In this document: in pieces, positions 1 through 64,000 of the stretch | Layout of the letters: the number at the start of each line of letters is the position of its first letter | How positions within the stretch are numbered: position 1 is the first letter of the stretch | Assembly (NCBI RefSeq): GCF_005049285.1 | Contig: NZ_SOSC01000003.1 | Span: forward strand, 124,001 to 188,000 | Direction of reading: 5' to 3' | Length of the DNA stretch: 64,000 bases | Origin: Halorientalis salina | GTDB lineage: Archaea > Halobacteriota > Halobacteria > Halobacteriales > Haloarculaceae | Notes under the pieces: model-generated | What the model was told of the DNA's origin: nothing | The model's input: the letters and a program-made list of their open reading frames with translations, nothing else | Database searches by the model: none | Made by a program: the position numbers and the translations under genes

Positions 1-1168
1 CGATGTGCCCGATCTCGCCAGGCTCTTTCCGTTCACCGGTTTTCTCATCGATGATCGCGACCGTGTGGCCGGGACACGGCTTCCCGGAGGCCTCCCGGTT
101 CTCGTCCATCAGCTGCGTGTTGGTGCCGACCAGGAAGTTACACTCCGTCTGGCCGTAGATCTCGTTGACGACCGCGTCCCACTCGTCTTCGACGTAGTCG
201 TAGATGTCGGTGGTCACCTTCTCGCCGCCGCTGGGCACGACGTCGACGTCTATGTCGTACTGGCTGTGGTCAACCTCCTTGAGCATGCGGATCATCGTCG
301 CGGTCAGCAGCGCGTTGGTGACGCCGTAGCGTTCGAGGATCTCGTAGACCGACTCGGCGTCGAACTGCCCGCCGTAGCCGACGACGGGTTGGCCGTGATA
401 CCACGCGCCCCAGACGACGGCGAAAAGGCCGCCGACCCACGACCAGCCAGAGGGCGTGTAGTGAACCGCCTCCTCGCCGGGGAGGTCGTTGATCATCTGC
501 CAGCCGGGGATGTATCCCAGCAGCTTCCGGTGGGCGTGGTGTGCGCCCTTCGGTTTGCCCGTCGTCCCGCTGGTGTAGATGATGTAGGCCGAGTCCTCCG
601 GATCGGTCGCGACCGTCTCGAAGTCCGGAGAGGCGTCGGCGAGACCGTCCGCCCAGGACTGGCCGTCGATCGCCTCGGGGTCGTCGATGGTGATGACCGT
701 CTCCAGGTGGTCGAGTTCGTCCCGGAGCGAGTCCAGGAGTTCCGCACGTTCCTCGTCGACGATCGCGACCTCCGTCTCGGAGTGGTCGAGGCGGTACCGG
801 AGCCCTTCGCGCCCGTACAGCACCGAGAGCGGCACCGAGACCGCCCCGCGCTGAAGAATTCCGATGTTGGCGAACAGCGTCTCCGGGCGCTGGGGGAGGA
901 CGATACCGACGCGCGAGCCCCGCTCGACGCCGGCGTCACCGAGCATGTTCGACACCCTGTTGGCGATCCGCTGGACCTGCCAGAAGGTGTACGTCTCCCG
1001 GGTGCCGTCCTCGTCCTCGTAGAAGAGTGCGACGCGGCGCTTGCCGTCGTCCTCGCTCGCCCAGCGACCGCAGATGGCGTCGGCCATGTTGAACGTCTCC
1101 GGAACGTCCCACTCGAACCGCTCGTAGGCCTCGTCGTACGTGTCGTACTGACTCAGGTCGATCTCCAT
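1..1168 (-). CDS. Acyl-CoA synthetase (AMP-forming), 3' end outside window
   Basis: ANL-superfamily ligase that would activate a carboxylic acid to its CoA thioester via an acyl-adenylate. The reading frame on the minus strand runs off the left edge, so the C-terminal part is missing. Visible motifs: the phosphate-binding loop YTSGTTGKPKG and the A5 motif YGQTE; the N-terminus (YDEAYERFEWDVPETFN) resembles medium-chain or acetyl-type acyl-CoA ligases. The start at 1168 is preferred because a GGGAGG Shine-Dalgarno-like stretch lies just upstream; an in-frame ATG at 1198 is the alternative. It is divergent from the livG-like gene and sits in a fatty/organic acid uptake and catabolism island, so it probably activates the transported acid. 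Substrate cannot be read from sequence. Confidence 0.9.
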   Translation of the reverse strand, partial: MEIDLSQYDTYDEAYERFEWDVPETFNMADAICGRWASEDDGKRRVALFYEDEDGTRETYTFWQVQRIANRVSNMLGDAGVERGSRVGIVLPQRPETLFANIGILQRGAVSVPLSVLYGREGLRYRLDHSETEVAIVDEERAELLDSLRDELDHLETVITIDDPEAIDGQSWADGLADASPDFETVATDPEDSAYIIYTSGTTGKPKGAHHAHRKLLGYIPGWQMINDLPGEEAVHYTPSGWSWVGGLFAVVWGAWYHGQPVVGYGGQFDAESVYEILERYGVTNALLTATMIRMLKEVDHSQYDIDVDVVPSGGEKVTTDIYDYVEDEWDAVVNEIYGQTECNFLVGTNTQLMDENREASGKPCPGHTVAIIDEKTGERKEPGEIGHI

Positions 1169-1331
1169 ATTCCTCCCAAGTACAGCCTCCATAATCATTG
1201 TACTGGATGCGACCCATCACGAATCGGATACGAAATCGACCGGTCGGCGACGAGGCGTCCGACGGGCGAGACGGTCGGCGCCTCAGCAGACGTCGTCGGT
1301 TCCGACTGCACACCGAATTGAGCGGAACTAC

Positions 1332-1340
1332 TAATATACG
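1332..1340 (+). promoter_or_regulatory. Putative TATA box of the livG-livF unit
   Basis: An AT-rich stretch (taatatacg) in GC-rich surroundings lies about 28-30 bases before the ATG at 1365, the distance expected for a haloarchaeal TATA box of a leaderless transcript. It therefore hints that translation may start at 1365 (MAQGD) rather than 1353. Inference from spacing only. Confidence 0.45.
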
Positions 1341-1352
1341 GGGAGTATCAGT

Positions 1353-2107
1353 ATGACCACACCGATGGCTCAAGGAGATGCAGTTTTACAAGTGGAGGGT
1401 CTCACGAAGAAGTTCGATGGGCTCACCGCCGTCAACGACGTGAGCGTCGAGTTCTTAGACGAGGAGCTCCACGCCATTATCGGACCGAACGGCGCGGGCA
1501 AGACGACCTTTTTCAACCTTCTTACCGGTGCACTGACGCCGACGAGTGGCCGCATCCACTTCGACGGCGAGGACATCACTGACGTGGGACCCAGCGGGAT
1601 CGCACGCCGCGGCATCATCCGGTCCTACCAGGTGACGAAGCTGTTCGAGGGACTGACCGTCCTCGAGAACGTGTCCATCGCTGTTCAGTCGGACTCGATG
1701 TCCTACAACTTCTGGCGGCCGACTGACCCGGCGATCGGCGACCGCGCGTACGAGATCCTCGAACGAGTGGGACTCGCCAACAAGGCCGACAGCCTCGCGT
1801 CGGACCTGAGTCACGGCGAGCAACGGACCCTCGAGATCGCCGTCGCGCTGGGGACGGAGCCGGAGATGCTCCTGCTCGACGAACCGACGAGCGGCATGAG
1901 TCCCGAGGAAACGACGGAAGTGATCGAACTCATCCACCAGTTACAGGGTGACTTCCCGGTCGTCCTCATCGAACACAAGATGAACGTCGTCAACGAAGTG
2001 GCCGACAAGATCATGGTACTGTACAACGGCGAAAAGATCGCCGACGACGTCCCGTCGGTGGTGCAGGACAACGAGGAAGTGCGGCGCGTCTACCTGGAGG
2101 GTTCGAC

Positions 2108-2111
<4 letters not shown>
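1353..2111 (+). CDS. livG: Branched-chain amino acid-type ABC transporter, ATPase LivG
   Basis: Cytoplasmic ATP-binding subunit of a HAAT-family importer. About 250 residues, the usual LivG length, with Walker A GPNGAGKTT, signature LSHGEQ and Walker B LLLDEP followed by the SGMSPEET segment typical of LivG. Its stop overlaps the next start by 4 bp (ATGA), so livG and livF are translationally coupled. Permeases and the binding protein are on the opposite strand just downstream, giving a complete transporter. A start at 1365 is possible (see the TATA box). HAAT systems carry branched-chain amino acids but also aromatic acids, urea or amides; the flanking CoA ligases suggest an organic acid here. 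Confidence 0.93.
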
Positions 2112-2824
<713 letters not shown>

Positions 2825-2948
2825 CCGCAGGATCACGGAGCCGGCGCCCCTTTTGCTGTCTTTCGTTCTCAGTTCGAACAGCGTCGTCGCTCGCGGTTTG
2901 AGTCGCGATCACCGAACCGAACGCAGTCGAGAGAAACGGACGGCCCGC

Positions 2949-3962
2949 TCAGGGGCGGAGTCGTTCGATCAGCCGCTTGAGGTCGAACACTTTCTCGTCG
3001 TCCAGCACGGCTTTGCGGAGCAGGCCGATCAGGCCTTCCGGAGCCAGCAACACGATGCCGATGATGACGGCCCCGAAGAAGATCTCCCAGTGCTCGGTGA
3101 TGCTGGTCAGCGTGTTCGAGAAGAAGATGAACACGATGGCCCCGACGAGCGGTCCCGTGAGCGTTCCGACGCCGCCGATGATCGTCATCAGGACGACCTC
3201 ACCGGAGAGCTGCCAGAACAGGAGCGACGGGGAGATGAACACGAACAGCACGGCGTAGAGTGCGCCCGCCAGTGCGGAGAGTGCCCCGGACATGGCGAAG
3301 GCCAGCCACAGGTACGAGTTGACGTCGTAGCCGAGGTGGAGCGCGCGCTCCTCGCTCTCGCGGATCGCCTTCAGCACGCGGCCGAACGGGGAGTTGACGA
3401 TCCGGGCGATCGCCACGAACGAGAGCAGGAACAACGCACAGGCCAACGCGTAGAAGTGGAGCTCGTTGCTCATTGGAGTCAGTGGGCCGAGCGGTGCCTC
3501 GGTGGCCGGGATGGCGATCCCGTTCGACCCGCCGGTCAGCTCGTTCATCTGGAAGACGATGGCGTAGACGAGCTGTGCCAGCGCCAGCGTGATCATCGCG
3601 AAGTAGATGCCCCGGCGTCGGAGGCTCAGGTAGCCGAAGACGACGCTCAGGAGCGTCACCGCGACGACGGTGATGGGAATCGCAAGGTAGAGGCTCGACA
3701 CGAGGTGCTCTAAGGTCAGGATGACGCCGTAGGCACCCAGCCCGAAGTAGGCGGCGTGGCCGAACGACAGTTCACCGCCGAACCCGAGGATGATGTTGTA
3801 GCCCATCACGAAGATCGCCATGACGATGATGTGCGAGGCGATGAACGCGCCCATCAGGTCCGGCAAGATGGCAAGCAGCGCCAGGACGCCGAGATAGGAG
3901 AGGTTTCGCTCCCCGACCCGGTCGTAGACGGACTGGACGCGAGTGGCGATGGCCGCGATCAT
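2949..3962 (-). CDS. livM: Branched-chain amino acid-type ABC transporter permease LivM
   Basis: Integral membrane permease, 337 residues, with about nine hydrophobic segments and the LivM signature region GYNIILGFGGELSFGHAAYFGLGAYG. The EAA-like loop (residues about 215-235, AIRESEERALHLGYDV) contacts the ATPases. Start overlaps the stop of livH by 4 bp. The C-terminal tail (DDEKVFDLKRLIERLRP) is cytoplasmic and charged. Confidence 0.92.
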   Translation of the reverse strand: MIAAIATRVQSVYDRVGERNLSYLGVLALLAILPDLMGAFIASHIIVMAIFVMGYNIILGFGGELSFGHAAYFGLGAYGVILTLEHLVSSLYLAIPITVVAVTLLSVVFGYLSLRRRGIYFAMITLALAQLVYAIVFQMNELTGGSNGIAIPATEAPLGPLTPMSNELHFYALACALFLLSFVAIARIVNSPFGRVLKAIRESEERALHLGYDVNSYLWLAFAMSGALSALAGALYAVLFVFISPSLLFWQLSGEVVLMTIIGGVGTLTGPLVGAIVFIFFSNTLTSITEHWEIFFGAVIIGIVLLAPEGLIGLLRKAVLDDEKVFDLKRLIERLRP

Positions 3963-4897
3963 TCGACGACCCCCTCCTGTCCGAACAGTCCGCGCGGGCG
4001 CACCAGCAACACCAGCGCCATGAACACGAAGACGATCGCCTGCGACGCCTCCGAGTAGAACACGCCGGTCATCACCTGGAGTTCGCCGATGAGGATTCCC
4101 GCGACGACGCTGCCGCGGAAACTGCCGAGCCCGCCGACGACGACGACGACGAACGCGGGGATCAGTAACTCGATGCCGAGCGTCGGGAACGCGCCTCGCA
4201 CCGGGCCGATGAGCGCACCGGCCGTCCCGGCCAGTGCGACGCCGATACCGAACACCAGCATGTAGAGGCGCGAGACGTCGATGCCGAGCATGTCGACCAT
4301 CTCACGGTCCTGGGTCCCGGCCCGGATGAGCAGCCCCAGGTCCGTCCGGTTGAGGAACAGGTAGACGGCGACGATGAGCGCGGCGGCCGCGACGATGACG
4401 AACACCCGGTAGACCGGGTACGTGAACAACACGAGGTCGATGGAACTGCTCCCCCACGAGGGCGTGGCGAAGTTCTTCCCCGTCCGGCCCCAGACGAGGA
4501 TGACCAACCCGCGGATGAGCTCGGCGATACCGAACGTCAGCAGCAGCTGGAGCAGTGCGCCGTGGCGACCGTAGGTGTATCTGAGTAACGTCCGCTCTAA
4601 GATCATTCCGAGCACCAGGGTCGCGACCAGCGCCGCACCGATGCTCAGCAGGAAGCTCCCGGTCGCGTCCATCACCGTCCAGGAGACGTAGGTCCCGACG
4701 AGCAGCAGGTCGCCGTGGGCGAAGTTGATCACACCCAGGAGCCCGAAGATGATGGTCAGTCCCAGCGAGATGAGCACGAGGATCATCCCGAGTACCAGCC
4801 CGTTGAACAGCTGGGCCGTGTAGTACTCGACCTGGAGCGGGACGAACAGCGTATCGGCCACTCCCGGGAGTGCGTTGAGAAGTATAGATGAGGCCAT
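3959..4897 (-). CDS. livH: Branched-chain amino acid-type ABC transporter permease LivH
   Basis: Integral membrane permease, 312 residues, with the LivH signature LGLTIIFGLLGVINFAHGD and the conserved cytoplasmic loop around RAGTQDREMVDMLGIDV. It starts 9 bp after the binding-protein stop, so SBP-livH-livM form one operon on the minus strand, convergent with livG-livF. Confidence 0.92.
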   Translation of the reverse strand: MASSILLNALPGVADTLFVPLQVEYYTAQLFNGLVLGMILVLISLGLTIIFGLLGVINFAHGDLLLVGTYVSWTVMDATGSFLLSIGAALVATLVLGMILERTLLRYTYGRHGALLQLLLTFGIAELIRGLVILVWGRTGKNFATPSWGSSSIDLVLFTYPVYRVFVIVAAAALIVAVYLFLNRTDLGLLIRAGTQDREMVDMLGIDVSRLYMLVFGIGVALAGTAGALIGPVRGAFPTLGIELLIPAFVVVVVGGLGSFRGSVVAGILIGELQVMTGVFYSEASQAIVFVFMALVLLVRPRGLFGQEGVVE

Positions 4898-4906
4898 GGG
4901 TAGAGT

Positions 4907-6169
4907 CTAGAACGAGCAGCCCGTCTGGTCGCAGGTCCGCATCTGCGTCTCCTCTGGGTTCTGGGGAACGTTGATGACCTCGAAGAAGTTCTGCCCGTCC
5001 ACGTCGGACGGGTCCCGACCCTGCACGGTCATGGTCGAGATGCTCGCGCGGTGGTCGCAGGCCCGGAACTTCTCACCGACGCCCCACAGTTGCGGGAACA
5101 GCTCGCGGTCTTCCATCTGGTCCCTGATGTCCGCGGTTTCCGTGCCGCCGGCGGCGTCGATCGCCTTGAGCGTCGTGCGGACGCCCGCGTACATGCTCGC
5201 GGAGAACCCGAGCGGGCGTTCGCCGTACTCGCTCTGGAAGGCCTCGGAGAACGCCTGTGCGCCCTCCGCTTCGTGTTGCCAGTACCACGGCGCGCTCGCG
5301 TAGAAGTTGTCCCTGCTCAGGATGTCCGAACCGATCTGTTCGGCCTCGATGATACCCGTCGCCGGCCAGACGCAGACGAAGTCGTCGAAGAGGTCGTACT
5401 CGTCGGCCTGACGGGCGCTCTGGACGTGGTTCGACGCGAACAGGTTGAAGCTGATGATGTCGGCCCCGGAGCTGCGCGCGTCGGTGATCGCCTGCGAGTA
5501 GTCCGTCGCCCCGAACTCGACGAAGCTGTTGCCGAGGTACTCCACGTCGTCGTAGGACGACACGATCTGGTTCTCGTTCCACGCCTGGATCGACTGGCCC
5601 CAGGAGTAGTCGGCCGAGATCTCGTAGACGCTCTCGCCGAGCCCCTCGTCGAGGGCGTACTTGAGTCCACCGCTGGTCTGTTGAACCGCACTGTTCCCGG
5701 CGTTGAAGACGTTCGACCGGCAGTCGCTCCCGGTGATGGCGTTACTGCCGCCCACGCACGTGTAGATGACGTCCTCGCGCTGTGCCAGCTCGCCGATCGC
5801 CAGCGCGACGCTGCTGGAGAAGTTCCCCGCGAGGAAGTCCGCGTTCTCCTGACGGAGCAGTTCGCGGGCGACCTGGGTCGCCTCCTGCGTGTCGGTCTTG
5901 GTGTCGCGGAACGCCACCTCGACTTCGGTGTCGCTTACGTCCCCGTCCTCGTTGGCGTGCTTGACTGCCAGTTCGACGCCCTTCACCTGGTTTTTCCCGA
6001 TGTTCCCGTACGGACCGCTCTCCGGAATCGTCGCACCGATCATGATGCTCTCCGAGCCACTGCCGCTGTCGCCGGTCAGACACCCGGCCAGTGCGACTGC
6101 GGACCCTGCTGAGGCGTATTTGAGGTACTGACGCCTGGACGTACCCGAGTTATTGGCATCTTTTGGCAT
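4907..6169 (-). CDS. Substrate-binding lipoprotein of HAAT ABC transporter
   Basis: Periplasmic-type binding protein (Peripla_BP_6 family), 420 residues, anchored outside the membrane. The N-terminus has a twin-arginine motif (SRRQYLK) and a haloarchaeal lipobox LAGC with Cys30, so it is a Tat-exported lipoprotein. The mature part begins with IGATIPESGPYGNIGKNQVKGV, the family's first strand-helix unit, and has the VYTCVGG and YSWGQS ligand-cleft segments. First gene of the SBP-livH-livM operon. The ligand is unknown; context favours a carboxylic acid feeding the CoA ligases. Confidence 0.92.
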   Translation of the reverse strand: MPKDANNSGTSRRQYLKYASAGSAVALAGCLTGDSGSGSESIMIGATIPESGPYGNIGKNQVKGVELAVKHANEDGDVSDTEVEVAFRDTKTDTQEATQVARELLRQENADFLAGNFSSSVALAIGELAQREDVIYTCVGGSNAITGSDCRSNVFNAGNSAVQQTSGGLKYALDEGLGESVYEISADYSWGQSIQAWNENQIVSSYDDVEYLGNSFVEFGATDYSQAITDARSSGADIISFNLFASNHVQSARQADEYDLFDDFVCVWPATGIIEAEQIGSDILSRDNFYASAPWYWQHEAEGAQAFSEAFQSEYGERPLGFSASMYAGVRTTLKAIDAAGGTETADIRDQMEDRELFPQLWGVGEKFRACDHRASISTMTVQGRDPSDVDGQNFFEVINVPQNPEETQMRTCDQTGCSF

Positions 6170-6181
6170 ACGTAGCCGAGT

Positions 6182-6205
6182 TAACCGAGCGGTTACTTAT
6201 ATATT
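6182..6205 (-). promoter_or_regulatory. Promoter with palindromic operator candidate before the binding-protein gene
   Basis: A perfect inverted repeat TAACC-gagc-GGTTA (6182-6195) sits between the ATG at 6169 and a TATA-like stretch aatatataag (6197-6205, read on the minus strand). The TATA centre is about 32 bp before the ATG, as for a leaderless or near-leaderless haloarchaeal transcript, so the palindrome would lie over the transcription start and could be a repressor site, perhaps of the IclR protein at 17.3 kb. Confidence 0.5.
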
Positions 6206-6324
6206 GTGGAAGTATTAGGAATTATTACATTAATATGTCGGTGAGAGGTCACTACGTCGGCCAGTGAGGACGATCGTGTTACCGGCCCCCAAAGGTCTTT
6301 GCGGCTGTGTTACGAGTTTTACCT

Positions 6325-7296
6325 ATGGAGTACACGACGTTCGGACCGACGGGAACCACGGTCAGCCGACTGTGTCTGGGCTGTATGAGTTTCGGATCGA
6401 CGGACTGGCGGGAGTGGGTCCTCGAAGACGAAGCAGCGACCGAGATCATCGAGGAGGCGATCGATCTGGGGATCAACTTCTTCGACACCGCCAACATGTA
6501 CTCGACGGGTGAGTCCGAGCGCATTCTCGGGAACGCCCTGGAGGGCCGCCGCGAGGAGAGCGTCGTTGCGACGAAGGTGTACTTCCAGATGCGCGAGGAC
6601 GACCCGAACTCGGGCGGGCTCTCGCGGAAGACCATCGAGCAGGAACTCGACGCCAGCCTCGAGCGACTCGGCATGGACACCGTCGACCTCTACCAGATCC
6701 ATCGCTGGGACGAGAACACGCCCATCGAGGAGACGGTCCGGACACTCGACGACGCCGTCCGCCGCGGGAAGACCCGCTACGTCGGCGCGAGTTCGATGTG
6801 GGGGTATCAGTTCGGGACCGCCCTACGTACGAGCGACGTGCACGGACTCAGCCGGTTCGTCTCGATGCAGCCACACTACAACCTCTGTTACCGCGAACAG
6901 GAGCGGGAGTTACTGCCACTCTGTGAACAGGAGAACGTCGCCGTGATGCCGTGGTCGCCGCTGGCCCGTGGGTACCTGACTCGCCCTCACGAGGAGTGGA
7001 AGGCGAGCGACCGTCCCGACGCCGACCCCTGGGTCCTCGACAACCCCTATCACGTCGGCGGCGGACGCGAGATCAACGAGCGAGTGCAGCAGGTCGCAGC
7101 CGACGAGGGGGCCAGCATGGCACAGATCGCGCTGGCCTGGCTGCTCCACAAGGACGTCGTCACCACCCCCATCATCGGCACGACGAGCGTCGAACACCTC
7201 CGGGAGGCCGTCGAGGCGCTCGACATCTCGCTGTCCGATAGCGATCTGGACTACCTCGAAGAGCCGTACGAACCGGTCGAACCCGCCCGCTGGTAA
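6325..7296 (+). CDS. Aldo/keto reductase
   Basis: NAD(P)H-dependent TIM-barrel oxidoreductase, 323 residues. Conserved pieces: N-terminal FGPTGTTVSRLCLGCMSFG, catalytic-region GINFFDTANMYSTGESE (Asp and Tyr of the AKR tetrad), ATKVYF with the lysine, and YQIHRWD with the histidine. The ATG at 6325 is chosen because upstream in-frame codons do not match the family. Divergent from the transporter operon and likely to reduce a carbonyl intermediate of the pathway. Substrate unknown. Confidence 0.92.
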   Translation: MEYTTFGPTGTTVSRLCLGCMSFGSTDWREWVLEDEAATEIIEEAIDLGINFFDTANMYSTGESERILGNALEGRREESVVATKVYFQMREDDPNSGGLSRKTIEQELDASLERLGMDTVDLYQIHRWDENTPIEETVRTLDDAVRRGKTRYVGASSMWGYQFGTALRTSDVHGLSRFVSMQPHYNLCYREQERELLPLCEQENVAVMPWSPLARGYLTRPHEEWKASDRPDADPWVLDNPYHVGGGREINERVQQVAADEGASMAQIALAWLLHKDVVTTPIIGTTSVEHLREAVEALDISLSDSDLDYLEEPYEPVEPARW

Positions 7297-7305
7297 CGGC
7301 GCGGC

Positions 7306-8841
7306 CTACTGGTCGGCGTGGCGGTCGAAGACGGCCTGGCGTTCGATCTTCCCGGTGCCGCTTTTCGGGAGCGAGTCGACGAACGTGACTTCTTTCGGGT
7401 GTTTGAACCGCGCGAGACGGTCGCCGAGGAACTCGTCGAGTTCCTCGTCTCCGATCGGTTCGCCGTCCGTCGTCGCGATCACGGCCTTGACGATCTCGCC
7501 CCACTTCTCGTCGTCGACGCCGATGACGACGACCTCGTCGACCCGGTCGTGGGAGTACAGCGCTTCCTCGACCTCGGAAGGGTAGACGTTCTCCCCGCCG
7601 GTGATGATCATGTTGTCCATGCGGCCGTGGATGTGATAGAAGCCGTCCTCGTCGACCTCGGCGATGTCGCCGGTGTGGAACCAGCCGTCCTCGTCGAAGT
7701 CCTCGGCGGTCTTCTCGGGGAGTTCCAGGTAGCCGTCGGCGACGGTCGGCCCGCGGTGGAGGAGTTCCCCCGCCTCGCCCGGCGGGCACTCCTCGCCGCC
7801 CTCGTCGACGACCTTCGCGTCGACGTGCGTGAACGTCTTCCCGTTGCACTTGGGCGGTTTGTCCATGGCGTCCTCGGGGCGGAGGAACAGCGACCCGTCG
7901 GTCGTCTCGGTCAGGCCGTAGGCCGCGACACAGGGAACGTCGATCGCCGCGAAGGCCTCCTTGAGTTCGGTCGGGACCGGTTCGCCGCCACCGACGACCA
8001 GTTCCAGAGCGTCCAGGTCGTACTCCTGCCAGCCCTCGACGGAAATCATCGAGTTGAGCATCGTCGGGACGGCGAAGGTCTTGGTCACGTCGTAGTCGGC
8101 CATGATCTCCCAGGTCTCGGCGGGTTCGAACTCCTGCTGGAGGATCACCGTCCCGCCCGCGTGGAGCAGGGGGAGCGTGAAGATGTTGAGCCCGCCGACG
8201 TGGAAGATCGGGGCCGAGGTCACGGTCACGTCGTCGCTGTCGAGTTCGGTGTCGACGACGTAGCTCACCGACGAGAAAAACAGGTTCTTGTGAGAGATGG
8301 GGACGCCCTTGGGCCGCCCGGTCGAGCCGCTGGTGTACAACAGCACGGCCGGGTCCTCGAACACGTCGGCCACCTCGACCTCGCCGGGGTCGCGGTCGTA
8401 GAACGAGTCCCAGTCGTCGGCCGTCACTCGCTCCTCGCCGTCAGCGTCTCCGATGCGGACCGCCGGCACCCCGTCGAGGGGCAGTGCTGCGGCCGTCTCC
8501 TCGAAGACGCCCTCGTAGACGAACAGTTCGGGGTCGGCGTCGTCGTTCAGGTATTCGAGTTCGGCGGGCGACAGCCGGTAGTTGAACGGCACGACGACGG
8601 CACCGAGTTTACACGTCGCGAAAAACAGCTCGAAGAACTCCGCGGAGTTGCGGAAGAGCCCACTGATACGGTCGCCCTCGCCGACGCCGCGGGCCCGGAG
8701 CTCTGCGGCGATACTGTTCGAGCGCCGTTCGAGCTCGGCGTAGGTGTGTTCCTCGCGCGTGGTCTGTTCGACGATGGCCACGTCGTCGGGGTGGTAGTAC
8801 GACTTCTTTCGGACGATGTAACCGAAGTTCGCTTGTCGCAT
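7306..8841 (-). CDS. Acyl-CoA synthetase (AMP-forming), long/medium-chain type
   Basis: ANL-superfamily ligase of about 511 residues, full length for the family. Motifs: phosphate loop YTSGSTGRPKGVP, A5 motif AYGLTET, hinge ITGGENVYPSEVEEAL, and the C-terminal catalytic lysine in PKSGTGKIERQ. The start is set at the ATG of MRQANFGYIVRKK because this is where homology to the family begins; the open frame extends further upstream without family features. It is the second CoA ligase of the island and differs from the one at 1-1168, so the two may act on different acids or successive intermediates. Confidence 0.92.
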   Translation of the reverse strand: MRQANFGYIVRKKSYYHPDDVAIVEQTTREEHTYAELERRSNSIAAELRARGVGEGDRISGLFRNSAEFFELFFATCKLGAVVVPFNYRLSPAELEYLNDDADPELFVYEGVFEETAAALPLDGVPAVRIGDADGEERVTADDWDSFYDRDPGEVEVADVFEDPAVLLYTSGSTGRPKGVPISHKNLFFSSVSYVVDTELDSDDVTVTSAPIFHVGGLNIFTLPLLHAGGTVILQQEFEPAETWEIMADYDVTKTFAVPTMLNSMISVEGWQEYDLDALELVVGGGEPVPTELKEAFAAIDVPCVAAYGLTETTDGSLFLRPEDAMDKPPKCNGKTFTHVDAKVVDEGGEECPPGEAGELLHRGPTVADGYLELPEKTAEDFDEDGWFHTGDIAEVDEDGFYHIHGRMDNMIITGGENVYPSEVEEALYSHDRVDEVVVIGVDDEKWGEIVKAVIATTDGEPIGDEELDEFLGDRLARFKHPKEVTFVDSLPKSGTGKIERQAVFDRHADQ

Positions 8842-8890
8842 ATCAAACCCCTCCGTGTGTCCGACGCTTAGTGATTTTGTATATTTTTTG

Positions 8891-9355
8891 TCACGACTGG
8901 TCGCGCAACGCTGCCAGGCGGTAGTTCGACTCGTAGGCGTGGGGGAACTCGGCGAGGAACACGAACAGGCCGTCGAAGTCGCGTGGGTGATAGAGGTACT
9001 CGGTGAACTCGCCGGCCGCGATCTCGCCGACGGGATCGACGCCGTCGGCCGCCAGGTCCGCACGGGCCGCGTCGAGGTCGGCGACCTGAAGCGCCAGCGC
9101 GTACAGGCCGGTGCCGTGTTCGTCGACGAACTGCCCCACCGCGTCGTCGCCGTCGGCCGAGTCCGACGAGACGATATCGATGCCGACCCCGCTGTCGTCG
9201 ATGACGCTCTGGAGGTCGTGACTCCCGGCCGAGGTCTCGGTCGTCAGCGAGAGTAACTCGCCGAACCCGATGTCGAGGCGGTCCGAGAGCGTCCCGGACG
9301 TGCGGTCGAGGTCGTCGGTGGCGATCACGATTCTGTCGATGCCGACTACGTGCAT
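8891..9355 (-). CDS. VOC superfamily (glyoxalase/bleomycin resistance) protein
   Basis: 154-residue protein with the paired beta-alpha-beta-beta-beta pattern of the vicinal oxygen chelate fold. N-terminal strand IDRIVIATDDLDRT and C-terminal segment YHPRDFDGLFVFLAEF; the latter resembles methylmalonyl-CoA epimerase or lactoylglutathione lyase-like members. Candidate roles are an epimerase on a CoA ester or a dioxygenase-like step. Divergent from the E2 gene with an 87-bp shared promoter region. Function not determinable from sequence. Confidence 0.8.
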   Translation of the reverse strand: MHVVGIDRIVIATDDLDRTSGTLSDRLDIGFGELLSLTTETSAGSHDLQSVIDDSGVGIDIVSSDSADGDDAVGQFVDEHGTGLYALALQVADLDAARADLAADGVDPVGEIAAGEFTEYLYHPRDFDGLFVFLAEFPHAYESNYRLAALRDQS

Positions 9356-9442
9356 GGCGTCGAAGCTATCGGCGGGCGGGGTCTTGAAACTCACCGCCGA
9401 CGCTACTGTTTTGGTCCTCCGGTTTGGATAGTTGGACGAGCA

Positions 9443-11146
9443 ATGGTACAGGCAGTCAGGATGCCGATGATGGGTAACACGATGGAAACCGGCCTCCTCG
9501 TCGAGTGGCACGTCGACGAAGGGGACGAAGTAACGGACGGGACGGTCCTCGGGGAGGTCGAGTCCGAGAAGGCGTCCGCGGAGGTCACCGCCGATCAGGA
9601 CGGGACGCTCGCGCGAGTCGACGTCGACGCCGGGGAGTCGGTGCCGCCGGGAACGGTCCTCGGGGTCGTACTCGGCCCCGACGAGAGCCTCGCGGACGCG
9701 CCCGAGCCCCGCAGTCGCGTCGACGACGAAGACGACGCGGGCGACTCGGAAGCGACACCCGAGGAGACAGGGGCCGAGGAGTCCGCGGCCGAGGAGACCG
9801 CGGGCGAGAGCGACGACGGCGAACGGGCGGCCCCGGGCGCGCGCAAACTCGCACGGGAACACGACGTCGATCTCGCAGCGATCGACGGCAACGGCCCCGA
9901 GGGAGCGGTCCTCCGGAGCGACGTGGAGGCGGTCCTCGATGCGCAGGAGGCCGACGGTGACGCGGTGGCGACGGGTTCGTCCGGACACGACTTCTCGAGT
10001 CCGAGCACGCGGCGATTGGCGCGGGAACTCGGCGTCTCCCTCGACGAGGTCGAGGGCCAGGGGATCGGTGGGCGCATCACCGAGTCCGACGTTCGCGCCG
10101 CCGCCGGGCAGGCCGAGCGACCGGCAACCACGGAGTCGGCGGCGTCGAGCGGTACCACCACGACCGTCGACCACTCGGGCGTCACGATCACGGAGGAAGA
10201 ACCACTCTCGGGGATGCGCGGGACGATCGCCGACCGGATGTCCCAGTCAGCACGGCAGGCGCCCCACGTCACGCTCAACCGCGAGATCGACGTCGAACGG
10301 GCGTTCGAGACGGCCGAGGAACTGTCGAACCAGCGGGACGCGAGTATCGGGTTCACCGACCTCCTGGTCGGGGCGTCTGTCCGCGCGCTCGCGGCGTATC
10401 CCGTGTTCAACGCCTGGTTCGAGGACGAGACGATCAGATACGTCGCCGAGCGCAACGTCGCGGTGGCCGTGGACACGGACAGGGGCCTGCTGACCCCGGT
10501 GATCCGGTCGGCGGGGGAGCGGTCGCTGGCCGGGATCGCCGCCGAGCGGCGACGGCTCACCGAGGTCGTCCTCGACGGCCAACACACGATGGACGACCTC
10601 CAGGGCGGGACCTTCACCATCACCAACCTCGGGATGTTCGGCGTCGATTCGTTCGATCCGATCATCAACCCGCCGCAGGTCGCCATCCTGGGGGTCGGTC
10701 GGGTCCGCGAGGACGGCGACGGGCGCACCTGTACGCTCTCGCTGTCCTTCGATCACCGTGTGGTTGACGGTGCGGACGCCGCCCGGTTCCTGGATACCCT
10801 CACCGAGGGCGTCGAGTCGCCGTCGCTGGTCGTCGCGGACCGCTCGGGCGCTCGGACGGGGACCGGTGGCGAAACACATGACGAATCCGCCACGGGCGAC
10901 GCCGACATCGCGACGGTCGTCACGCGCGACGTCGCGGCGCAGGCGGACGAGATCGCCGCGAGTCACGACTGGCCGGTCCCCGATTTCGAGGTGGCCCTCG
11001 ACGGCGGTCGGCCGTCGATCGCGATCGGGTCGCCCAACGGCGCGACGCCGGCGACGACGAAACGGCTCCTCTACGCCGCGTGCCGGGAGTCGGCGTACGC
11101 GGACACGATAAGCGGCCTCAGGGACCCGGAGATCGTGGGGGTCTGA
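9443..11146 (+). CDS. 2-oxoacid dehydrogenase E2 (dihydrolipoyl acyltransferase), with extra C-terminal domain
   Basis: Core acyltransferase of a 2-oxoacid dehydrogenase complex, 567 residues. Domains in order: lipoyl domain with Lys43 in ESEKAS; acidic linker; a peripheral-subunit-binding domain (about 132-166); a second such domain (about 186-220); catalytic CAT domain from about 255 with the HxxxDG motif DHRVVDG (His438, Asp442). Ordinary E2 proteins end near residue 460; this one continues for about 107 residues of unrecognised sequence. Start chosen at MVQAVRMPMMG, the canonical E2 N-terminus. E1 alpha and beta are at 14.9-16.8 kb; no E3 gene is in the window. Acetoin, pyruvate or branched-chain 2-oxoacid specificity is open. 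Confidence 0.9.
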   Translation: MVQAVRMPMMGNTMETGLLVEWHVDEGDEVTDGTVLGEVESEKASAEVTADQDGTLARVDVDAGESVPPGTVLGVVLGPDESLADAPEPRSRVDDEDDAGDSEATPEETGAEESAAEETAGESDDGERAAPGARKLAREHDVDLAAIDGNGPEGAVLRSDVEAVLDAQEADGDAVATGSSGHDFSSPSTRRLARELGVSLDEVEGQGIGGRITESDVRAAAGQAERPATTESAASSGTTTTVDHSGVTITEEEPLSGMRGTIADRMSQSARQAPHVTLNREIDVERAFETAEELSNQRDASIGFTDLLVGASVRALAAYPVFNAWFEDETIRYVAERNVAVAVDTDRGLLTPVIRSAGERSLAGIAAERRRLTEVVLDGQHTMDDLQGGTFTITNLGMFGVDSFDPIINPPQVAILGVGRVREDGDGRTCTLSLSFDHRVVDGADAARFLDTLTEGVESPSLVVADRSGARTGTGGETHDESATGDADIATVVTRDVAAQADEIAASHDWPVPDFEVALDGGRPSIAIGSPNGATPATTKRLLYAACRESAYADTISGLRDPEIVGV

Positions 11147-11215
11147 GGGCGACCGGTCGCGACGTGCAGGTAGCCTAACAAAAACACTAAGACATGTGAC
11201 CGGAATATTCCAGTG

Positions 11216-12379
11216 ATGGATTTCGCTCTCTCCCAGGAGCAGCAGATGATGCAACGGTTGACGAAAGATATCTGTTCGGACTACCCGCTCGACTACTGGC
11301 GGGAGAAAGACGAGGCCGAGGAGTTCCCACACGAGATCTGGGACGACCTGACGGAGGCCGGGTTCACGGGACTGACCGTGCCCCAGGAGTACGGTGGCGA
11401 GGGACTCGGCATGGAAGAGGTCGCCGCGGTGGGGTTGGCTCTCGGACGGAACGGCGGGGGCGTCAGTGGCCCGAACCTGCTCACGCTCGGCCCGGTGTTC
11501 GGCGGCATCTCGCTCAACGAACACGCCAACGAGGACCAGAAGGAACGCTGGCTCCCCGAGATCGCCGACGGGGCCATCGTGTCGCTCGGGCTCACGGAAC
11601 CGGACGCCGGCCTCGACACGGCCGGCATCAAGACGACCGCCGAGAAGGACGGCGACGAGTACGTGCTCAACGGGACGAAGGTCTGGACGACGGGGGCACA
11701 CGTCTCCGATTACATCGTCACCCTCGCGCGGACGTCGCCGATGGATGAGGATTCCCGCCACGGCGGCATCTCGCTTTTCGTCGTGCCCTCCGACGCCGAC
11801 GGCATCACCGTCAACAAGATCGACAAGCTCAGCATGCGCTGTCTGGGCTCCTGCGAGGTCGTCCTCGACGACGTGCGCGTCTCCGAGGCGAACCTGCTGG
11901 GCGAGGAGGACAAGGGGTTCTACCACGTCCTCGGGACGCTCAACACCGAGCGGATCATCTGGGCGGCGATCCCGCTGGCGGCCGGCGAGCTGGCGCTGGA
12001 CCTGGCGGTCGACTACGCGAAGGAACGCGAGGCCTTCGAGCGTCCGATCGGGAAAAACCAGGGCGTCCAGTTCCCGCTGGCCGAGTCGAAGATGGAACTG
12101 GAGACGGCAAAGCTCATGATCTACAACGCCGCCTCGCTGTACGACAAGGGCGAGGACTGCTCGATGGAGGCCAACGCCGCGAAGTTCATGGGTGCCCGCG
12201 CCGGGTTCAACGCCTGTGACCAGGCGATCCAGACCCACGGCGGCATGGGCTTTGCCGACGAGTACCACGTCGAGCGTCTCTTCCGCGACGTTCGCCTCGC
12301 ACGCGTCGCGCCGGTCAGCGACGAACTGGTCAAGTCGTTCGTCAGCACGAGCGTCCTCGATCTCCCGCGGTCGTACTGA
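11216..12379 (+). CDS. Acyl-CoA dehydrogenase
   Basis: FAD-dependent alpha,beta-dehydrogenation of an acyl-CoA, 387 residues. Features: N-terminal helices (LSQEQQMMQRL), LTEPDAGLD and VWTTGAHVSD of the FAD/substrate site, and the C-terminal QTHGGMGFADEYHVERLFRD with the region that usually carries the catalytic glutamate. A GTG one codon upstream is possible but the ATG gives the normal N-terminus. It lies between the E2 and a zinc-type oxidoreductase on the same strand and pairs functionally with the enoyl-CoA hydratase at 14.0 kb. Confidence 0.93.
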   Translation: MDFALSQEQQMMQRLTKDICSDYPLDYWREKDEAEEFPHEIWDDLTEAGFTGLTVPQEYGGEGLGMEEVAAVGLALGRNGGGVSGPNLLTLGPVFGGISLNEHANEDQKERWLPEIADGAIVSLGLTEPDAGLDTAGIKTTAEKDGDEYVLNGTKVWTTGAHVSDYIVTLARTSPMDEDSRHGGISLFVVPSDADGITVNKIDKLSMRCLGSCEVVLDDVRVSEANLLGEEDKGFYHVLGTLNTERIIWAAIPLAAGELALDLAVDYAKEREAFERPIGKNQGVQFPLAESKMELETAKLMIYNAASLYDKGEDCSMEANAAKFMGARAGFNACDQAIQTHGGMGFADEYHVERLFRDVRLARVAPVSDELVKSFVSTSVLDLPRSY

Positions 12380-12544
12380 AGGATTGCCGGTCGGACAGGG
12401 TCCCGACGGACCCGACAAGAGGCGTCACAGATCAGATACCACGGATTTCGGTTTCTTCGACCCACATCCTTGCGCTCCGACGACGACGTTCCCAGTCGGG
12501 GACTAGCAGGAAAGTATAATCGTGAGGGTCCGAAAGGAGAGAGC

Positions 12545-13555
12545 ATGCGTGCAGCAGCCTTTACGGCCCTTGGTGGCCCGTCGGGAGTCGAAGCGATCGA
12601 CGTCGAAGCGCCGACTGCGGACGCCGACCAGGCGATCGTCGACGTCGCAGGCGCATCGGTGAACAGACACGACCTCCTCTACCTCGAAGGCGACTTCAGA
12701 TTAAAGGAGGAGCACCTCCCGTTCGTCTCCGGCGTCGACGTGGCGGGCACGGTTCGGGAGACCGGCGACGGCGTCGACGACCTCCAGCCGGGCGACCCGG
12801 TCGTGTTGAATCCCATGCTGACCTGCGGGTCGTGTCGGTTCTGCCGGGACGGGCCGGAGAACCTCTGTCGGGAGTACAGCCTCTTCCACGGCGGCTTCGC
12901 CGAGCAGGCGGTCGTGGACGCCGACCGACTCGTCCCCGTCTCCGAGGACGTGGATCTGGTGGCAGCGGCCGCCCTGCCGGTCGCGTACATGACCGCCTGG
13001 CACATGCTCCGGCGCGCCGAGGTCGACGCCGGCGATACCGTGCTGATTCCCGGCGCGACAGGGGGCGTCGGCGTCGCGGCCACGCAACTGGCGGACGCGA
13101 TGGGAGTCCGGTCGATCTGTACCTCCTCGTCGGAAGCGAAACTCGACCGACTGCCGGCGTTCGGTGCCGACCAATTGATCCAGGCGACGGACGTGACGGA
13201 ACTGGGCGAGCAACTGGCCGACGTCGAGCCCGTCGACGCCGTCATCAATCACCTGAGCGGAGAGTTCACGGACGCGTGCCTGTCCGCGCTCGGCCGGGGC
13301 GGCCGGATGGTCATCTGCGGTCGGACGGCCGGGCAGTTCTCCGAGATCGACACGCAGGAGCTGTTCCTCGAACACAAGCGGGTGATCGGGAGCACGATGG
13401 GGACCCAGGCCGACCTCGAACGCGTCGTCGACTTCTACGAGGACGGAGCCGTCGAGCCGCCCGTTCACGAGACGTATGGGCTCGACCGCGCCGGGCAGGC
13501 GTTCGCCGACATGCGAGACCGGACCGTCGTCGGGAACCTCGTCATCACGCCCTGA
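12545..13555 (+). CDS. Zinc-type alcohol dehydrogenase / quinone oxidoreductase-like MDR protein
   Basis: Medium-chain dehydrogenase/reductase, 336 residues. GroES-like N-domain with SVNRHDLLYLEGDF, structural-zinc cysteine cluster CGSCRFCRDGPENLC, and the Rossmann motif IPGATGGVGVAATQLA for NAD(P)H. The lack of a clear catalytic-zinc Cys-His pair in the first domain together with a kept structural-zinc loop makes alcohol dehydrogenase versus enone reductase uncertain. Preceded by a 165-bp gap with its own start signals. Likely interconverts an alcohol, aldehyde or enone intermediate of the island's pathway. Confidence 0.88.
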   Translation: MRAAAFTALGGPSGVEAIDVEAPTADADQAIVDVAGASVNRHDLLYLEGDFRLKEEHLPFVSGVDVAGTVRETGDGVDDLQPGDPVVLNPMLTCGSCRFCRDGPENLCREYSLFHGGFAEQAVVDADRLVPVSEDVDLVAAAALPVAYMTAWHMLRRAEVDAGDTVLIPGATGGVGVAATQLADAMGVRSICTSSSEAKLDRLPAFGADQLIQATDVTELGEQLADVEPVDAVINHLSGEFTDACLSALGRGGRMVICGRTAGQFSEIDTQELFLEHKRVIGSTMGTQADLERVVDFYEDGAVEPPVHETYGLDRAGQAFADMRDRTVVGNLVITP

Positions 13556-13619
13556 GCTGTAGCTCACTGAAGCGAGGGAAACGTACCGTCCGTGGCTGTC
13601 GAGGCGGGACGACGTGTCG

Positions 13620-13886
13620 CTACTTGTTGTCAGACGAGAGGGTTACGGTCCCGGACCCGTCGACCGTCACGATATATCCCTCGTACGTGAATCGAATTCC
13701 GAGGGTCGTGTCCGGCGTGGATGATTCCACGACGGCGTCCAGCGCGTCTGGATCGATCGTCTCTTGTAGTGGTGACAGATTCAGCACGTCTCGGCCCGTC
13801 TCTGCCGCGACCTGCCTGACGATTTTCGTCGACACGGGGTCGTCCGGCGGCTCGTCGTTCCCTCTCGGGCTACGATTAGGTAGCAT
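13620..13886 (-). CDS. HalOD1 output-domain small protein
   Basis: 88-residue protein matching the haloarchaeal output domain HalOD1: a VSTKIVRQVAAETGRDVLNLSPLQETIDPDALDAVV helix-strand unit followed by IRFTYEGYIVTVDGSGTVTL. This domain is found in haloarchaeal signalling proteins, mostly alone, with unknown biochemical role. ATG at 13886 chosen; a longer frame to 13952 adds residues without family features. Sits as a lone minus-strand gene within a plus-strand catabolic run. Confidence 0.78.
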   Translation of the reverse strand: MLPNRSPRGNDEPPDDPVSTKIVRQVAAETGRDVLNLSPLQETIDPDALDAVVESSTPDTTLGIRFTYEGYIVTVDGSGTVTLSSDNK

Positions 13887-14043
13887 CCGTACGTGATTCT
13901 CAGTTCGGACTTGTAAGAATGTTACTACCACGTACACACCGCTACTGTGCATCTGACGGGACTGGGAGATCGCATCGCGGTTCCGGGTCCGCTATCCGCA
14001 GGGTGGACAACTATTATGAGCGGACACCGCGAAGAGTCGAGGG

Positions 14044-14823
14044 ATGTCAGCAGAGTACCAGACAGTTGCAGTCGAGCGAGACGGATCTATCGGGACAGTT
14101 CGCGTGGCGCGGCCGGACGCGATGAACGCGGTCAACACGCAGGTGTTGATCGAACTCGCCGACGCGATCGACGCCCTCTCCGAGGAGGTTCAAACGGTCG
14201 TCCTCACCGGCGAGGGCGACGACGCCTTCATCGGTGGTGGCGACATCAAGGAGTTCCAGGACCGGTCGGGGATCTGGTTCCGCAGCGAGTTCCGGGAGGC
14301 GATGGGCGACCTCGAAGACGCGATCGAGGGCAGTCACGTGCCCGTCGTCGCGGCGGTCAACGGGGTCGCACTCGGTGGCGGCACCGAGATCGCGCTCATG
14401 TGTGACCTCATCGTCGCAACGGAAAGCGCCAGGTTCGGCCTCCCGGAGATCGGACTGGGAATCATCCCGGGCGCGGGCGGCACACAGCGTCTCGCCCACC
14501 TCGTGGGCTATCTGAAGGCCAAAGAGCTGATTCTGACCGGCAAACACATCTCGGCGAGCGAGGCCGCCGACATCGGCCTCGCCAACGAAGTTGTCGACGA
14601 CGAGGAGTTCGAGGCGCGCATCGACGACCTGGCCGCGGAGCTCGCGGACGGCCCGCCGGTCGCGCAGTGGTTCGCCAAGAAGTCCATCAACGAGACCAGG
14701 GCGCAACTGGACTCCGGACTGGAACTGGAGGCGGCCCTGGCCGGACTGCTCTTCGAGACCGAGGACAAAGAGGAGGGTCTGGCGGCGTTCGTCGAGAAAC
14801 GCGATCCATCCTTCGGCGAGTAG
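14044..14823 (+). CDS. Enoyl-CoA hydratase/isomerase (crotonase family)
   Basis: 259-residue crotonase-fold protein that hydrates enoyl-CoA esters. Oxyanion-hole motifs are present: GGGDIKEF near residue 60-70 and GVALGGGTEIALMCDLIVA near 105-120. The glutamates used in hydratases fall in LPEIGLGIIPGAGGTQRL. Together with the acyl-CoA dehydrogenase it supplies the middle of a beta-oxidation-like route; no 3-hydroxyacyl-CoA dehydrogenase or thiolase is visible nearby. Confidence 0.92.
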   Translation: MSAEYQTVAVERDGSIGTVRVARPDAMNAVNTQVLIELADAIDALSEEVQTVVLTGEGDDAFIGGGDIKEFQDRSGIWFRSEFREAMGDLEDAIEGSHVPVVAAVNGVALGGGTEIALMCDLIVATESARFGLPEIGLGIIPGAGGTQRLAHLVGYLKAKELILTGKHISASEAADIGLANEVVDDEEFEARIDDLAAELADGPPVAQWFAKKSINETRAQLDSGLELEAALAGLLFETEDKEEGLAAFVEKRDPSFGE

Positions 14824-14883
14824 CATGGCAGTCGCCTGACACCGGTACATAGTTTTTTGTGGCCCCCATCGTCATATCAGTCC

Positions 14884-15864
14884 ATGCCAGACGAGGTAGC
14901 AGCGCACGCGGAACAGTTGGCCGACCAACTCCAGGAGATGATCCTGATACGGGAGTTCGAGACCCGGGTGAGTTCACTGTTCGAGGACAACGAACTGCCG
15001 GGGTTCGTCCACCTCTGTCTCGGGCAGGAGGCGGTGGCAACCGGTGCCTGCTGGGCCATCGACGACGACGATTACATCACGAGCACGCACCGCGGGCACG
15101 GCCACTCCATCGCCAAGGGACTCGAACCGGACCGGATGATGGCCGAACTGTTCGGCAAGGAGACCGGGTACTGCGGCGGGAAAAGCGGGAGTATGCACAT
15201 CGCCGACGTCGACCAGGGGATGCTCGGTGCAAACGGGATCGTCGGTGCCGGCCCGTCGCTGGCGGCCGGGGCGGGGCTGTCCATCGAGCAGTCCGACGAG
15301 GACCGCGTCTGTCTGTCGTTTTTCGGCGAGGGCTCGATGGCCGAGGGCGTCGTCCACGAGTCGATGAACCTCGCGGGCGTCCAGGACCTCCCCGTGGTGT
15401 TCGTCTGCGAGAACAACCAGTACGGGGAGATGACGCCCGCGGAAGACCAGCACAACGTCGACGGGTTCGAGGCTCGCGGCGAGGTCTACGACATGCCCGC
15501 CGAGACCGTCGACGGCATGTCGGTCCAGGACGTGTACGAGGCGACGGCCGAGGCGGTCGAGCGCGCTCGGGACGGCGGCGGCCCCTCGCTGCTCATCTGT
15601 GAGACGTACCGGTATCACGGCCACTACGAGGGCGATCCGACGACCTATCGAACCGACGAAGAAGTCGAACAGTGGCGGGAGCGAGATCCGATCGACACCC
15701 TCGAAGCGTCGCTCGTCGAGGGCGGCCATATAGACGAGGACGAGATCGAGGAGATGCGCGCGGCGGCGCGCGACCGCATCGACGAGGCGGTCCAGTTCGC
15801 CAGGGACAGCGACTATCCCGACGAGGAAGCGGCCTTCGAGGGCGTCTACACGGAGGAGATCTGA
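14884..15864 (+). CDS. 2-oxoacid (acetoin/pyruvate-type) dehydrogenase E1 alpha
   Basis: Thiamine-diphosphate-dependent E1 alpha, 326 residues. TPP-binding stretch GEGSMAEGVVHESMNLAGVQDLPVVFVCENN (read in pieces at residues about 145-180) and HRGHGHSIAKG near 75. The combination HIADVDQGMLGANGIVGAG resembles acetoin dehydrogenase or pyruvate dehydrogenase alpha subunits rather than branched-chain ones. Followed 2 bp later by E1 beta. ATG at 14884 gives the expected N-terminus. Confidence 0.9.
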   Translation: MPDEVAAHAEQLADQLQEMILIREFETRVSSLFEDNELPGFVHLCLGQEAVATGACWAIDDDDYITSTHRGHGHSIAKGLEPDRMMAELFGKETGYCGGKSGSMHIADVDQGMLGANGIVGAGPSLAAGAGLSIEQSDEDRVCLSFFGEGSMAEGVVHESMNLAGVQDLPVVFVCENNQYGEMTPAEDQHNVDGFEARGEVYDMPAETVDGMSVQDVYEATAEAVERARDGGGPSLLICETYRYHGHYEGDPTTYRTDEEVEQWRERDPIDTLEASLVEGGHIDEDEIEEMRAAARDRIDEAVQFARDSDYPDEEAAFEGVYTEEI

Positions 15865-15866
15865 CG

Positions 15867-16844
15867 ATGCCGGAGAAATCGATGCGACACGCGATCAACG
15901 ACGCACTGTCGGAAGAACTCGCCCGCGACGACTCGGCGTACCTCATCGGCGAGGACATCGGGAAGGCGGGTGGCAGTTTCGCCGTCACCAGGGGACTCCA
16001 CGACGAGTTCGGCGGCGACCGGGTCATCGACACCCCGATCAGCGAGGCGGCGATCGTCGGGAGCAGCGCCGGTGCGGGGCTGACCGGCTCCCGTCCCATC
16101 GCGGAGATCATGTACGCCGACTTCATGGGACTGGCAGCCGACCAGGTGATGAACCAGGCCGGCCTCTTCAAGTACATGTTCGGCGGCGACGTGACCGTTC
16201 CCCTGACGATCCGGACCGTCAACGGCGGCCCCGGGTCGAACGCCGCCGCCCAGCACTCGAAGAGCCTGCACGGCCTGTTCATGCACATGCCCGGCGTCCG
16301 GGTCGTGCTCGCGAACACCGCGTACGACGCCAAAGGCCTGCTCAAAAGCGCCATCCGGAGCGACGACCCGGTGGTCTTTTTCGAGCACATGGAGCTGTAC
16401 AACCGCGAGGGAGAGGTCCCCGAGAAGTCCTACACGCTGCCCCTCGGTGAAGCGGCGGTCGAACGCGAGGGTGCGGACGTGACGGTCGTCGCCACCCAGA
16501 AGATGCTCCACTACGCGCTCGACGTGGCGTCGTCGGTGGCCGACGACATCAGCGTCGAGGTCATCAACCCGCGGACGCTGAAACCGCTGGACGTCGAGAC
16601 GCTCGTCGAGAGCGCGAAAAAGACCGGTCGCGTCGTCGTCGCCGACGAGTCCGTCATCCAGAACGGGCCGGCGTCCTACATTGCCAGACGCATCGAGGAA
16701 GAGGCGTTCTATCACCTCGAAGCGCCGGTCGAGGTCGTCGGCGTCGACGACACGCCGATCCCGTTCTCGCCGCCGCTGACCGAGGCCGTCGTCCCCGACG
16801 CATCGGACATCGAAACCGCGATCCGAGGAATGCCCCGACTATGA
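15867..16844 (+). CDS. 2-oxoacid dehydrogenase E1 beta
   Basis: Transketolase-like beta subunit, 325 residues. N-terminal MRHAINDALSEELARD, GEDIGKAGGSFAVT, and the C-terminal transketolase domain VVVADESV are diagnostic. Starts 2 bp after the E1 alpha stop and overlaps the next gene by 4 bp, so E1 alpha, E1 beta and the SnoaL-like protein are co-translated. Works with the E2 at 9.4 kb; E3 must come from elsewhere in the genome. Confidence 0.92.
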   Translation: MPEKSMRHAINDALSEELARDDSAYLIGEDIGKAGGSFAVTRGLHDEFGGDRVIDTPISEAAIVGSSAGAGLTGSRPIAEIMYADFMGLAADQVMNQAGLFKYMFGGDVTVPLTIRTVNGGPGSNAAAQHSKSLHGLFMHMPGVRVVLANTAYDAKGLLKSAIRSDDPVVFFEHMELYNREGEVPEKSYTLPLGEAAVEREGADVTVVATQKMLHYALDVASSVADDISVEVINPRTLKPLDVETLVESAKKTGRVVVADESVIQNGPASYIARRIEEEAFYHLEAPVEVVGVDDTPIPFSPPLTEAVVPDASDIETAIRGMPRL

Positions 16845-17302
16845 GCCTGGAAGACCGAATCACGCGACTGGAGCACCGAGAGGCGATCACCGAACTGCGC
16901 GCGGCGTACTGCTACTGCATCGACTCCCGAGACTGGGACGGCTACGCGGCGCTTTTCACCGAGGACGCACACCTCGATTTCGGTCCCATCGGCACCTTCG
17001 ACGGACGGGACGCGGTCCGAGACTTTGCCGAGAACGTCGTCGGGGAGGAACACCCGTTCCTGGCGCACATGGTCCACAACCCGATCATCGACATCGAGGG
17101 AACGACGGCCACCGGGAACTGGTACTTCGAGGTCCCCTGTACGTTCGCGAACGGCTCGGCGGGATGGATCCAGGGCGTCTACGACGACGAGTACGAACTG
17201 GTCGACGGCGAGTGGCTGTTCGCCGAGGTCGTCGCCGATTTCAACTACTTCGCCGAGTACGACGAGGGCTGGGCCGAAATCGTCGGTGACGATCAGTCGT
17301 AG
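16841..17302 (+). CDS. SnoaL-like / NTF2-fold polyketide-cyclase-like protein
   Basis: 153-residue protein with the SnoaL-like pattern: N-terminal LEHREAITELRAAYCYCIDSRDWDGYAALFTEDAHLDF and a later WYFEVPCTFANG strand. Such proteins act as dehydratases, isomerases or hydrolases on small ring compounds, or as steroid isomerase-like enzymes. It overlaps E1 beta by 4 bp, so it is a dedicated member of this operon; this points to a substrate with a ring or hydroxyl group rather than a plain fatty acid. Its stop overlaps the end of the convergent IclR gene by 10 bp. Confidence 0.82.
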   Translation: MSLEDRITRLEHREAITELRAAYCYCIDSRDWDGYAALFTEDAHLDFGPIGTFDGRDAVRDFAENVVGEEHPFLAHMVHNPIIDIEGTTATGNWYFEVPCTFANGSAGWIQGVYDDEYELVDGEWLFAEVVADFNYFAEYDEGWAEIVGDDQS

Positions 17303-18051
17303 TTCATCAACACTTCGACGATGTTGCCCGAGCGCATGAGCAACTCCGGAAACTCCTCGCGGAACCGTTCGTCGTCGATGCGGTTCGTCGGCCCGTAAAT
17401 CGCCAGCGACCCCCGGATACGTTCCTTGCGGTCGATCACCGGGGCGGCGATCGATCGCATGCCCGTCAGTCGCTCCTCGTCGTCGAGCGCGTAGTTGTGT
17501 TCGCGGATCCACTCCAGTTCGTCGGCCAGTTCGTCGCGGTCGGTGATCGTGTTCTCGGTCCGCTCGACCAGCCCGTGCTTGTCGATGATGTCGGACACCC
17601 TGTCGTCGTCGAGGTACGCGAGTATCGCCTTCCCCGGTGCCGCAGTGTGCATGTGCATCACGATCCCGTTGTAGATGTTGACCGGGATGGCTTCCGTCCC
17701 TTCCTCGGTGGCGATGATCACTGCTTTCCCGTGTTCCTCGACCGTGAGGCTGGCGTGTTCGCCCGTTTCGGCCGCCAGCCGTTCGAGTTCGTCGCTCGCA
17801 GCCTGGTATATCTCCGTGTTACGACGGTTGATGTCCCCCATCCGGAGGAAGTCCGAACTGATGTGGTATTTCTCGCCTCGCTGCACCAGATACCCGAGTT
17901 CGTACAGGGTCACCACATGATCGTACACCGTGCTCTTCGGCCGATCCATCGCGGCAGTCAGCTCAGAGACCCCCGCTCCATCCCGATCCGCGATCGTCTC
18001 GATGATCTCGAAGGACGTCCGCAGGGAGTTGATGGGTAGGTCACGTGACAT
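17293..18051 (-). CDS. IclR-family transcriptional regulator
   Basis: 252 residues: N-terminal winged helix (about 5-65, with GVSELTAAMDRPKSTVYDHV as recognition helix region) and a C-terminal effector-binding domain (about 75-250) with the family pattern MHMHTAAPGKAILAYL and GMRSIAAPVIDRKERIRGSLAIYGP. IclR proteins usually sense aromatic or acid catabolites and control neighbouring catabolic operons. It closes the catabolic island and is convergent with it; the palindrome at 6182 is a candidate site. Confidence 0.93.
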   Translation of the reverse strand: MSRDLPINSLRTSFEIIETIADRDGAGVSELTAAMDRPKSTVYDHVVTLYELGYLVQRGEKYHISSDFLRMGDINRRNTEIYQAASDELERLAAETGEHASLTVEEHGKAVIIATEEGTEAIPVNIYNGIVMHMHTAAPGKAILAYLDDDRVSDIIDKHGLVERTENTITDRDELADELEWIREHNYALDDEERLTGMRSIAAPVIDRKERIRGSLAIYGPTNRIDDERFREEFPELLMRSGNIVEVLMNYD

Positions 18052-19296
18052 ACGTGAACATGAATCTCCAGGAACGAAAAGTTTCCGGCATCACCGGACA
18101 CACCCTCGAAGTTCCGGAGATACCGCCAGAGGACGAAAGTAAACAGAGATTCGAAGAATATCCGTTTATTTCTGCAAACATCGTTAGCAGGACACAGTCT
18201 CGGTACATGTTGACACACACCATCTAAAGAGCAGCCATCCGGCAGTACCAAACGCAGACCGATACGGCACTGGAAGCCTATATCGGCCAGTTTCGGCGTT
18301 TACCCGGGTTCTCGTCAGAATGCACTGGGAAAAGTACATATCATATCTCAGTATAATATTCCATTATCTACCCAAAAATTGCATCTCACGTAGTTTCACG
18401 CCGATATCCTATATTCTGACTTCTGATATTTCAGGGGCGGCATTACCGGACAGCGATCTACTCGCGTACAGCGCACCAAAATAACACCAGTACGTTTGTT
18501 AGAGAGATCGGAGGGAGCCGTTCGTCAGATCTCGGTCACCCGGTCGTACTCGTCGGCCAGGGCCGCGGCGTCCTCGGGGAGGAGTGCGACGAGAAGATAC
18601 CGTCGACCTCACTCGACAGCGGTCGCAGTCCGCCCTGGCCGTGGCCGCTGCGAGTCCCTGACGATCGAACTTGTAGGCGGTGAACGGGGGCTCACGTGAT
18701 CGTCCCCGGACGTCGGCCACCGCTGCTCCATCCCCGATCCGATCGGATTCAGGTCGGATTCGTCTGCGAGGCCGGCGACCTCGGTCCGCCTTCCACCCGA
18801 ACTGCCCCCATCGCCCTCGAAATTTACCCTGCACGGAACACTGAGATCAGCCACAGTACAAGTCGCGATCTCCGTACCCGCTCGTGATAGTGTTTGGAGA
18901 AGCTTCCCGAGACGACTAGAATAACACAAATACCATCGTTATTCTGTCGGCAATCTGTTCTGACAGCCCTTCGCTAGAGGTATTTTAGAAGAGAATATAG
19001 GTTTTTGATTCTATAAATTGCTCATAAACACCGATAGTAGCCAAAAGTAGATCTAAATAAAGATATTAGTAGTATAATAGCCACAAGTAGCGCATCAGTA
19101 TACGTAATTTAGCAAATTTTAGTTATAAGCTATGTTATCTACTTCTATCTATCGTCATCCGAGTTCGAATCTTCACGGCCAACCAGCAACACGCCAGAAC
19201 ACAGATGTTCGGAACTCGTTTTCGAATCCGGAGTTCGAATCAGAGAACGAGCCATATGGAAACGCTTTTGCGAAGATAAGACCCAGTATTCGCCCA
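18052..19296. other. 1.2-kb gene-poor, AT-rich decayed region
   Basis: No convincing complete gene. Short open frames here lack family features and codon bias. A GC-rich patch at 18520-18610 reads on the minus strand as RYLLVALLPEDAAALADEYDRV followed by TEI and a stop at 18523-18525, an acidic haloarchaeal-looking C-terminus with an in-frame stop just upstream: probably the last remnant of a lost gene. 18930-19130 is very AT-rich and contains two imperfect direct copies (15 of 17) of an ATA-TAGCC-A-AAGTAG sequence at 19034 and 19074. Confidence 0.6.
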
Positions 19297-19626
19297 ATGA
19301 CAGAGAAAACGGAGCCAGACGAAGACACAGTCGCCGTATCAATGGAGATATCGGGCAAATACGATGACGTAATAGCGAAGTTGCAATCCGGTGGGTCCAG
19401 ACGGCCGGGTATCGAGCCCTTCGTCGATGATCTGGCGGTCCTCTTGGACACGGTCGTCGAGATGGGCGGTGGCACGCGAAGCGCGATCGCCCAGCAGTTG
19501 CCCTCGGACATGGCCGCCTCCTACGATGCCCAAGCGGTCGTCGATACACTACAGGTGCTCGAACGCTACGACCTGGTCGTCCTCGAAGGGAATACCTGGA
19601 AACCGGGCCCGAAGCTAGAGGAGTAG
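19297..19626 (+). CDS. Conserved haloarchaeal hypothetical protein, winged-helix-like
   Basis: 109 residues beginning MTEKTEPDEDTVAVSMEIS. The C-terminal two thirds (LAVLLDTVVEMGGGTRSAIAQQLP ... VVDTLQVLERYDLVVLEGNTW) looks like a winged helix: helix, turn, helix, then a strand pair ending in a wing. I do not recognise a named family. The ATG at 19297 is preferred over an upstream in-frame ATG at 19132 because the extra 55 residues are basic and low in acidic residues, unlike real proteins here. A DNA-binding or partner role next to the toxin-antitoxin relic is an inference. Confidence 0.65.
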   Translation: MTEKTEPDEDTVAVSMEISGKYDDVIAKLQSGGSRRPGIEPFVDDLAVLLDTVVEMGGGTRSAIAQQLPSDMAASYDAQAVVDTLQVLERYDLVVLEGNTWKPGPKLEE

Positions 19627-19706
19627 CCGAATCCCCGGATGGGACGACGACTGTCGACGATTCAGGAGAGTCGCTCGTCCCACACGCGCACAATGCAGCG
19701 CAGTGT

Positions 19707-19720
19707 ATGGGCCCTGGCGG
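19707..19720 (+). repeat. Left att-like copy of tRNA-Met 3' end
   Basis: The 14 bases atgggccctggcgg are identical to 20683-20696, the last bases of the tRNA-Met gene (minus strand, discriminator to T-arm). This is the arrangement left by integration into a tRNA 3' end: the enclosed 976 bp hold the RHH/RelE pair. No integrase gene is present inside, so the element is a remnant. Confidence 0.6.
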
Positions 19721-19941
19721 GGACATCCAGAGTTTTTACGACTGTCAGCCAGTTGTTGAGTGGTGCTTGACGCGTTAATACCGCTGCTTTTGAGCCGGTA
19801 TTCTAGAGAGATCCACATATCGATATCTGCGAACCCTCCGAGATGAGGACGTTTCTTCATCGTAACTGATACAAATCTGATAAGAGTGTTTCGACTGAAC
19901 GAAGGCAAACACTCTTTGCCACCAGTCTGTAATACAAGCGT

Positions 19942-20214
19942 ATGTCGAATACGGATACATCTAGCGGCGATCCGGAGAAAACGAATATCAATATCCGCCT
20001 GACGGAGACGTTCCTCGAAGACATCGACGCGACGTGGCAAGACGAAGGCTACAACAGCCGCAGCGAGTTCATACGGGAAGCCTTGCGTGACGCGGTTCGG
20101 CACCCGGACCTGACCCGCGAGAGCTGGAAAGAAATCGCAGCCGTCGAGCACGCGCGACGGACGGGCGAGAGCGAGACGTTCTCCCGCGAGGAAATTCTCG
20201 GCGACGATGAGTGA
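19942..20214 (+). CDS. Ribbon-helix-helix antitoxin (CopG/Arc-like)
   Basis: 90 residues. N-terminal strand TNINIRLTETFLEDIDATWQDEG followed by YNSRSEFIREALRDAV is the classic RHH DNA-binding fold; the C-terminal EIAAVEHARRTGESETFSREEIL would wrap the toxin. Overlaps the downstream RelE-like frame by 8 bp, as in type II toxin-antitoxin operons, and would autoregulate its promoter. It appears intact although the toxin is not. Confidence 0.88.
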   Translation: MSNTDTSSGDPEKTNINIRLTETFLEDIDATWQDEGYNSRSEFIREALRDAVRHPDLTRESWKEIAAVEHARRTGESETFSREEILGDDE

Positions 20215-20491
20215 CGACGAGTGGACCTGGCAGTTCCGCAAGCCCGCCAAGCAGACCTACGACGATCTCGACGACCACGCCCAAGACCGAATCACTGACA
20301 AGCTGGATGAGATCGTAAACGACCAGTGGCGAGACCCTGGTGACTACCTCGAACCGCTGACCGGTGCGCCACACTCGAAACTCCGTATCGGGCAGTTCCG
20401 ACTCGCTGCCGACTGCAATCACGCCGAGTAGATACTGGATATCTATAGTATTGAGCATCGTAGAGGCGCGTACAAGGCAGACGACGACTGA
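20207..20491 (+). pseudogene. RelE/ParE-family toxin interrupted by an in-frame TAG
   Basis: The frame starts MSDDEWTWQFRKPAKQTYDDLDDHAQ, the N-terminal helix pair of RelE-fold mRNA interferases, and reaches LRIGQFRLAAD, the central sheet. It then meets TAG at 20429-20431 (codon 75). Directly after it, in the same frame, follow ILDIYSIEHRRGAYK and a stop at 20489-20491, which is the normal C-terminal strand and catalytic-tail region. One base change (for example CAG to TAG) explains the loss, so the toxin is probably inactive. Stop readthrough is the less likely alternative. Confidence 0.82.
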
Positions 20492-20682
20492 CAGGAAACC
20501 GGTAGCAATCGGCGATAGTTTTCATACACGCGCTGTGTCGGTTACCAGTGAAGGCACGAAGGCAGCGACTCGCATCCACGCGCTGGATGAACTCTGGACA
20601 AGCCAGGATACCATCAAGAGATGGAAAAGAAATATGCTGGCAACGTCGCTAGCTGGCGATTTGAAAATATGAATGTTCTTCC

Positions 20683-20696
20683 ATGGGCCCTGGCGG
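20683..20696 (-). repeat. Right att-like site inside tRNA-Met
   Basis: Partner of the copy at 19707-19720. It spans the tRNA discriminator base, the acceptor 3' strand and the start of the T-arm, the part that integrases commonly use as attB. Confidence 0.6.
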
Positions 20697-20790
20697 ATTT
20701 GAACCACCGACCGCCCGGTGTCCCACAACACTGACGCGAGTCAGCAGTTGATATGAGCCGGGTGCTCTCACCAGACTAAGCTAAGGGCCC
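20684..20790 (-). tRNA. tRNA-Met(CAT), elongator type, with 32-nt intron
   Basis: Acceptor stem GGGCCCT pairs with AGGGCCC and discriminator A; T-arm GGTGG-TTCAAAT-CCGCC. Anticodon CAT at 20753-20755. Removing 32 nt (20720-20751) after the base 3' of the anticodon restores a CCCGG/CCGGG anticodon stem, the standard archaeal bulge-helix-bulge intron position. The acceptor stem differs from initiator tRNAs, so this is elongator tRNA-Met, which is known to carry an intron in other haloarchaea. Mature length 75 nt. Confidence 0.92.
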
Positions 20791-20855
20791 TTATTTACCG
20801 GATCTATTATCTGGGTTCTTTAGGCTATCGGGATTGCACTCATCTCCCAAATTTT

Positions 20856-21733
20856 CTATAGCAAACCGCTAGATCTCAATTCACTTTGAAGTTCGTCAGT
20901 ATCGCTGATTACCAGGAAGTCCATATTTTGTTTATCTATATATTCCAGCTTCTCTTCGAAATTTTTTGCGTTTGGACGTGAGCCTGGAAGATACCCATCT
21001 ACCTCTATCCAGAGGGGGATGTCAGACAATAGGAAATCGCTCGTCCAAGGCGTTCCCTCTATTTCTGGATGGACCGTATAGTTTATATTGTGGTCATACA
21101 GAAACCGAGCAACCTTCAGTTCGAGTTTGCTATCTAATTCTCTCCAGTTGGGCCTTCACAATCGTGTCCATGTTTCTTTCCGGGGCTGATCCCGGCAGCG
21201 TTACATGCCTGTTTCCACGAATCGAATAGTACCTTCACCGTGCTTGTTGCATACTCGCCGTGCCTTCTATACGCACGGGTTGTAAGACGGTCAGATGGTA
21301 GTTTGTTGACGACACGACGCATATCCCTGCAAATTTCTGGTTTATCTTCGGGGCCGTACTTGTGGACTTGCAATTTCCCCTCGCTCAGACCCGCGTCCTC
21401 CAGAACTCCAAGCCAACCGTCATCACCAGCCATTGAATATAGGGTCGCCAAGGACGGGAGGCTGTCCGCTTGTTGAGCCTCACGTGTTGTCGGAGATTTT
21501 TCGAGTTTTTCAGCAAGGGCTTGTGTGTCAGCAATTAGATCTGAGTAGGTGTAGTCTCCGAGATCGTATCCCGTATGCTGATTACCGTGAAACTCGCCCA
21601 TAGTCCAGTTACCCTGGCTATCTCGTTTAAACCTCGGAACAGTAGCCCCATTGACAGTGTGATCTGCAGGCTTACGTGAATACCCTATGCTATCAGCTAC
21701 CGATTGATTAGATATGGTCAAATGATAGAACAA
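20856..21733 (-). pseudogene. HNR-repeat / Vsr-like PD-(D/E)XK nuclease, frameshifted
   Basis: The first part (21733-21134) contains two homing-endonuclease-associated repeats: SPTTREAQQ ... LATLYSMAGDDGWLGVLEDAGL and TTRAYRRHGEYATSTVKVLFDSWKQACNAAGI. It stops at 21134. One base out of frame, from about 21150 down to the stop at 20856, the sequence continues WRELDSKLELKVARFLYDH, then GTPWTSDFLL and WIEVDGYLPGSRP: a restriction-fold nuclease domain resembling Vsr, with D...E-x-D catalytic spacing. A single-base deletion near 21146-21152 explains the break. Low GC and position between two tRNA genes suggest horizontal arrival. Programmed frameshifting is possible but unsupported. Confidence 0.78.
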
Positions 21734-21764
21734 ACCATAGCCGAAAGTTTCTCAGTAAAAGTCA

Positions 21765-21869
21765 CGCCACCGCCAGGGTTCGAACCTGGGACAACCACGT
21801 ATCTGCGGCGAACAGGGGATTCCTATTCACCGTAACAGCGTGGTGCTCTACCAACTGAGCTACGGCGGC
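21765..21869 (-). tRNA. tRNA-Asn(GTT) with 32-nt intron
   Basis: Acceptor stem GCCGCCG pairs with CGGTGGC (one G-T), discriminator G; T-arm CCAGG-TTCGAAC-CCTGG; D-arm GCTC...GAGC. Anticodon GTT at 21834-21836. Excising 32 nt (21801-21832) after position 37 restores a CCACG/CGTGG anticodon stem, giving a 73-nt tRNA. Intron position is canonical for archaeal splicing endonuclease. The gene lies 98 bp from the divergent cca gene. Confidence 0.92.
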
Positions 21870-21969
21870 CCGTTTGTCTGCATTCCACGATAGCTCAGGT
21901 GATTTGAAAGGGCTTTCGTTTTCGACGCGCATCGACACGCTTTCACGCGGTCACCGGAAACCGACGCGT

Positions 21970-23334
21970 ATGAGCGACGAGTTCGCAGCCGTCGTCGATC
22001 GCGTCCGCGAGCGCGTCACGCCCGACGACGAGGAACGAGCGAGACTCCGCGAGGCGACCGACCGACTCGTCGAGCGCACCGAGACCGCAGTCGATGCTCT
22101 CCCCGTCGACGGCGACGTGCTTCTGGTCGGCAGTACCGCCCGCGGGACCTGGCTGGCCGGCGACCGCGACGTCGACATGTTCGTCCGGTTTCCCGCCGAC
22201 CTCGACCGCGAGCAACTGGAGACGTACGGCCTCGACATCGGCCGCGAGGTCCTGCCCGAGGGGCACCAGGAGTACGCCGAACACCCCTACACGGTGGGAG
22301 AGTTCGAGGGGTTCGCCGTCGATCTGGTTCCCTGCTACGACGTCGAGGACGCGACAGCGATCCAGTCAGCCGTCGACCGCACGCCGTTCCACACCGAGTA
22401 CCTCGAAACGCGGCTAACCGACGACGTCGCCGGCGAGGTCCGCGTCTGCAAGGCGTTCCTGAAAGGGATCGGCGTCTACGGGAGTGACCTGAAAACACGC
22501 GGGTTCTCGGGCTATCTCACCGAGTTGCTCGTCCTCGAATACGGTGGCTTCCGTGCGTTCGTCGACGCCGCCGCGGACTGGCACCCACCGGTCGAACTCG
22601 ACCCGGAAGACCACGGGGTCCAGTCCTTTTCGGACCCGCTGGTCGTCATCGACCCGACGGACCCCGAACGCAACGTCGCCGCCGCGCTCTCGCCGGCCAA
22701 CGTGGCCCGACTCCAACACTACGCCCGGGATCTGCTGGCCGACCCTCGGGAAGACCTGTTCGAACCCGACGACCCCGATCCGTTGTCCCCCGACGGGGTC
22801 CGCACGGCCCTGCAGGACAGGGGGACGACGCCGGTCGCGATCCGGTTCGAGACGCCCGACATCGTCGAAGACCAGCTGTGGCCCCAACTTGAAAAGTCCC
22901 TCGACGGCGTCACGGGCGAACTCGACCGACGTGGGTTCGACGTGTTCCGCGCGGAGGCGTTCGCCGACATCGAGTCGGCCGACGAGGCCGTGCTGTTCGC
23001 CGAACTCGCCGTCACCGAGCGACCGCGGGTCGAACGCCACGAGGGACCGCCGGTTCACGTCCGCGACCACGCGACCGGCTTTTTCGAGAAGTACGCCGAT
23101 ACGGAGGCCTACGGGCCGTTCGTCGACGGCGACCGCTACGTCGTCGAGCGCGAGCGGGCGTTCACGACCGCCCGAGAATTCCTCGAAAGCGACGCGCTCT
23201 TCGACGTGGCACTGGGCGCACACGTCGAGACGGCGCTCGGCGACGGGTACGAGGTACTGGTCGGTGACGATATCACGGCACTCTGCCCCGCGTTCGGGGG
23301 CGAACTCGCGCGTTACGTCTCGCCGAAGCCCTGA
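21970..23334 (+). CDS. cca: CCA tRNA nucleotidyltransferase (archaeal, class I)
   Basis: Adds or repairs the 3' CCA of tRNAs. 454 residues, normal for archaeal class I enzymes. Nucleotidyltransferase motif LLVGSTARGTWLAGDRDVDMFVRF with the two catalytic aspartates in DVD; FEGFAVDLVPCY carries the third carboxylate; KAFLKGIGVYGSD is the central domain. ATG at 21970 gives the expected start. Both neighbouring tRNAs lack an encoded CCA, consistent with need for this enzyme. Confidence 0.95.
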   Translation: MSDEFAAVVDRVRERVTPDDEERARLREATDRLVERTETAVDALPVDGDVLLVGSTARGTWLAGDRDVDMFVRFPADLDREQLETYGLDIGREVLPEGHQEYAEHPYTVGEFEGFAVDLVPCYDVEDATAIQSAVDRTPFHTEYLETRLTDDVAGEVRVCKAFLKGIGVYGSDLKTRGFSGYLTELLVLEYGGFRAFVDAAADWHPPVELDPEDHGVQSFSDPLVVIDPTDPERNVAAALSPANVARLQHYARDLLADPREDLFEPDDPDPLSPDGVRTALQDRGTTPVAIRFETPDIVEDQLWPQLEKSLDGVTGELDRRGFDVFRAEAFADIESADEAVLFAELAVTERPRVERHEGPPVHVRDHATGFFEKYADTEAYGPFVDGDRYVVERERAFTTAREFLESDALFDVALGAHVETALGDGYEVLVGDDITALCPAFGGELARYVSPKP

Positions 23335-24323
23335 TCTTCCAACGCGTCGAACACCTCGGTCGCTCGGTCCTGTGGTTCGTCGTCGGGTTCCATCGGCTCG
23401 CGTCCGTCGAACACGTCGTGGACCATGCTGACGCTCTCGGCCAGGGTGTCGAGCCCGTAGCCGCCCTCAAGGACGAAGCCCAGACCGGCGTCGATGTCGT
23501 CGGCGAGCGTGCGGAACCGGTCGGTCATCGCCCCGTACCCCTCCGTCGAGACGCGCATCCGTGAGATGGGGTCGTGTCGGTGGGCGTCGAAGCCCGCACT
23601 CACGAGGACCAGGTCCGGACCGAACTCACGGAACGCCGGTGCGATGAGGTCGTCGATGGCCGCCAGGTACTCCGCGTCGCCACAGCCCGCGGGCAGGGGA
23701 AGGTTCAGCGTCGTTCCCTCGGCGTCACCCTCGCCGGTCTCTTCGACGTCGCCGCTGCCGGGATAGAGCCCTTCCTCGTGGATGGAGGCGTAGAACACGT
23801 CGGCGTCGGTGTAGAAGATGTCCTGAATCCCGTTGCCGTGGTGGACGTCCCAGTCGAAGATCGCGACGCGGTCGGCCGATGCGTCGTCGATAGCCTGGCG
23901 TGCGGCGACCGCCGCGTTGTTGATGAAACAAAAGCCCATGGCGTCGTCGGCCACTGCGTGATGGCCCGGCGGGCGGCCGATCGAGAAGGGCGTCTGTCGG
24001 CCGTCGTCACCGGCGAGGGCACGTTCGGCCGTCCAGATCGCCTGGCCGGCGGCGGCTAGCGCGGCGTCCCACGTCGCCTCGACAGCGACGGTGTCGGAGT
24101 CCCAGTCGCCGCCCCCGTCAGCACAGAACTCCTTGACGGAGTCGACGTACTCGTCCGTGTGAACGCTTCGGACGGCGGCGTCCGAGGCCGGATCGGCCGC
24201 GACGTACTCGACGCCGTGTTTCTTCGTCAGGGCCTGACGGATCGCTCGCAGCCTGTCGGCACTTTCGGGGTGTCGATACCCCGTCGTGTGTTCGAGACAG
24301 TCCTCGTGATAGCCGAATTTCAT
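23313..24323 (-). CDS. Histone deacetylase-family protein (class II HDAC / AcuC-like)
   Basis: 336 residues with the zinc-deacetylase signatures GRPPGHHA, FDWDVHHGNGIQDIF (metal-binding Asp and His), FINNAAVAA, and VLEGGYGLDTLAESV. Removes acetyl or acyl groups from lysines or polyamines. Its ATG overlaps the stop of the histone gene by 4 bp, so both are translated together; this supports histone or chromatin-related acetylation as a target, though other proteins are possible. Convergent overlap with cca at the 3' end (22 bp). Confidence 0.93.
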   Translation of the reverse strand: MKFGYHEDCLEHTTGYRHPESADRLRAIRQALTKKHGVEYVAADPASDAAVRSVHTDEYVDSVKEFCADGGGDWDSDTVAVEATWDAALAAAGQAIWTAERALAGDDGRQTPFSIGRPPGHHAVADDAMGFCFINNAAVAARQAIDDASADRVAIFDWDVHHGNGIQDIFYTDADVFYASIHEEGLYPGSGDVEETGEGDAEGTTLNLPLPAGCGDAEYLAAIDDLIAPAFREFGPDLVLVSAGFDAHRHDPISRMRVSTEGYGAMTDRFRTLADDIDAGLGFVLEGGYGLDTLAESVSMVHDVFDGREPMEPDDEPQDRATEVFDALEDQGFGET

Positions 24324-24760
24324 TCGAAGTATTGGGCGAGCTCGAAGTACGCCTCGATGTCCTCGGCTTTGATCGTCCGTCGTCCGGCGTGGTGGGCGAG
24401 CCTGGCCGCGGCCGCCGCGATGTCGTCCGCGTAGTCCTCCAGAATGTCCGCGAGCGCGATGCGCGCGTCCATGGACACGCGATAGCTGTCGTCGATGTCG
24501 AGTCGAGCGATGCGGTCGATGGGTGCGATGGGAAGTTCGAGCGTGTTCTTGTCCGGGGTCGCTGGCACGCCGAAATCCGACGCCATCAGCGTCTTCCGGC
24601 CGTCCGCCGTCGCCGCCTCGGCGGCGTCGATGGCGAGGCTCGCGCCCCGAGATTGGATCCGGCGAGCCAACTCCTCGGCGGCTTCAGCACTCACCCGAAG
24701 GGACCCAGCGTTCCGTCGAATGACCGTGTCGACCGGGGCGACCGGCAGCTCGACGCTCAT
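24320..24760 (-). CDS. hstA: Archaeal histone, fused doublet
   Basis: 146 residues comprising two histone folds in one chain (about 1-68 and 74-146). Each begins with an ELP-IAP-D-I-R segment, and the end of the second reads RLAHHAGRRTIKAEDIEAYFELA, the third helix of the fold. Haloarchaeal histones have this tandem form. Being acidic overall, it may act more as a regulator than a packaging protein, as reported for haloarchaeal histones. Coupled by overlap with the deacetylase and preceded by rpa (62-bp gap). Confidence 0.93.
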   Translation of the reverse strand: MSVELPVAPVDTVIRRNAGSLRVSAEAAEELARRIQSRGASLAIDAAEAATADGRKTLMASDFGVPATPDKNTLELPIAPIDRIARLDIDDSYRVSMDARIALADILEDYADDIAAAAARLAHHAGRRTIKAEDIEAYFELAQYFE

Positions 24761-24822
24761 ACGCCATACCGGGGCGGTCGCGCTCTTAAGACTTTCCGTG
24801 AGTCCGTAGGCGACCGCTCCGC

Positions 24823-26280
24823 CTAGAAGACGTCGTCGGCGTCAAGCCGCCCGTCCGCAACCGGCCCGCGTGCCGTGACTTCCTGCCCTAACTGCAGGGT
24901 GGCGTCGGTCTCGACGCTCATCGTCTCCTCCCCGTCGTCCAGTACGACGGGCTGGCCCGTCTGGACGACCGTCCCCGTGAACTCGACGACTTCGGCCTCC
25001 GCCGAGTCCGTCTGTGTCGCCGCCGCCGCTGCCGTTGCCCCGCTACCGTCGGCTCCACCGGCACTCCCACCGTCACCGTCGGCGAAGGCGTCGAGTCCCG
25101 TGTCCGCCTGCTCTCCCGTCGCTGTCCCGTCGCTGTCGCCGGTTGCCCCACCAGCACCGGCAGTGTCCGTCGCACCGTCCTCGAGCACGACGACCGTCGA
25201 CCGCCAGTTCGCGGAGGCCTCCAGGTCGTCCTGCCAGCCGTCCTCGATCTCGACGTCAGCCAGGAACACCTCGTCGCCCGGTTGAACGTCCTTGTCGGCC
25301 TTGTCGCCCCACAGCGCGACGCGGATGTCGCCGGTTTCGTCCTGGACGCGGACGTTCCGGACCTGCCCCTCGGAGCCGTCGTCGCGGTCGAACGTCCGTT
25401 TCGGGTCCGTCGACCGAATCACGCCGCCGATATCGACCGACTGGCCGATCTCGATCGCGTCGATGGGCGCGGTTTCGGGCGTGAACTCGACGGTGTCCTC
25501 GACCTCGTCGACGGCACCGCGGTCGCCCACGTGCAGTTCCAGATCGCCCTCGCGTTCGCGGACGTAGCCGTCGACGACTTCCACGGCGACGCCGGGGTCC
25601 AGTTCCTCGGCCCGCGCCGTGCGTTCGTCCCACAGCGTCACTCGAATCCGGCCGGTTTCGTCGCCGATGGCGAGGTTCGCGACCTTCCCCTCGGAGCCGT
25701 CGTCGCGGTCGAACGTCCGGACACCCTCGGTATCGAGGACGAGTCCCCTGACGTTCACGTCGGACTGACCCAGCGTGAGGCTCTCGATGGCCGTCGTCCC
25801 CCCCGGCTGGACGTCGATCTCCTCCTCGTCGTCGGGTTCGGCCTTGTCGACGCTGACCTCCAGCCCGTTGTAGCCGTCTTTGGGTCGGCCCGCGATGCGG
25901 AGCACCTGGCCGACTTCGAGTTGTCCCTCGTCGATGCTCACGGCCTGTTCGTCCCAGAATGAGAGGGTGATCGACGCCGTCTCGTCGGCGACGTCGACGT
26001 TGATGACCCGGCCGTCCTCGTCCTCACCGTCGCGCTCGAAGGTCCGGAGTTCGCCGACGCTCATCACCTTCCCGATGAACTTGACCTCTTCCATGCCCGG
26101 CTCGATGTCGGCGATCGCGTTGACCTCGCCCTCGGAGAGTTCGTGTGCGATGAGCATCGCCGCCGTCTCCGTGTCGGCGAGCCCGCCCATCTGCTCTACC
26201 TTCTGCTCGACGGCCTCGCGGAACTCCTCCTCGGAAACGTCGGCCTCCACGTCCGCGTAGATGTCCTCTATCGCACCCAT
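24823..26280 (-). CDS. Replication protein A (multi-OB-fold single-stranded DNA-binding protein)
   Basis: 485 residues with an N-terminal helical part (MGAIEDIYADVEADVSEEEF) and at least three OB-folds: about 60-160 (VKFIGKVMSVGELRTFERDG), about 165-265 (VRGLVLDTEGVRTFDRDDGSEG) and about 280-370 (IGGVIRSTDPKRTFDRDDGSEG), then a low-complexity Ala/Gly/Thr linker and a small C-terminal OB-like strand set. The repeated RTFDRDDGSEG loops show internal duplication. Coats ssDNA in replication and repair. Matches the stand-alone haloarchaeal Rpa2 type found beside hstA. ATG at 26280 chosen; 26292 is possible. Confidence 0.92.
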   Translation of the reverse strand: MGAIEDIYADVEADVSEEEFREAVEQKVEQMGGLADTETAAMLIAHELSEGEVNAIADIEPGMEEVKFIGKVMSVGELRTFERDGEDEDGRVINVDVADETASITLSFWDEQAVSIDEGQLEVGQVLRIAGRPKDGYNGLEVSVDKAEPDDEEEIDVQPGGTTAIESLTLGQSDVNVRGLVLDTEGVRTFDRDDGSEGKVANLAIGDETGRIRVTLWDERTARAEELDPGVAVEVVDGYVREREGDLELHVGDRGAVDEVEDTVEFTPETAPIDAIEIGQSVDIGGVIRSTDPKRTFDRDDGSEGQVRNVRVQDETGDIRVALWGDKADKDVQPGDEVFLADVEIEDGWQDDLEASANWRSTVVVLEDGATDTAGAGGATGDSDGTATGEQADTGLDAFADGDGGSAGGADGSGATAAAAATQTDSAEAEVVEFTGTVVQTGQPVVLDDGEETMSVETDATLQLGQEVTARGPVADGRLDADDVF

Positions 26281-26560
26281 CTGTCTGTGCATGTGGAAGG
26301 TTGCGCTCCGCTTAAGCGTTGCCGTCGCTCCTTGGACCCGCCGCCGTCCGTCGATTCCGCCGCTCGTCGCCCGTCGGTCATACCCGAGGCTGATGCGCTC
26401 TCTGATTTAAATATACGGCCCGGACGTTTCTGCGAGGCGCGCGCTGTCGCGCGACGAGCACGTGCGAGAGATGAGCATCGGAGCGAGCGAACAACGTGAG
26501 AGAGCCAGAAGCGCAGTCGGTTGGGGAGGTGTGTGGATTGCTGTGGCTGAGTTGGGAGCG

Positions 26561-26744
26561 GTTCGCGGCAGAAGCGTCCTGACGGAGTCCCCGCGAGTGA
26601 AACGAGCGGTGGCACGGTAGACCAAGCTCTGCCGGAGATTTGAACTCAGTCGCTCCCGTTCCCTGCTCAAATCTCCGTGACCGTTTCGCCGCTCACGGAG
26701 GCGAGCGACAAACGCGTCGCTCGCCGAGTTGTTCGCGGCAGAAA
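26561..26744 (-). repeat. Direct and inverted copies of the tRNA-Arg 3' end
   Basis: On the 3' side of tRNA-Arg(GCG) are: an inverted T-arm copy (26666-26677), a direct copy (26633-26647, 15 of 15, exactly 120 bp from the original at 26753-26767), and a copy of the acceptor 3' end plus flank (26561-26586 versus 26731-26756, 25 of 26). The inverted and direct copies pair as an 11-bp perfect stem (CGGAGATTTGA with TCAAATCTCCG). The rest of 26281-26744 has no gene that I can see. Confidence 0.85.
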
Positions 26745-26817
26745 CGTCCTGACGGAGATTTGAACTCCGGTCCCTGGCTCCGCAAGCCAAGAGGATAGTC
26801 CACTACCCTATCAGGAC
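26745..26817 (-). tRNA. tRNA-Arg(GCG)
   Basis: 73 nt, no intron. Acceptor GTCCTGA pairs with TCAGGAC, discriminator G; anticodon stem TTGGC/GCCAG with loop TTGCGGA, anticodon GCG reading CGC/CGU arginine codons; T-arm CGGAG-TTCAAAT-CTCCG. No encoded CCA. Confidence 0.93.
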
Positions 26818-26967
26818 TCATCTCTTCGTTTCGCGGTTGCAGATAAAGGGGTTACGATTCGGCGACCGCGTGTGGGTACGTACCGATACCCAGGTTCGGT
26901 TGCCGACTATTGGTTAATTTCTTGTCGAAATCAGCATTATTATATCAGGTCGAGACGGATCAGACGT

Positions 26968-27609
26968 ATGGCCGAGCCGGTCGCAAATCGCGATACGACC
27001 CCTCCATCGGAGCGATTGCGCGGGGCGGCGAACATCCTCGTCCTGGAGCCGTCGTTCGGGCGGTCCACGAGCGGCGTCTGTACGGATCTCCTGGCCGGCG
27101 AGGACCCACCGAGTGCAACGGTACTCGGCATTACCTACAGGCAGTCACCCGCCGAGTGGATCGGTGGGTGGGAAGACGCGACCGGGACCGCGCCCGCACA
27201 CGGGATGGTCATCGGTGTCGGCGACCTGAGCGACCTCGACGCGGCGTCCGAGTCAGCGCCCGAGACCGCGGACCGCTGGACCGTCGAGAGCATCGAGAAC
27301 GCGTCGGACCTGACCGGGCTGGGGATCGAACTCAGTAAGTTCCTCGAACAGGCCCACGAGACCGACGCAGTCGACCGCCCGCGGCTCTGTTTCGACTCGC
27401 TGACCGCGCTCCTGCAGTACGCCGACCTCAAACGCGCCTTCCGGTTCCTCCACGTCGTCACGGGCAGGGTCAAGTCCGCCAACGGTATCGGACACTACCA
27501 CATCGACCCGGAGGCCCACGACGAGCAGACGCTGGCGACGATCAAGGGGCTGTTCGACGCCGTCGTCGACGTCGACGAGACCGGCGAGTGGTCCGTCGAG
27601 ACGCGCTGA
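26968..27609 (+). CDS. HTR-like haloarchaeal protein with KaiC/RecA-like fold
   Basis: 213 residues. The pattern NILVLEPSFGRSTSGVCTDLL, VLGITYRQSPAEWIGGW, and PRLCFDSLTALLQYADLKRAFRFLHVVTGRVKSANGIGHYHID matches the haloarchaeal family annotated as HTR-like, which has a RecA/KaiC-like core without a Walker A motif. In related genes it accompanies signalling systems. ATG at 26968 follows an AT-rich stretch likely to hold the promoter. Biochemical role unknown. Confidence 0.75.
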   Translation: MAEPVANRDTTPPSERLRGAANILVLEPSFGRSTSGVCTDLLAGEDPPSATVLGITYRQSPAEWIGGWEDATGTAPAHGMVIGVGDLSDLDAASESAPETADRWTVESIENASDLTGLGIELSKFLEQAHETDAVDRPRLCFDSLTALLQYADLKRAFRFLHVVTGRVKSANGIGHYHIDPEAHDEQTLATIKGLFDAVVDVDETGEWSVETR

Positions 27610-27695
27610 CGGCGACCGTCGCGGCGAGTTCGCAGGCTCAAAGGCTCGTTTGACTCTACGGTAGTTCCTTTTTATACGGGGACGATGGTGTACCC

Positions 27696-28355
27696 ATGCG
27701 ACGACGCAGACTCCTGAAAGTCACCGCCTCCGCAACCGCCCTCTCGGCGTTCGCCGGCTGTACCCAGACCGGTGAGCGCGGGACCGAGGAACCGACCGAT
27801 TCGCAAACAGACACAGACGATCCCGGGAGCCAACCGGGGACCAACGGCACCGACTCGCAGGGAACTGAGGCAACCGACATCGCCGACGGTTCGACCGGCA
27901 GCGAAGGAGCCGAAAGCGAGGTCGGCTGGAGTAGCGGCGGTCGCATGAACGGCGTCGACTTCTCCTTTAGCTCTCGCAGTCCCGAGTGCGGCGAGGGCGA
28001 AGACGACGTCGACATCTCCTTCGACGACGACGCCGGGGAGATCGTCCTCGATGGCATCATCAGCGGGAGCGATCTCTGTAAACGCGCCCAACTGACGTCG
28101 GTCGAACACGATGAAGACGAGGACAAGCTGACGGCGACTGTCGAAGCCGTCGACCGGGAGGACTGCGAGGACAGCGACATGTCCGCAGGCCAGTGTCAGG
28201 TCGACATCGAGTACGAAGCCACCTTCACCTTCGAGGACGAGGTGCCGTCCGAAGCGTCGGTGAGTCACGGCAGCGGTTTCGGTGCCAGCGCCGCCCACGG
28301 GGGTTCCTCCGCCAGCGCCAGCACCAGCAAACAGGTTACCGAAACGGCCGACTAG
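27696..28355 (+). CDS. Tat lipoprotein of unknown function
   Basis: 219 residues. N-terminal MRRRRLLKVT Tat-like signal and lipobox FAGC (Cys22), then a Thr/Asp/Gly-rich linker to about residue 75, then a small domain with paired cysteines (SRSPECGEGED, SGSDLCKRA, REDCEDSDMSAGQCQVDIEYEATFTFED). Four cysteines in the outer domain could form disulphides. No recognised family. Confidence 0.8.
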   Translation: MRRRRLLKVTASATALSAFAGCTQTGERGTEEPTDSQTDTDDPGSQPGTNGTDSQGTEATDIADGSTGSEGAESEVGWSSGGRMNGVDFSFSSRSPECGEGEDDVDISFDDDAGEIVLDGIISGSDLCKRAQLTSVEHDEDEDKLTATVEAVDREDCEDSDMSAGQCQVDIEYEATFTFEDEVPSEASVSHGSGFGASAAHGGSSASASTSKQVTETAD

Positions 28356-28429
28356 TCCACCGAGGCCCGGGGACGGTCGACCACTGGCCGACACAACCCC
28401 TTTGGCGACGGCAGGCAAAGCGACGGGGT

Positions 28430-29047
28430 ATGGAGCCACACCTCCGGGCCGGCCTGGCGATCTACAACGCGGGCGATTTCCACGCCGCACACGACGCCTG
28501 GGAGGACCGCTGGCTCGACCTGGAGCGTGGCACCGACGACGAGCGGTTCCTGCACGGGCTCATCCAGTTCACCGCGGCCGTCCACCACGCCACCGACCGG
28601 AACTGGACGGGCGCGACCGGGCTGACCGACAGCGCGCTCGGCTACCTCGAGGGCCTCGGCGACGAGTATCGCGGTGTCGACCTCACCCCCGTTCGGTCGT
28701 ACCTAGCGCTGCTCGACGCCGACCCAGAGGTGATCGAGCGTCGGTCGCCGCCGCCTGTTTCACACGAGGGAACAATAGTCGGGCTGTCAGATCTGTCCTT
28801 CGAGGCGGCGGCCGTCGCCGCCGAAGTGTACGCCGAAGCGCGTGGCTACGACGAAACGGTCGTCGAACGTGCGGTGCGATACGCGAGGGCCGATCTCGAC
28901 GCCGGCCGGGGGACGAGCGAGTTCGTTACTTTCGTGCTCGACTTCGCCAGGGACGCCGAGAATCGAGGAATCGTCTTCCAGCGGCTTGCCGAACACGTCG
29001 ACCGGCGAGCACAGCGAGAAGCGGACGTCGATGGGTTGTTCGACTAG
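28430..29047 (+). CDS. DUF309 family protein
   Basis: 205 residues. The N-terminal GLAIYNAGDFHAAHDAWEDRWLDL and FLHGLIQFTAAVHHA match DUF309, an all-helical family with conserved His and Glu (the AHDAWE motif) of unknown function. A second helical half (170-205) extends past the usual domain. Convergent overlap of 4 bp with the hydrolase gene. Confidence 0.85.
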   Translation: MEPHLRAGLAIYNAGDFHAAHDAWEDRWLDLERGTDDERFLHGLIQFTAAVHHATDRNWTGATGLTDSALGYLEGLGDEYRGVDLTPVRSYLALLDADPEVIERRSPPPVSHEGTIVGLSDLSFEAAAVAAEVYAEARGYDETVVERAVRYARADLDAGRGTSEFVTFVLDFARDAENRGIVFQRLAEHVDRRAQREADVDGLFD

Positions 29048-29904
29048 AACTGATCGACGACCTGATCCATACAGCCGTTGCCGGGCTGGAAGTACTCGCA
29101 GTGGTCGGCCACCGAATCAGTCACGTCGACGTCGTCGTAGTCACCCGGTGCCGTCCCGTCGGCACCGTCGTCACCGAGCGCCTGAGAGCCGAACTCGCCG
29201 ATGCTGTAGATGTACTCCAGAACGGCGTCGCTCCCGCTGTGGAAGTTGTCGACCTGCTCGGCGCCGTTCGCGACGGCGTCGTAGAACTCGCCGTCGCTCC
29301 ACCAGCCCTCGGTGATCGAGTCGCCGTCGACGGCCGCCCCGAGCAGCGAGAGCGAGGTGACGCTGTCGCCCGTCGATTGGAGTTCGTCGAGACAGGCCAG
29401 CGACGCCCGCGCGCCCAGCGAGTGACAGACCAGGCGGACGGTCGTCCCTGGATGGTCGCTCATGTAGTCCCGGAGCCAGTCGGCCAGTTCCCGCCCGTGT
29501 TCCTCGGCGGTGTCCTTGGCCGACCACCACCAGGGGTTGTTTGACGGATATTTGAAGCCCACCACGTCGCCGCCGTAGCTCGTCTCGTCGAGCGCCATCT
29601 TGCACGTGTAGGCCTGCCCCGTCGCGTCGCCACTCAGTTCCTCCTGCCAACCGTGGACGAAGACCAGGAGTTCGTCCGTCCCCCACGGGAAGTCCCCGCT
29701 CGTCGACCCGTCCTCGATCATCGGGAACCCGTCCGGCGCGTCGCTCGCGTTCAGCTTCAGACAGGTCCCCGCCGAGGCGCTCCCGCTGAAGGCCGTGACG
29801 CCCGTCAGCGCGACTGCCCCAGTGGCCGCCCCCTGCAGTACGTCACGTCGGTCGACCGTTCGCTCCCCGTCTCCACTGTCGCCTGCATTCCCCTTGCGAG
29901 ACAT
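29044..29904 (-). CDS. Secreted alpha/beta hydrolase (esterase/lipase-like)
   Basis: 286 residues with Tat signal (TVDRRDVLQGAATGAVALTG) and no lipobox, so probably released. LLVFVHGWQEE gives the oxyanion-hole strand and LVCHSLGARASL is the nucleophile elbow with Ser in G/C-H-S-L-G. A WWWSAKDTAEEHGRELADWL segment follows the first strand pair as in DUF726/lipase-like haloarchaeal hydrolases. Cys residues in CEYFQPGNGCMDQ at the end may form a disulphide. Substrate unknown. Confidence 0.85.
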   Translation of the reverse strand: MSRKGNAGDSGDGERTVDRRDVLQGAATGAVALTGVTAFSGSASAGTCLKLNASDAPDGFPMIEDGSTSGDFPWGTDELLVFVHGWQEELSGDATGQAYTCKMALDETSYGGDVVGFKYPSNNPWWWSAKDTAEEHGRELADWLRDYMSDHPGTTVRLVCHSLGARASLACLDELQSTGDSVTSLSLLGAAVDGDSITEGWWSDGEFYDAVANGAEQVDNFHSGSDAVLEYIYSIGEFGSQALGDDGADGTAPGDYDDVDVTDSVADHCEYFQPGNGCMDQVVDQF

Positions 29905-30097
29905 ACTCTCGTGTATCCAACCCGCATGTAGACTTATTATGCCGGTAATAGGCGGCCATTTATATATAATTATAAGTAAAGAACACCATTATATTAAGTA
30001 ATAGGTATAGAGAAATATAGTCTGAAACCGACAAATACCGTCGGTACGTCGTCTCGGAGCCGGTGGCAGAAACGACGGTCGTCGGACGAGGCAGGTT

Positions 30098-30862
30098 TCA
30101 GTCGTCGACCTTCTCGTCGCCGTCCCATTCGGCGGAGTTGTCCATCGGTTCGTACCCCAGGGCCTCCTTGGCCCGCTCGATGGAGTAGTACTTGCGGTCG
30201 TTGTCTGAGATTCCGTAGACGATCTCGAAGTCGTAGTCGGCTTCGATCGTGCGCGCGTGGAGGTGGGCGCAGTCCCGGTAGGAGAGCCACATCGCCTGGC
30301 CGCGTTCGTAGTCGATCGGCGGGTGTCCCTGGGTCAGGTTGCCGATGCGAACGTTACAGACGGAGATGCCGTGTTCGTCGTGGTAGTACCGGCCGAGAAC
30401 TTCGCCGGTGGCCTTCGAGACGCCGTAGAGGTTGCCGGGGCGCGGGAGTTCCGTCCCGTCGAGGCGGTATTCGTCGTGCTGGCGGTACATCTCGGGGGTG
30501 CGCTCGTCGGTCTCGTAGGCACCGACGGCGTGGTTCGAGGAGGCGTAGACGAACTTCTCGACGCCGTTCTCGATGGCCGCCTCGTACATCTTCTGGGTGC
30601 CGTCGATGTTGTTCGAGAGCACGCTCTTCCACGGTGCGGAGGGGCGCGGGTCGCCAGCCAGGTGGATGACGGCCCCGACGCCGTCGACTGCCGCCTGGAC
30701 TTTCTCGTCGTCGGTGACGTCGCCGACGAGGTACTCGTGGTCGGGTTCCTCCTGCGGTGGGCTGTGAAACATGAGCCGCCAGTCGTACCGCTCGCCGATG
30801 CCACCGAGGATGGCCTCGCCGACGTTACCGCCCGCCCCCGTGAGCAAAACCGGGTCGTCCAT
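30098..30862 (-). CDS. azf: Extended SDR; probable NAD-dependent glucose-6-phosphate dehydrogenase
   Basis: 254 residues, NAD-binding GAGGNVGEAIL at the N-terminus, catalytic NLYGVSKATGE (Tyr and Lys of YxxxK), AVIHLAGDPRP, FVYASSNHAVGAYE. The sequence strongly resembles the haloarchaeal azf product, an epimerase-like SDR that oxidises glucose-6-phosphate with NAD and starts the oxidative pentose phosphate pathway. The nearby rpa-histone-deacetylase genes are also near azf in Haloferax, supporting the call. Uronate dehydrogenase is the alternative. Confidence 0.75.
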   Translation of the reverse strand: MDDPVLLTGAGGNVGEAILGGIGERYDWRLMFHSPPQEEPDHEYLVGDVTDDEKVQAAVDGVGAVIHLAGDPRPSAPWKSVLSNNIDGTQKMYEAAIENGVEKFVYASSNHAVGAYETDERTPEMYRQHDEYRLDGTELPRPGNLYGVSKATGEVLGRYYHDEHGISVCNVRIGNLTQGHPPIDYERGQAMWLSYRDCAHLHARTIEADYDFEIVYGISDNDRKYYSIERAKEALGYEPMDNSAEWDGDEKVDD

Positions 30863-30928
30863 TCAGGTAACTCTGAACCGCGGCGTCAGTAAGTAAGATA
30901 CGATTCGCGTCCTGTCGGCGTGGTAATA

Positions 30929-31546
30929 CTACTGGACCGGTCGTGCAAAGGCCAGCGTGCCGCTGATGTTGTCGATGTAGACCTGGAGTTCGTCGCCCTC
31001 GCTGGTGCCGGGGACGAAGATGCGGTACTTGCCTTTCTCGGCGACGCCGTCGCCTTTCCGGCCCATGCCGGTGATCTTGACCTGGTAGGTCTCGCCCTCT
31101 TCGAGCGTGGCCGTCGTCGACGATGACTTGCTACTGCTGCCGGCGCGTTTCTCGACCGGGCGGAAGGCACCACAGGCCTCACAGCGCAGCATCTGCGTGC
31201 GGTCCTCGGTGGTGAGTTTCGTGTCCGGCAGGCCACATTCCGAACAGACGACGTACTCCTCGGCGTAGTGGTCGAGGGCCGCCTCGAAATCGCCCTCGTC
31301 GAAGGAACCGTTGTAGCGGCTGCGGTCGTCGTCGAACGAGCCGTTGGTCCCGAACTCCCGCTGGACGAACCGGTGGACGTGTTCGGCCTCGCGCGAGAGC
31401 GCGTCGGCGATAGCCTTGAGGTTCGTCAGGCGCGTAAACGCACCGTCCTCCTGGACGGCCGGGTCCGGGATCTGGAGCCGTTTCTGGCTGGCCGAGCGTT
31501 CGGGGAGTTCCTCGTACGCTCGGTCGAGTGTGGCTTCGTAGTCCAT
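30929..31546 (-). CDS. Translation initiation factor aIF2 beta fused to a TRAM domain
   Basis: 205 residues: aIF2-beta core (about 1-140) with N-terminal helix, the LKAIADALSREAEHVHRFVQREFGTNGSF domain and a zinc ribbon CSECGLPDTKL ... LRCEACGAF; then a Ser-rich linker and a TRAM domain (about 150-205: VKITGMGRKGDGVAEKGKYRIFVPG). aIF2 beta works with alpha and gamma to bring initiator tRNA to the ribosome; the TRAM adds RNA binding. This fusion is a haloarchaeal form. Confidence 0.93.
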   Translation of the reverse strand: MDYEATLDRAYEELPERSASQKRLQIPDPAVQEDGAFTRLTNLKAIADALSREAEHVHRFVQREFGTNGSFDDDRSRYNGSFDEGDFEAALDHYAEEYVVCSECGLPDTKLTTEDRTQMLRCEACGAFRPVEKRAGSSSKSSSTTATLEEGETYQVKITGMGRKGDGVAEKGKYRIFVPGTSEGDELQVYIDNISGTLAFARPVQ

Positions 31547-31593
31547 ACCGTCAGGAGTCGGTCAGCCCGTATAGGGCTTCCGTACGACATCCT

Positions 31594-31613
31594 CCGCGCC
31601 CTAAAGAGCGCGG
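31594..31613. terminator. IS200/IS605-type right-end hairpin
   Basis: Perfect 6-bp inverted repeat CCGCGC...GCGCGG with an 8-base loop (cctaaaga), 27 bp beyond the tnpB stop. This is where IS605-group elements have the subterminal palindrome recognised by TnpA and where the 3' end of the TnpB guide RNA lies. It could also terminate transcription. Confidence 0.6.
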
Positions 31614-32348
31614 TTTCCTCCGTGGGAGTCTCAGCCGGTCTACGAGTCCCCGAAGGCAACATTCCCGTTGTGGTGGACGGTACTCGGGTCTGTGCGCTGT
31701 TCTTTGGGACGGTGAGAGTGTGGTGACTCCGACCAGTCGTGGTCGTCCCACTCGAACCGCACTGGCCGTGCCATCGGCCTGACTGCCTGTTCTGTGTGCC
31801 GTTTGAGGAACGTTTCTGAGGCTGTGAGGTCGGCATTTCCCTCGAACCCACACGGACAGGTGAGTGTGTCCTGATGCCGGGTCGTTCGGTCTCTCGAACC
31901 ACATTGCGGGCACTCCTGGCTGGTCCATGCTTCCGACCGGACTTCCACCGAGATACCGTATTCCTCGGCGGTACAAACCAGGCGCTCGGTGAATTTCCTG
32001 AATGACCAGAAATTGTGGGTCTTGGCGTTGGTTTCGACCGACCAGTGCGTGTCCAACACGTCGATCAAGCCGCCAATATACACTGTATCCACGCCGTCCT
32101 CGTACAGTCTTTCCAGCAGGTCACGACACAGTGCCTCTTGGGCGTGGTCGCGGCGTCGGGTCCGTTTCCGATATAATCGCCGGATACGTTCGCTACTGTA
32201 TCGCCAGTCTTCGAGTTTCGACTGTAACCTGGCGATTTCTCGTGTCGTCTCACGGAAACGGTTGAACAGGTCCCGACCTTCGTACAGGTATTGCTCGCCG
32301 GTCGTGGTGGTACAGGCGACGAGAGTGTTCGCACCAATGTCCAGAGCG

Positions 32349-32402
32349 GTCATCAGACTGCGTCTGATGGGCAACCAGAAATCTCCGATTTCTGGTGACG
32401 GC
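32349..32402. repeat. Double-hairpin unit inserted in tnpB (site 3)
   Basis: Hairpin A: CATCAGAC-tgc-GTCTGATG (32351-32369). Hairpin B: CCAGAAATC-tcc-GATTTCTGG (32375-32395), linked by ggcaa. Removing about 55 bases rejoins the tnpB frame as [11 protein letters not shown]. Hairpin A is shared in core (CAGACTGCGTCTG) with the first unit of the array at 33276. Confidence 0.85.
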
Positions 32403-32690
32403 CGTCTCTGCGGCCAGTGGAGTGCCCCGTGCATTATCAGGAACAGTCACGGGTTGCGAAGCCCTGAACGTGCTATCAGTCTCGTCGTACCACAGGTCCA
32501 ACCGGCCCTGCTTCTCGTAGTTGGGCCAGTTCGGGTCGCCAGCGATTTCAAGCCGGAGACGCCCGGTGTGGTCGTATCTATCTTTCAACTCGCTCCCGAT
32601 CAGTATCTCAAGCCGGGAGCGCTCGCCCCATTCGACGGTGTATGCGTCGTTGCGAATGACGCCTTTGAGTTGGCGTCCATCGTCTTTGTT

Positions 32691-32743
32691 GTCGAGGCGA
32701 ATCTACGATTCGCCGACCATTGGAAATCGGAGATTTCCAAGAC
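32691..32743. repeat. Double-hairpin unit inserted in tnpB (site 2)
   Basis: Hairpin A: GGCGAATC-tac-GATTCGCC (32696-32714). Hairpin B: TTGGAAATC-gga-GATTTCCAA (32720-32740), linker gacca-like. The insert keeps frame but carries a TAG on the tnpB strand. Confidence 0.85.
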
Positions 32744-32958
32744 CACGGAAGCCCGGCGGTTCCGGATGTTCCGTGACTGACGTATTCGACTCATCGTGGT
32801 ACTGGTCCTTCAGGCGGAAGAACCCGCGCCACGCTTCACTGTTTTTGCGTATCACCTGTTGGGCAGTGGACGCACCAAGCACGCCCTTGTACTTGCCTTC
32901 GAGTCGGCCTGTATCGGTGTCCCACACGTCCTCACCCTCAAAGCCGTCCTCGTCGTTG

Positions 32959-33007
32959 TCAAGCAAATCGTAGATTTGCGTACATCGCGGAGCTTTGCTC
33001 CGCTCAG
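32959..33007. repeat. Double-hairpin unit inserted in tnpB (site 1)
   Basis: Hairpin A: GCAAATC-gta-GATTTGC (32963-32979). Hairpin B: GCGGAGC-ttt-GCTCCGC (32987-33003), linker gtacatc. The 49-bp insert introduces a TGA after RLMRY and shifts frame by one. Confidence 0.85.
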
Positions 33008-33269
33008 TACCGCATGAGGCGCTGGTACGTGACTTGGTTCCAGAGCGCGGCAGAAGCGTCCAACAGGTCCCGTAGCAGTTGCTCTCCGGTATTTGAGAGT
33101 GGTCGCACGGCGAACGTGTTGGTACGCTTCATGGCCCACTGTTACATCCAATCCGTCTTGTAATAAAGTACAGCTAACCACAGTGAAAGTAGAACTCGCG
33201 GCGAGTGGTAGAAACTCACGACCAGCAGTAACGGGGGGGTTTTCACTGGAGCGGACGCGATCCACACCC

Positions 33270-33541
33270 GTTCGCCAGACTGCGTCTGTCGGGCAGCCAG
33301 AATCCGGCGGATTCTGGGAACGTCCCCAGAACGCTCCGCGTTCTGGTGTGCGAACGAGACGCTTCGCGTCTCGTCAACGTCCCCAGAAATCTCCGATTAC
33401 TGGTGTCTCGGAAACCGGGGATTTCTGACGTCGAAGGGAATGTGTAGATTCCCTGCCCATTGAAAAACTTCACTTTTCAAGAAGTCCGCAGGAGCGGCAG
33501 CTCCTGAGAGATGCGAATGAGAGCTTCGCTCTCGTCAACGC
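33270..33541. repeat. Tandem array of five double-hairpin units
   Basis: Ten successive hairpins of 5-9 bp stem: 33276-33288, 33297-33317, 33326-33346, 33354-33374, 33383-33403, 33408-33428, 33435-33454, 33460-33480, 33489-33506, 33519-33533. Eight have 3-base loops. Units are separated by short gtc-containing junctions (33322, 33379, 33430, 33484, 33540), a period of 51-57 bp. Stem sequences differ between units but pairing is kept. Lies between the tnpB element and mptD. No coding sequence is evident in 33133-33692. Confidence 0.85.
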
Positions 33542-33692
33542 CACTTCGGCCCTCGATTCCGACAGAGCGTCAGAACACTTGGCCCTCACGGGAATGGGAA
33601 ACTCTCTCGCAGTCACAGGTAGGAATCCGCCACGCCAAGGTATTTCACGCCCATCCCCAAGGGACTTTTCGCCCCGGCCACATTCTCGTGTC

Positions 33693-34040
33693 ATGGATCC
33701 GACCGACGCCCAGACCGCCTGCTTCGAGGCCGGCATCAAGTTCGGCTCGCTCTATCACCAGTTCGCGGGCACGCCCGTCAGTCCCGACAGCGCCGACTCG
33801 CTCGCCCGCGCCATCGAGGAGTCCATCGAGAACCAGCCACACTGTGAGTCGGTCTCCGTCGAGATACTGACCGACGAACTCGCGGCCGCCATCGACGACG
33901 GCGCGGCCGAGTACACCGAACTCACCGGCCAGTTCCTCGACGTCGAGATCCGAATCGACTACGATGACGTCGACGTGCTGGCCCGGATGGAGATGGAGGA
34001 CGGCTATCCCATGATGCGTGTCGCGGACGTGGACGCCTGA
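33693..34040 (+). CDS. mptD: Archaeal dihydroneopterin aldolase
   Basis: 115 residues, full length for the archaeal MptD family (formerly DUF381), which cleaves dihydroneopterin to 6-hydroxymethyl-dihydropterin in tetrahydromethanopterin or folate-type cofactor synthesis. Diagnostic FEAGIKFGSLYHQFAGTPVS and ENQPHCESVSVEI, with conserved Glu and the C-terminal YPMMRVADV. The promoter must lie within about 150 bp of the hairpin array. Confidence 0.88.
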   Translation: MDPTDAQTACFEAGIKFGSLYHQFAGTPVSPDSADSLARAIEESIENQPHCESVSVEILTDELAAAIDDGAAEYTELTGQFLDVEIRIDYDDVDVLARMEMEDGYPMMRVADVDA

Positions 34041-34107
34041 CAGCCTCGACTTCCGAACGTGAAACTCCGAGTGGGTGTATATATGTCTCGCTCCTGAACC
34101 GTCGAAC

Positions 34108-35148
34108 ATGACCCTCTACGCCGTCGACGACATCGGCGACGCCATCGAAGCGACGAAGGAGTACCTCCTGCCGGTCGACCGCTCGCGCTGGCTCCGACTC
34201 GCGCTCGTGGTCCTGTTCGTCGGCGGCGGACTCGGGATGCAGTTCCCCGCGAACTTCGGTACCGGGTCAGTCGATTTCGGTGGTGGCGACGCCCCCGCCA
34301 CCGAGGGCGACTTCGACCCGAGTACGCTCCCGTCCGAGCTACCGGGACCGATTACCGCTGAAAACGTCTGGCTGCTCGTGGGCGCGCTCGTCGCCGTGGC
34401 GATCCTGCTTTCCCTACTACTGGGGTTCATCGGGGCCGTCATGGAGTTCGTCTTCGTCGAGTCGCTCCACCGTGATGCGGTCCACGTCAGGCGCTACTTC
34501 GGCCGCTACTGGCGGTCGGGGCTGCGACTGTTTGGCTTCCGATTGGGCGTCTCCGTCCTCGGCCTCCTCGTCGTCGCGCTCGTGGGGGCCGCCGTCGCCC
34601 TCGCCGCGTTCGGTGGGATCCCGACCGACCCGGGAGCCGCCCAGATCGTCGGCGCGATCGTCGTCTTGGTCCCTGTCATGCTGATTACCTTCGCGCTCGT
34701 CTCGCTGGTCAACGGGCTCACCACCGCCTTCGTGGTCCCGATCATGCTGGCAGAGGACCGTTCGGTCATCGACAGCTGGCGGCGGTTCTGGCCCACCCTC
34801 CGCGGCCAGTTGAAACAGTACGGGGTGTACGTCCTCATGGCATTCATCCTCACCATCGCCGTCGGTATCCTTACCGCGACTGCGATGGGCGCGGGTGCCA
34901 TCGCGCTGGCGATCCCCTTCCTCATCGTCGGTGGCATCGTCGTCGCTGTCAGCGGACACCTGTCGCTGGCAGTCGGTGTCGCTCTCGCCGCCCTCGTCGT
35001 CCTGTACGTCCTGCTCGTCGTCGCGCTCCTGGCCCTGATTCAGGTCCCGCTCCAGACGTTCCTGCGCCTGTACTCGCTGCTGGTCCTCGGCGACAGCAAC
35101 GAGGCCTTCGACGTGATCGGCGATCTCCGGGCCGACATCCGGGACTGA
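34108..35148 (+). CDS. Multi-pass membrane protein of haloarchaeal DUF7544-like family
   Basis: 346 residues. N-terminal cytoplasmic segment (YAVDDIGDAIEATKEYLLPVDRSRWLRLAL) followed by about six hydrophobic segments and conserved FVEALHRDAVHVRRYFGRYWRSGLRLFGFRL-like loop; PIMLAEDRSVIDSWRRFWPTLRGQ precedes the later segments. No enzymatic motif. ATG at 34108 chosen from the family-like N-terminus. Function unknown. Confidence 0.82.
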   Translation: MTLYAVDDIGDAIEATKEYLLPVDRSRWLRLALVVLFVGGGLGMQFPANFGTGSVDFGGGDAPATEGDFDPSTLPSELPGPITAENVWLLVGALVAVAILLSLLLGFIGAVMEFVFVESLHRDAVHVRRYFGRYWRSGLRLFGFRLGVSVLGLLVVALVGAAVALAAFGGIPTDPGAAQIVGAIVVLVPVMLITFALVSLVNGLTTAFVVPIMLAEDRSVIDSWRRFWPTLRGQLKQYGVYVLMAFILTIAVGILTATAMGAGAIALAIPFLIVGGIVVAVSGHLSLAVGVALAALVVLYVLLVVALLALIQVPLQTFLRLYSLLVLGDSNEAFDVIGDLRADIRD

Positions 35149-35269
35149 CCGGCAAGTGCCGAAACCCCTCGGTTCGAGTACGGGGTAAATAACCACCCCC
35201 TCGCCCGCCGTCGATTACACTTTCACTTTCGGGCAGGTATTTATACCCTCACGCGTTGAAGCGTCGGGC

Positions 35270-35728
35270 ATGGGTCAGACGACACTGGACGACGACGACC
35301 TGTTCGACGAGGCGGCATCGGAAATGCGCGAAGACGTCGAGGAATCGCTGGCAGCGGCCCGCGAGTCCCTCCCGGAGGGCGACACCATCTGGGACGTCGA
35401 CGCGGACAACACCCTGGGCGTGCTCAACGGCCTCCGCTCGGCGCTGGACACCGAGGACGCCGCGGACCACCTGACCGACGCCAAGAAGTGGTACACGATG
35501 GGCGAACGCGCCGACGCCTTCGAGGACGCCGAGGACCTGAAAGCACAGATCGAGTCCCTCGACGCCGTCTTCGAGGACATCGAGGACGCCCACGAGCAGG
35601 TCAGCGATCTGGCGAGCACGATTCCGGAACTCCGCGGTGCACTCGACGACGCACACGAGGCCGCCGCGGAGAGCGATGCCGAGGCCGACGCGGACGCCGA
35701 AGCAGAAGAAGCAGAGGCGGCCGACTAG
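35270..35728 (+). CDS. DUF5790 family acidic coiled-coil protein
   Basis: 152 residues, helix-rich, beginning TTLDDDDLFDEAASEMREDVEESLAAARESLP and DVDADNTLGVLNGLRSAL, then a coiled-coil stretch (EDLKAQIESLDAVFEDIEDAHEQVSDLASTI) and an Ala/Glu/Asp tail. Conserved in haloarchaea with unknown role. A TATA-like tatttatac lies about 35 bp before the ATG. Confidence 0.85.
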   Translation: MGQTTLDDDDLFDEAASEMREDVEESLAAARESLPEGDTIWDVDADNTLGVLNGLRSALDTEDAADHLTDAKKWYTMGERADAFEDAEDLKAQIESLDAVFEDIEDAHEQVSDLASTIPELRGALDDAHEAAAESDAEADADAEAEEAEAAD

Positions 35729-36474
35729 CGGTGCTCAGGCAGGCCGCGATCGCGGGCTGCGACGCGGTCGAGTAGCGCAGCCAGTGCCCCAACCGCCTCG
35801 TCGAATATCGTCTCCCCCAGCGCTTTGCTTCCGTCGCTCGGATCGCCGACGGCACCGTTCTCGCTGAACTCCGCCGAGTCGTAGGCGAGGTTCGTCCCGC
35901 TCTGGAACTCGCCCCAGCCCTCGGCAGCGCCTTCGCCCGCCTCGTCGAGTCGGTCCTCGTCGACGAGGTCGGGATGGAGATGCTGGAGGACGCTCGTTTC
36001 GAGCGGGCCGCCGTGGCCCATGTCGATGTCGTCGGGGTCCACCGCATCGAACCAGGTGAACGAGACGGCGTAGGCGTCGGTATGACGAGTGACCTGGCCA
36101 CAGAGTTCGCGGAGCGCAGCGGTGTTCCCACCGTGGCCGTTGACGACTACAATCTTATGCCAGCCGTGGCTGGCCAGGCTTTCGATCGTTTCACGGACGT
36201 AGTCCCGGAAGGTGTCCTCGCTCACCCACAGCGTCCCGGTGAACTGCCGGTGTTCCTCGGCGATACCGATCGTGATCGGTGGCGCGACGACGACCGGCTG
36301 GTCTGTCCGGGATTCGTGTTCGTCGGCTCCGGCCCCGGCGATGGCGTCGGCGGTGAGGAAGTCGGTCCCCAGGGGCGCGTGGGGACCGTGCTGTTCGGTG
36401 CTGCCGACCGGGAGGACCGCCAGGTCCGTGTCCACGTCGGCGGCGTCGGTCCAGGTGGCCTCGGCGAGGTGCAT
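35725..36474 (-). CDS. Creatininase family amidohydrolase, probable FAPy deformylase (ArfB)
   Basis: 249 residues. Metal-binding motifs LPVGSTEQHGPHAPLGTDFLTA (Glu, His, Asp), VVNGHGGN (His) and a later Glu in GHGGPLETS. In archaea this family includes ArfB, which deformylates the formylamino-pyrimidine nucleotide made from GTP in riboflavin and F420 synthesis. The nearby mptD also acts on a GTP-derived product, fitting pterin/flavin metabolism. Exact substrate is inferred. ATG at 36474 chosen; 4-bp convergent overlap with DUF5790. Confidence 0.8.
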   Translation of the reverse strand: MHLAEATWTDAADVDTDLAVLPVGSTEQHGPHAPLGTDFLTADAIAGAGADEHESRTDQPVVVAPPITIGIAEEHRQFTGTLWVSEDTFRDYVRETIESLASHGWHKIVVVNGHGGNTAALRELCGQVTRHTDAYAVSFTWFDAVDPDDIDMGHGGPLETSVLQHLHPDLVDEDRLDEAGEGAAEGWGEFQSGTNLAYDSAEFSENGAVGDPSDGSKALGETIFDEAVGALAALLDRVAARDRGLPEHR

Positions 36475-36641
36475 ACTGGCGTCTCGGGGGCGATTGCCAT
36501 AACAGTCCGCGGTTCCCACTCCCTGAGAACAGCTTGCGGTCGTTCCAGTGTGGTGGGAATCGGTTGCCGGTATTTTGTGTGGTCCGGCGGAAGCCCGAAC
36601 TGAGACGTCACCGCGTGTGGCGTAGTCGAGGTGAGAGAACA

Positions 36642-36848
36642 ATGTCGCACTCCGGAGCCCACGACAGGAGGCAGGAACCGGACGAACACGGGGCCGGCGA
36701 CCACCGTCTCGAAAGCGTCCTGGTCCCCCACGCGGACGGGCCGGACGAACTGACACTGTATCCGGCCGACGCATCCGACGAGCGGATCGTGACGACCTGG
36801 ATGACCGCCCAGGAGGGCGCCTACGTCTCGCTCGACGACTGGCGGTGA
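36642..36848 (+). CDS. Small haloarchaeal protein, DUF7511-like
   Basis: 68 residues ending LESVLVPHADGPDELTLYP ... ERIVTTWMTAQEGAYVSLDDWR. This small domain (a beta-hairpin pair with a conserved TTW-T-A motif) is widespread in haloarchaea with no known function. Convergent with the ABC transporter gene. Confidence 0.75.
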   Translation: MSHSGAHDRRQEPDEHGAGDHRLESVLVPHADGPDELTLYPADASDERIVTTWMTAQEGAYVSLDDWR

Positions 36849-38786
<1,938 letters not shown>

Positions 38787-38846
38787 CACCTGTAACAGGG
38801 CCTGACCTCGCAAAAGCGCGTCGCCTCCGTCCGATTGCTGTTCCCC

Positions 38847-39377
38847 TCAGTCCACGTCGTCGGAGAGCGCAACGGTGTCCCCGACTTCGACGCCCGTCTC
38901 GTTCGTGTAGCCACGGTTGACTTCGAGCACGTACTGCCCGGTCCCTCGATAGCGAGTGAGGTCGGCACCCGAGACGTTCGGTTCGGTTTCGGCGTGGTGG
39001 ATGCGCGTGATCGTCCCGTTGGCGGCGACGAAGACGATATCGAGCGGGAACGACATGTTCCGCATCACGTAGTCGTGCGTGCCTTCGCGCTCGTAGACGA
39101 ACAACATCCCTTCGTCGGCAGCCAGCGACTCGGTTTCGCTGAGGCCGGTGTAGCGTTCCTGGTTCGTGGCCGCGATGTCGACCTCGACGGAACCGAGCGC
39201 GGTCCCGTTCCGATCACAGAGCTGCACGGTGGCGTTGTCGTCGGGTGTCTGGCACGTGGCGGTCGCGTCAGTCGTGGGTGACTGCTCGGCCGACGTAGAG
39301 CCGGGGATGCCGACGCACCCGGCACTGAGGGCGATAGCCAGGAGGGCGACGAGACGGATCGAGTGAGTGGACGGCAC
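38847..39377 (-). CDS. DUF192 family lipoprotein
   Basis: 176 residues with a signal and lipobox LSAGC (Cys21), then the DUF192 domain (about 60-170): LGSVEVDIAATNQERYTGLSETESLAADEGMLFVYEREGTHDYVMRNMSFPLDIVFVAANGTITRIHHAETEP. The cupin-like beta barrel of this family has no confirmed catalytic role. A paralogue is immediately upstream on the same strand. Confidence 0.88.
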   Translation of the reverse strand: MPSTHSIRLVALLAIALSAGCVGIPGSTSAEQSPTTDATATCQTPDDNATVQLCDRNGTALGSVEVDIAATNQERYTGLSETESLAADEGMLFVYEREGTHDYVMRNMSFPLDIVFVAANGTITRIHHAETEPNVSGADLTRYRGTGQYVLEVNRGYTNETGVEVGDTVALSDDVD

Positions 39378-39419
39378 GACTGCACGTGCGACCGCGAGCG
39401 AAAAATGCGTTCGGGACGG

Positions 39420-39923
39420 TCAGGTCGCGGACTCGGGCACCGCGACGGTGTCGCCGACGTCGACGCCCGTCCTGTTGGTGTACCCCCGCTGGACTTCGAG
39501 CACGTACTTGCCGCGACCGGTGTAGCCGGTGAGGTCGTCGCCCCGCTCCCCCGGTTCGGTTTCGGCGTGGTGGATGCGCGTGATCGTCCCGTTTCCGGCG
39601 ACGAAGACGATGTCGAGCGGGAACGACATGTTCCGCATCACGTAGGTGTGGCGCGCCTCGCGGTCGTGAACGAACAGCATTCCCTCGTCGGCATCGAGGG
39701 ACGCAGTCCGGCTCAGACCGACACGGCGCTTCTGTTGCGTGTCGGCGATGCGGACCGAGACGGTAGCAAGCGTCGTCCCGTTGGCGTCCGCAAGGGTGAC
39801 GTTTCCGGTCTCGTAGTCGCCCTCATCCAGTGGTGGGGCGAGAATACCGCTCTGGACGATGACGACGGCTGCGAGGACGAGGACCAACACGCCCACGAGT
39901 GCGGTGATCACCTTCGGACGCAT
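39420..39923 (-). CDS. DUF192 family membrane-anchored protein
   Basis: 167 residues with one N-terminal hydrophobic anchor (VITALVGVLVLVLAAVVIVQ) and no lipobox cysteine, then a DUF192 domain closely matching the neighbour (YVMRNMSFPLDIVFVAGNGTITRIHHAETEPG). The 42-bp gap and shared segments point to tandem duplication with a change of anchoring mode. Confidence 0.88.
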   Translation of the reverse strand: MRPKVITALVGVLVLVLAAVVIVQSGILAPPLDEGDYETGNVTLADANGTTLATVSVRIADTQQKRRVGLSRTASLDADEGMLFVHDREARHTYVMRNMSFPLDIVFVAGNGTITRIHHAETEPGERGDDLTGYTGRGKYVLEVQRGYTNRTGVDVGDTVAVPESAT

Positions 39924-40007
39924 ACGCGACCGGTCGAACGGTGTGAGGGTAAGGCTGTCGACCGAGAGAGAAAGTGTTATTCTTGGGCGTCGGTATCTAC
40001 CGATGTA

Positions 40008-40081
40008 GGGTTCGTGGTCTAGTCGGTTATGACGCGGCCTTTACAAGGCCGAGGTCGGTGGTTCGAATCCGCCCGAACCCA
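40008..40081 (+). tRNA. tRNA-Val(TAC)
   Basis: 74 nt. Acceptor GGGTTCG pairs with CGAACCC, discriminator A; anticodon stem CGGCC/GGCCG with loop TTTACAA, anticodon TAC; T-arm GGTGG-TTCGAAT-CCGCC. No intron, no encoded CCA. Confidence 0.94.
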
Positions 40082-40336
40082 TTATCCTGCCGCTCGCACT
40101 CCGCGAGCGGCGCATAGATGAAGTGAGGGCGATTCGGACCCTGGCAGTCGCGCGCAACGAAGTGAGCACGTCTGCCTTCGGTTCGAATCCGCCCGAACCC
40201 ACTGCTACGCGACGCGAACAACTCGTGAGTGCCGCGTGAAGCGTGAGTAGCGGATTCGGAGTAGCGAAACGAGTGAGCGATAGCGAGCGAGTTTCACGTG
40301 GTTCGAATCCGCCCGAATCCACTATCCTGTCGCTCG
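40082..40336 (+). repeat. Two 120-bp modules repeating the tRNA-Val 3' end
   Basis: The T-arm/acceptor segment GGTTCGAATCCGCCCGAACC of the tRNA (from 40060) recurs at 40180 (identical) and 40300 (one change), each exactly 120 bp apart. The flank after the tRNA (ttatcctgccgctcg) recurs after the last copy (ctatcctgtcgctcg). About 50 bp before each copy is an inverted T-arm-like piece (gcgattcgga at 40129, gcggattcgga at 40250). Confidence 0.88.
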
Positions 40337-40426
40337 ATACAGGATCGTTCGCCTCACTAACTGATCGAGGATCAGTTTCTGATCGACATTCGCGGCTTAA
40401 TACTATAGACGGTGGGGAAGTACACT

Positions 40427-40777
40427 GTGAGTGTGTCCCACCAACTCTCCCGAGAAACGACCGATCGCGAGGCGGTCCCGATAGGTGACGTTCTCGACGC
40501 CCTCAGTAACGAACAGCGGCGTGCCGCGCTCCGAGTGCTCACTGCCGATTGCGGCACGTTCGGGGTTCGAGAGCTGGCACGGGAAGCGAGTAGGGGATGC
40601 GACTCCGTCGCTAGCAAGGAGCAGTTCGCGACCGCACTCCATCACAACCACCTGCCGCGACTCGACGAGTTGGGGCTGGTCACCTACGATTCGGCGGAGA
40701 ACGTCGTCGAACCCGACGATTCCATCGCGGAACTGCGATCGTACCTCGAGTTCCTCGACGTCAAGGAAGAGCAGTGA
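40427..40777 (+). CDS. DUF7344-type winged-helix transcription factor-like protein
   Basis: 116 residues. PIGDVLDALSNEQRRAALRVLTA and a later LHHNHLPRLDELGLVTYD are the ArsR-like winged helix of the haloarchaeal DUF7344 family, likely DNA-binding. GTG at 40427 is preferred because a TATA-like ttaatacta is centred 26 bp upstream, giving a leaderless transcript; GTG at 40412 is possible. A basic insertion (ASRGCDSVASKEQFAT) between helices is unusual. Target unknown. Confidence 0.8.
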   Translation: MSVSHQLSRETTDREAVPIGDVLDALSNEQRRAALRVLTADCGTFGVRELAREASRGCDSVASKEQFATALHHNHLPRLDELGLVTYDSAENVVEPDDSIAELRSYLEFLDVKEEQ

Positions 40778-40861
40778 GTCGGCCGCCCTGACCGACTCCC
40801 AGAGAGGGACACCCGATTTTCGAGCGGTCCCCGCTGGCGTTTCAGATGGAACCGTCCGGCC

Positions 40862-41176
40862 TTACCCGCGCTCGACGAGTTCGCGTGCGAGCGTGAGACT
40901 GGTGGCGACGTGGTCCCTGGCGACGGGATCGTCGATATCGCCGGCGCGTTCGAGCAGGTCGACGACTGTTTCGGCGCGGTCGATCGCGACCGTCGTCGAG
41001 ACGTCACTGGTCGCGATGTCGGCCGCCACCGCCTGGGCCTCGCCGAGCCAGCGGTTCGTCCTGGCGTCGAGCGGTAACTGCTCGGTCGCTTCGAGATGCT
41101 CGTGTATCCCGGCAGTCAGCGCCCGCACGTTCATCTCGGATGGATCGCTCGACGGTGGCCCGCCCTCGGTGCCCAT
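40862..41176 (-). CDS. Conserved haloarchaeal helical protein of unknown function
   Basis: 104 residues, all-helical: VRALTAGIHEHLEATEQLPLDARTNRWLGEAQAVAADIATSD and AIDRAETVVDLLERAGDIDDPVARDHVATSLTLARELVE. No motif suggesting an enzyme. The conserved LPLD and NRWLGEAQAVAAD patterns are typical of a small haloarchaeal family. ATG at 41176 chosen; the upstream extension is basic and unlikely. Confidence 0.75.
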   Translation of the reverse strand: MGTEGGPPSSDPSEMNVRALTAGIHEHLEATEQLPLDARTNRWLGEAQAVAADIATSDVSTTVAIDRAETVVDLLERAGDIDDPVARDHVATSLTLARELVERG

Positions 41177-41359
41177 ACGACGTAATCGGGCTCGGTTCCC
41201 GTAGGCTCTGCGTTCTCTCGGCCGCCGTGTCTCGACGTCCGAGTGCAAATGGGCTGTCGTCGGGCGGTTTTCGGTGGGCGCGGGCCAGGTCTCGTCGTGA
41301 CGCGACTTTCGAAATCCTTTTTTCTACCACCGTCATCGTTCGAGATGCGACAGACGCGG

Positions 41360-41433
41360 GCCGCCTTAGCTCAGACTGGGAGAGCACTCGACTGAAGATC
41401 GGGCTGTCCCCGGTTCAAATCCGGGAGGCGGCA
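41360..41433 (+). tRNA. tRNA-Phe(GAA)
   Basis: 74 nt. Acceptor GCCGCCT pairs with AGGCGGC, discriminator A; anticodon stem CTCGA/TCGGG (with wobble pairs) and loop CTGAAGA, anticodon GAA; T-arm CCCGG-TTCAAAT-CCGGG. No intron. Confidence 0.93.
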
Positions 41434-41555
41434 TATTCTGCGGCGACGAACGAAGTGAGGAGACGCAGAAACGACGCCGAGCGGATTCTGAACCAGACCG
41501 GAAAGGTGCAGCGAAGCGAGCATTTCCGGGCGTGGTTCACAATCCGGGGGCGGCG
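41434..41555 (+). repeat. Module with a diverged copy of the tRNA-Phe 3' end
   Basis: GGTTCACAATCCGGGGGCGGC at 41534-41554 matches the tRNA's GGTTCAAATCCGGGAGGCGGC with one extra base and one change, about 122 bp downstream. An inverted copy (cggattctgaacc, 41482-41494) lies before it; inverted and direct copies, extended by CCGGAAA/TTTCCGG, form a long stem-loop. Confidence 0.82.
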
Positions 41556-41603
41556 TCCTGTCTCACAACGGTATATCGAACCCCACATTCGACTGGTGAC
41601 ACC

Positions 41604-42323
41604 TCAAACCGTGAGCAGTTCGCCGTCCTCGGGGACGAGAACGTCCGTGACAGCGTCCCGCAGGTCGTCGCGGGTCAGCAGGCAGTGGTTGATCGCGTCC
41701 ATGTGTACTGCCGCGACGGGACAGTCGGCGGCGTCGGCGGTCGACGCGACGTCGTCCGCGTCCATCGTGATGGGGTCGCCCTCGACGAACCGCGCCGCGC
41801 CGGCGTTGACCACGATCGCGTCGGGGTCGTGGCGGTCGATGGTCTCGGCCACTGGATCGTACCAGACGGTATCGCCGGCGAGATAGATCGTTCGGTCGCC
41901 ATCGAGGACGAACCCGGAGACGGGGCCCATCTGCTCGGCCAGGTCGCCGTGGCCGTGGCGGGCCGGCGTCCGGGTAACCTCGATGCCGTCGATGGTCACC
42001 GAATCCTCGACTGGACGCACATCGGTGAATCCGTCCTCGCGGAAGGCATCGGCCTCCTCTGGCTGACAGAGTAGCGAAACGTCCTCGTCCAGTCGGTCGG
42101 TCGCGGCGTCGTCGAAGTGGTCGCGGTGCCGATGGGAGACGAGCACCGCATCGTGTGAGATGTCCACGTCGGGGAGCGGGACCAGCGGGTTCTCCCGGTC
42201 GTTCGGCGAGTTCGGGATGGGTGGGATGTCGCCCGGCGCACCGAGCATCGGGTCGACCAGGAGCGTCGTTCCGTCGAGGGAGACGAGCAGGGTCGCGTGG
42301 CGAACGAGCTGAATGGTTGCCAT
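41604..42323 (-). CDS. MBL-fold metal-dependent hydrolase (UlaG-like)
   Basis: 239 residues. Metallo-beta-lactamase fold with HRHRDHFDD (the HxHxDH motif), TPARHGHGDLAEQMGPVSGFVL, LAGDTVWYDPVAE and a final His in AVHMDAINH. Resembles UlaG-type hydrolases acting on phosphoesters or lactones. N-terminal IQLVRHATLLVSLDGTTLLVDPML is typical. Substrate unknown. Confidence 0.88.
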   Translation of the reverse strand: MATIQLVRHATLLVSLDGTTLLVDPMLGAPGDIPPIPNSPNDRENPLVPLPDVDISHDAVLVSHRHRDHFDDAATDRLDEDVSLLCQPEEADAFREDGFTDVRPVEDSVTIDGIEVTRTPARHGHGDLAEQMGPVSGFVLDGDRTIYLAGDTVWYDPVAETIDRHDPDAIVVNAGAARFVEGDPITMDADDVASTADAADCPVAAVHMDAINHCLLTRDDLRDAVTDVLVPEDGELLTV

Positions 42324-42456
42324 ACAGTCACACGGGCACCGTCGACCGTAAGGATACGGCTTCCGGAGGGTACGGCCGCGTCCCCGTGTTCAGGCACGGG
42401 TGGGACACAGACACAATGTCAATCATTATACTACCTGCGTCTGATGGAGGCGGTAC

Positions 42457-43125
42457 ATGAAGGCAGGTGTGCTCGGGATCGTCGACGGGACGTTTTCGGC
42501 AGTCGATTCCGTCACGGAAACCGTCACGGCGGACGGACAGGACCTCGAACGGAGTCTGCAGATCGACCGGGTGTTCTCGACGCCAGCCGGCGAGATGGCG
42601 TTCGAGGGCCGCGCTGCGGCCGAAACCCTCGTCGACCGAGAGACGGCGAGAATCGACGGCGGCGATATCGAACGCATCGAAAGCACCCGGACCGTCACGG
42701 CGTATACCGAGTTCGTCGGTGTCCCAGGTGAGTTCATGGCCGTCGACAGCGGGGACGGGACGTTCGCCTTCGACCTCGTTGCAGCGGCGACGGACACGAC
42801 GATCGAACGCGCGTCGATCGATCTCGACGCGTTCTTCGAGGGTCACGCGTCGGCCACGCCCTGGAAAACCGGATTCAGCGGGACGGGAGCGAACGCCGTC
42901 AACGGCGTCTTCCACGGCGAGGACCTCCGGACCACGCACGACCTCGACGACATCCTGCGCGATTCGAGTCTGAACCAGGTCGGACTCCGCTACCCGTACG
43001 ACGGGGCCGACGTGAAGATGACGGCCGCCCGGAGCGGGTACGTGGAGGTGTACCGACCCACTGCGTTCGATTCCGGGCGTTACCTGGACTACCTGCACGA
43101 GGAGATCACACCACACGTGCAGTGA
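42457..43125 (+). CDS. Conserved haloarchaeal protein of unknown function
   Basis: 222 residues. Rich in beta strands with alternating pattern: MKAGVLGIVDGTFSAVDSVTETV, GEFMAVDSGDGTFAFDLVA, LDAFFEGHASATPWKTGFSG. The C-terminal MTAARSGYVEVYRPTAFDSGRYLDYLHEEITPHV suggests a compact second domain. I do not recognise a family. Codon use and acidity match real genes; TATA-like tcattatac lies 35-40 bp before the ATG. Confidence 0.78.
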   Translation: MKAGVLGIVDGTFSAVDSVTETVTADGQDLERSLQIDRVFSTPAGEMAFEGRAAAETLVDRETARIDGGDIERIESTRTVTAYTEFVGVPGEFMAVDSGDGTFAFDLVAAATDTTIERASIDLDAFFEGHASATPWKTGFSGTGANAVNGVFHGEDLRTTHDLDDILRDSSLNQVGLRYPYDGADVKMTAARSGYVEVYRPTAFDSGRYLDYLHEEITPHVQ

Positions 43126-43353
43126 CGCATCTCGTCCGCCCGGCGACCGCGTCATCGAAGCGACCGACAGGGAAGAGTGGCAGTCCTCTAGCGTGGCCGA
43201 CCGAGTGACGAGACGACGCGCCTCGCCGAGTGTCGAGTTGCCGTGAGACCGGTTCTCGTGGCGAGATCCGACCCGTTCGCCGAATTTCGGGCGAGTCGTG
43301 GTACCTCGTGTCGCGCAAGTGTTAATACCCTCCCGGCGCTCTCTTTAGAAGCA

Positions 43354-43548
43354 ATGGCAAACGGTACGGTTGATTTCTTCAACGACACAGGCGGCTACGG
43401 GTTTATCGAGACAGAGGATGCGGACGAGGACGTTTTCTTCCACATGGAAGACGTTGGCGGCCCGGACCTCGAAGAGGGACAGGAAATCGAATTCGACATC
43501 GAACAGGCTGACAAGGGTCCGCGAGCGACCAACGTCACTCGGGAGTAA
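43354..43548 (+). CDS. Cold-shock domain protein (first of tandem pair)
   Basis: 64 residues, a single CSD OB-fold with RNP1-like GGYGFIET and RNP2-like VFFHMED. Binds single-stranded RNA or DNA as an RNA chaperone. Promoter candidate gttaatacc about 30 bp upstream of the ATG. Separated by 5 bp from the second copy; 60 of 64 residues identical. Confidence 0.93.
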   Translation: MANGTVDFFNDTGGYGFIETEDADEDVFFHMEDVGGPDLEEGQEIEFDIEQADKGPRATNVTRE

Positions 43549-43553
43549 TTTCC

Positions 43554-43748
43554 ATGGCACAAGGCAAAGTCGACTTCTTCAACGACACCGGCGGCTACGG
43601 ATTCATCGAGACTGACGACGCTGACGAAGACGTGTTCTTCCACATGGAAGACGTCGGCGGCCCGGACCTCGAGGAAGGCCAGGAGATCGAATTCGACATC
43701 GAACAGGCCGACAAAGGTCCGCGCGCGACCAACGTCACCCGCCTGTAA
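43554..43748 (+). CDS. Cold-shock domain protein (second of tandem pair)
   Basis: 64 residues, nearly identical to the previous gene (differences at positions 3, 5, 21 and 64). Probably co-transcribed from the promoter before 43354 and ended by the terminator at 43753. Confidence 0.93.
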   Translation: MAQGKVDFFNDTGGYGFIETDDADEDVFFHMEDVGGPDLEEGQEIEFDIEQADKGPRATNVTRL

Positions 43749-43752
43749 ACTA

Positions 43753-43776
43753 GCGCAACACTGCGCCTTTTCATTC
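43753..43776 (+). terminator. Stem-loop terminator after the cold-shock pair
   Basis: GCGCA-acac-TGCGC (43753-43766) followed by a T-rich run cttttcattctttc. The stem and T-tract after the second stop codon are consistent with transcription termination. Confidence 0.7.
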
Positions 43777-43845
43777 TTTCACTCACCGACCAGCCGCGGC
43801 GCTCCCGGCGATCGCTCCGTACTGGCGAGCGGCAGCACTCACGGT

Positions 43846-44592
43846 TCAGACAGGTTCGACCGGCGTCTCCGCTCGGTAGACCATCCGCATCGGGAGCCCA
43901 GTCGCGTCCGTCGGCGGGTCCTCGGGAAGCGACCGGAGTGACCCTGGTCCGGGGCAGGCCGTGTACCCGAGCGCGACGGCGTCGAGCACGTCGTGGACGG
44001 TCACGTCGTGGCCGGCGGTCGCCTCCGCACACTCCTGGACGACGGGCGGGGCGTCGCGGTCGAACGTCGCCAGCGCGCGCATCCGCTCGGCGTAGCCGCC
44101 GGCGGTCTCGGGGTCGCGTTCGAGAGTCGTCCCCGCGAAGGCGCGGTAACAGACCTCTGGATGGGTCTCGGCGAACACGGGGCGGGCCTCGCTCACTTCC
44201 TTGAGCAGTTCGTCGACGGCGACGATGCCGTCGCTGATGGCGAAGGCATCCTCCGAGAGGCGATCACCCGTCTTCCGCTCGTTCGCCCGGTTCGCGGCCG
44301 GATAGCGGCGTTTTCGCGCGGCTTCGCGAACGGGTGCGTCCGTGACGGCCGCGGCTCGGGGCCCCAGGACAGCACGGGCCGCGTCCTCGCACGGCCGCGG
44401 CGTCGTCCCGCTCTCGACGAGCCCGATGGGAACGTCGACCAGGATCAGTTCGGCGATCTCCTCGTAGCGGGCCCAGACCTCGCCGACGCCCGCGAACACG
44501 TCGGCGTGATCGAACCCGTCGGCGTCGAAGACGGCAGCCAGCCAGTGCTCGCCGCCATAGGTCACGCCCACGAACAGCGGGTCGTCGGTCAT
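43846..44592 (-). CDS. DUF429 family protein (predicted RNase H-like nuclease)
   Basis: 248 residues. N-terminal FVGVTYGGEHWLAAVFDADGFD and ILVDVPIGLVESGTTPRPCEDAARAVLG with the DxPIGL motif; AETHPEVCYRAFAG later. DUF429 is predicted to have an RNase H-like fold. Real activity is unproven. Start at 44592 (MTDDPLFVGV) rather than upstream, where residues are basic and unlike the family. Confidence 0.85.
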   Translation of the reverse strand: MTDDPLFVGVTYGGEHWLAAVFDADGFDHADVFAGVGEVWARYEEIAELILVDVPIGLVESGTTPRPCEDAARAVLGPRAAAVTDAPVREAARKRRYPAANRANERKTGDRLSEDAFAISDGIVAVDELLKEVSEARPVFAETHPEVCYRAFAGTTLERDPETAGGYAERMRALATFDRDAPPVVQECAEATAGHDVTVHDVLDAVALGYTACPGPGSLRSLPEDPPTDATGLPMRMVYRAETPVEPV

Positions 44593-44706
44593 CACCGAAG
44601 CATACGGTCGGATACGCAAAAAGGGCGGGGCGACGGTGCTCGTGGTCGTCCGCGCTCGCTGTCCCGAACCGACAGAACCGAGAGGGTCGGCGACGGTCGG
44701 TGACGC

Positions 44707-45060
44707 ATGGACCGGATCGGCTTCGAGGACGCCGAGACCTACGAACCGGACGCGGGGTGGCAGCGGGCCGCACTCGCCGGAAGCGACGACGTGAGCCTGG
44801 AGTGGTTCGAGAAACCGCCGGGCCACTCCTCGCCGATGCACGACCACGAGAACGGACAGGTGTGTCTCGTCCTCGACGGGGAACTCACGATCTACACCGA
44901 GGATGACGAGGCGCGGCTCCGGCAGTACGATTCGGTGTGGCTCGACCCCTGGGAGTCCCACCGCGTCGAAAACACCGGCGACACCACCGCGGTGGGGCTG
45001 GACGTGTTCACACCCGGACGCTCCTTCGACTTCTGGACCGACCGCGACACCGACGACTGA
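44707..45060 (+). CDS. Cupin domain protein
   Basis: 117 residues. One cupin barrel: PPGHSSPMHDHENGQVCLVLDGELTIY (metal-binding HDHE-Q motif) and later WESHRVENTGDTTAVGLDVFTPGR (second His). Could bind a metal and act as a dioxygenase, isomerase or ligand-binding regulator; too short to decide. Confidence 0.85.
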   Translation: MDRIGFEDAETYEPDAGWQRAALAGSDDVSLEWFEKPPGHSSPMHDHENGQVCLVLDGELTIYTEDDEARLRQYDSVWLDPWESHRVENTGDTTAVGLDVFTPGRSFDFWTDRDTDD

Positions 45061-45142
45061 GGCGGACCGCTGTCGCCGGGACCGAGACGACCGCACGCGT
45101 CGCGCGGTCGATCCGGTCCTGTTCGACGGGAACCCCAGGAGG

Positions 45143-45316
45143 CTACTTCGTGACCTTGTCCAGGGGGACCAGCCGATGTTCGAGCGTCGGCTTCGTGTAC
45201 CCCGAGGACTCCTCTGTCATACCGCTCGTGAACACCTTCACCTTCTGCTGGAGGACGTGTGGCTCTCCTTTCTTGTTCTTGATGATGTCGACGGACTCCC
45301 ACGCCTCGTCTTCCAT
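45143..45316 (-). CDS. Small conserved-looking protein, 57 residues
   Basis: Reads MEDEAWESVDIIKNKKGEPH, then VLQQKVKVFTSGMTEESSGY and TKPTLEHRLVPLDKVTK. A well-behaved acidic start, lysine-rich middle and clear stop, flanked by compact intergenic DNA, suggest a real short gene of unknown function. The 82 bp up to the cupin stop hold nothing else. Confidence 0.72.
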   Translation of the reverse strand: MEDEAWESVDIIKNKKGEPHVLQQKVKVFTSGMTEESSGYTKPTLEHRLVPLDKVTK

Positions 45317-45381
45317 ACTGGGAGGAGTATCGCACGTCCGAGGTTATCTCTTTCGGCCGACCGCCGGGTCCGGCCGCCCCG

Positions 45382-46224
45382 TCACTCGCTGAGCCGCCCG
45401 ATCTCGGCCTCGGAGAGGTCGATACTCGCGGCGGCGACGTTCTCTTCGAGATGGTCCAGGCTGGACGTACCGGGGATGGGCAGCGTCACCGGCGAGTGCT
45501 GGAGGTGCCAGGCGAGCGCGATCTGCATCCGCGTCGCGTCGTGGGTCTCGGCGATCTCGTCCATGACGGCCTCTTTCTCCCCGAGGTCGCCGGCACCCAG
45601 CGGGAACCACGGGATGAAGCCGATGCCGTACTCCTCGCAGGCCTCCAGGACTGCGGCCTCTTCGCGGTCGCCGGGGTTGTACTGGTTCTGGACGGTCGCG
45701 ATCTCGACGACCTCGCGGGCCGTCTCCAGTTGGTCGACGCTGACGTTGCTCAGCCCGACGTGCTCGATCAGTCCCTCGTCTTTCAGTTCGGCGAACGCCT
45801 CGACGGACTCGGCGAAGGGCGTGTCGGGGTCCGGGCGGTGGAACTGGTAGAGGTCGATGGTCTCGACGCCGAGTCGATCCCGACTCGCGAGCACCTGGTT
45901 GCGGATGTAGTCCGGGTCGCCGTGAGCGATCCAGTCGCCGTCGGTGTTCCGGAGGAGGCCGGCTTTCGTCGCGACGACGGCGTCATCGGCGACACCGGCC
46001 TCGCGGATGAGTCGCTCGCTCACGCCGGGGCCGTACGAATCGGCCGTGTCGATGAAGTCGACGCCCAACTCCACGGCGCGCTGGAGCACCGTCCGGGCCT
46101 CGGCCTCGTCGTCGGGCGGGCCGACGATGTCGGGCCCGCATAGCCGCATCGCACCGAAGCCGAGCCGGTGGACCGTCAGGTCGCCGCCGATGTCGAACGT
46201 GTCGCTCTCGTTCGTGATTGCCAT
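45382..46224 (-). CDS. Aldo/keto reductase
   Basis: 280 residues. FGAMRLCGPDIVG start, GVDFIDTADSYGPGVSERLI (catalytic Asp and Tyr), VVATKAGLLRN (Lys), LYQFHRPDPDTPFAESVEAFAELKDEGLIEHVGLSN (His). Similar in type to the one at 6.3 kb but clearly a different paralogue. Physiological substrate unknown. Confidence 0.92.
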   Translation of the reverse strand: MAITNESDTFDIGGDLTVHRLGFGAMRLCGPDIVGPPDDEAEARTVLQRAVELGVDFIDTADSYGPGVSERLIREAGVADDAVVATKAGLLRNTDGDWIAHGDPDYIRNQVLASRDRLGVETIDLYQFHRPDPDTPFAESVEAFAELKDEGLIEHVGLSNVSVDQLETAREVVEIATVQNQYNPGDREEAAVLEACEEYGIGFIPWFPLGAGDLGEKEAVMDEIAETHDATRMQIALAWHLQHSPVTLPIPGTSSLDHLEENVAAASIDLSEAEIGRLSE

Positions 46225-46286
46225 GTCCGCACTGCGGGTGGGAGTCGGTTAGATGTTGGCCTCCCGGCCGGTTCGTCCCTCGCCGT

Positions 46287-46844
46287 TCAGGGGCTCAATA
46301 CGAACTCGAACTCGAGTTCGGCCTCGCCGGACGGGCCGGCCTCACCGAGATAGGTGTTGTCGAAGACGAACAGGTAGTCGCCCTCAGGAAACCGGGTCGT
46401 GAAATCGAGCGATTCGACGGCCGAGAACGTCGATTCGGCGCCGACGGTCTCGGGTTCGCGCTGGTAGTCGTTGAACTGATCGACGGTCATGACGTAGCAA
46501 TCGATCGGCCCGTTCCGTATCACCTGTCCGGTGACCGTCATCCGGGACGGTTCGTCGAGGGCAAACGGGAAGTTTGTGTACTGGCCCGTGTCGATTTCGA
46601 CGCGCGCGCTCTTGCCGACCGCCCCGTCTGCCAGCCCCGTCGCGTTCCGTCTGTTCGAGAACGCGTCGGCCTGTTCGGCCCGCCGGAACCGCTGTGACGG
46701 CGTTCGAGTGTTCGTCCGTTCGGGCGTCTCCCCGGCGTCCGGGGACTCGTCGCCACCGCTCGCCCTGTCACCGGACCGGCCGCGTTCGATACACCCACCC
46801 GAAATCCCGGTCGCGACCGCCGCGAGCAGCGCTCGCCGTTGCAT
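46287..46844 (-). CDS. Lipoprotein of unknown function, paralogue A
   Basis: 185 residues. Signal with lipobox ISGGC (Cys18), a Ser/Gly/Arg linker, then a beta-rich domain: AVGKSARVEIDTGQYTNFPFALDEPSRMTVTGQVIRNGPIDCYVMTVDQFNDYQ and EGDYLFVFDNTYLGEAGPSGEAELEFEFVLS. It resembles a pre-peptidase-like or C2-like jelly roll that fixes small ligands on the cell surface. A paralogue lies at 47142. Confidence 0.85.
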   Translation of the reverse strand: MQRRALLAAVATGISGGCIERGRSGDRASGGDESPDAGETPERTNTRTPSQRFRRAEQADAFSNRRNATGLADGAVGKSARVEIDTGQYTNFPFALDEPSRMTVTGQVIRNGPIDCYVMTVDQFNDYQREPETVGAESTFSAVESLDFTTRFPEGDYLFVFDNTYLGEAGPSGEAELEFEFVLSP

Positions 46845-46894
46845 AGGACGACCTTGGCTCACGCACCGTCAAAGCGATTGGGTTTCCAACAACT

Positions 46895-47071
46895 CTATTC
46901 ATCGCCGACGTACACCGTCTTGAGCCGGCCGCCACAGGTCGGACAGCACAGCGTCTGCCAGGTCGTCGGATCGAGGTCGCCCATGGTTTCACGCCTGATC
47001 GCGTCCGCGGGATCGACAGTCTCGCCGCAGGCGTCGCAGGTGAGCGGACCGCTGTCGGTGATACCGGTCAT
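46895..47071 (-). CDS. Small zinc-ribbon protein
   Basis: 58 residues with two CxxC pairs: CDACGETVDPADAIRRETMG and CCPTCGGRLKTVYV. A stand-alone zinc ribbon of the kind that binds nucleic acid or acts as an adaptor. It sits between the two related lipoprotein genes. Start at 47071 (MTGITDSG); the extension upstream is not convincing. Confidence 0.85.
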   Translation of the reverse strand: MTGITDSGPLTCDACGETVDPADAIRRETMGDLDPTTWQTLCCPTCGGRLKTVYVGDE

Positions 47072-47141
47072 CGATCTCCCTAGCGGCGGTGTCGATAAAA
47101 ATCGATGGTGCGTGCCGGCAGCGGTCGCCGACGCGTCGGTG

Positions 47142-47651
47142 TCAGGGCGTCTGGGTCGTCGTGGTGTTCCCGCCCTCACCGGTCCCCGTCAGGACGAACT
47201 CGAACTCGATTTCGACCTCGCCGGACGGTTCGGCGTCGCCGAGGTTCGTGTTGTCGAAGACGAAGAGGTACTCGCCCGACTGGAACTGCTGGGTCAGGTC
47301 GATGGTCTTGATGCTCTCGGCCTCCGATTCGGACGGAACCAGGTTCGGCTGTCGCTGGTACTGGTTGAACTGGTCGGCGGTCATGATGTAGACATCGATC
47401 GGTCCGTTTTTCGTGACCTGCCCCGTGATGTTCATCTCGGACTCCTCTCGGATCGTGAACGGGAAGTTCGCGTACTCGCCCGCCGCGAGCGTGACGCGAG
47501 CGCTCTGACCCACCTCCCCCGGACCCAGGCCGGTCGCGTTCTGGACGTTCGAGAAGGCGTCCTCTTTCCGATTGAAGTTGTTCCCACCCAGTGCATTGCA
47601 ACCTGTCAGTGCCCCCGCCCCCATGACAGCGAGGAATGTACGTCGCCGCAT
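47142..47651 (-). CDS. Lipoprotein of unknown function, paralogue B
   Basis: 169 residues. Tat-like MRRRTFLAVMG with lipobox LTGC (Cys18). The outer domain parallels paralogue A: SARVTLAAGEYANFPFTIREESEMNITGQVTKNGPIDVYIMTADQFNQYQ and GEYLFVFDNTNLGDAEPSGEVEIEFEFVL. C-terminal Thr-rich tail (TTTTQTP). Start at 47651 selected because it begins a normal signal peptide. Confidence 0.87.
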   Translation of the reverse strand: MRRRTFLAVMGAGALTGCNALGGNNFNRKEDAFSNVQNATGLGPGEVGQSARVTLAAGEYANFPFTIREESEMNITGQVTKNGPIDVYIMTADQFNQYQRQPNLVPSESEAESIKTIDLTQQFQSGEYLFVFDNTNLGDAEPSGEVEIEFEFVLTGTGEGGNTTTTQTP

Positions 47652-47814
47652 ATATACAACCAACTTACATCGGTAGTAAAAGACTTTCCGGCTACACGGT
47701 ACCGTCGTGTGCAGTGACACAACCGGGTCGGGCCGCCGCTACCCGTTGTCCCTCTCAGGGTACACGACGGGGCACCCCGGCGTATTTACTGCTGGCCGTT
47801 CAGTTTCCAGTGAG

Positions 47815-49875
47815 ATGTCGGATCGGCCCTCGGGGGAGTCGCAACTGGCGACGCGGTTCGAGGCCATCGTCGCGGCCGCGGGCGGGGCGACACGGGCGGA
47901 CTGGCTGGCGACCGCGGCGAGCGAGCCGGCGGTCCGCGAGCGCCTCGACGACCTGGCCGCCCTGCTCGGGGAGGGTTCCGAGACACCTGCGGCCGCCTAC
48001 CAGGACACGCTCTCGGACGCGACGCGGACCGCGAGCGGACACTTCGCCACCGACCCGACGGTCGCATCGGCGCTTTGCCGCTGGGCCGTCCAGCCACGGG
48101 CCGACGGACGACCCCCGCGCGTGCTCGACCCCGCGACGGGAAGTGGCGTGTTCACGCTTGCCGCCCACGACCGCCTGGCCGCCGTCGCGCCGAATCAGTC
48201 GCCCACGGACCGACTCGAACGCGTCGTCGGCGTCGACGTGGACCCGGTCGCGCTGGCGCTGACCGGCCATCAGCTGCTCGCGAACGCGCGGCCCGAGACC
48301 GCCCCGCTGGAACTGTACGAGGCAGACTTCTTCGAGGTGAGTCCCGGCCCCGAGCGGACCTGTACCGTGACCGCAGACGGCGTCCGGGCCGGCGAGTTCG
48401 ATGCCGTCGTAGGCAACCCGCCGTACGTCCGGCAGGAGACGACCGATATCGACCGCGCCCGCGAGCACCTCGCGGCATTCGGACCGGACGGCGAGACGCC
48501 GTATCTCGACGGCGAGCGAGCGCTGAGTCGACGGAGCGACGCCTACGTCTACTTCGTCACGCACGCGACGCAGTTCCTCCGCGAGGGTGGCCGTCTCGGC
48601 GTCGTCATTCCGGCGAAGTGGCTGGTGACCCGGTACGGCGAGTCGTTCCAGCGGTTCCTCTTCGACCACTACCGCGTCGAAAGCGTCGTCGGGTTCGGTG
48701 CTCGCGCGTTCGACGACGCGCTGGTCGACACCGTCCTCCTCCTCGCGGAGCGCCGCGAGAACGCCGCTGCCCGTCGATCGACGCCCGTCCGCTTTTCCCG
48801 TCTCGACGACCAGGTGTCCGTCTCGCGCCTCCTCTCGACGGTCGAGTCAGCAGAACCGCCAGACGACGAAGCGGCGATGGCAGTCTGGAACACCGACGAC
48901 GTCCGAACGGTGACCGTCGACCAGGGAAGCCTCGCCGACGGGGACACGGGGAAACAGTCACCGTATCTCGACGCGCCGGCCCCGTTCATTCGGCTGCTCG
49001 CCGGGGAGACGCTCGCCCCACTCGGGTCGTTCACGACCGTTCACCGGGGCGTCATGACCGGTGCGAACGACTTCTTCTTCCTCGACGGACCCGGTCCCGG
49101 CGCGGCCGTCGAAGCCCGGTTCCGGACGCCCGCGATCAAGAGCATCCGCGACGTCGACGGCCGGGTCGTCACCGCCGCCGAGACCGACCGCGAACTCCTC
49201 GACGTTCACGACTACGTCGCGTCCGTTCGAGCCGAAACCGGGGTCGGCGATGCGACCACCACAGCGGTCGTGGACGCGCTGGCCCGCGACGGGTACGACG
49301 GCCTCCGGGAGTACGTCGAGTGGGGGACGGATCAGGAGTTCCACGAACGGAGTTCCTGTGCGTCGCGTCCGGTGTGGTTCGACCTCGGGGACCTGACGGC
49401 ACCAACGGTGTTCGTCCCGAAGTTCTTCGACGAACGGGTGGTGGTCGTCGCCAACCCCGACGGCCTGCTGGCGGGCAACGCCGTCGACTGCCTGGGGGTC
49501 GACGAGGGCGTCGACGAGCGTACTCTCCTCGGCGTCCTCAACACCACACTCACGAAGGCCCTCCTGGAGTGTTGGGGGCGCACCGAGGGCGGCGGCGCGC
49601 TCCAGATCATGACCTACGAACTGTCGACGCTCCCCGTGCCCGACCCCCGGACGTTCGATGCGTCGACACAGGAGGCGATCGCAGCGACGACCGACGCGCT
49701 GCTGGCCGGCGATTCGGACGCAGTCCGTCGGCTCGACCGACTCGTCCTCGACGCCATCGAGACGGATATCTCCGTCGAGGACTGTCGACGGCTTCGCGAG
49801 GAGATGGTTCGCCGACGGGTTCGGACCGGCCGAGAGTCTGTCCCACCGCTGGTGGAGGAGTCGGACGCGAGTTAG
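47815..49875 (+). CDS. Orphan N6-adenine DNA methyltransferase (Eco57I/TaqI-type)
   Basis: 686 residues. SAM-binding motif LDPATGSGVFTLAA and the catalytic NPPYVR motif, followed by a large C-terminal part (from about 360) similar to target-recognition regions of Eco57I/TaqI-like enzymes (LSTLPVPDPRTF, LLECWGRTEGGGALQIMTYEL). No restriction endonuclease motif and no neighbouring restriction gene, so it is either a stand-alone epigenetic methylase or one half of a system split elsewhere. ATG at 47815 chosen. Its 3' end overlaps the convergent GST-like gene by 4 bp. Confidence 0.9.
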   Translation: MSDRPSGESQLATRFEAIVAAAGGATRADWLATAASEPAVRERLDDLAALLGEGSETPAAAYQDTLSDATRTASGHFATDPTVASALCRWAVQPRADGRPPRVLDPATGSGVFTLAAHDRLAAVAPNQSPTDRLERVVGVDVDPVALALTGHQLLANARPETAPLELYEADFFEVSPGPERTCTVTADGVRAGEFDAVVGNPPYVRQETTDIDRAREHLAAFGPDGETPYLDGERALSRRSDAYVYFVTHATQFLREGGRLGVVIPAKWLVTRYGESFQRFLFDHYRVESVVGFGARAFDDALVDTVLLLAERRENAAARRSTPVRFSRLDDQVSVSRLLSTVESAEPPDDEAAMAVWNTDDVRTVTVDQGSLADGDTGKQSPYLDAPAPFIRLLAGETLAPLGSFTTVHRGVMTGANDFFFLDGPGPGAAVEARFRTPAIKSIRDVDGRVVTAAETDRELLDVHDYVASVRAETGVGDATTTAVVDALARDGYDGLREYVEWGTDQEFHERSSCASRPVWFDLGDLTAPTVFVPKFFDERVVVVANPDGLLAGNAVDCLGVDEGVDERTLLGVLNTTLTKALLECWGRTEGGGALQIMTYELSTLPVPDPRTFDASTQEAIAATTDALLAGDSDAVRRLDRLVLDAIETDISVEDCRRLREEMVRRRVRTGRESVPPLVEESDAS

Positions 49876-50870
49876 GCCAGCGGGAGCAGGTCTTCGGGCG
49901 GACCGCCCGGCAGTTCGTCGCGGTCGTGATCGGCTTCGAAGTCAAGGTCCGGCCCGGCGGCAACGATGCGCGAGGGCGTCACGTCCGGGTGGGTCGTGTA
50001 GTAGTGTTCCGTGATGTGGTCCATGTTCACGGTATCGGCCACACCTGGCGTTTGATAGAGGTCACGCAGGTACGGCCAGAGGTTGTCGTACTGCTGGATC
50101 AGCTGCTTGTTGCACATGAAGTGGGTGTGGTACACCTGGTCGAAGCGAACCAGCGTCGTGAACATGCAGACGTCCGCTTCGGTCAGTCGGTCGCCCGCGA
50201 GGTAGCGCTGGTCCGCGAGGACCTCGTCCCAGTGGTCGAGCGCGTCGAACAGCTCCGAGACGGCGCTGTCGTAGGCGTCCTGACTTTTGGCGAAGCCCGC
50301 CCGATAGACGCCGTTGTTGATGGGTTCGTAGATCTCGTCGATGATGCGGTCGACCTCGTCCTGGTACCCTTCGGGGTAGAGGTCGACGTTCCGACTCGAC
50401 ACACTGTCCATCTCCGTGTCGAGCATCCGGATGATCTCGGCGGACTCGTTGTTGACGATGGTGTCCTGTTGTTTGTCCCAGAGGACCGGGACGGTCACCC
50501 GACAGGTCGCGTCCGGGTCGGCTTCGACGTATGCCTCCCGGAGGTAGTCGAAGCCGCTGACGGTGTCGGGCGTACAGCCCGCCTTCTCGGGCGTGAACTG
50601 CCAACCGTCGTCGTCGCGGAACGGGTCGACGACGTCGACCGTGATGGCGTCTTCGAGTCCTTTGAGCGCCCGAACCAGCAGCGCCCGGTGTGCCCACGGG
50701 CACGCGTAGGAGACGTAGAGGTGGTACCGACCAGCTTCGGCCGGGAACTCGGCGTCCGGATCGTCTTCGATGCGGTCGTGGAAGGTCGTCTCCTGGCGCT
50801 CGAACTCGCCGTCCTCGTTGGTCGATTCGTACTCGCCGGTCCGCCACTCGCCGTCGACAAGGTGGTTCAT
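49872..50870 (-). CDS. Xi-class glutathione S-transferase (glutathionyl-hydroquinone reductase-like)
   Basis: 332 residues. Catalytic YVSYACPWAHRALLVRALKG with Cys57 in the CPWAH motif and IVNNESAEIIRMLDTEMD thiol-binding loop; C-terminal helical domain with LAGDRLTEADVCMFTTLVRFD. These enzymes reduce glutathionyl-hydroquinones; haloarchaea use gamma-glutamylcysteine instead of glutathione, so the in vivo thiol probably differs. ATG at 50870 gives a normal N-terminus. Confidence 0.92.
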   Translation of the reverse strand: MNHLVDGEWRTGEYESTNEDGEFERQETTFHDRIEDDPDAEFPAEAGRYHLYVSYACPWAHRALLVRALKGLEDAITVDVVDPFRDDDGWQFTPEKAGCTPDTVSGFDYLREAYVEADPDATCRVTVPVLWDKQQDTIVNNESAEIIRMLDTEMDSVSSRNVDLYPEGYQDEVDRIIDEIYEPINNGVYRAGFAKSQDAYDSAVSELFDALDHWDEVLADQRYLAGDRLTEADVCMFTTLVRFDQVYHTHFMCNKQLIQQYDNLWPYLRDLYQTPGVADTVNMDHITEHYYTTHPDVTPSRIVAAGPDLDFEADHDRDELPGGPPEDLLPLA

Positions 50871-51085
50871 GCTATCCGAATAGGAACGCCATCCGTAAAA
50901 ACAGCCCAGTGACACCGGTGTAACCGACCGCATTCGGGCGATTTTATCGACGACTACTCGCCGTCGAGACCCGCCTGGCCCGGCCCCACCGCCCTCGACG
51001 GAGCGGTTTCGGAACCCGCTCACCGGGGAACTGTAGTTCGACGGCTTTATTTACGCGCTTAGCCACGGATTCCACAAGAGTATCT

Positions 51086-51616
51086 ATGTCCGACAAGCCC
51101 GCCTCGATGTACCGGGAAATCAGCAAGCCACCGTACACGCGACGCGAGTACATCACTGGCATTCCCGGCTCGAAGATCGCACAGCACCAGATGGGGGACA
51201 AACAGACCGAAGGCGACGACTACCCCGTTCAGATCAGCCTCATCGTCGAGGAAGAGGTCCAGCTGCGCCACGGCTCGATGGAGGCCTCGCGCCTGTCGGC
51301 CAACCGCCACCTCATCAAGGAGTTCGGCGAAGGTAACTACAAGATGGTCCTGCGGAAGTTCCCCCACCACGTCATCCGGGAGAACAAGCAGGCGACCGGG
51401 GCGGGTGCGGACCGTGTCTCCGACGGGATGCGCCAGTCCTTCGGGAAGATCGTCGGCACCGCCGCCCGTATCGAGAAGGGCGAACGGCTCTTTACCGCCT
51501 ACTGCGAGGTCGACCAGGCCGAAGAGGTCAAGGAAGCGTTCCGCCGCGCCTACAACAAGATCTCCCCGCCCTGCCGCATCACGGTCGAGCGAGGAGAAGA
51601 ACTGCTCATCGCGTAA
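51086..51616 (+). CDS. rpl10e: Large-subunit ribosomal protein L10e (uL16 family)
   Basis: 176 residues, full-length archaeal L10e: [22 protein letters not shown] at the start, [54 protein letters not shown]. Binds 23S/5S rRNA near the A site. The last 10 codons (ERGEELLIA and stop) are inside a 61-bp tandem repeat that continues past the stop. Confidence 0.96.
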
Positions 51617-51737
51617 GCTGACGAGCGTCTTGTTCTCCTCGGTCGCAGAGCGAGGAGAAGAACTGCTCATCGCGTAAGCTGACGAGCGTCTTGTTCTCCT
51701 CGGTCGCAGAGCGAGGAGCAGAACTGCTCATCGCGTG
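51587..51737 (+). repeat. 61-bp tandem repeat spanning the L10e stop codon
   Basis: Unit from gagcgaggagaagaactgc repeats at 51587, 51648 and 51709 (the last partial, with one a-to-c and one a-to-g change). Each unit contains the L10e C-terminus and stop, plus the inverted partner of GAGGAGAA (TTCTCCTC), so the region can fold as successive stem-loops with the stop codon in the loop. Possible terminator duplication. Confidence 0.92.
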
Positions 51738-51783
51738 AGATCCGGTTCCACTGCGGTCGTGTTCGCGACCAGTTCCGACAGCG

Positions 51784-52215
51784 TCAGTCGTCGCTCGACA
51801 TCCGAACGGTGAGAACAGGGGCCTCGGCCGTTCGAACGACCTTCTCGGCGACGCTTCCCAGGAGGTAGCGGTCCAGACCGCGCCGTCCGTGCGTTCCCAT
51901 CACGATCATGTCGATGCGTTCCGTATCGGCGTAGTCGATGATCGCGTTGTAGGGGTCGCCGTCCCGGATCTCGGTGGTGACCTCGATGTCGCGGCCGGCG
52001 ACGCGGTCGGCCGTCTCCTCGACGACGTCCTCGCCCCTGTCCCAGAGCGACTCGACAGTCGTCGACTCCGCTGCCCCGCTGCCGAGGTACGTCGTGTCGA
52101 CGACGAACAGCACGTGTATCCCTGCATCGTGCGTTTCAGCCAGTTCGATCGCGTGGTCCAGTGCCACGTCCGCACCGTCGGACCCGTCCGTCGGGAAGAG
52201 TATCTCGTCGTACAC
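51784..52215 (-). CDS. Universal stress protein (UspA)
   Basis: 143 residues if started at the GTG at 52215 (V-Y-D-EILFPTDGSDGA). Usp signatures: strand ILFPTDGSDGADVALDHAIELAE, MIVMGTHGRRGLDRYLLGSVAEKVVRTAEAPVLTVR with the GxxGxxxxxxGS-type ATP-binding loop. An upstream in-frame ATG at 52290 or beyond would add a non-family, basic segment. The GTG start is inferred from family length. Confidence 0.9.
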   Translation of the reverse strand: MYDEILFPTDGSDGADVALDHAIELAETHDAGIHVLFVVDTTYLGSGAAESTTVESLWDRGEDVVEETADRVAGRDIEVTTEIRDGDPYNAIIDYADTERIDMIVMGTHGRRGLDRYLLGSVAEKVVRTAEAPVLTVRMSSDD

Positions 52216-52403
52216 AGCTAGCCTTTCACCCGAGTACTGATTAACAGTTCTCGTGATTATCAGGCAGTAGGAACGGTCGTACGGGATCATAACCCGTACT
52301 ACCTCTCGTTTTCCGACCGGAGTGTGCATTCGCCGCCGCCCGTCAAAAATTCGAGTGCCAGCGGGGTCGGCGGTCTTTTGTCGGTTCGCCCCAATCCACG
52401 GGC

Positions 52404-53267
52404 ATGCTCCGGCTGGCGGTCGCGACCGACGCCGAGACCTACGAGCGCATGCAGGCCCCCCTGGCCGAACGGGACATCGACGCCGAGCACGTCAGGACCG
52501 ACGAACGGACAGTCCCACTCGGCGACCCCGGCGAGGAGTGGGACGGGTTCGACGCGGGGTTCGTCTATCCCTCTCGTCTCATGGAGGGCGGGGTCGCCGA
52601 CGCCCTGCTCGACGTGCCGTGGGTCAACGACCGCGAGGCGATCCTGACGTCCCGGAACAAAGCGGGCGTCATCGCCGAACTTTCCCAGGAAGGAATTTCG
52701 GTCCCCGAAACCGTCGTGGTCTCGAACCCGGTCGACCAGGCCGACCTCGTCGATGCCTTCGAGCGGTTCGATCCGCCGGTGGTCGTCAAACCCAACTCGG
52801 CGACCCGCGGGGTCGGCGTCGCGAAGGCTACCGACCTCGATTCCTTCCTGGGCATCGTCGATTATCTCGACCTGGTCCACGACTACCGGGCTACCGGCGA
52901 CCAGTCGTTCCTCGTCCAGGAGTACCTGCCGGATGCACGGGACTATCGCGTGATGGTGGTCGACGGGGAGTACGTCGGGGCCGTCGAGCGGCGACTCCCC
53001 GCCGACGCGCTCGCTGCCGGCCAGTGGAAACACAACGTCCATCGCGGTGCCGAGGCGACCGGGGTGGACCTGCCCCAGGAGTTGCGTGCGGTGGCCGAGC
53101 GGACGGCCGAAACGCTGGACATCCCGTGGCTGGGCGTGGACCTGCTCGTGACCGGCGACCGGGTCGTGGTCAACGAGACGAACGCCCGGCCGACCATCGA
53201 CGAGGAGACGAAGTACGAACCCGGGTTCTGGGACGACGTGGCGGCGTTGATTCGAAAGACGGCATAG
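52404..53267 (+). CDS. RimK-type ATP-grasp protein
   Basis: 287 residues. ATP-grasp core: PVVVKPNSATRGVGVAKATDLDSFL (ATP-binding lysine and glycine-rich loop), FLVQEYLPDARDYRVMVVDGEYVGAV, and metal site GVDLLVTGDRVVVNETNARP. Members ligate an amino acid or peptide to an acceptor carboxylate; the acceptor is unknown. The 3' end (DEETKYEPGFWDDVAALIRKTA) is duplicated just downstream. Confidence 0.9.
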   Translation: MLRLAVATDAETYERMQAPLAERDIDAEHVRTDERTVPLGDPGEEWDGFDAGFVYPSRLMEGGVADALLDVPWVNDREAILTSRNKAGVIAELSQEGISVPETVVVSNPVDQADLVDAFERFDPPVVVKPNSATRGVGVAKATDLDSFLGIVDYLDLVHDYRATGDQSFLVQEYLPDARDYRVMVVDGEYVGAVERRLPADALAAGQWKHNVHRGAEATGVDLPQELRAVAERTAETLDIPWLGVDLLVTGDRVVVNETNARPTIDEETKYEPGFWDDVAALIRKTA

Positions 53268-53275
53268 TGTGAGGT

Positions 53276-53308
53276 CCGGGCGCGACCACAGGGAGCGCCC
53301 GGTTTTTT
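53276..53308 (+). terminator. Strong stem-loop terminator
   Basis: CCGGGCGC and GCGCCCGG (8 bp) flank an 11-base loop, followed by TTTTTT. Lies 9 bp after the ATP-grasp stop. Perfect stem plus T6 is a clear intrinsic-type terminator. Confidence 0.85.
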
Positions 53309-53310
53309 CG

Positions 53311-53418
53311 CCCACGTTTTTGCGCGAGGGTGACAAGCGAAGAGAGAGCTTCGCTCTCACAGGAAGCCGGCGCGACGCGCCGGCGACGAAGCGCGTCACC
53401 CGAGCGGAAAAAGGTGGG
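53311..53418. mobile_element. 108-bp terminal-inverted-repeat element with internal double hairpin
   Basis: The 24-bp ends cccacgtttttgcgcgaggg and its continuation tgac (53311-53334) match the reverse complement of 53395-53418 at about 20 of 24 positions. Inside is GAGAGC-ttc-GCTCTC (53344-53358) then GCCGGCGC-gac-GCGCCGGC (53366-53384), the same double-hairpin design as at 33.3 kb; the first hairpin is identical to the last one in that array. No gene inside: MITE-like. Confidence 0.72.
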
Positions 53419-53420
53419 AT

Positions 53421-53486
53421 GACGAGACGAAGTACGAACCCGGGTTCTGGGACGACGTGGCAGGGTTGATCCGGCGGACCGTGTAG
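53421..53486 (+). repeat. Duplicate of the 3' end of the ATP-grasp gene
   Basis: 53424-53461 repeats 53205-53242 of the ATP-grasp gene (38 identical bases), then diverges but still encodes DVAGLIRRTV and a stop (53484-53486). The intervening 150 bp holds the terminator and the terminal-inverted-repeat element. One reading: the downstream copy is the old gene end and the module arrived with a new one. Confidence 0.85.
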
Positions 53487-53610
53487 GTCGGGTGCGGCGT
53501 GCCGACGCGACCGACCCCGAACGGGCGGGAAAGGGCGTCAGACGCCGGTCACACGCCCGTTCGACACGACACCAACATATATTACGGATCACAATAAAGG
53601 GCCGAAAGAG

Positions 53611-53979
53611 ATGCCCGCATCACTGCGGGACGACCTGAGCCTGCCGTTCCTGTTGCTCGGGTCTGCCCTCGCCGGTGTGCTCGCGGCCGATTACTTCCTG
53701 TACCCGGACCTGTTCAGCATCGACGGCAAGTTGGCACTGGCCTACGGTGGGTTGTTGATCGGCTTCTCGCTCGCGTACAGCTACCGTCCGATCAGGGAAT
53801 CGAGATACGGCGCACTGGTGAGCGCCCTGTTCCTGATGTTGTTCGCGCTCGTCCACTACCGCCTGGGTATCCGCGGCCCGATCATGCCGTTCGGGCTGTT
53901 CAGCGCCGCGCTGGCGGCGTTTTGCTACCAGCTGTACAAGGTCGGCAGCGAACGCATCCAGCGCGGCCAGGCGTCGTGA
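53611..53979 (+). CDS. Small four-helix membrane protein of unknown function
   Basis: 122 residues with four hydrophobic segments: LPFLLLGSALAGVLAADYF, LALAYGGLLIGFSLAY, ALVSALFLMLFALVHYRL, MPFGLFSAALAAFCYQLYK. The C-terminus is basic (KVGSERIQRGQ). No family recognised. TATA-like atatattac lies 33 bp before the ATG. Confidence 0.8.
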   Translation: MPASLRDDLSLPFLLLGSALAGVLAADYFLYPDLFSIDGKLALAYGGLLIGFSLAYSYRPIRESRYGALVSALFLMLFALVHYRLGIRGPIMPFGLFSAALAAFCYQLYKVGSERIQRGQAS

Positions 53980-54121
53980 TCACACTGGTCGTCCCGCGGA
54001 CAGTCCCGTCAGGGTAGGCGGAGACGAAACCGGGAGAACCGTCGCTATCTGTCGAAATCGAGAGGATCGCGTACCGGAGACAGAACGACCAGCAGTTGCG
54101 AACGAACCCGACGACGAGCAC

Positions 54122-54508
54122 CTAGAGGTCGATGTCCGCGGAGTCGTCGGCGCGTTCGAACGTGACTTCGAGGACGCCGTTGTTGTACGTGGCGGCGGCG
54201 GAGTGTTCGTCGACGCGAGTAGGGAGACGAACCCGTTCTTCGTAGTCACGACGGTCGCTGGCGGCCGAGACGGTCAGTACCTCCCCGTCGCACTTCAGGT
54301 CGATAGCGTCTTTCTCGACGCCGGGCAGGTCCGCGACGACTCGGATTTCGCCGTCCGTTTCGTGAACATCGAGATGGAGGTCCGAGCCGAAGCCGGCCGA
54401 CCCACCGCGGTCGATGTGGACGTCGTCACCCATCATCTCGTTCATCACCCGCTCTATCTCGCGCAGAATGTCGTCGATGGGGTCGTGGTCGTCGCGGTCG
54501 TCTTTCAT
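54122..54508 (-). CDS. Hsp20/alpha-crystallin small heat-shock protein
   Basis: 128 residues. N-terminal MKDDRDDHDPIDDILREIERVM, alpha-crystallin domain DLHLDVHETDGEIRVVADLPGVEKDAIDLKCDGEVLTVSA, and C-terminal TYNNGVLEVTFERA (the conserved GVL motif). ATG at 54508 is preferred as a leaderless start; an upstream ATG at 54550 would add 14 residues. Holds unfolding proteins. Confidence 0.92.
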   Translation of the reverse strand: MKDDRDDHDPIDDILREIERVMNEMMGDDVHIDRGGSAGFGSDLHLDVHETDGEIRVVADLPGVEKDAIDLKCDGEVLTVSAASDRRDYEERVRLPTRVDEHSAAATYNNGVLEVTFERADDSADIDL

Positions 54509-54610
54509 ACGCGACCGTAAGGTTTGTAGCCCGGAAAAGCCTTCTGGCATTGTCAACACTCGAATCGCAGCCCGCTGCTCCTCCAAAATTTTCACGAGGG
54601 AACCGGCGAC

Positions 54611-55630
54611 TCAGAGGTCGAATCCGAGGTCGAGTGCCGCCTCGGTTGTCGCCATGCTCTCGTCGCGGTCGGCCGACCCGGTGACGGCCCGGATGGCGTC
54701 GACGTTCTCGGGGACCACGTCGGACTCCTGGTGGATGGCCTGGAACAGGTAGAGTTCCCCGTCCTGGACGGTGATGGACTCGCCCCAGATGGCGTTCTCC
54801 CAGACGTCGCCCCGCGGCCGACCCGCGTCGAGGGCGAACTCCTTGAGTTTCCCGGAGCCGTCGATGCCCAGGCGCTCGGGGATGACGAACAGGCGCGATT
54901 CGTTTTCGAGCAGTTCGCGGACGCTCTCGGTGTCGGCGTCACTGCCGAGTTCGATGTTGATGCTGTGGGTGTGGGTCAGCGTCGCCGGCACCTTCATCCC
55001 GACCGTGTCGATGTCGAGGTCCGGGAAGATGGTGTTGACGTCCGGTCCGTGGTGGGAGGGAACCGTGATCGGGTCCGGCAGGGTGTCGTTGATGGGACCG
55101 CGGCCGGACTGGGCCGGGTCGCCGCCGCGGCGGACCAGCGTCGCGCGGACCTTCTCGACGCCGTACTCCTCGTCGAGGGGCGCGACCAGCCGCGAGAGAC
55201 CGGTCGTGTTACAGGAGACGACGCGGACGTGGTCGGCGTCGGCGGCCTCCTCGTAGTTCGAGCGGGCGTTGAAGCTCACGTCGACGAGGTCGGCGTCCTC
55301 GCCGCCCTGATAGAGCGCGGGCGTGTCGTACTCCTCGTACATGGACTTGTTCTCCGCGCCGATGCCCGAGGGCGTGGTGTCGACGACCACGTCGCTTTCC
55401 GCGACGAGTTCCTCGACCTCGCCGGCGAGGTCGATGCCCGCCTCCGCGAACTGGTCGATGCGTTCCTCGACGGCGGCGTACAGCGGGAACCCTTTGGTGA
55501 CTGCCTGCTCGGACTCGAAGTTCGGGCGGGTCTTGGCGACACCCACGACTTCCATGTCCGGCTGTGCGCGGACGGCGTCCGCCACCCGCTTCCCGATGGT
55601 ACCGTAGCCGTTGATTCCGACTTGTATCAT
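54611..55630 (-). CDS. gap: Glyceraldehyde-3-phosphate dehydrogenase, archaeal type II
   Basis: 339 residues, normal for archaeal GAPDH. NAD(P)-binding [17 protein letters not shown], catalytic Cys140 in [12 protein letters not shown], and [19 protein letters not shown]. Works mainly in the gluconeogenic direction in haloarchaea that have both type I and II enzymes. Divergent from the aminopeptidase-like gene. Confidence 0.95.
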
Positions 55631-55722
55631 ACCCGGCAATGCCATAGCGACCCGGGTAAGCGTTTCGAGGTTCGGCGGCGCAGGGGACAACACCTATTCC
55701 CCGTCCGTTCGCATCTGCTGCT

Positions 55723-56679
55723 ATGCCACCGAAGCGTCTTCGCTCGCCGTCCGAGACCGCGATCCGAAAGTGCATGCGCCTCCAGTCGACGGAGTCCTGT
55801 CTGATCGTCACCGACCACAAGCGCCAGCCGATCGGCGAATCGCTCTACGAGGTCGCGAACGAACGCACCGACGACGCCTCGATCGTTCGCTACCCACCGG
55901 GCGACCAGCACGGCGAGGAACCGCCCGAAGCCGTCGCGGCCGCCATGCGCAACGCCGACGTCGTGCTCGCACCGACGACCAAGAGTTTGACCCACACCCG
56001 TGCCCGGTCGGAGGCGACCGAGGCTGGCGCACGGGTGGCCACGCTCCCCGGCATCACCGAGGAGGTCTTCGTCACCGGACTGGACGCGAACTACGGCGAC
56101 ATCAAAGAGCACTGTCGGGACATCTACAAGCAGGTCACCGGGGCCGAACACGTCCGCGTCCAGACCGACCTGGGAACGGACATCGTCTTCCGCCCGGGCG
56201 ACCGCGAGTGGCGACAGGACACCGGCATCGTCCACGACGCCGGCGCGATGTCGAACCTCCCGGCCGGCGAGGTGTTCGTCAGTCCCGAAACCGCAAACGG
56301 CACCTTCGTCGTCGACGGGACGATGATGCCCCACGGCCTGCTCGAAGAGGGGCACACGCTCGAATTCGAGGTCGAGGACGGCTCCGTCACCGAGATCAGC
56401 GACGACGGCGTCCGCGAGGAGATCGAGGCCGCCGCCGAGGAGGTCGGACAGGACGCCTACAACCTGGCTGAACTGGGCATCGGAACGAACGTCGGCGTCA
56501 CCGAACTCGTCGGCTCGGTCCTGTTGGACGAGAAGGCCGCTGGTACCGTACACATCGCCATCGGCGACGACCACGCCATCGGCGGCGACACGGACGCCCC
56601 GATCCATCTCGACGGCGTCATTCGAGATCCGCGCGTCACCGTCGACGGCGAGCGCATCGACCTGCCGTCGGGCGTGTGA
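55723..56679 (+). CDS. M29/AmpS- or NicX-like metalloenzyme
   Basis: 318 residues. Conserved metal/active-site segments: LGTDIVFRPGDREWRQDTGIVHDAGAMSNLPAGEVFVSPET and NLAELGIGTNVGVTELVGSVLLDEKAAGTVHIAIGDDHAIGG. These motifs belong to the family that includes thermophilic aminopeptidase T/AmpS and NicX dioxygenase-like proteins. Aminopeptidase is the usual annotation; a ring-cleaving activity is not excluded. Confidence 0.82.
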   Translation: MPPKRLRSPSETAIRKCMRLQSTESCLIVTDHKRQPIGESLYEVANERTDDASIVRYPPGDQHGEEPPEAVAAAMRNADVVLAPTTKSLTHTRARSEATEAGARVATLPGITEEVFVTGLDANYGDIKEHCRDIYKQVTGAEHVRVQTDLGTDIVFRPGDREWRQDTGIVHDAGAMSNLPAGEVFVSPETANGTFVVDGTMMPHGLLEEGHTLEFEVEDGSVTEISDDGVREEIEAAAEEVGQDAYNLAELGIGTNVGVTELVGSVLLDEKAAGTVHIAIGDDHAIGGDTDAPIHLDGVIRDPRVTVDGERIDLPSGV

Positions 56680-56862
56680 ATCACCGTCACGGGAGACACC
56701 GGCTCAACAGCACAACCCGAATGCGAAATCGTCCAATCTCAGCAGAAATACAGTAACGATATACCCAAAAATACCCCAATACGTAATCAGACAGAGTTCG
56801 ATATCACAAATAATAATGGCTTCGTCAGATTTTACTGTCAGAGTCGGCAAGTTCCGGGTGTC

Positions 56863-57723
56863 ATGGACGTCGCCCCTCGGAACGCGCTGTTGGAAACGTG
56901 GACCCAGACGTCGGCGTACGTCTTCAGCAGCGTCGTCGAGGTGAACCGTGCGGCCTTCGACGCGTTCCGAACGCCGGAACAGTCGGACGAACCAGCCCCT
57001 GGTGAAAACGCGATCCCAATTGAAGACGGGACGGAACCGGCCTCAACGGTCGGCGAGCGAGAACTCGCCCGGCGGACACAGAACCTGTCCCTGCTCGCGG
57101 CAGCGCTCTCACACGACCTTCGCAACCCGCTCCGGTCGGCACAGAGCCATCTCGAGATGGCACAACACGAACAGGACTCGGAACTGCTAGAGGAGGTCGA
57201 GACCGCCCACGAGCGGATGGACGCCCTCATCGAGGACATGCTCGTGCTTGCCCAGCAGGGCGACGTGGTCTCGGACGTTGAACCGGTCGAACTCGCCGAC
57301 GCTGCCAGCGACGCCTGGGCGCAAATCGACGCGCCGGGCGCGACGCTCGATACGGACGCCCTGACAGTCCCGGCCGACCGGACGCGCCTGTTGCAGCTGC
57401 TGGAGAACCTGTTCGACAACGCCGTCACGCACGGGCCAGACGACGTGACGGTACGGGTCGGCCCGACCGAGACAGGGTTCTACGTCGAAGACGACGGTCC
57501 GGGGATTCCCGCCGCGGAACGCGAGCGTGTCTTCGAGTACGGTTACACGACGGCGGAGTCGGGGACTGGCTTCGGGCTCCGCATCGTGGCGGCGATTGCC
57601 GACGCGCACGGGTGGACCCTGCACCTCTCCGAGAGCGGCGGCGTTCCCGCGAGTGACGCGAGCAGGGACTCGACGGACTCGCAGTGCACGTCTGGCGGCG
57701 CTCGCTTCACGTTCGAGGTTTGA
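56863..57723 (+). CDS. Sensor histidine kinase lacking a transmembrane domain
   Basis: 286 residues. Dimerisation/phosphoacceptor helix ALSHDLRNPLRSAQSHLEMAQ (His in H-box) near residue 88, then HATPase_c: N-box LENLFDNAVTHGPDDV, G1 VEDDGPGIPAAERERVFEYGYTTAESGTGFGL. The short N-terminal region has no sensor domain or hydrophobic segment, so it must sense or be recruited in the cytoplasm. No response regulator is adjacent. The 183-bp gap before it is AT-rich. Confidence 0.9.
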   Translation: MDVAPRNALLETWTQTSAYVFSSVVEVNRAAFDAFRTPEQSDEPAPGENAIPIEDGTEPASTVGERELARRTQNLSLLAAALSHDLRNPLRSAQSHLEMAQHEQDSELLEEVETAHERMDALIEDMLVLAQQGDVVSDVEPVELADAASDAWAQIDAPGATLDTDALTVPADRTRLLQLLENLFDNAVTHGPDDVTVRVGPTETGFYVEDDGPGIPAAERERVFEYGYTTAESGTGFGLRIVAAIADAHGWTLHLSESGGVPASDASRDSTDSQCTSGGARFTFEV

Positions 57724-57854
57724 GACGCCCCCAGGGTTCGTGTGGCCGACCGGTGGACTATTTCGACGGTTCACGATCCCACAGTCGCTGGCGTCGTGAC
57801 AGTCAGCGAGCGGTGGTCAGCGTGTTTTTACGTCTGTATCGAATAGGGGAGTTC

Positions 57855-58526
57855 ATGAGCCAATCCGGGTCCGATTCCGAACTACCCGATCGCGTCGCCA
57901 TTCCGTGTCCGTCCTGCTCGCAGGCGCTGGAGACGGTCCACGAGGTGCTGTCGACCGGCGGCGGCCGCGTGACGCTTCGATGTACCGAGTGCGAACACGT
58001 TCACAAGGAGCAACTCCCCGAGGACGACACCGTCCAGCGCAGCGTCGTCGTCTCCCAGGACGGCGAATCGTTCACGACGAGCGTCGACGTGCCCGAGGAC
58101 GAACAGCTGGCCGTCGGCGAGGAGTTCGTCGCCGAGACAGACGCGGCGATCATGACCGTCCGCATCACCAGTCTCGAACTGGACGACGACAGCCGCGTCG
58201 AGTCCGCCGGGGCAGACGAGGTCGATACCATCTGGACCCGCGAGGTCGAGAACGTCGCCGTCAACGTGACGAAACACCCCAAGGACGGCCGCCGCGAGGA
58301 CACCGAGAGCCTGACACTGCAGGTCCCCGGCGACTACGAGTTCACCGTCGGCGAGACCGAGGAACTCGGCGACTACGAGTTCACCGTCGAGAGCTTCCAC
58401 GTCCGCGACGACGCCGAGGGCTACTTCATGGACAAACTCGACCACGACGGCGACACCATCGTCGCCAAGGACGTCAAGCGGTTGTACGTCCGGGACGAAA
58501 CCTCGACCGCCTGGTCGGCCTGGTGA
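57855..58526 (+). CDS. HVO_0476-family zinc-finger protein
   Basis: 223 residues. N-terminal zinc ribbon with CPSCSQALETVHEV and LRCTECEHVHKEQ, then an OB- or beta-barrel-like region with TIWTREVENVAVNVTKHPKDGRRED and YEFTVGETEELGDYEFTVESFHVR. The family is common to haloarchaea; precise role unknown but the combination suggests RNA or DNA binding. Stops 2 bp before pcm, likely one operon. Confidence 0.85.
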   Translation: MSQSGSDSELPDRVAIPCPSCSQALETVHEVLSTGGGRVTLRCTECEHVHKEQLPEDDTVQRSVVVSQDGESFTTSVDVPEDEQLAVGEEFVAETDAAIMTVRITSLELDDDSRVESAGADEVDTIWTREVENVAVNVTKHPKDGRREDTESLTLQVPGDYEFTVGETEELGDYEFTVESFHVRDDAEGYFMDKLDHDGDTIVAKDVKRLYVRDETSTAWSAW

Positions 58527-58528
58527 CA

Positions 58529-59155
58529 ATGGACTGGGCGGCGCGACGCGGGGACCTCGTCGACGACCTCGAAGCCAGGGGACGGGTTACCGACGAGACC
58601 GCCCTCGCCGCCCTCCGAACCGTCCCGCGTCACGAGTTCGTCCCCGAGAGGAAACGCGACGCCGCCTACGAGGACGCGCCGCTCCCCATCGGCGAGGGCC
58701 AGACCATCAGCGCGCCGCACATGGTCGGGATCATGGCCGAACTGCTCGACCTCCGAGAGAGCGATACGGTGTTGGAAATCGGCACCGGCTGCGGGTACCA
58801 CGCCGCCGTCACGGCTGAACTCGTCGGCCCCGGGAACGTCTTCTCCGTGGAGTACCACGCGTCGCTGGCCGAGAACGCTCGCCGCCGTCTCGACCGCCTC
58901 GGCTACGGCGACGTGTCCGTCCGAACCGGTGACGGAACGGACGGCTGGCCCGAGCACGCGCCCTACGACCGGGCGTATCTCACCTGTGCGGCCCCCGATT
59001 TTCCCGAGGCCGTCGTCGAGCAGGTCCGCCCCGGTGGGCTGTTGGTCGGCCCGCTCGGCAAGCACAGCCAGACGCTCGTCCGCGCTCGTCGCCGGGCCGA
59101 CGGCTCGCTCGACCGCGAGGACCACGGGGGCGTCCGGTTCGTCCGGATGCAGTAG
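58529..59155 (+). CDS. pcm: Protein-L-isoaspartate O-methyltransferase
   Basis: 208 residues. Motif I VLEIGTGCGYHAAVTAELVG for SAM, FVPERKRDAAYEDAPLPIGEGQTISAPHMV, and RAYLTCAAPDFPEAVVEQVRPGGLLVGPLG are typical of PCMT. Repairs isoaspartyl damage. Starts 2 bp after the zinc-finger stop. Confidence 0.94.
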   Translation: MDWAARRGDLVDDLEARGRVTDETALAALRTVPRHEFVPERKRDAAYEDAPLPIGEGQTISAPHMVGIMAELLDLRESDTVLEIGTGCGYHAAVTAELVGPGNVFSVEYHASLAENARRRLDRLGYGDVSVRTGDGTDGWPEHAPYDRAYLTCAAPDFPEAVVEQVRPGGLLVGPLGKHSQTLVRARRRADGSLDREDHGGVRFVRMQ

Positions 59156-59226
59156 TTCTCCGCTTTCGACATGTTACGGCGGCTGAGAGGCGCGCCATTC
59201 AATAGCGTCCACACGAACCCCCAGAC

Positions 59227-59967
59227 ATGGAACCGGCGGTACTGCGCGACGACATGGTCGACAGTCTGGAACACGAGAGCAAAGGCTGCGTCCACAGCGA
59301 CGCGGTCAGCGTCGCCATGCGCGCAGTGCCGCGCCACGCGTTCGTCGAAGACGACCGCGCCGCCTACGCGGACCGGCCCTTCGAGCGGTTCGGGACGCGC
59401 GTCCTCGCGCCCAGCACCGCCGCGCGCCTCCTGGAAGCGCTCGCGCCCGAAGCGGGCGACAACGTCCTGATCGTCGGTGCGGGCGTCGGCTACACCGCCG
59501 CGGTCGTCGCCGAAATCGTCGGCGAGTGCAACGTCCAGGCCATCGACATCACGCGCCGACTCGTCTACGACGCCCGCGAAAACCTCGCGGAGGCGGGCTA
59601 CGAGGGCGTTCTGGTCGACCGCCGGGACGGCGTCAACGGCCTCCCCGAGTACGCGCCCTACGACAGGATCCTCCTCGAAGCGGCGGCGATCGATCCGCCC
59701 CAGGCGTTGGTCGACCAGCTCGCCGAGGACGGTCGACTGGTCATGCCGCTGGGTGCCAGCGACCAGGCGCTCGTCACCGTCGAGGGCGGCGAGATCGCCG
59801 ACCGACTCGGCGGCGTCGCCTTCCAGCCGATGCTCGTCGAGGGCGAACAGGCCGACACCGTCGAGCGCAACCGAACCCGCCGCGAGGACCGCGAACACGC
59901 CCGCCGGGACGCCGAGCGCCGGCGGGGCTGGCAACAGGACTGGATCGACTGGGACGACCAGGTTTAG
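59227..59967 (+). CDS. PCMT-like methyltransferase, second copy
   Basis: 246 residues. SAM motif VLIVGAGVGYTAAVVAEIVG and overall PCMT plan, but motif I reads GAGVGY and the GEGQTIS substrate loop is replaced by FGTRVLAPSTAARLLEAL; a 35-residue basic/acidic C-terminal tail is added. Probably a paralogue with altered specificity. In the same operon after pcm (71-bp gap). Confidence 0.9.
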   Translation: MEPAVLRDDMVDSLEHESKGCVHSDAVSVAMRAVPRHAFVEDDRAAYADRPFERFGTRVLAPSTAARLLEALAPEAGDNVLIVGAGVGYTAAVVAEIVGECNVQAIDITRRLVYDARENLAEAGYEGVLVDRRDGVNGLPEYAPYDRILLEAAAIDPPQALVDQLAEDGRLVMPLGASDQALVTVEGGEIADRLGGVAFQPMLVEGEQADTVERNRTRREDREHARRDAERRRGWQQDWIDWDDQV

Positions 59968-60407
59968 TTCGATACGACCAGAATCTTGGTGTTCTCGCGT
60001 TCGTCCGTATACTGTCCGCTGGCCGGTGGTTTGATGTCCATCTGCACTGTGCCCTCCTCCTGATTCGGCCCCAGACTCGCGTTCACCGTGAGGGTCCCGC
60101 GGCCGTCCGGACCGGTTTTCGTCGTCCGAATCCCCCGCAGGTTCGCCGTCCCGCCTTTCGCGACGACCGTCGCGTTCGTCACGGGTTCGCCGTCGGCGTC
60201 GACGACTCTGACCGTCACCGATCGTTGTCCCGGTTCGATGACCTCCGGTTCGGGCTGGACGTCCAGTTCGGACACACCGAGCGTGCTGAGCCCCGAAATG
60301 GTGTTCATCATCACGCTGAGGCTCGCGACCCCGACGACCAGTGCGATGACGAGTCGCACCGGCAGTCCCTCGATGGCTCGTTCGTCACGACTGAATCGGT
60401 CGAACAT
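59964..60407 (-). CDS. Membrane-anchored Ig-like/carboxypeptidase-regulatory-type domain protein
   Basis: 147 residues. One N-terminal transmembrane helix (LVIALVVGVASLSVMMNTISG), then a secreted beta-sandwich-like domain with RSVTVRVVDADGEPVTNATVVAKG and TGPDGRGTLTVNASLG. Such domains stabilise or present surface proteins. Convergent with the PCMT-like gene; 4-bp overlap. Confidence 0.82.
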   Translation of the reverse strand: MFDRFSRDERAIEGLPVRLVIALVVGVASLSVMMNTISGLSTLGVSELDVQPEPEVIEPGQRSVTVRVVDADGEPVTNATVVAKGGTANLRGIRTTKTGPDGRGTLTVNASLGPNQEEGTVQMDIKPPASGQYTDERENTKILVVSN

Positions 60408-60483
60408 GGCCCGGGCTGGTCGCGGTTTCGGGCATAAACCTCCGGCCGAAGGTTGAAAGGTGAAACCGCGGCCAGCCCCGACC

Positions 60484-61521
60484 ATGCGTGTCATCGGCCG
60501 GGAAGCGTCGGACGGACCGCGCGGGCGTCTCGGGTGGTACCGGGCGCGGGACGGCAGTCCGGGTGAGAACGTTGCGGTCGACCTCGACGGCCCCCACGTC
60601 GGGACGATCGTCGGCAAGCGCGGGTCGGGGAAATCCTACACCATGGGCGTCCTCGCTGAGGAACTGGCCAGGACGGACGGTATCGCGCCGGTCGTCGCCG
60701 ACCCGATGGGCGTGTTCGGAACGCTGGCGGAGAGGGGACGTGACGTTCGCGCACGCGTGGTCGATCCACAGGTGCCCGCGAGCGCGCTGGACCCGGGCGC
60801 GTGGTGTCGGCTACTCGACCTCGATCCCGCCGAGGGCGCAGGGACACTCGTCTGGCAGGCCGCCGAACTGGCCGAGACGCTGGACGGGATGCACTCGTTC
60901 GTGACGGACGCCGAGGCGACGGAGACGAACCGACGGGCGGCGGCCAACCACCTCCGACTGGCCGACTCGTGGGGCGTGTTCGGCGCGAACGGGGACGACG
61001 AGGGGATGGACCTGACCGGCGACGCCGTCACGGTCCTCGATCTCTCGGGGCTGGGTCGGGCACCGATGAACGCGGCGCTGTCGGCCGTCGCCCGAGCACT
61101 CTACGACGCTCGCGTCGCCGGGTCGACGGACCGACTCCCGTGGCTGCTGGTCGACGAGGCCCACGCCTTCTTCGGGGGAATCGCCGAGCCCGCGCTGCGG
61201 ACCCTACTCACGCGGGGTCGCCAGCCCGGCGTGAGCCTCGTCACGGCGACACAGCGCCCGAGCGCGTTGCCCGATGTCGCCATCTCACAGACCGACTTGC
61301 TCGTCGTCCACCGACTGGCGAGTCGAGCGGATCGCGAGGCGCTGGCCGCCACTCGCCCCGCCTACATGTCCGAGACGCTGGCCGAGCGGATGCCGACCGA
61401 CCCGGGGGAGGCCGTCGTGATCGACGACGCGACCGAATCGGTCCACACCGTCCAGATACGCGAACGAGACACGCCACACGGCGGCGGGAGTCCGGCCGTG
61501 AGCGACGGATTCCGGAGGTGA
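60484..61521 (+). CDS. HerA/VirB4-like DUF87 ATPase
   Basis: 345 residues. Walker A VGKRGSGKSYTMGVLAEEL and Walker B LPWLLVDEAHAFF, with sensor region LVTATQRPSALPDVAISQTDLLVVHRLASR. It resembles the HerA-type FtsK-HerA pump ATPases that move DNA, but is short and has no NurA neighbour, so its partner is unknown. Confidence 0.88.
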   Translation: MRVIGREASDGPRGRLGWYRARDGSPGENVAVDLDGPHVGTIVGKRGSGKSYTMGVLAEELARTDGIAPVVADPMGVFGTLAERGRDVRARVVDPQVPASALDPGAWCRLLDLDPAEGAGTLVWQAAELAETLDGMHSFVTDAEATETNRRAAANHLRLADSWGVFGANGDDEGMDLTGDAVTVLDLSGLGRAPMNAALSAVARALYDARVAGSTDRLPWLLVDEAHAFFGGIAEPALRTLLTRGRQPGVSLVTATQRPSALPDVAISQTDLLVVHRLASRADREALAATRPAYMSETLAERMPTDPGEAVVIDDATESVHTVQIRERDTPHGGGSPAVSDGFRR

Positions 61522-61579
61522 GGTGTGGGCGGGCCGGCTTCGAAAGTATCGTGGTGCTGTTGGCCGTTTGTCGGGACCA

Positions 61580-61993
61580 ATGGGACCGGAACCGGCGGGA
61601 GGGGCTAGCGACGGCCCGAGCCACGCGCTCGAACGCGTCGAACCGCTGCTCCTGATCGCCGTGGGGGGATTCGTGGGGGCAGCGCTGCGTCACACTCTCG
61701 CGGTGGCGCTCCCGGCCGCGGCGTTCCCGTGGGGGACGCTCGCGGCGAACGTCCTCGGGAGCTTCGCGCTCGGGCTCTTGCTGTACGAGAACCGGCTGGC
61801 CGGCGCGCTCTCAGCGGAGACGCGGCTAGTGGTCGGTACCGGCTTCCTCTCGTCGTTCACCACGTACAGCACGTTCGCAGTCGAAACGACGACGCTGGCG
61901 CCGCCGCTGGCGGTCGCGAACGTGGCGGCGAACTACGCGCTCGGCTTCGCGGCCGTCCTCTGCGGGCGATGGGTCGCCCGGGTGATCGCCTGA
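61580..61993 (+). CDS. crcB1: Fluoride channel CrcB, first subunit
   Basis: 137 residues with four hydrophobic segments. Fluc signatures GGFVGAALRHTLAVALP, FPWGTLAANVLGSFALGLLLYE and GFLSSFTTYSTFAVET (pore-lining Phe and Thr). N-terminal acidic extension of about 20 residues. Overlaps the next gene by TGATG. Exports fluoride as a dimer with its neighbour. Confidence 0.92.
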   Translation: MGPEPAGGASDGPSHALERVEPLLLIAVGGFVGAALRHTLAVALPAAAFPWGTLAANVLGSFALGLLLYENRLAGALSAETRLVVGTGFLSSFTTYSTFAVETTTLAPPLAVANVAANYALGFAAVLCGRWVARVIA

Positions 61994-62343
61994 TGGTCGA
62001 TCCTACCCTGTTGGTCGGTGCCGGCGGCGTCCTCGGAGCGCTCGCGCGGCACCTGCTCGGCGAGCGCATCGACACCCGAACCGCGGACACGCTGGCCGTC
62101 AACGTCCTCGGGAGCTTCGTCCTCGGCGTGCTGGTGTCCGTTCCCGTCGACGAGTCGGTGTTGCTCGTGTTCGGGACCGGGTTCTGCGGCGCCTTTACCA
62201 CTTTCTCGACCTTCGCTTTCGAGACGGTTCGCCTGTACGAGAGCGGCGAGCGTCGTCGGGCCGTGTTCAACGGGGTCGTCAATCTAGTCGGTGCGCTCGC
62301 GGCCGTCGGCCTCGGATGGTTCGTCGCCGCGACGCTCGCCTGA
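61993..62343 (+). CDS. crcB2: Fluoride channel CrcB, second subunit
   Basis: 116 residues, LLVGAGGVLGALARHLLGE, LAVNVLGSFVLGVL and FGTGFCGAFTTFSTFAFET. The paired heterologous Fluc genes imply a heterodimeric channel. Overlapping stop/start with crcB1. Confidence 0.92.
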   Translation: MVDPTLLVGAGGVLGALARHLLGERIDTRTADTLAVNVLGSFVLGVLVSVPVDESVLLVFGTGFCGAFTTFSTFAFETVRLYESGERRRAVFNGVVNLVGALAAVGLGWFVAATLA

Positions 62344-62385
62344 GGCAGGGGAAGCTATACCTGTCAGCGCGCCACCCTGTGGGGT

Positions 62386-63363
62386 ATGCGACTCGCTAGC
62401 TTCGCAGTCGAGACGGCCGTCGGCCCGGTTCGCCGGGTGGGAATCGCACGCGAGGGTGCGCTGCTGGACGTAACGGCGGGGTACGCCCACGTCCTCGACC
62501 AGCGGGACGAGGCCGACCCGGTCGCCGTCGCCGAAACCGTCGCGCCGACCGACATGCGATCGTTCCTCCAGCGGGGCGACCGTGCGCTGGAGGCGGCCAG
62601 GGAGGTCGCCGAGACGGTTCCAGATGGGGATGCCGACACCGGCCCCAGCGGCGCGCAACTGGCGTACGACCCCGCCGAGGTGGACCTGCTGAGCCCGCTC
62701 CCGCGACCGAACTCCGTGCGGGACTACATGGCCTTCGAGGAACACGTCGAGAACACGATGGGAGAGGTGCCCGATATCTGGTACGAAATTCCGGTCTGCT
62801 ACAAGGGCAACGCCGACGCCATCGTCGGTCACGGCGACGACGTGTCCTGGCCGGCCTACACGGATCAACTCGACATCGAACTGGAGGTCGGGGCGGTCAT
62901 CGGCAAGCGGGGGACGGACATCGACGCGGCAGAGGCCGAGGAGTACATCGCCGGGTTCACGCTGTTCAACGACTTCTCCGCCCGCGACGAGCAACTGCGG
63001 GAGATGCAGGGGAAACTCGGCCCCGCGCGAGGGAAGGACTTCGCGAACGCGCTCGGTCCGCACCTCGTGACGCCCGACGAACTCGACTTGCCCGCGGCCG
63101 ACTTCGAGATCGAAGTCGAGAGCGCGGAGGGCGAGGTCGAGACGTGGTCGACCGGGACCGTCGGCGAGATGGGGCACTCCTGGGGCGAGATCGTCGAACA
63201 CACCTCCGCGGAGGAGACGCTCTATCCCGGCGACGTGCTCGGCAGCGGCACCGTCGGGACCGGTTGCGGACTCGAACTCGGGACGTTCCTGGAGCCCGGC
63301 GACACCGTCTCCATCTCCGTCGAGGGGCTGGGGACGCTGACGAACACCGTCGTCGAGTCCTGA
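62386..63363 (+). CDS. Fumarylacetoacetate hydrolase-family protein
   Basis: 325 residues. FAH-domain metal motif in DIELEVGAVIGKRGTDI and FTLFNDFSARDEQLREMQGKLGPARGKDFANALGPHLV. Members hydrolyse C-C bonds in 3-keto acids or decarboxylate 2-oxo acids; a full-length FAH of 325 residues is a common haloarchaeal form. Substrate not determined. Confidence 0.88.
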   Translation: MRLASFAVETAVGPVRRVGIAREGALLDVTAGYAHVLDQRDEADPVAVAETVAPTDMRSFLQRGDRALEAAREVAETVPDGDADTGPSGAQLAYDPAEVDLLSPLPRPNSVRDYMAFEEHVENTMGEVPDIWYEIPVCYKGNADAIVGHGDDVSWPAYTDQLDIELEVGAVIGKRGTDIDAAEAEEYIAGFTLFNDFSARDEQLREMQGKLGPARGKDFANALGPHLVTPDELDLPAADFEIEVESAEGEVETWSTGTVGEMGHSWGEIVEHTSAEETLYPGDVLGSGTVGTGCGLELGTFLEPGDTVSISVEGLGTLTNTVVES

Positions 63364-63429
63364 GCTGAGAGCCGAGGAGCCGAGCGGCGAGAGGCCGGGA
63401 TTCAAACCCGTCCCGTCCGAACGGCCACC

Positions 63430-64000
63430 ATGGACCCGGAGGATTTACGCGCCGACATTCCAGCCGTCGAAGAGACGACCTATCTCAACACGGGTGCGAG
63501 CGGCCCGAGTCCGCGCCGCGTCGTCGAGGCCGCGACCGACGCCCTCGAACGCCACGAGTTCGAGAGCCACGCCCGCGGGAACCCCTACGATTTCTTCTTC
63601 GGCGAACTCGACACCATCAGAGAACGCGTCGCCACGTTCGTGGGGGCCAATCCCACGGAGATGGCGCTCACGCACAGCACCGCGGACGGCATCTCACGGA
63701 TCGCGGCCGCCATCGACTGGGAGCCTGGTGATACGGCCGTCTACACCGACCTCGAACACCCGGCCGGTGTCCTCCCCTGGGAGCGGGCCGCCGACGTGTT
63801 CGACCTGTCGGTTCGCGTCCTCGAAACCGACGCGGGACGGCTGGACATGGACGCGGTCAAGGAGGCTGTCGCGGACGCGCGCGTGCTCTGTCTGAGTTCT
63901 CTTTCCTGGAACTACGGGACGCGGCTGCCGGTCAGTGAGGTCGTGGACGTCGCTCACGACGCCGGGACGCGGGTCGTCATCGACGCCGTCCAGTCGCCGG
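63430..64000 (+). CDS. Class V aminotransferase (cysteine desulfurase-like), 3' end outside window
   Basis: N-terminal 190 residues: YLNTGASGPSPRRVVEAA, HARGNPYDFFFGELDTIRERVA, and VYTDLEHPAGVLPWERAAD with the PLP-associated ALTHSTADGISRIAAAIDW segment. The Lys that binds PLP lies beyond the window edge. Family includes SufS-like and isopenicillin N-epimerase-like enzymes; which one cannot be decided here. Confidence 0.88.
   Translation, partial: MDPEDLRADIPAVEETTYLNTGASGPSPRRVVEAATDALERHEFESHARGNPYDFFFGELDTIRERVATFVGANPTEMALTHSTADGISRIAAAIDWEPGDTAVYTDLEHPAGVLPWERAADVFDLSVRVLETDAGRLDMDAVKEAVADARVLCLSSLSWNYGTRLPVSEVVDVAHDAGTRVVIDAVQSP

Follow-up and report, generated by a model that had tools for sequence, protein, structure and literature searches.

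Short gene-free units with inverted and direct copies of the tRNA 3′ end lie in tandem behind tRNA genes of Halobacteriales and may be mobile cassettes

Why should a tRNA gene be followed by an inverted, and then a direct, copy of its own T-arm? This arrangement lies behind the tRNA-Arg(GCG) gene in the window, the 64,000-nucleotide stretch of the Halorientalis salina genome analysed here. An earlier note on this DNA had described a 15-base direct copy at 120 bp, and the match proves longer: 18 of 19 positions are identical (26629–26647 against 26749–26767; 15 nt perfect, 120 nt from start to start). The inverted copy complements the gene perfectly over 12 nt and makes, with the direct copy, the 11-bp perfect stem that the note had reported. 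The copy of acceptor end and flank placed at 170 bp also exists, with 91% identity over 32 nt (26556–26587). It is a separate thing, comprising the tail of a second kind of unit, here called type B, and the start of a second flank hairpin (Table 1).

Table 1. Features of the tRNA-Arg(GCG), tRNA-Val(TAC) and tRNA-Phe(GAA) loci in the window
Feature	Position	Strand	Basis and details
tRNA-Arg(GCG) gene	26745..26817	-	ARAGORN and Rfam RF00005; last 21 nt (G53–N73) = 26745–26765
Arg(GCG) type A unit, first part: flank hairpin region	26679..26744	-	Stem 26700–26709 / 26716–26725, found as inverted repeat
Arg(GCG) inverted arm	26667..26678	-	ACGGAGATTTGA on the tRNA-sense strand; inverted repeats; complements tRNA positions 55–66 perfectly
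Arg(GCG) spacer hairpin, between both arms	26646..26666	-	Fold and unit dissection
Arg(GCG) direct copy of tRNA 3′ end, from G53	26625..26645	-	Intact until about position 65, decayed beyond
Arg(GCG) type B unit, partly decayed	26575..26624	-	Hairpin, then direct acceptor-end copy (tRNA positions 61–73 at 26575–26587); direct repeat
Arg(GCG) second flank hairpin, start	26556..26574	-	CTTCTGCCGCGAAC...; repeats the sequence directly 3′ of the tRNA gene itself
tRNA-Val(TAC) gene	40008..40081	+	ARAGORN, Rfam
Val(TAC) type A unit 1	40082..40201	+	Inverted arm 40127–40139; direct copy 40181–40201 (21/21)
Val(TAC) type A unit 2	40202..40321	+	Inverted arm 40250–40258; direct copy 40301–40321 (20/21)
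tRNA-Phe(GAA) gene	41360..41433	+	ARAGORN, Rfam
Phe(GAA) type A unit	41434..41555	+	Inverted arm 41475–41493; direct copy 41535–41555, extra C in the T-loop

The copies at tRNA-Arg(GCG) did not arise by chance, an origin ruled out by a resampling null, by the ranking of the source tRNA and by the clade distribution described below. In 300 first-order Markov resamplings of the flank the score averages 5.1 (SD 1.4, maximum 11); the real direct copy reaches 13, and its own tRNA ranks first against the flanks of the other 42 tRNAs in the genome. Intact 21/21 direct copies stand at tRNA-Arg(GCG) of six relatives (G005, G015, G013, G010, G009 and G008), and intact type B units at six loci of this gene (L050, L051, L053, L054, L055 and L063), in one of which (L051) the same flank-hairpin repeat is placed after the last copy. 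Relatives also have a flank hairpin at the same position, with divergent sequence. Searched with Rfam covariance models at E up to 1, the region of the window yields the tRNA itself only; a second match overlaps the tRNA and falls below the gathering score. Separately, the sequence at 26436–26541 is a dispersed repeat with many 68–83% matches per genome in some relatives (G009, G018 and G023) and a match in a Halorussus plasmid; it is not part of the tRNA units.

The note had seen the same order of gene end, inverted copy and direct copy at tRNA-Val and tRNA-Phe. This is right, and the order is found at about 20 of the 43 tRNA genes of the genome and in nearly all Halobacteriales sampled. Three copies spaced 120 and 120 bp mark tRNA-Val; tRNA-Phe(GAA) has one unit, with the inverted copy first and the direct copy second. 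When the flanks of all 43 Rfam-detected tRNA genes of the H. salina genome were surveyed, about 20 had their own 3′ end repeated within the next 150 nt (60–150 nt downstream), mostly at 19–21 of 21 nt, and their own tRNA was the top-ranked source among all 43. No tRNA gene of this genome has such a copy within 400 nt upstream.

The prevailing unit, type A, has a constant plan in folding: a flank hairpin, an inverted arm (e.g. GGATTTGAAC), a spacer hairpin and a direct copy running from G53 to the discriminator base. The direct copy, or tail, thus comprises the last 21 nt of the tRNA (G53 to N73), and the inverted copy of tRNA positions 54–65 precedes it. Type B, which is rarer, starts with the acceptor end in inverted form, continues with a hairpin and closes with a copy of positions 61–73. 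The start of a unit directly behind the tRNA is T-rich. Measured as core plus copy, units span 80–344 nt (median 125 nt, quartiles 107–145); the emphasis that the note laid on an exact 120-bp distance therefore does not hold. Exact periodicity is rejected because unit lengths vary, and the value of 120 at tRNA-Arg(GCG) is a coincidence. Four genomes (this one, G005, G053 and G027) were surveyed fully and hold 141 units, all downstream of tRNA genes and in the same orientation; tandem counts from draft assemblies may be wrong, and G053 is a single contig.

Because the units were sought as matches to the local tRNA, a procedure biased towards matching tails, the control is a count of 97 copies defined by the hairpin alone. 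In this set, 62 match the local tail at 13 of 13 nt (positions 61–73) and 73 do so at 12 or more. Foreign tails in arrays amount to one clear case.

Several other tRNA calls lie in the window. The intron-containing tRNA-Met(CAT) and tRNA-Asn(GTT) genes (20684–20790 and 21765–21869, minus strand) are both found by Rfam and missed by ARAGORN at its default settings, and a short T-loop-like remnant lies 3′ of the former. The tRNA-Ile called by ARAGORN at 44202–44282 has no Rfam match, lies among long open reading frames and is probably false.

Relatives show how widely the units occur. The earlier note had proposed a comparison across relatives' tRNA-Arg(GCG) loci, and this excludes the outcome that no relative carries copies: in this genome and 19 relatives, 10 of the 20 loci (including this one) have type A units, across several families and with changed stems, several others have type B only, and some have integrated elements or nothing. 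A hairpin pattern, GATTTGAAC-N(25-55)-GTTCAAATC, occurs in 32 of 59 Halobacteriales genomes, in which its reversed control has no match. A degenerate form of the pattern is restricted to the clade, with matches in 39 of 43 Halobacteriales genomes versus 2 of the 203 genomes taken from the rest of the phylum. In a scan of one genome per species, among the matches listed, nearly all haloarchaeal ones lie 57–280 nt behind a tRNA gene and match its end at 17–21 of 21 nt; just one listed non-haloarchaeal match sits behind a tRNA in this way.

One bacterial array was also seen. A contig of a rumen Lachnospiraceae MAG (L105, reverse strand 3419–3605) has a tRNA-Ala(GGC) gene followed by two tandem units with inverted T-arm, hairpin and a 21/21 direct copy. 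No integrase is present on this 4.2-kb contig, and no array of the kind was found among 245 genomes of Lachnospirales.

A phage origin of the units was considered and rejected, because no unit core has a match in the phage collection and an IMG/VR scan gave no haloviral contig in which the pattern could be recognised. That scan returned six GC-rich viral contigs (L229, L242, L255, L258, L274 and L278) with near-perfect palindromes in which the 3′ end of a tRNA stands twice, in opposing orientations (TAGCGGGGCATGGATTTGAACC...GGTTCAAATCCATG), and these palindromes are perhaps folded attachment sites.

The inverted arm covaries with the local tRNA. In a set of 156 non-redundant units from 298 tRNA genes, counted without regard to relatedness, the inverted arm pairs with the direct copy at positions 55–61 in more than 90%. 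It follows the T-loop of that tRNA, with A:T at position 57 in 114 units, G:C in 34 and mixed pairs in 8. At positions 62–66 the pairing count is 283 in the 97-unit set, against 231.5 (SD 8.3) under a permutation null, with a signal that weakens from position 66 onward; in the 156 units, pairing exceeds that of shuffles at 62–65 and ends at 66. Folding of the spacer is stronger than that of its shuffled versions (-0.34 vs -0.25 kcal/mol per nt). Among wobble mismatches, G:T on the tRNA-sense strand is commoner than A:C (21/358 vs 13/734, p = 0.0006 without phylogenetic correction). The paired span 55–65, a T-loop overlap together with one T-stem arm, matches the T-loop sublocation known for tyrosine recombinases that target tRNA genes (PMC8371274). 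The earlier note hinted at an RNA structure, which the hairpins may form; the structure as such is real and covarying, yet the units behave like mobile DNA.

This behaviour is seen between two sister species, G053 and G027, whose tRNA flanks are mostly 90–99% identical and in which all tRNA genes were surveyed. Roughly one in two orthologous tRNA genes has a different unit content or number in the two species, and many others are unit-free in both; units turn over faster than the neighbouring genes. At Glu(CTC) the difference is exactly one unit with its tail, between flanks that are 93% identical, and the junction lies at the tRNA tail. Insertions or deletions of whole units, similarly exact to the end of the tRNA, separate the species at Met, Leu(TAA), Val(GAC) and Ser(TGA); at Tyr and Gly(GCC) the units stand in a different order. 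The Leu(TAA) array of G053 contains an extra segment that opens with a tRNA tail of Leu(TAG) type; its junction lies within GGTTCGAATCC and so places the exchange in the T-loop. Unit cores are shared between tRNAs, each with the local tail: cores behind Val and Leu tRNAs are up to 93% identical over 122 nt, and others are common to Arg, Lys, Gly and Thr tRNAs.

At tRNA-Arg(TCG) of G053, a 55-kb element with an integrase gene sits exactly between the tRNA and its unit and ends on the far side in a 13-nt copy of the tail. G027 has the unit directly behind this tRNA, without the element. The position of the element indicates that the tail is a live integration site. Two further observations concern these species. 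The tRNA-Arg(TCT) gene of G053 (L325) differs from that of the sister species at positions 50, 57, 64 and 65, while its array keeps most of the sister's version and so preserves the older tail; as proof of T-loop exchange by a chimeric tRNA gene this is not a clean case, since position 50 has changed too. In both species a further shared structured sequence, CCCACTTTTTCCGAGGGGCTG...CAAAAACTTGGGGAAAAAG, lies behind Gly(TCC), Leu(TAA) and Leu(CAA), after the last unit at several tRNAs.

From this record we strongly infer that the units are short (about 80–150 nt), gene-free mobile cassettes, tandemly placed behind tRNA genes of Halobacteriales. Our main reading, held tentatively at a probability of about 0.45, is that a tyrosine recombinase moves them at the folded tail; the recombinase, the recombination step and the direction and frequency of movement are inferred. 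When single-stranded, a unit would fold back on itself: the inverted copy would anneal to the direct one and so restore, within a long hairpin, a duplex version of the T-loop/T-stem site. This folded tail would be the recombination site of the unit, as attC is in integrons. A tyrosine recombinase acting in trans could swap it with an identical tail, either the 3′ end of the tRNA itself or the copy in another unit, and an exchange across the T-loop would let a unit enter or leave with the tRNA gene intact. For recombinases acting at the acceptor end, type B units would play the corresponding part. Three features speak for such an exchange, with a tyrosine recombinase as the probable agent and the hairpin as its likely substrate: the junction in the T-loop, the precise limits of the tails and the arms that fold together. 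Against this reading, a duplex DNA circle of about 100 bp is difficult to form. Arrays should also contain foreign tails if T-loop exchange were free between tRNAs, and their near absence argues against it. Homologous recombination between the 21-nt repeats could by itself give deletions, of a kind described as repeat-mediated in Haloquadratum (PMC3119063); this explains losses, not the conserved hairpin.

Genes with the Pfam domain PF00589, as listed in six genomes, include one conserved family (G000 C11:175766, G005 at 192 kb, G053 at 943 kb, G027 at 1650 kb and G029 at 1797 kb). A second family seen in the six genomes goes with integrated elements. The naming of a candidate recombinase from phyletic profiles was dropped, as six genomes gave no claimable link to array density.

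The near absence of foreign tails, together with the sense-strand bias of the wobble pairs, favours a step that duplicates the target or acts at the RNA level. One such account has the core (flank hairpin, inverted arm and spacer hairpin) entering the tRNA end by a staggered cut at 53–73, so that the tail becomes a 21-bp target repeat; in an RNA-guided version, the guide that finds tRNA genes would be the inverted arm, whose complement, the T-arm, is nearly universal. We consider this unlikely. It accounts for tails that nearly always belong to the local tRNA, for cores that move between tRNAs without tails, for an inverted arm that stops exactly at the start of the duplicated tail and for the wobble bias, and it has a precedent in casposons, which are known to make long target duplications at tRNA 3′ ends. 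The units nevertheless lack terminal inverted repeats, no transposase, reverse transcriptase or casposase has so far been tied to them, and the Leu(TAA) insert, joined at the T-loop with a foreign tail, is not expected from target duplication. The wobble bias suits RNA or the top strand and, with the strong covariation, the T-rich unit start directly behind the tRNA, the orientation that is always that of the tRNA and the presence of type A at tRNA-Arg(GCG) in several families with changed stems, it also speaks for a host feature: a structured 3′ trailer of tRNA transcripts, serving end protection, termination or folding timing, that owes its spread and its uniformity to gene conversion and unequal crossing-over and is not mobile. 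Such a trailer fits poorly with sister species that differ in unit number at about half of their orthologous tRNAs despite flanks that are 94–99% identical (many of the others being unit-free in both), with type B, which has the same architecture from another part of the tRNA, and with an identical function needed by just half of the tRNAs, and we regard it as unlikely.

Two further explanations fare worse. Large proviruses or plasmids once integrated at tRNA genes could have been deleted and left duplicates of their attachment sites as scars; tRNA 3′ ends are the usual archaeal attachment sites (PMC8371274), and integrating elements are found at the same spots as the units. Such scars would not give a tRNA-matched inverted arm, a conserved spacer hairpin or cores common to different tRNAs and families, and the phage and IMG/VR searches returned neither a unit core nor a recognisable haloviral copy of the pattern, so that we disfavour this origin as very improbable. 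Template switching in replication could repeatedly produce an inverted and then a direct copy at tRNA genes, in one step and without selection, and would make both copies tRNA-specific; the restriction of the units to one archaeal order (39/43 vs 2/203 genomes), though tRNA genes are everywhere, and the homology of cores between tRNAs make it scarcely credible.

We return to the cassettes moved at a folded tail, and set them in a wider frame. We give slightly better than even odds to the broader idea that these are replicating gene-free DNA or RNA units that use a base-paired copy of the T-arm as their address, so that one family can colonise every tRNA gene harmlessly, with movement either through a tyrosine recombinase that acts on folded hairpins or through guide pairing and tail duplication. 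Transfer RNA genes are classic landing sites of mobile DNA. Here, in a whole archaeal order, as many as half of them are followed by tandem gene-free units built from the end of their own tRNA in both orientations. Should the recombination reading be true, the arrays follow the logic of integrons with neither genes nor a fixed platform; should the guide reading be true, they reveal a new way of finding tRNA genes. On either reading, the arrays offer a natural record of recombination at tRNA loci and a testable substrate for archaeal recombinases. They also call for care in annotating haloarchaeal tRNA flanks, where tail copies may be taken as provirus boundaries. We found no description of such arrays in the open-access literature, although an earlier one may exist.

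Several known systems share parts of this design. In CTX-phi, two inverted copies of an attachment site fold into one functional duplex site, as proposed for the units; there the folded single-stranded site is dif, the recombinase XerCD and the cargo a phage genome, whereas the units have tRNA tails and no cargo. A 21-nt target duplication at a tRNA would fit casposons. REP/BIME and MITE sequences are likewise short, non-coding, palindromic, present in many copies and probably moved in trans, but the units have no terminal inverted repeats or constant ends, their sites are tRNA 3′ ends alone and their tails are tRNA-specific. Elements and proviruses that target tRNA genes (SSV, pT26-2, SNJ2-like) also leave the tRNA 3′ end duplicated at their far boundary, and the unit boundaries at the T-loop or acceptor end agree with the sublocations known for them. 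The units differ in having about 100 nt between tail copies, with neither integrase nor cargo, and in standing in tandem behind half of all tRNA genes with an inverted arm.

The closest likeness is to integrons, whose attC arrays are bacterial and have also been reported in some archaeal genomes. Integron cassettes, like the units, lie in tandem and in one orientation behind a fixed site, reorder, and each end in an imperfect hairpin, the outer arms of which repeat the recombination core in inverted form. In both, an inner spacer is left unpaired before a second stem and the boundary takes the form G^TT; the integron hallmark of R''/R' arms, unpaired spacer and inner stem is found in the units. 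Unlike integron cassettes, the units carry no genes, no integron integrase has so far been recognised next to them, their arrays stand at dozens of tRNA loci, and their arms are copied from the local tRNA and so vary between loci. Integrons fold the bottom strand, whereas the wobble bias of the units, tested with relatedness ignored, may point to the sense strand. Integron cassettes, tRNA-integrated elements and MITE/REP sequences each have at least one defining property that the units lack; we therefore rate the units as a new kind, one that may nonetheless work like integron cassettes.

Follow-up and report, generated by a model that had tools for sequence, protein, structure and literature searches.

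Double-hairpin units recur at fixed positions in haloarchaeal tnpB genes

Results

The tnpB gene and its inserts

We analyzed a 64,000-nucleotide stretch (hereafter the window; positions 124,001 to 188,000 of contig NZ_SOSC01000003.1) of Halorientalis salina, a haloarchaeon with a genome of 3.66 Mb. It contains an IS605-type element that encodes TnpB only, with an array of double-hairpin units adjoining it:

31586..31613, minus strand: palindrome at the right end of the tnpB element (CCGCGC...GCGCGG) with its GATGTC tail (alignment)
31640..33132, minus strand: tnpB coding region of the IS605-type element, with three units inside (domain matches, alignment with intact relatives)
~32350..32401: insert A, 52 bp, hairpin stems 8 + 10, coding site 628 (alignment, hairpin scan)
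32692..32742: insert B, 51 bp, hairpin stems 8 + 9, coding site 342 (alignment with relatives)
32958..33006: insert C, 49 bp, hairpin stems 7 + 7, coding site 124 (absent from 8 relatives)
33133..33269, minus strand: conserved upstream end of the tnpB element (alignment with relatives)
33270..33541: array of double-hairpin units directly next to the tnpB element, on its upstream (left) side (hairpin scan, alignment)

The largest open piece of the gene matches the TnpB domains of IS605-type elements (PF01385: E = 8.1e-27; PF07282: E = 8.3e-14, both above the cut-off), and a further copy of the gene is found on a plasmid of Halorientalis marina. The original prediction was that three inserts interrupt this tnpB and that their removal yields a continuous frame. 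Alignment with eight intact relatives (L009 to L016) confirmed both points: three extra stretches of 49, 51, and 52 bp are present in the window copy only, and with the inserts omitted by script the frame runs from start to stop without a further frameshift or stop. The predicted borders were correct within 1–3 bases; the length of 49 bp was exact, and those of 53 and 55 bp are replaced by 51 and 52 bp.

Each insert is one two-hairpin unit, as had been proposed. Inserts A, B, and C belong to three different sequence kinds, each forms a pair of perfect hairpins with 3-base loops throughout, and folding them as single-stranded DNA gives z-scores from -4.4 to -5.0, with 0 of 200 shuffles as good. 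Insert A, whose border is uncertain by 3 bases, consists of a core TC...GA (32350–32398) with CGG on both flanks (32347–32349 and 32399–32401). Insert B has no target duplication, and insert C has GT on either side (2 bp). The third predicted insert and the first array unit do share the CAGACTGCGTCTG hairpin, with 74% identity over 57 bases. Within the array, AACG/TCC marks the junction between tandem units, and it is at about the array start (33270) that the window and its relatives diverge in sequence. Units with both stems of at least 7 and 3-base loops occur in the window only at 32351–33374 (five detections, two of them overlapping), and 0 were detected in each of eight dinucleotide shuffles of the window. 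A slightly weaker two-hairpin pair, with stems of 6 and 8, lies at 53344–53384 and is apparently intergenic.

The unit family

A unit comprises two perfect hairpins with 3-base loops and a short linker (mostly 4–8 bases), for a length of ~45–57 bp. Outer stems and linkers are conserved within the unit kinds and the cores are variable. Matches to the array are spread over many contigs of the genome. Over 116 genomes, the half-unit pattern CCAGAA..TTCTGG, which covers only some unit kinds and some of whose matches are not units, has 629 matches vs. 92 for the reversed control; two genomes of one genus (G067 and G044) have very high counts of 89 and 38. Some loci on contigs C5, C16, and C20 are hairpin chains that mix unit kinds. 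Three or four hairpins with mixed linkers also follow one another in L064 (5671–5847), L159 (3370–3457), and L061 (6705–6813), an arrangement that looks like end-to-end addition of units.

Filled and empty sites

We compared 61 tnpB rows, of which L009 and L093 represent the same locus. Twelve distinct copies hold 16 units in the coding region. These units lie at six points, and five of the six are occupied more than once, in copies of different genera:

Site 124: window copy, L105
Site 342: window copy, L069, L098
Site 628: window copy, L050, L100, L101, L114
Site 762: L085
Site 1174/1176: L009, L050, L102 (at 1174)
Site 1218: L009, L103

The L105 unit is decayed and was missed by the hairpin finder, and it is counted here by sequence likeness. 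Beyond what had been predicted, the insertion points in tnpB are fixed and repeatedly used. Nine other copies carry a unit within the loop of the right-end palindrome (coding position +1374). In contrast, targeting of hairpin loops was rejected for the coding region: in three reference copies, all six sites stay within background, the best case being site 628 in L010 (stem 5, with 0.146 of positions as good).

Filled and empty sites are also visible in a second tnpB family of the same genome. Its 3′ site is filled in the C4 copy and empty in C2 and C16, another site is filled in C16 and empty in C4 and C2, and the left-end site is filled in C2 and C16 and empty in C4. Furthermore, a PAS-rich histidine kinase of 1118 aa (L064, G000:C20, 1023–4379) carries, in frame and within its ATPase domain, a double-hairpin unit of 45 bp; 6 of 11 relatives are exactly 45 bases shorter, within 4 bases of the unit point, and the remaining 5 show shorter or split gaps. 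This is consistent with the earlier claim that the units move or get copied, which the filled and empty sites bear out. Among units with a clear empty site for comparison, several start with TC and are flanked by CG/CGG repeats of 2–4 bp (site 628, C4, and C16), and sites 342 and 762 have no target repeats.

Repeated use of sites

We placed the carriers on a coding-sequence tree of 48 rows, made up of the 46 rows of the codon analysis (see below) plus L100 and L104; carriers outside the tree are L101 and L114 (site 628), L105 (124), L103 (1218), and L085 (762). With three carriers per site, sites 342, 628, and 1174 need three changes each, and a single clade of carriers is rejected at all three (342: p-AU = 0.015; 628: p-AU = 0.0085; 1174: p-AU = 0.0004). 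Simple descent of a unit together with its tnpB is therefore rejected for these sites. The nine right-end carriers need seven changes on the same tree.

The two site-342 carriers L069 and L098, both from genome G055, hold an identical 51-bp insert, and their flanks (49/60 identical with 30 bases on each side; 101/120) are no more alike than the whole genes. Flank similarity is not raised at 342 and 1174, where 0.11–0.69 of pairs are as extreme. At site 628, the window copy and L050, both in one genome, match at 111/120 flanking positions, with 3.9% of all pairs as extreme, and gene conversion is plausible at this site because these flanks are unusually similar. Site-628 units have a mean identity of 0.93 among themselves vs. 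0.69–0.86 to four other units of their kind. They thus form one lineage, and a simple genomic pool is not their source. Both targeted insertion by site-specific lineages and very short-tract conversion would fit the data.

Association with TnpB and Y1 transposase

A profile search with PF07282 returned 28 TnpB sites in the genome. Sixteen units lie within 2 kb of 8 of these sites, vs. 2 units in 20 random stretches (340 kb). Counted in 4-kb windows, a unit is present at 8/28 TnpB sites but at 2/80 random positions, evenly spaced and not matched for gene density (P = 3e-4), and the enrichment persists when the window's own element is excluded (7/27, P = 8e-4). A control transposase family, PF01609, has just 6 sites in the genome, too few for use. 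The proposed preference for IS605-type elements is hence supported in this genome, but it is not exclusive, as there are also units in the spaces between ordinary genes and within the histidine-kinase gene. Of 16 loci sampled in four other genomes, only 3 have TnpB homology nearby, so that the preference may differ between genomes.

This genome has three Y1 genes, and Y1 matches occur in 63 of the 116 genomes. The pattern count is weakly correlated with the Y1 count (rho = 0.31, P = 8e-4), and 6 of the 15 genomes with at least 10 pattern matches have no Y1 match. At L067 (G000:C11:451000–466000) a Y1 TnpA gene lies beside TnpB, with end palindromes the same as those of the window's tnpB family; it is possibly the autonomous partner of that family. 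The 360 bases at the start of the C4 TnpA gene contain no hairpin of at least 5 pairs with a loop of 3–6. Neither a mobilizing enzyme nor an intermediate was found in this analysis, and none of the elements examined is a parent transposon sharing terminal repeats with the units.

Covariation and loops

Among the site-628 units, 6 of 49 columns vary: four are among the six loop positions, and the other two form a compensating pair (Fisher P = 0.001). In a small, hand-picked alignment of ten end-region units (8 of the 9 right-end units, with L071 omitted, and 2 left-end units), 98.6% of pair cells are paired. Both partners have changed in seven pairs, a number reached in 2 of 500 shuffles, and in 20 individual cells, a number reached in none of the 500. 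GNA/TNC triloops make up 46 of 63 distinct unit hairpins, taken from fetched genome parts, vs. 27 of 211 loop-3 control hairpins from random stretches of the same genome (P = 2e-19). GNA loops give exceptionally stable DNA mini-hairpins (excerpts of PMC4686876). The covariation, the loop-limited change, and the GNA/TNC loops together point to selection or correction on hairpin form, probably of DNA. The site-342 insert of the window differs from that of L069 and L098 only by a turned loop (TCC for GGA); turned loops of this sort suggest that copying involves the opening and resolution of hairpins.

Effect on the gene

All three window inserts break tnpB: those of 49 and 52 bp (C and A) shift the frame, and that of 51 bp (B) is in frame, yet contains a TAG stop. 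Pairwise dN/dS of the window copy against 45 others is 0.10–0.21. This codon analysis comprised 46 rows, with L078, L085, L093, L096, L101, L105, L114, L116, and L117 omitted together with rows that are incomplete at either end or contain a stop. The window copy was therefore under selection during most of its history, and its inserts would then be recent or somehow tolerated. We looked for functional proteins with the same inserts. The site-342 insert recurs in L069 and L098, but there too it carries the in-frame TAG, and no functional protein with the same inserts emerged; other tnpB copies (L009 and L102) do hold other units in frame. Five tnpB copies (L081, L095, L097, L104, and L109) show paired +1/-1 shifts within ~12 bases at positions 264–278, which reflect noise in the alignment or else a change of frame that is compensated.

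Discussion

We consider it somewhat probable (about 0.6) that the inserts are haloarchaeal non-coding, non-autonomous, double-hairpin mobile elements with a homing-like use of fixed tnpB sites. This reading is based on sites that are precisely filled or empty, on the enrichment of units near TnpB, on reuse of the same points, and on covarying stems. The units would insert precisely, repeating 0–4 bp of the target (often CG or CGG), and in this genome mostly in and around tnpB elements; every sequence kind would re-enter its own fixed point in the tnpB of different genera, like a homing element. The moving form may be hairpin-forming single-stranded or cruciform DNA, with an enzyme supplied in trans, and spread among tnpB copies may proceed via targeted insertion or very short-tract conversion. 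The window's tnpB would have been disabled recently by its insertions. Several observations weigh against this mobile-element reading: the target repeats follow no single pattern (absent at 342 and 762, CGG at 628), neither enzyme nor intermediate came to light, the flanks of the window copy and L050 fit gene conversion, a simple genomic pool did not supply the site-628 units, and few loci from the four other genomes (3 of 16) have TnpB homology nearby. A more far-reaching version is tentative: gene-less homing-like DNA of ~50 bp might be defined by two very stable GNA-triloop hairpins rather than by sequence, with each lineage re-entering one fixed tnpB position across genera, via a hairpin-acting enzyme or TnpB-provoked breaks, and silencing RNA-guided transposon nucleases.

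The constancy of borders and orientation at a given site, the single lineage at site 628, and the unusually similar flanks of the window copy and L050 would also be expected if each tnpB site had been entered only once and the unit had later spread among multicopy tnpB without any ongoing transposition, through homologous recombination or gene conversion alone. We regard this as unlikely, given that the flanks are no more similar than usual at 342 and 1174 (0.11–0.69 of pairs as extreme), that carriers are scattered over the tree, and that units also occur in the second tnpB family and the kinase gene. Somewhat less likely still is that the units are terminal-only PATEs, i.e., fused left and right IS605-type palindromes moved by the Y1 (TnpA) transposase. 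Their ~52 bp, two near-terminal palindromes, and non-coding nature do recall the 52-bp terminal-only PATEs described for Haloquadratum in passages of PMC3119063, and pattern counts are weakly correlated with Y1 counts; yet the end palindromes of the window family (GTTCCGAC..GTCGGAAC and CCGCGCC..GGCGCGG, present also at the C11 Y1 gene) are unlike the unit hairpins, 6 of 15 copy-rich genomes have no Y1 match, and the start of the C4 TnpA gene (360 bases) has no hairpin of at least 5 pairs with a loop of 3–6.

That the hairpins are instead normal gene or RNA parts, whether a protein segment, part of a guide RNA, or a sequence skipped by splicing or ribosome bypassing, seems very improbable. Some units do lie in frame in open genes (L009, L102, the C4 TnpB, and the histidine kinase), and copies with frame-breaking units are otherwise intact, the window copy having a dN/dS of 0.10–0.21. 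However, units are absent from most copies, the window inserts shift the frame or carry a stop, and an intact remainder is equally explained by recent insertion.

Similar short mobile hairpin elements are the double-hairpin elements found in Allomyces and the translational bypassing elements, and Rickettsia palindromic elements insert in frame. The latter (named in PMC3733652) resemble the units as short palindromic inserts within genes, and their hosts differ. In the literature searched, mostly outside subscription journals, we found neither the exact hairpin strings of the units nor any description of them. SMR-A of Haloquadratum walsbyi, a repeat of ~110 bp that targets IS605-type elements and PATEs (PMC3119063, 2011), is likewise haloarchaeal, non-coding, and transposase-free, with an enigmatic mobilization, and it strongly prefers IS605-type elements and their end palindromes (PMC3119063). 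The units show the same preference for IS605-type elements (8/28 TnpB sites vs. 2/80 random windows). They differ from SMR-A, as portrayed in parts of PMC3119063, in being 45–57 bp and often inside an ORF rather than ~110 bp and mostly outside, and in having only TC...(A/G)A-like termini, with palindromes that are two separate hairpins, where SMR-A has prominent inverted terminal repeats. Both SMR-A and PATEs lack a target duplication; the units lack it at 342 and 762 but have 2–4 bp repeats elsewhere. Terminal-only PATEs (52 bp) share size, two palindromes, and no coding capacity with the units, and PATE palindromes resemble IS605-type ends (PMC3119063), whereas the unit hairpins differ from the ends of the window family, C4, and C11 elements.

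The units also share short palindromes, doublets, variable stems, and intragenic copies with REPs and REPINs (sections of PMC3733652 and PMC3116915). In 16 of 37 units, a CGTC lies no more than 7 bases outside a hairpin foot (control fraction, 0.127), but CGTC REPs have loops of 4–5 bases and are mainly head-to-head dimers (PMC3733652), whereas a unit combines two dissimilar hairpins, both with loops of 3 bases. A REPIN carries a GTAG tag and an inverted pair of one REP, and no GTAG is present in the listed foot sequences of the units; REPINs are associated with RAYT genes (PMC3116915). The best functional likeness is to the yeast mitochondrial GC clusters (GC42), mobile hairpin elements of ~40–50 bp with loops changing faster than stems, merging and shuffling, and short direct border repeats (portions of PMC4478555). 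GC clusters belong to eukaryotic mitochondria, and nothing indicates that they and the units share an ancestor. SMR-A, PATEs, REPs/REPINs, and GC clusters are the nearest known elements, and the units differ from each of them in its defining features.

If our reading is true, the long-standing puzzle of how transposase-free palindromic repeats move becomes directly testable, with tnpB alleles that hold or lack a unit at defined nucleotides as a ready assay. It would also bear on the proposal of 2011 (PMC3119063) that IS605-type transposons are counteracted by small repeats. An element much too short for any coding sequence would then have spread through many haloarchaeal genera, repeatedly striking the same points of RNA-guided nuclease genes, and would be a prokaryotic counterpart of the mitochondrial double-hairpin elements.

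Follow-up and report, generated by a model that had tools for sequence, protein, structure and literature searches.

What are the ten short hairpins that stand side by side next to a tnpB gene in the genome of Halorientalis salina, and how did they come to be there? They occupy positions 33269-33540 of the window, the 64,000-nucleotide stretch of DNA analysed here. The best explanation, held at a probability of roughly 0.7, is that the array consists of a transposase-free mobile element in five tandem copies, some of them decayed. The element, 45-60 bp long, has two adjacent hairpins with fully paired arms and 3-nt loops closed by C-G, and would act as hairpin DNA. It is best read as a haloarchaeal, REPIN-like element; the closest systems are the CGTC-tagged REPs and the SMR and PATE elements of Haloquadratum, none of which it matches. 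The insertion history of the family is documented by sequence comparison, through copies dispersed among haloarchaea, precise empty sites, flanks of CG in type A and of AC/GT in type B, a preference for IS605-type elements, covariation of the stems and inversion of the loops. The element is apparently mobile, and its mechanism is probably single-stranded.

Architecture of the array

Three types of the double hairpin recur in the family. Type A has the form CG[TTGACGAGxxC-loop-GxxCTCGT-TCGCACA-CCAGAAxxC-loop-GxxTTCTGG-GGA]CG, type B has the linker GGCA and type C the linker TGATGA or TCATCA. A covariance model, R1, was built on type A; no second model was made for type B, its alignment (A2) being of insufficient quality. 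The array comprises five units with CG between them:

33271..33320, no strand assigned: array element 1, resembling type B, CGCCAGAC tgc GTCTGTCG - ggca - GCCAGAATCC ggc GGATTCTGG; CG before it at 33269-33270
33323..33377, minus strand: array element 2, an intact 55-nt unit of type A, flanked by CG at 33321-33322 and 33378-33379
33380..33428, minus strand: array element 3, type A with the second hairpin decayed; then CG at 33429-33430
33434..33486, no strand assigned: array element 4, divergent hairpin pair (AGGGAAT, loop 6; TTGAAAA, loop 7)
33489..33538, minus strand: array element 5, type A but decayed, CAGGAGC ggca GCTCCTG; ATGAGAGC ttc GCTCTCGT; CG at 33487-33488 and 33539-33540

All ten consecutive hairpins described in the initial annotation are present, and its five units of about 55 bp agree with measured steps of about 52-58 bp. 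Its count of 3-base loops, eight of ten, was too high: six hairpins have loops of exactly 3 nt (tgc, ggc, tcc, ttc, tcc, ttc) and the remaining four have loops of 4, 6, 7 and 7. Units 3, 4 and 5 are partly decayed, with a mismatch in ccagaaatc-tcc-gattactgg, and the long loops are those of unit 4. The 'gtc-containing links' described between units do exist, but they are in fact junctions in which AACG meets TCC, the units being bounded by CG and starting with TCC or TTC. The stems differ in sequence and keep their complementarity throughout the array, as had been observed. R1 matches element 1 at 33267-33324 (26.6 bits) and element 5 at 33481-33542 (43.9 bits); element 2, which belongs to the R1 training sequences, scores 82.1 bits.

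Folding, proposed earlier as a check, gave a z of -6.2 for the DNA and -7.0 for the RNA of the other strand relative to dinucleotide shuffles, and in both cases none of 200 shuffles was as stable. Hairpins with 3-nt loops are also in excess in 464 kb of the same genome, a background made up of the window and sampled stretches, two of them picked for holding matches. There, 28 were observed with a stem of at least 9 (5.3 expected) and 62 with a stem of at least 8 (22.7 expected), while counts for other loop lengths were near expectation. Rfam at the gathering threshold returned only tRNAs in the window and no match at the hairpins, and at E 0.1 it gave no match at six hairpin loci.

Insertions in the neighbouring tnpB

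The array adjoins a tnpB pseudogene, just upstream of its start, and the paralogue L002 also has one unit at that place. Three further double hairpins, overlooked in the initial annotation, interrupt the pseudogene:

31648..33138, minus strand: IS1341-type tnpB pseudogene (OrfB_IS605 / RNA-guided nuclease family), interrupted by the three double hairpins
32350..32398, plus strand: double hairpin in tnpB, CGG on both sides
32691..32741, no strand assigned: double hairpin in tnpB, 51 nt, no detectable duplication; paralogues empty
32960..33006, no strand assigned: double hairpin in tnpB, 47 nt, GT on both sides; paralogues empty

Set against three paralogues from this genome, the tnpB has three additional stretches, 49, 51 and 52 bp long, each of which is exactly one double hairpin, and the reading frame is shifted by the added lengths of 49 and 52. 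The empty sites that had been suggested as a check are found in these paralogues, among other places. The insert at 32350-32398 is common to the paralogue at C19:84-85 kb and a tnpB of genome G035, with L002 and L003 empty; paralogue L004 shares the 52-bp block and has a 57-bp block of its own. In 45 tnpB-matching loci, not all independent and some being the same copy twice, every insertion of at least 30 nt is such a double hairpin, 49-57 nt in length.

Distribution of the family

The suggested covariance-model search of other haloarchaea found R1 matches, the best at an E-value of 1e-25, in 55 of 58 relatives, and R1 copies were also present in nearly all same-order members of the phylum sample. 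The named contig matches (n = 38) were all archaeal and nearly all from named haloarchaea, one being labelled Euryarchaeota only. All 46 BLAST-matched plasmids were haloarchaeal, including those of Halorientalis sp. IM1011 (G003) and Halorientalis marina (G001), and one copy lies on Halobacterium salinarum pNRC200. No annotation was seen on element copies in the inspected records. The phage records searched held no element match; viral contigs gave 23 short-pattern matches, none of which was the family double hairpin, one being an unrelated GC-rich hairpin cluster. Arrays of at least ten hairpins occur in G043. Larger repeats, namely IS elements and a Haloferacaceae-like repeat, contain half of the copies, which may simply be carried along by them. 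A lack of further copies and of any hairpin excess had been named as grounds for abandoning the idea; further copies and an excess of 3-nt loops are both clearly present. The array is a member of a real, widespread family of miniature double hairpins.

A larger multicopy non-coding repeat, ACTCAAAGGGGCAG...CTGGGGCTTTGGAGG, is found at L245-L264 in G271 and same-genus relatives, with type A, B and C units at fixed places; its hairpin stems are nearly constant and its loops variable, and three of its loci had no Rfam match. At L354, L355, L356, L358, L079 and L082 the unit recurs in a Halorientalis-type intergenic context, CCTTTTTCGCCCACG^CGTTTTTC, which may be a separate intergenic repeat.

Insertion sites and targets

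A total of 58 distinct empty/filled sites were resolved, in which pairs from the same site or clade are not independent. At least two duplicated bases were found in 35 of the 58, compared with about 9 (16%, an estimate made in this analysis) expected by chance, and CG lies within 25 of the duplications. One base is duplicated in 13 pairs and none in 10, mostly of type C. At clean type A sites the sequence is N-CG-[53-55 nt]-CG-N, clean type B sites have AC/GT flanking both ends of 40-45 nt, and type C sites in general have no duplication. The tandem period of type A is 57, i.e. 55 plus CG. A new element landing beside an old one therefore explains the tandem array of the window, the 57-bp step being one element and its CG.

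The location of the copies is not random. Of 28 R1 matches in the own genome, 14 are no more than 1.5 kb from tnpB, several of them from the window's own cluster, compared with 0 of 108 random windows; the same proximity holds for 13 of 29 loci of relatives and 10 of 20 of the phylum sample. Target sites fall in palindromes of at least 7 bp in 13 of 50 cases, against 16 of 400 control CGs (p 1.5e-6). The palindromes that are hit resemble typical IS605 ends, and IS palindromes act as targets. The elements' own hairpins differ from the terminal palindromes of the IS, and the sequence beyond CG is not conserved at targets.

Candidate enzymes

The element carries no gene, and an enzyme would have to act in trans. 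Across genomes, copy number correlates with the number of tnpB genes (rho 0.47) and weakly with that of Y1 TnpA (rho 0.28). The weak Y1 correlation, the clustering of copies with IS605-type elements and the REPIN-like form of two outward-tagged hairpins would suit REPIN-type elements moved in trans by an IS200/IS605 Y1 transposase or a RAYT, with CG as part of the cleavage site. This explanation is considered unlikely. Y1_Tnp was not found in the copy-rich, near-complete genomes G005 (17 copies), G018 (28), G036 (20) and G011 (22), and Y1 TnpA was rejected as a required partner. Y1 systems use targets of 4-5 nt, whereas nothing beyond CG is conserved here. Archaea have, moreover, been reported with subclass 1.1 TnpA only and no RAYTs (PMC6006769).

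Derivation from IS607 or IS110 was also rejected, as the IS607 TnpA exceeded the cut-off in only 1 of 58 genomes and the IS110 DEDD recombinase was present in 12 of 58 and not found in G005, G018 or G043. In G005, a near-complete genome of the same genus with 17 copies, no Y1 TnpA, PF07282 TnpB zinc-ribbon domain, IS110 or IS607 was detected. Y1 TnpA, TnpB, IS110 and IS607 are each dispensable for the presence of the element, and the mobiliser may since have been lost.

Comparison with known systems

The initial annotation knew of no described haloarchaeal element of this design, and no published description was found in the open-access literature searched. REPINs and mitochondrial double-hairpin elements had been called only analogies; CGTC REPs and Haloquadratum SMR/PATE prove to be closer, and none of them matches on the features tested.

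REPINs are likewise mobile hairpin doublets with a sequence tag at each foot (PMC3116915, PMC6006769). They have a GTAG/GTGG tag and a RAYT gene, whereas no such tag occurs here and several copy-rich near-complete genomes yielded no Y1_Tnp. Unlike in REPINs, each half of the element forms a triloop hairpin complete in itself, and 3-10 nt separate the two.

CGTC-tagged REPs were reported from bacteria only in the survey of Di Nocera 2013 (PMC3733652). They share short palindromes, an unpaired CGTC tag, mostly head-to-head pairing, high copy number, intragenic as well as other locations and the lack of a dedicated transposase (PMC3733652). Their CGTC (or TGTC/CCTC) tag beside the stem has a counterpart in type A, most ends of which are CGTC or CGTT. 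Their loops are of 4-5 nt (PMC3733652), whereas the genomic excess here is of 3-nt loops. The first and second pairs of CGTC REPs are almost invariably A-T; here the first is A-T or C-G and the second mostly C-G. The linker is fixed here and the CG is a duplicated target, unlike in CGTC REPs.

The SMR-A and PATE elements of Haloquadratum are haloarchaeal, transposase-free and tied to near-terminal IS605-type palindromes (PMC3119063). The double hairpin could on these grounds be a small relative of theirs, i.e. a degenerate or end-only IS605 derivative. SMR-A and PATE target or derive from such palindromes, and insertions into them occur here too, at the 13 of 50 sites described above. The relationship is nevertheless doubtful. 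SMR-A is about 110 bp long, has inverted repeats at its ends and does not duplicate its target (PMC3119063), whereas the present element is 45-60 bp, with two internal hairpins and a 2-bp duplication. By its published description, PATE has IS605-related terminal palindromes at both ends and lacks the target duplication seen here, and end-only PATEs are a single fused palindrome in 52 bp (PMC3119063). The hairpins here are unlike the IS terminal palindromes, which serve as their targets.

Mitochondrial double-hairpin or repetitive hairpin-forming elements resemble the family in architecture, as far as the part of the source compared goes, in being tiny, potentially mobile and also located within genes (PMC2800124). 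They are organellar, apparently differ in sequence, and CG duplication is not among the features described in that part (PMC2800124).

Stem covariation and loop inversion

Alignment A3, itself fitted to the structure, comprises 136 distinct matches, in which 98.9% of pair cells keep their pairing and both-side changes occur in 16 of 17 pairs. Cells changed on both sides number 318, against 8 of 2280 changed on one side, and none of 500 shuffles was as good. The earlier claim that structure rather than sequence is preserved holds for pairing, which is maintained through both-side changes, but sequence is conserved as well: little changes in the ends, in the stem bases ACGAG and CCAGAA or in the linker TCGCACA, and variation is mainly in the stem tips and loops. 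In 35 copies chosen by a pattern that fixes part of the stems and leaves most of the second hairpin free, the pairs of the second hairpin are intact in 298 of 311, with 12 mismatches and 1 wobble.

The near-absence of G-T wobbles points to DNA rather than RNA as the folded molecule. Were the hairpins to work as RNA, as processing, stability or termination signals, the covariation would reflect RNA selection; the U-rich intergenic context of some copies, e.g. cctttttcgcccacg, and the RNA fold of the array would agree with this. It is improbable, however, given that the few one-side changes (mostly G-U) and the single wobble in the less selected sample are unusual for structured RNA, that copies lie inside tnpB genes, that no Rfam match was found at the thresholds used and that the loops fit a DNA-specific GNA preference. 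Among 263 distinct units selected for 3-nt loops, 520 of 526 hairpins have a C-G closing pair and 362 (69%) have GNA/TNC loops, a DNA triloop of very high stability. The DNA mini-hairpin d(GCGAAGC) is known as extraordinarily stable (PMC4686876, PMC6582339).

At the same site and with the same stem, 69 pairs of loops are related as exact reverse complements (e.g. L221 and L223), compared with 3 pairs with three substitutions, which indicates that hairpins invert in place. Such flips would still fall short of proving a single-stranded transposition step. Fold-back copying would leave inverted loops and perfect arms much like those seen here, but birth of the hairpins in situ by template switching in replication is very improbable: such switching takes its sequence from the neighbourhood, and here unrelated sites share the same 55-nt sequence, ends and CG flanks.

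Proposed mechanism and significance

In the preferred reading of a mobile hairpin DNA, both arms would fold when the locus is single-stranded or supercoiled. A putative enzyme supplied in trans would recognise the conserved stem bases and the shape, cut at the flanking CG and join the element to another CG. With CG left on both sides of each insertion, later insertions could occur beside the first and build up a tandem array. Repeated rounds of fold-back processing would flip the loops, and one arm may be copied anew from its partner.

The family is present in nearly all haloarchaea examined, although such genomes are well studied. Its loop flips and compensated arms form a natural record of DNA hairpin folding in the cell. 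It may regulate or parasitise TnpB/IS605 elements, and it can serve for tests of mobile DNA that seemingly does without the known transposases found beside it.

Similar hairpins in McrA-bearing archaea

Dense C-G-closed triloop hairpins with AT-rich stems were observed in G204, G082 and G092 (L294-L305, L329-L338), non-haloarchaeal Halobacteriota whose McrA is confirmed by matches to Pfam and PDB. G204, which lies outside Halobacteriales, has 101 triloop hairpins with a stem of at least 8 in 99 kb (2.3 expected), of which 95 are C-closed and 71 are adjacent pairs; G082 has 32 (3.0 expected). As the contigs of both were chosen for R1 matches, these densities are upper estimates. Arrays in this group reach at most 11 hairpins, between which linkers such as acat and gg alternate. 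Essentially no such triloop hairpins were found in six other phylum members tested. The McrA-bearing archaea have a denser, AT-rich relative of the double-hairpin design.

A broader class of mobile DNA is tentatively proposed, at somewhat less than even odds. It would consist of paired C-G-closed triloop hairpins, with a putative structure-recognising enzyme that targets a dinucleotide and stems that drift but stay complementary. The class would span Halobacteriota, its hairpin arrays being those of the haloarchaea and of the McrA-bearing (methane/alkane) archaea, with stem composition following the host.

Other repeats and tRNA genes in the window

The window contains 2.5 copies of a 61-bp unit at 51587-51736 (98% identity) and a 200 bp tandem direct repeat at 43375-43738 (1.8 copies, 89%). 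The consensus of the latter would encode a cold-shock-like stretch, which suggests a recent duplication of a small gene. At 20684-20790 and 21765-21869, tRNA matches of 105-107 bases were given by Rfam but not by ARAGORN, and are probably intron-containing tRNA genes.

Follow-up and report, generated by a model that had tools for sequence, protein, structure and literature searches.

Integrative elements whose attachment sites lie in the 3' ends of genes or tRNAs restore the gene end on one side and leave a remnant of it on the other. Among small haloarchaeal repeats, SMR-A of Haloquadratum walsbyi is presented, in the available part of its description, as a family of small mobile repeats that make no target duplication (Dyall-Smith et al. 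2011, PMC3119063). For the IS1549/IS1634 group, an emerging family related to IS4, the accessible text reports repeats of 8 to 514 bp and gives no mechanistic model for them (PMC2266710). A study of terminators in Haloferax records, in the portion consulted, that T5C stops 95% of transcripts in a reporter (PMC7237163). Here, we compare these systems with an element that lies behind a RimK-like gene in the window (the whole 64,000-nucleotide stretch of Halorientalis salina DNA that was analyzed). About a third of the analyzed copies of this element lie between two host-gene 3' ends, with the gene left whole.

The focal element and its surroundings

The initial annotation described a MITE-like element with defined ends, in which a 24-bp imperfect terminal inverted repeat encloses two hairpins. 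Direct reading bears out the repeat (20 of 24 positions match), and both inner hairpins lie where they had been placed (Table 1). What had been missed is the duplicated 3' end of the host gene on the far side of the element, which is 84% identical to the left copy over 69 bp, with at least 36 identical bases in one run. The gene adjoining the element has its top protein match in Halorientalis marina (83%), and the C-termini at the left and right gene ends differ (IRKTA and IRRTV). The layout of a GC-rich hairpin and T-tract behind the gene recurs at other copies of the element, and the sequence that follows the focal remnant resembles the short, uninterrupted intergenic region of Halorientalis relatives (L065 to L067). 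At 107 bp, against the usual 48 to 74 bp, the focal core is an elongated form, which we read as a shorter hairpin whose loop holds additional hairpins; a similar inner hairpin pair occurs inside another own-genome copy (C20:113393-113478).

TABLE 1 Features of the focal locus, in window coordinates
Feature	Position	Strand	Basis
RimK-like ATP-grasp protein gene (intact host gene, 287 aa)	52404-53267	+	ORF list; Pfam RimK PF08443, 7e-24
Host-gene 3' end, left copy of the duplication (D1)	53199-53267	+	Direct repeat with 53418-53486
GC-rich hairpin CCGGGCGC/GCGCCCGG and TTTTTT, terminator-like, directly 3' of the RimK-like gene	53276-53308	+	Sequence reading
Left motif TTTTTCGCCCACGTTTTT, conserved	53304-53321	+	38 own-genome copies at no more than 1 mismatch; reversed control 0
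Element core CCCACG-T5 ... A5-GGTGG, single long imperfect hairpin	53311-53417	+	Right end recognized at 160/162 sites; inner stem covariation
Left terminal repeat CCCACGTTTTTGCGCGAGGGTGAC	53311-53334	+	Exact match to degenerate 24-mer
Right terminal repeat CCCACCTTTTTCCGCTCGGGTGAC	53395-53418	minus	Exact match to degenerate 24-mer
Inner stem GGGTGAC (53328-53334)/GTCACCC (53395-53401)	53328-53401	+	Reading and folding
Two extra loop hairpins	53344-53384	+	Sequence; similar pair in another own-genome copy
Loop hairpin 1, GAGAGC-ttc-GCTCTC	53344-53358		
Loop hairpin 2, GCCGGCGC-gac-GCGCCGGC	53366-53384		
Right end AAAAAGGTGG; minus-strand reading is a CCACC-T5C terminator-like tract	53408-53417	+	
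Remnant: duplicated 3' end of the RimK-like gene, TAG at its end	53418-53486	+	

The first loop hairpin had also been taken to tie the element to a 33-kb array of hairpins. The 15-bp hairpin is indeed identical to positions 33519 to 33533 in that array, but we reject the kinship, because this palindrome is the only part that the two share, the array, by our reading, lacks the element ends, and the 15-mer has nine exact copies in the genome (none in the reversed control), set among several kinds of unrelated hairpin. The GAGAGC loop hairpin is itself a generic palindrome. By reading, the array sits upstream of a putative IS1341/TnpB-type frame, which lies on the minus strand within 31801 to 33540 and is interrupted by several short palindromes; the hairpin run upstream of it (33180 to 33540) includes GAGAGCttcGCTCTC, and similar runs are seen at L021 to L023. 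Elsewhere in the window, positions 18001 to 22000 form an island of low G+C content (0.52, against about 0.65 around it) that was possibly acquired recently.

Dispersal and hairpin structure of the family

The element is present in multiple, dispersed copies in all eight genus genomes. Searching with the entire element gave 49 matches at an E value of 10 or below, of which about 20 fell under 0.1; the two element ends tended to turn up as pairs. For the outer left motif TTTTTSGYCCASVTTTTT, allowing one mismatch at most, the own genome yields 38 copies and its reversed control none, and each of the eight genus genomes yields 12 to 38 copies (control 0). Exact matches were obtained in 226 of the 391 class genomes and in 66 of 86 genera, against one match in the reversed control. 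Dispersal of the family, as proposed in the initial annotation, thus extends from the own genome to the genus and the class, and a genome search for the 24-bp ends, using a degenerate 24-mer that is present at both ends of the focal element, likewise finds ends that recur genome-wide. The analysis below covers 162 unique sites with sufficient flank, compared with 212 copies counted in the genus; some of the 162 may stem from fetched flanks outside that count, and two genomes (G006 and G007) are undersampled.

The right end was recognized at 160 of the 162 sites. Cores, measured from CCCAC to GGTGG, are mostly 48 to 74 bp long and reach 93 to 157 bp in 16 copies, the focal one among them, by our reading because of extra hairpins inside. 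At four loci (L024, L177, L227, and L252), a similar second palindromic insert lies inside the element hairpin, a double hairpin with GAGAGC/GCTCTC-like and CCAGAA/TTCTGG arms, as if small palindromes invade the element. Homogenization of the element arms by species is weak (0.576 within versus 0.558 between species; 0 of 300 permutations).

The copies share one covarying hairpin, and T5 tracts lie on both of its strands. CCAC-x-T5 pairs with A5-x-GTGG and encloses an inner stem, the inner four base pairs of which were evaluated in the 100 cores, out of 113, that have recognizable arms. Standard pairs occupy 363 of 400 cells, whereas 500 shuffled re-pairings gave 180 on average and 213 at most. 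Since the stem is mostly paired despite 38 distinct stem sequences among the 100 cores, the hairpin is kept while its sequence changes. Of the 162 left motifs, 121 contain T5C, and the right ends, read on the minus strand, carry T5C in 103 of 160 and T5 in 151 of 160 cases. A T5 tract behind a stop codon together with a hairpin are features of intrinsic (T-tract) terminators, and the element has both. On the strength of the T5C tracts, the hairpin, and the position behind genes, we predict that the element is a small, dispersed, two-way transcription terminator. A search of 10 loci against Rfam returned no match up to an E value of 1.

Two arrangements at gene ends and their possible origin

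At 51 of the 162 sites, an intact gene lies upstream of the element, and the 3' end of this gene is repeated downstream of the element. Such a duplication was called where the upstream and downstream sequences aligned with a score of at least 18, a threshold reached by 3 of 484 mismatched pairs and by none of 162 reverse-complement pairs. Upstream, the repeated stretch normally forms the 3' terminus of a long ORF. The remnant starts between -2 and +9 bp from GGTGG in 44 of the 51 cases, with 0 to 9 extra bases between GGTGG and the homology; its length varies from roughly 20 to 110 bp (mostly 22 to 106 bp), and in many pairs the similarity ends at the stop codon. By reading, one extra base about 3 nucleotides past GGTGG shifts the starting frame of the remnant at L204, L178, L257, L012, and L089. 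One duplication is of a tRNA: at L145, 22 bp of a tRNA-Arg 3' end lie on the far side of the element. Units can stand in tandem (e.g., three units at L209, and also L289), and the right-most remnant often continues into unrelated native sequence without a second element. At guaA of G004 (L228), the remnant appears to be cut off by another insertion sequence.

Copies in which no duplication was detected are placed differently. In 60 of 108 cases, an inward-reading reverse-strand ORF has its stop codon no more than 12 bp from the right end of the element, compared with 40 of 2,310 random positions in the same loci and none of 50 duplication copies; the two arrangements are mutually exclusive. 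By reading, several of the stop-adjacent genes recur between species, presumably including thermosome-like and DnaK-like genes, to judge from their C-terminal sequences.

The same gene is found with and without the element in different species. Among 80 orthologs of the focal gene, for which the next 500 to 600 bp were scanned, the element and a duplicated gene end are present in one, from Halomicroarcula rubra (L089), and there the junction lies at a different point of the gene than in the focal copy. At argF, six of the eight genus genomes have the element and two (G002 and G007) are without it. The ends of nuoI, etfA, pheT, argF, guaA, and a methyltransferase-like gene, as we take them to be from their protein sequences, are occupied repeatedly and with differing junctions.

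The two gene ends differ in the manner of coding sequences. Their mismatches fall 15, 12, and 52 times on codon positions 1, 2, and 3 (third position, 52 of 79), the changed codons comprise 46 synonymous and 23 nonsynonymous ones, and the aligned stop codon is kept in 35 of 42 remnants. This count rests on 42 ungapped pairs, a few of which come from tandem arrays and are nested or truncated; seven gapped alignments were excluded, one each from L001 (the focal locus), L003, L011, L043, L169, L205, and L216, while other pairs of L003 and L169 were retained. Binomial probabilities for the third-position bias are 3.7e-9 against one-third and 1.5e-4 against an assumed 0.45, with the pairs not fully independent. 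Because a dead remnant would gather changes at all positions, the remnant either diverged as coding sequence or is renewed from such sequence, and the codon-position bias disfavors simple neutral decay of a target duplication. The left and right C-termini can also differ, as in KLLASP and KLVS at L245.

Some remnants match the allele of another species. argF of G004 has the order A-E1-B-E2-A', in which A, B, and A' are gene ends and E1 and E2 are elements; remnant B differs at 1 of 55 positions from the G005 gene, at 1 of 55 from that of G006, and at 7 of 55 from its own gene A, and the hairpin of E2, which follows B, is also present at argF of G005. At guaA, the G004 remnant is nearer to the G005 gene end, and the right-most G005 remnant is nearer to that of G004. 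Cross-species exchange concerns a minority, since just 4 of the 35 remnants examined have their closest gene end in another genome and 31 have it in their own.

We tentatively favor, at somewhat less than even confidence, an insertion that brings a long, variable target duplication, with later recombination between the copies. The element would enter the 3' end of a gene by an insertion that duplicates a long and variable gene-end stretch; the two gene ends could then serve as homology arms, through which units composed of a gene end and an element may multiply in tandem, be lost, or pass between strains and occasionally species. Through such exchange the remnant would go on evolving as coding sequence, and the T5C of an element behind the gene would end the gene's transcript. 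This reading accounts for the empty sites, intact genes, tandem units, coding-like remnants, and occasional foreign alleles; a plain long target duplication does not predict remnants with a third-position bias, and exchange alone does not account for the first event. Counting against it are the small share of remnants closer to a foreign gene end, the loss of similarity at the stop codon in many pairs, which would not be expected if duplications were placed at random, and the extra bases, in several cases one inserted base, between GGTGG and the homology. A possible but rather doubtful reading dispenses with a transposase altogether: a mobile terminator carrying its own homology arms, in the form of a copied host-gene 3' end, would be moved by ordinary homologous recombination into the same gene of other strains or species, the gene would never be broken, its native end would be displaced as the remnant, and units would stack in tandem. 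The sharpest rival, which we nonetheless consider improbable, also needs no transposition. In it, DNA with a resident terminator and its gene 3' end recombines, by homology on the left, into a related gene that lacks the element, the right end, protected by its hairpin (GGTGG and a few further bases), joins illegitimately inside the recipient gene end, and the recipient's own gene end survives as the remnant. The synonymous-type divergence, the differing C-termini at L245 and the focal locus, the position of the junction mostly at the hairpin foot with a few extra bases, and the allele patterns of G004 and G005 at argF and guaA agree with such one-sided recombination, but most remnants are nearest to the gene end of their own genome, and the tRNA 3'-end copy is left unaccounted for.

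That the element is a nonautonomous, MITE-like DNA transposon with unusually long, variable target duplications and decaying remnants seems unlikely to us. The terminal repeats, the defined right end, the duplications, the dispersal, and the empty sites would suit it, as would the long repeats reported, in the part of the literature available, for IS1549/IS1634 (PMC2266710). However, the IS1634 transposase model had no match over the cutoff in any of the eight genus genomes (weak matches in four, and none in the own genome), which disfavors an IS1634-type enzyme; no longer element with these ends exists among the 162 sites, 160 of which reach their right end in about 160 bp or less; and the remnant differences are biased toward the third position rather than decay-like. 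Of the original proposal, the defined right end stands, but the element is not an ordinary MITE: the target-site duplications are not of fixed length, gene-end duplications of variable length taking their place, neither the IS1634 model in the genus genomes nor the analyzed sites yielded a matching transposase, and many copies occupy fixed positions behind genes, as terminators do. Ordinary tandem duplication, by slippage, of a gene end and its resident terminator would produce the tandem units, but it is very improbable, given that the last remnant often runs into unrelated native sequence without a second element and that only one of the 80 orthologs of the focal gene has the element behind it. 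We give hardly any credence to retroposition, in which mRNA 3' ends terminated in the element are copied by a reverse transcriptase; variable-length duplications, extra bases at one junction, and the gene-end location are compatible with it, whereas the reverse transcriptase model RVT_1 (PF00078), which was positive in 3 of 14 control genomes, had no match in the own genome.

Comparison with known systems

If insertion followed by recombination is the true course of events, one widespread haloarchaeal repeat family ties transcription termination to genome mobility, invading gene ends without cost and leaving a duplicated gene end as its footprint. The element may then swap C-termini between strains, would account for the short gene-end remnants behind haloarchaeal genes, and would provide an archaeal case for how elements make long, variable target duplications. 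We found no description of such an element in the open-access papers searched.

Neither SMR-A nor IS1549/IS1634 fits the element. Like SMR-A, it is haloarchaeal, about 110 bp long, and present in many copies with terminal inverted repeats and no known transposase; as far as the available text of the SMR-A report goes, SMR-A targets PATEs and IS605-type elements or palindromes (PMC3119063), whereas our element has duplicated gene ends at about a third of the sites and, in more than half of the remaining copies, a gene-stop position. IS1549/IS1634, too, have long direct repeats of variable length where they insert, but, according to the part of their description that was available (PMC2266710), they are autonomous insertion sequences with a transposase, for which the genus has no match over the cutoff. 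The terminators of Haloferax volcanii resemble the element in their T5C tracts, hairpins, and location behind stop codons, but the accessible part of that study describes no repeat family among them and no duplication of gene ends (PMC7237163). As with integrative elements, the gene end is whole on one side and a remnant is left on the other; our element differs from these in its size of about 60 to 150 bp, in having no integrase, and in that one family uses many unrelated genes. To our knowledge, the repeats of IS1549/IS1634 have no tie to gene 3' ends, which is where the duplications beside our element lie.
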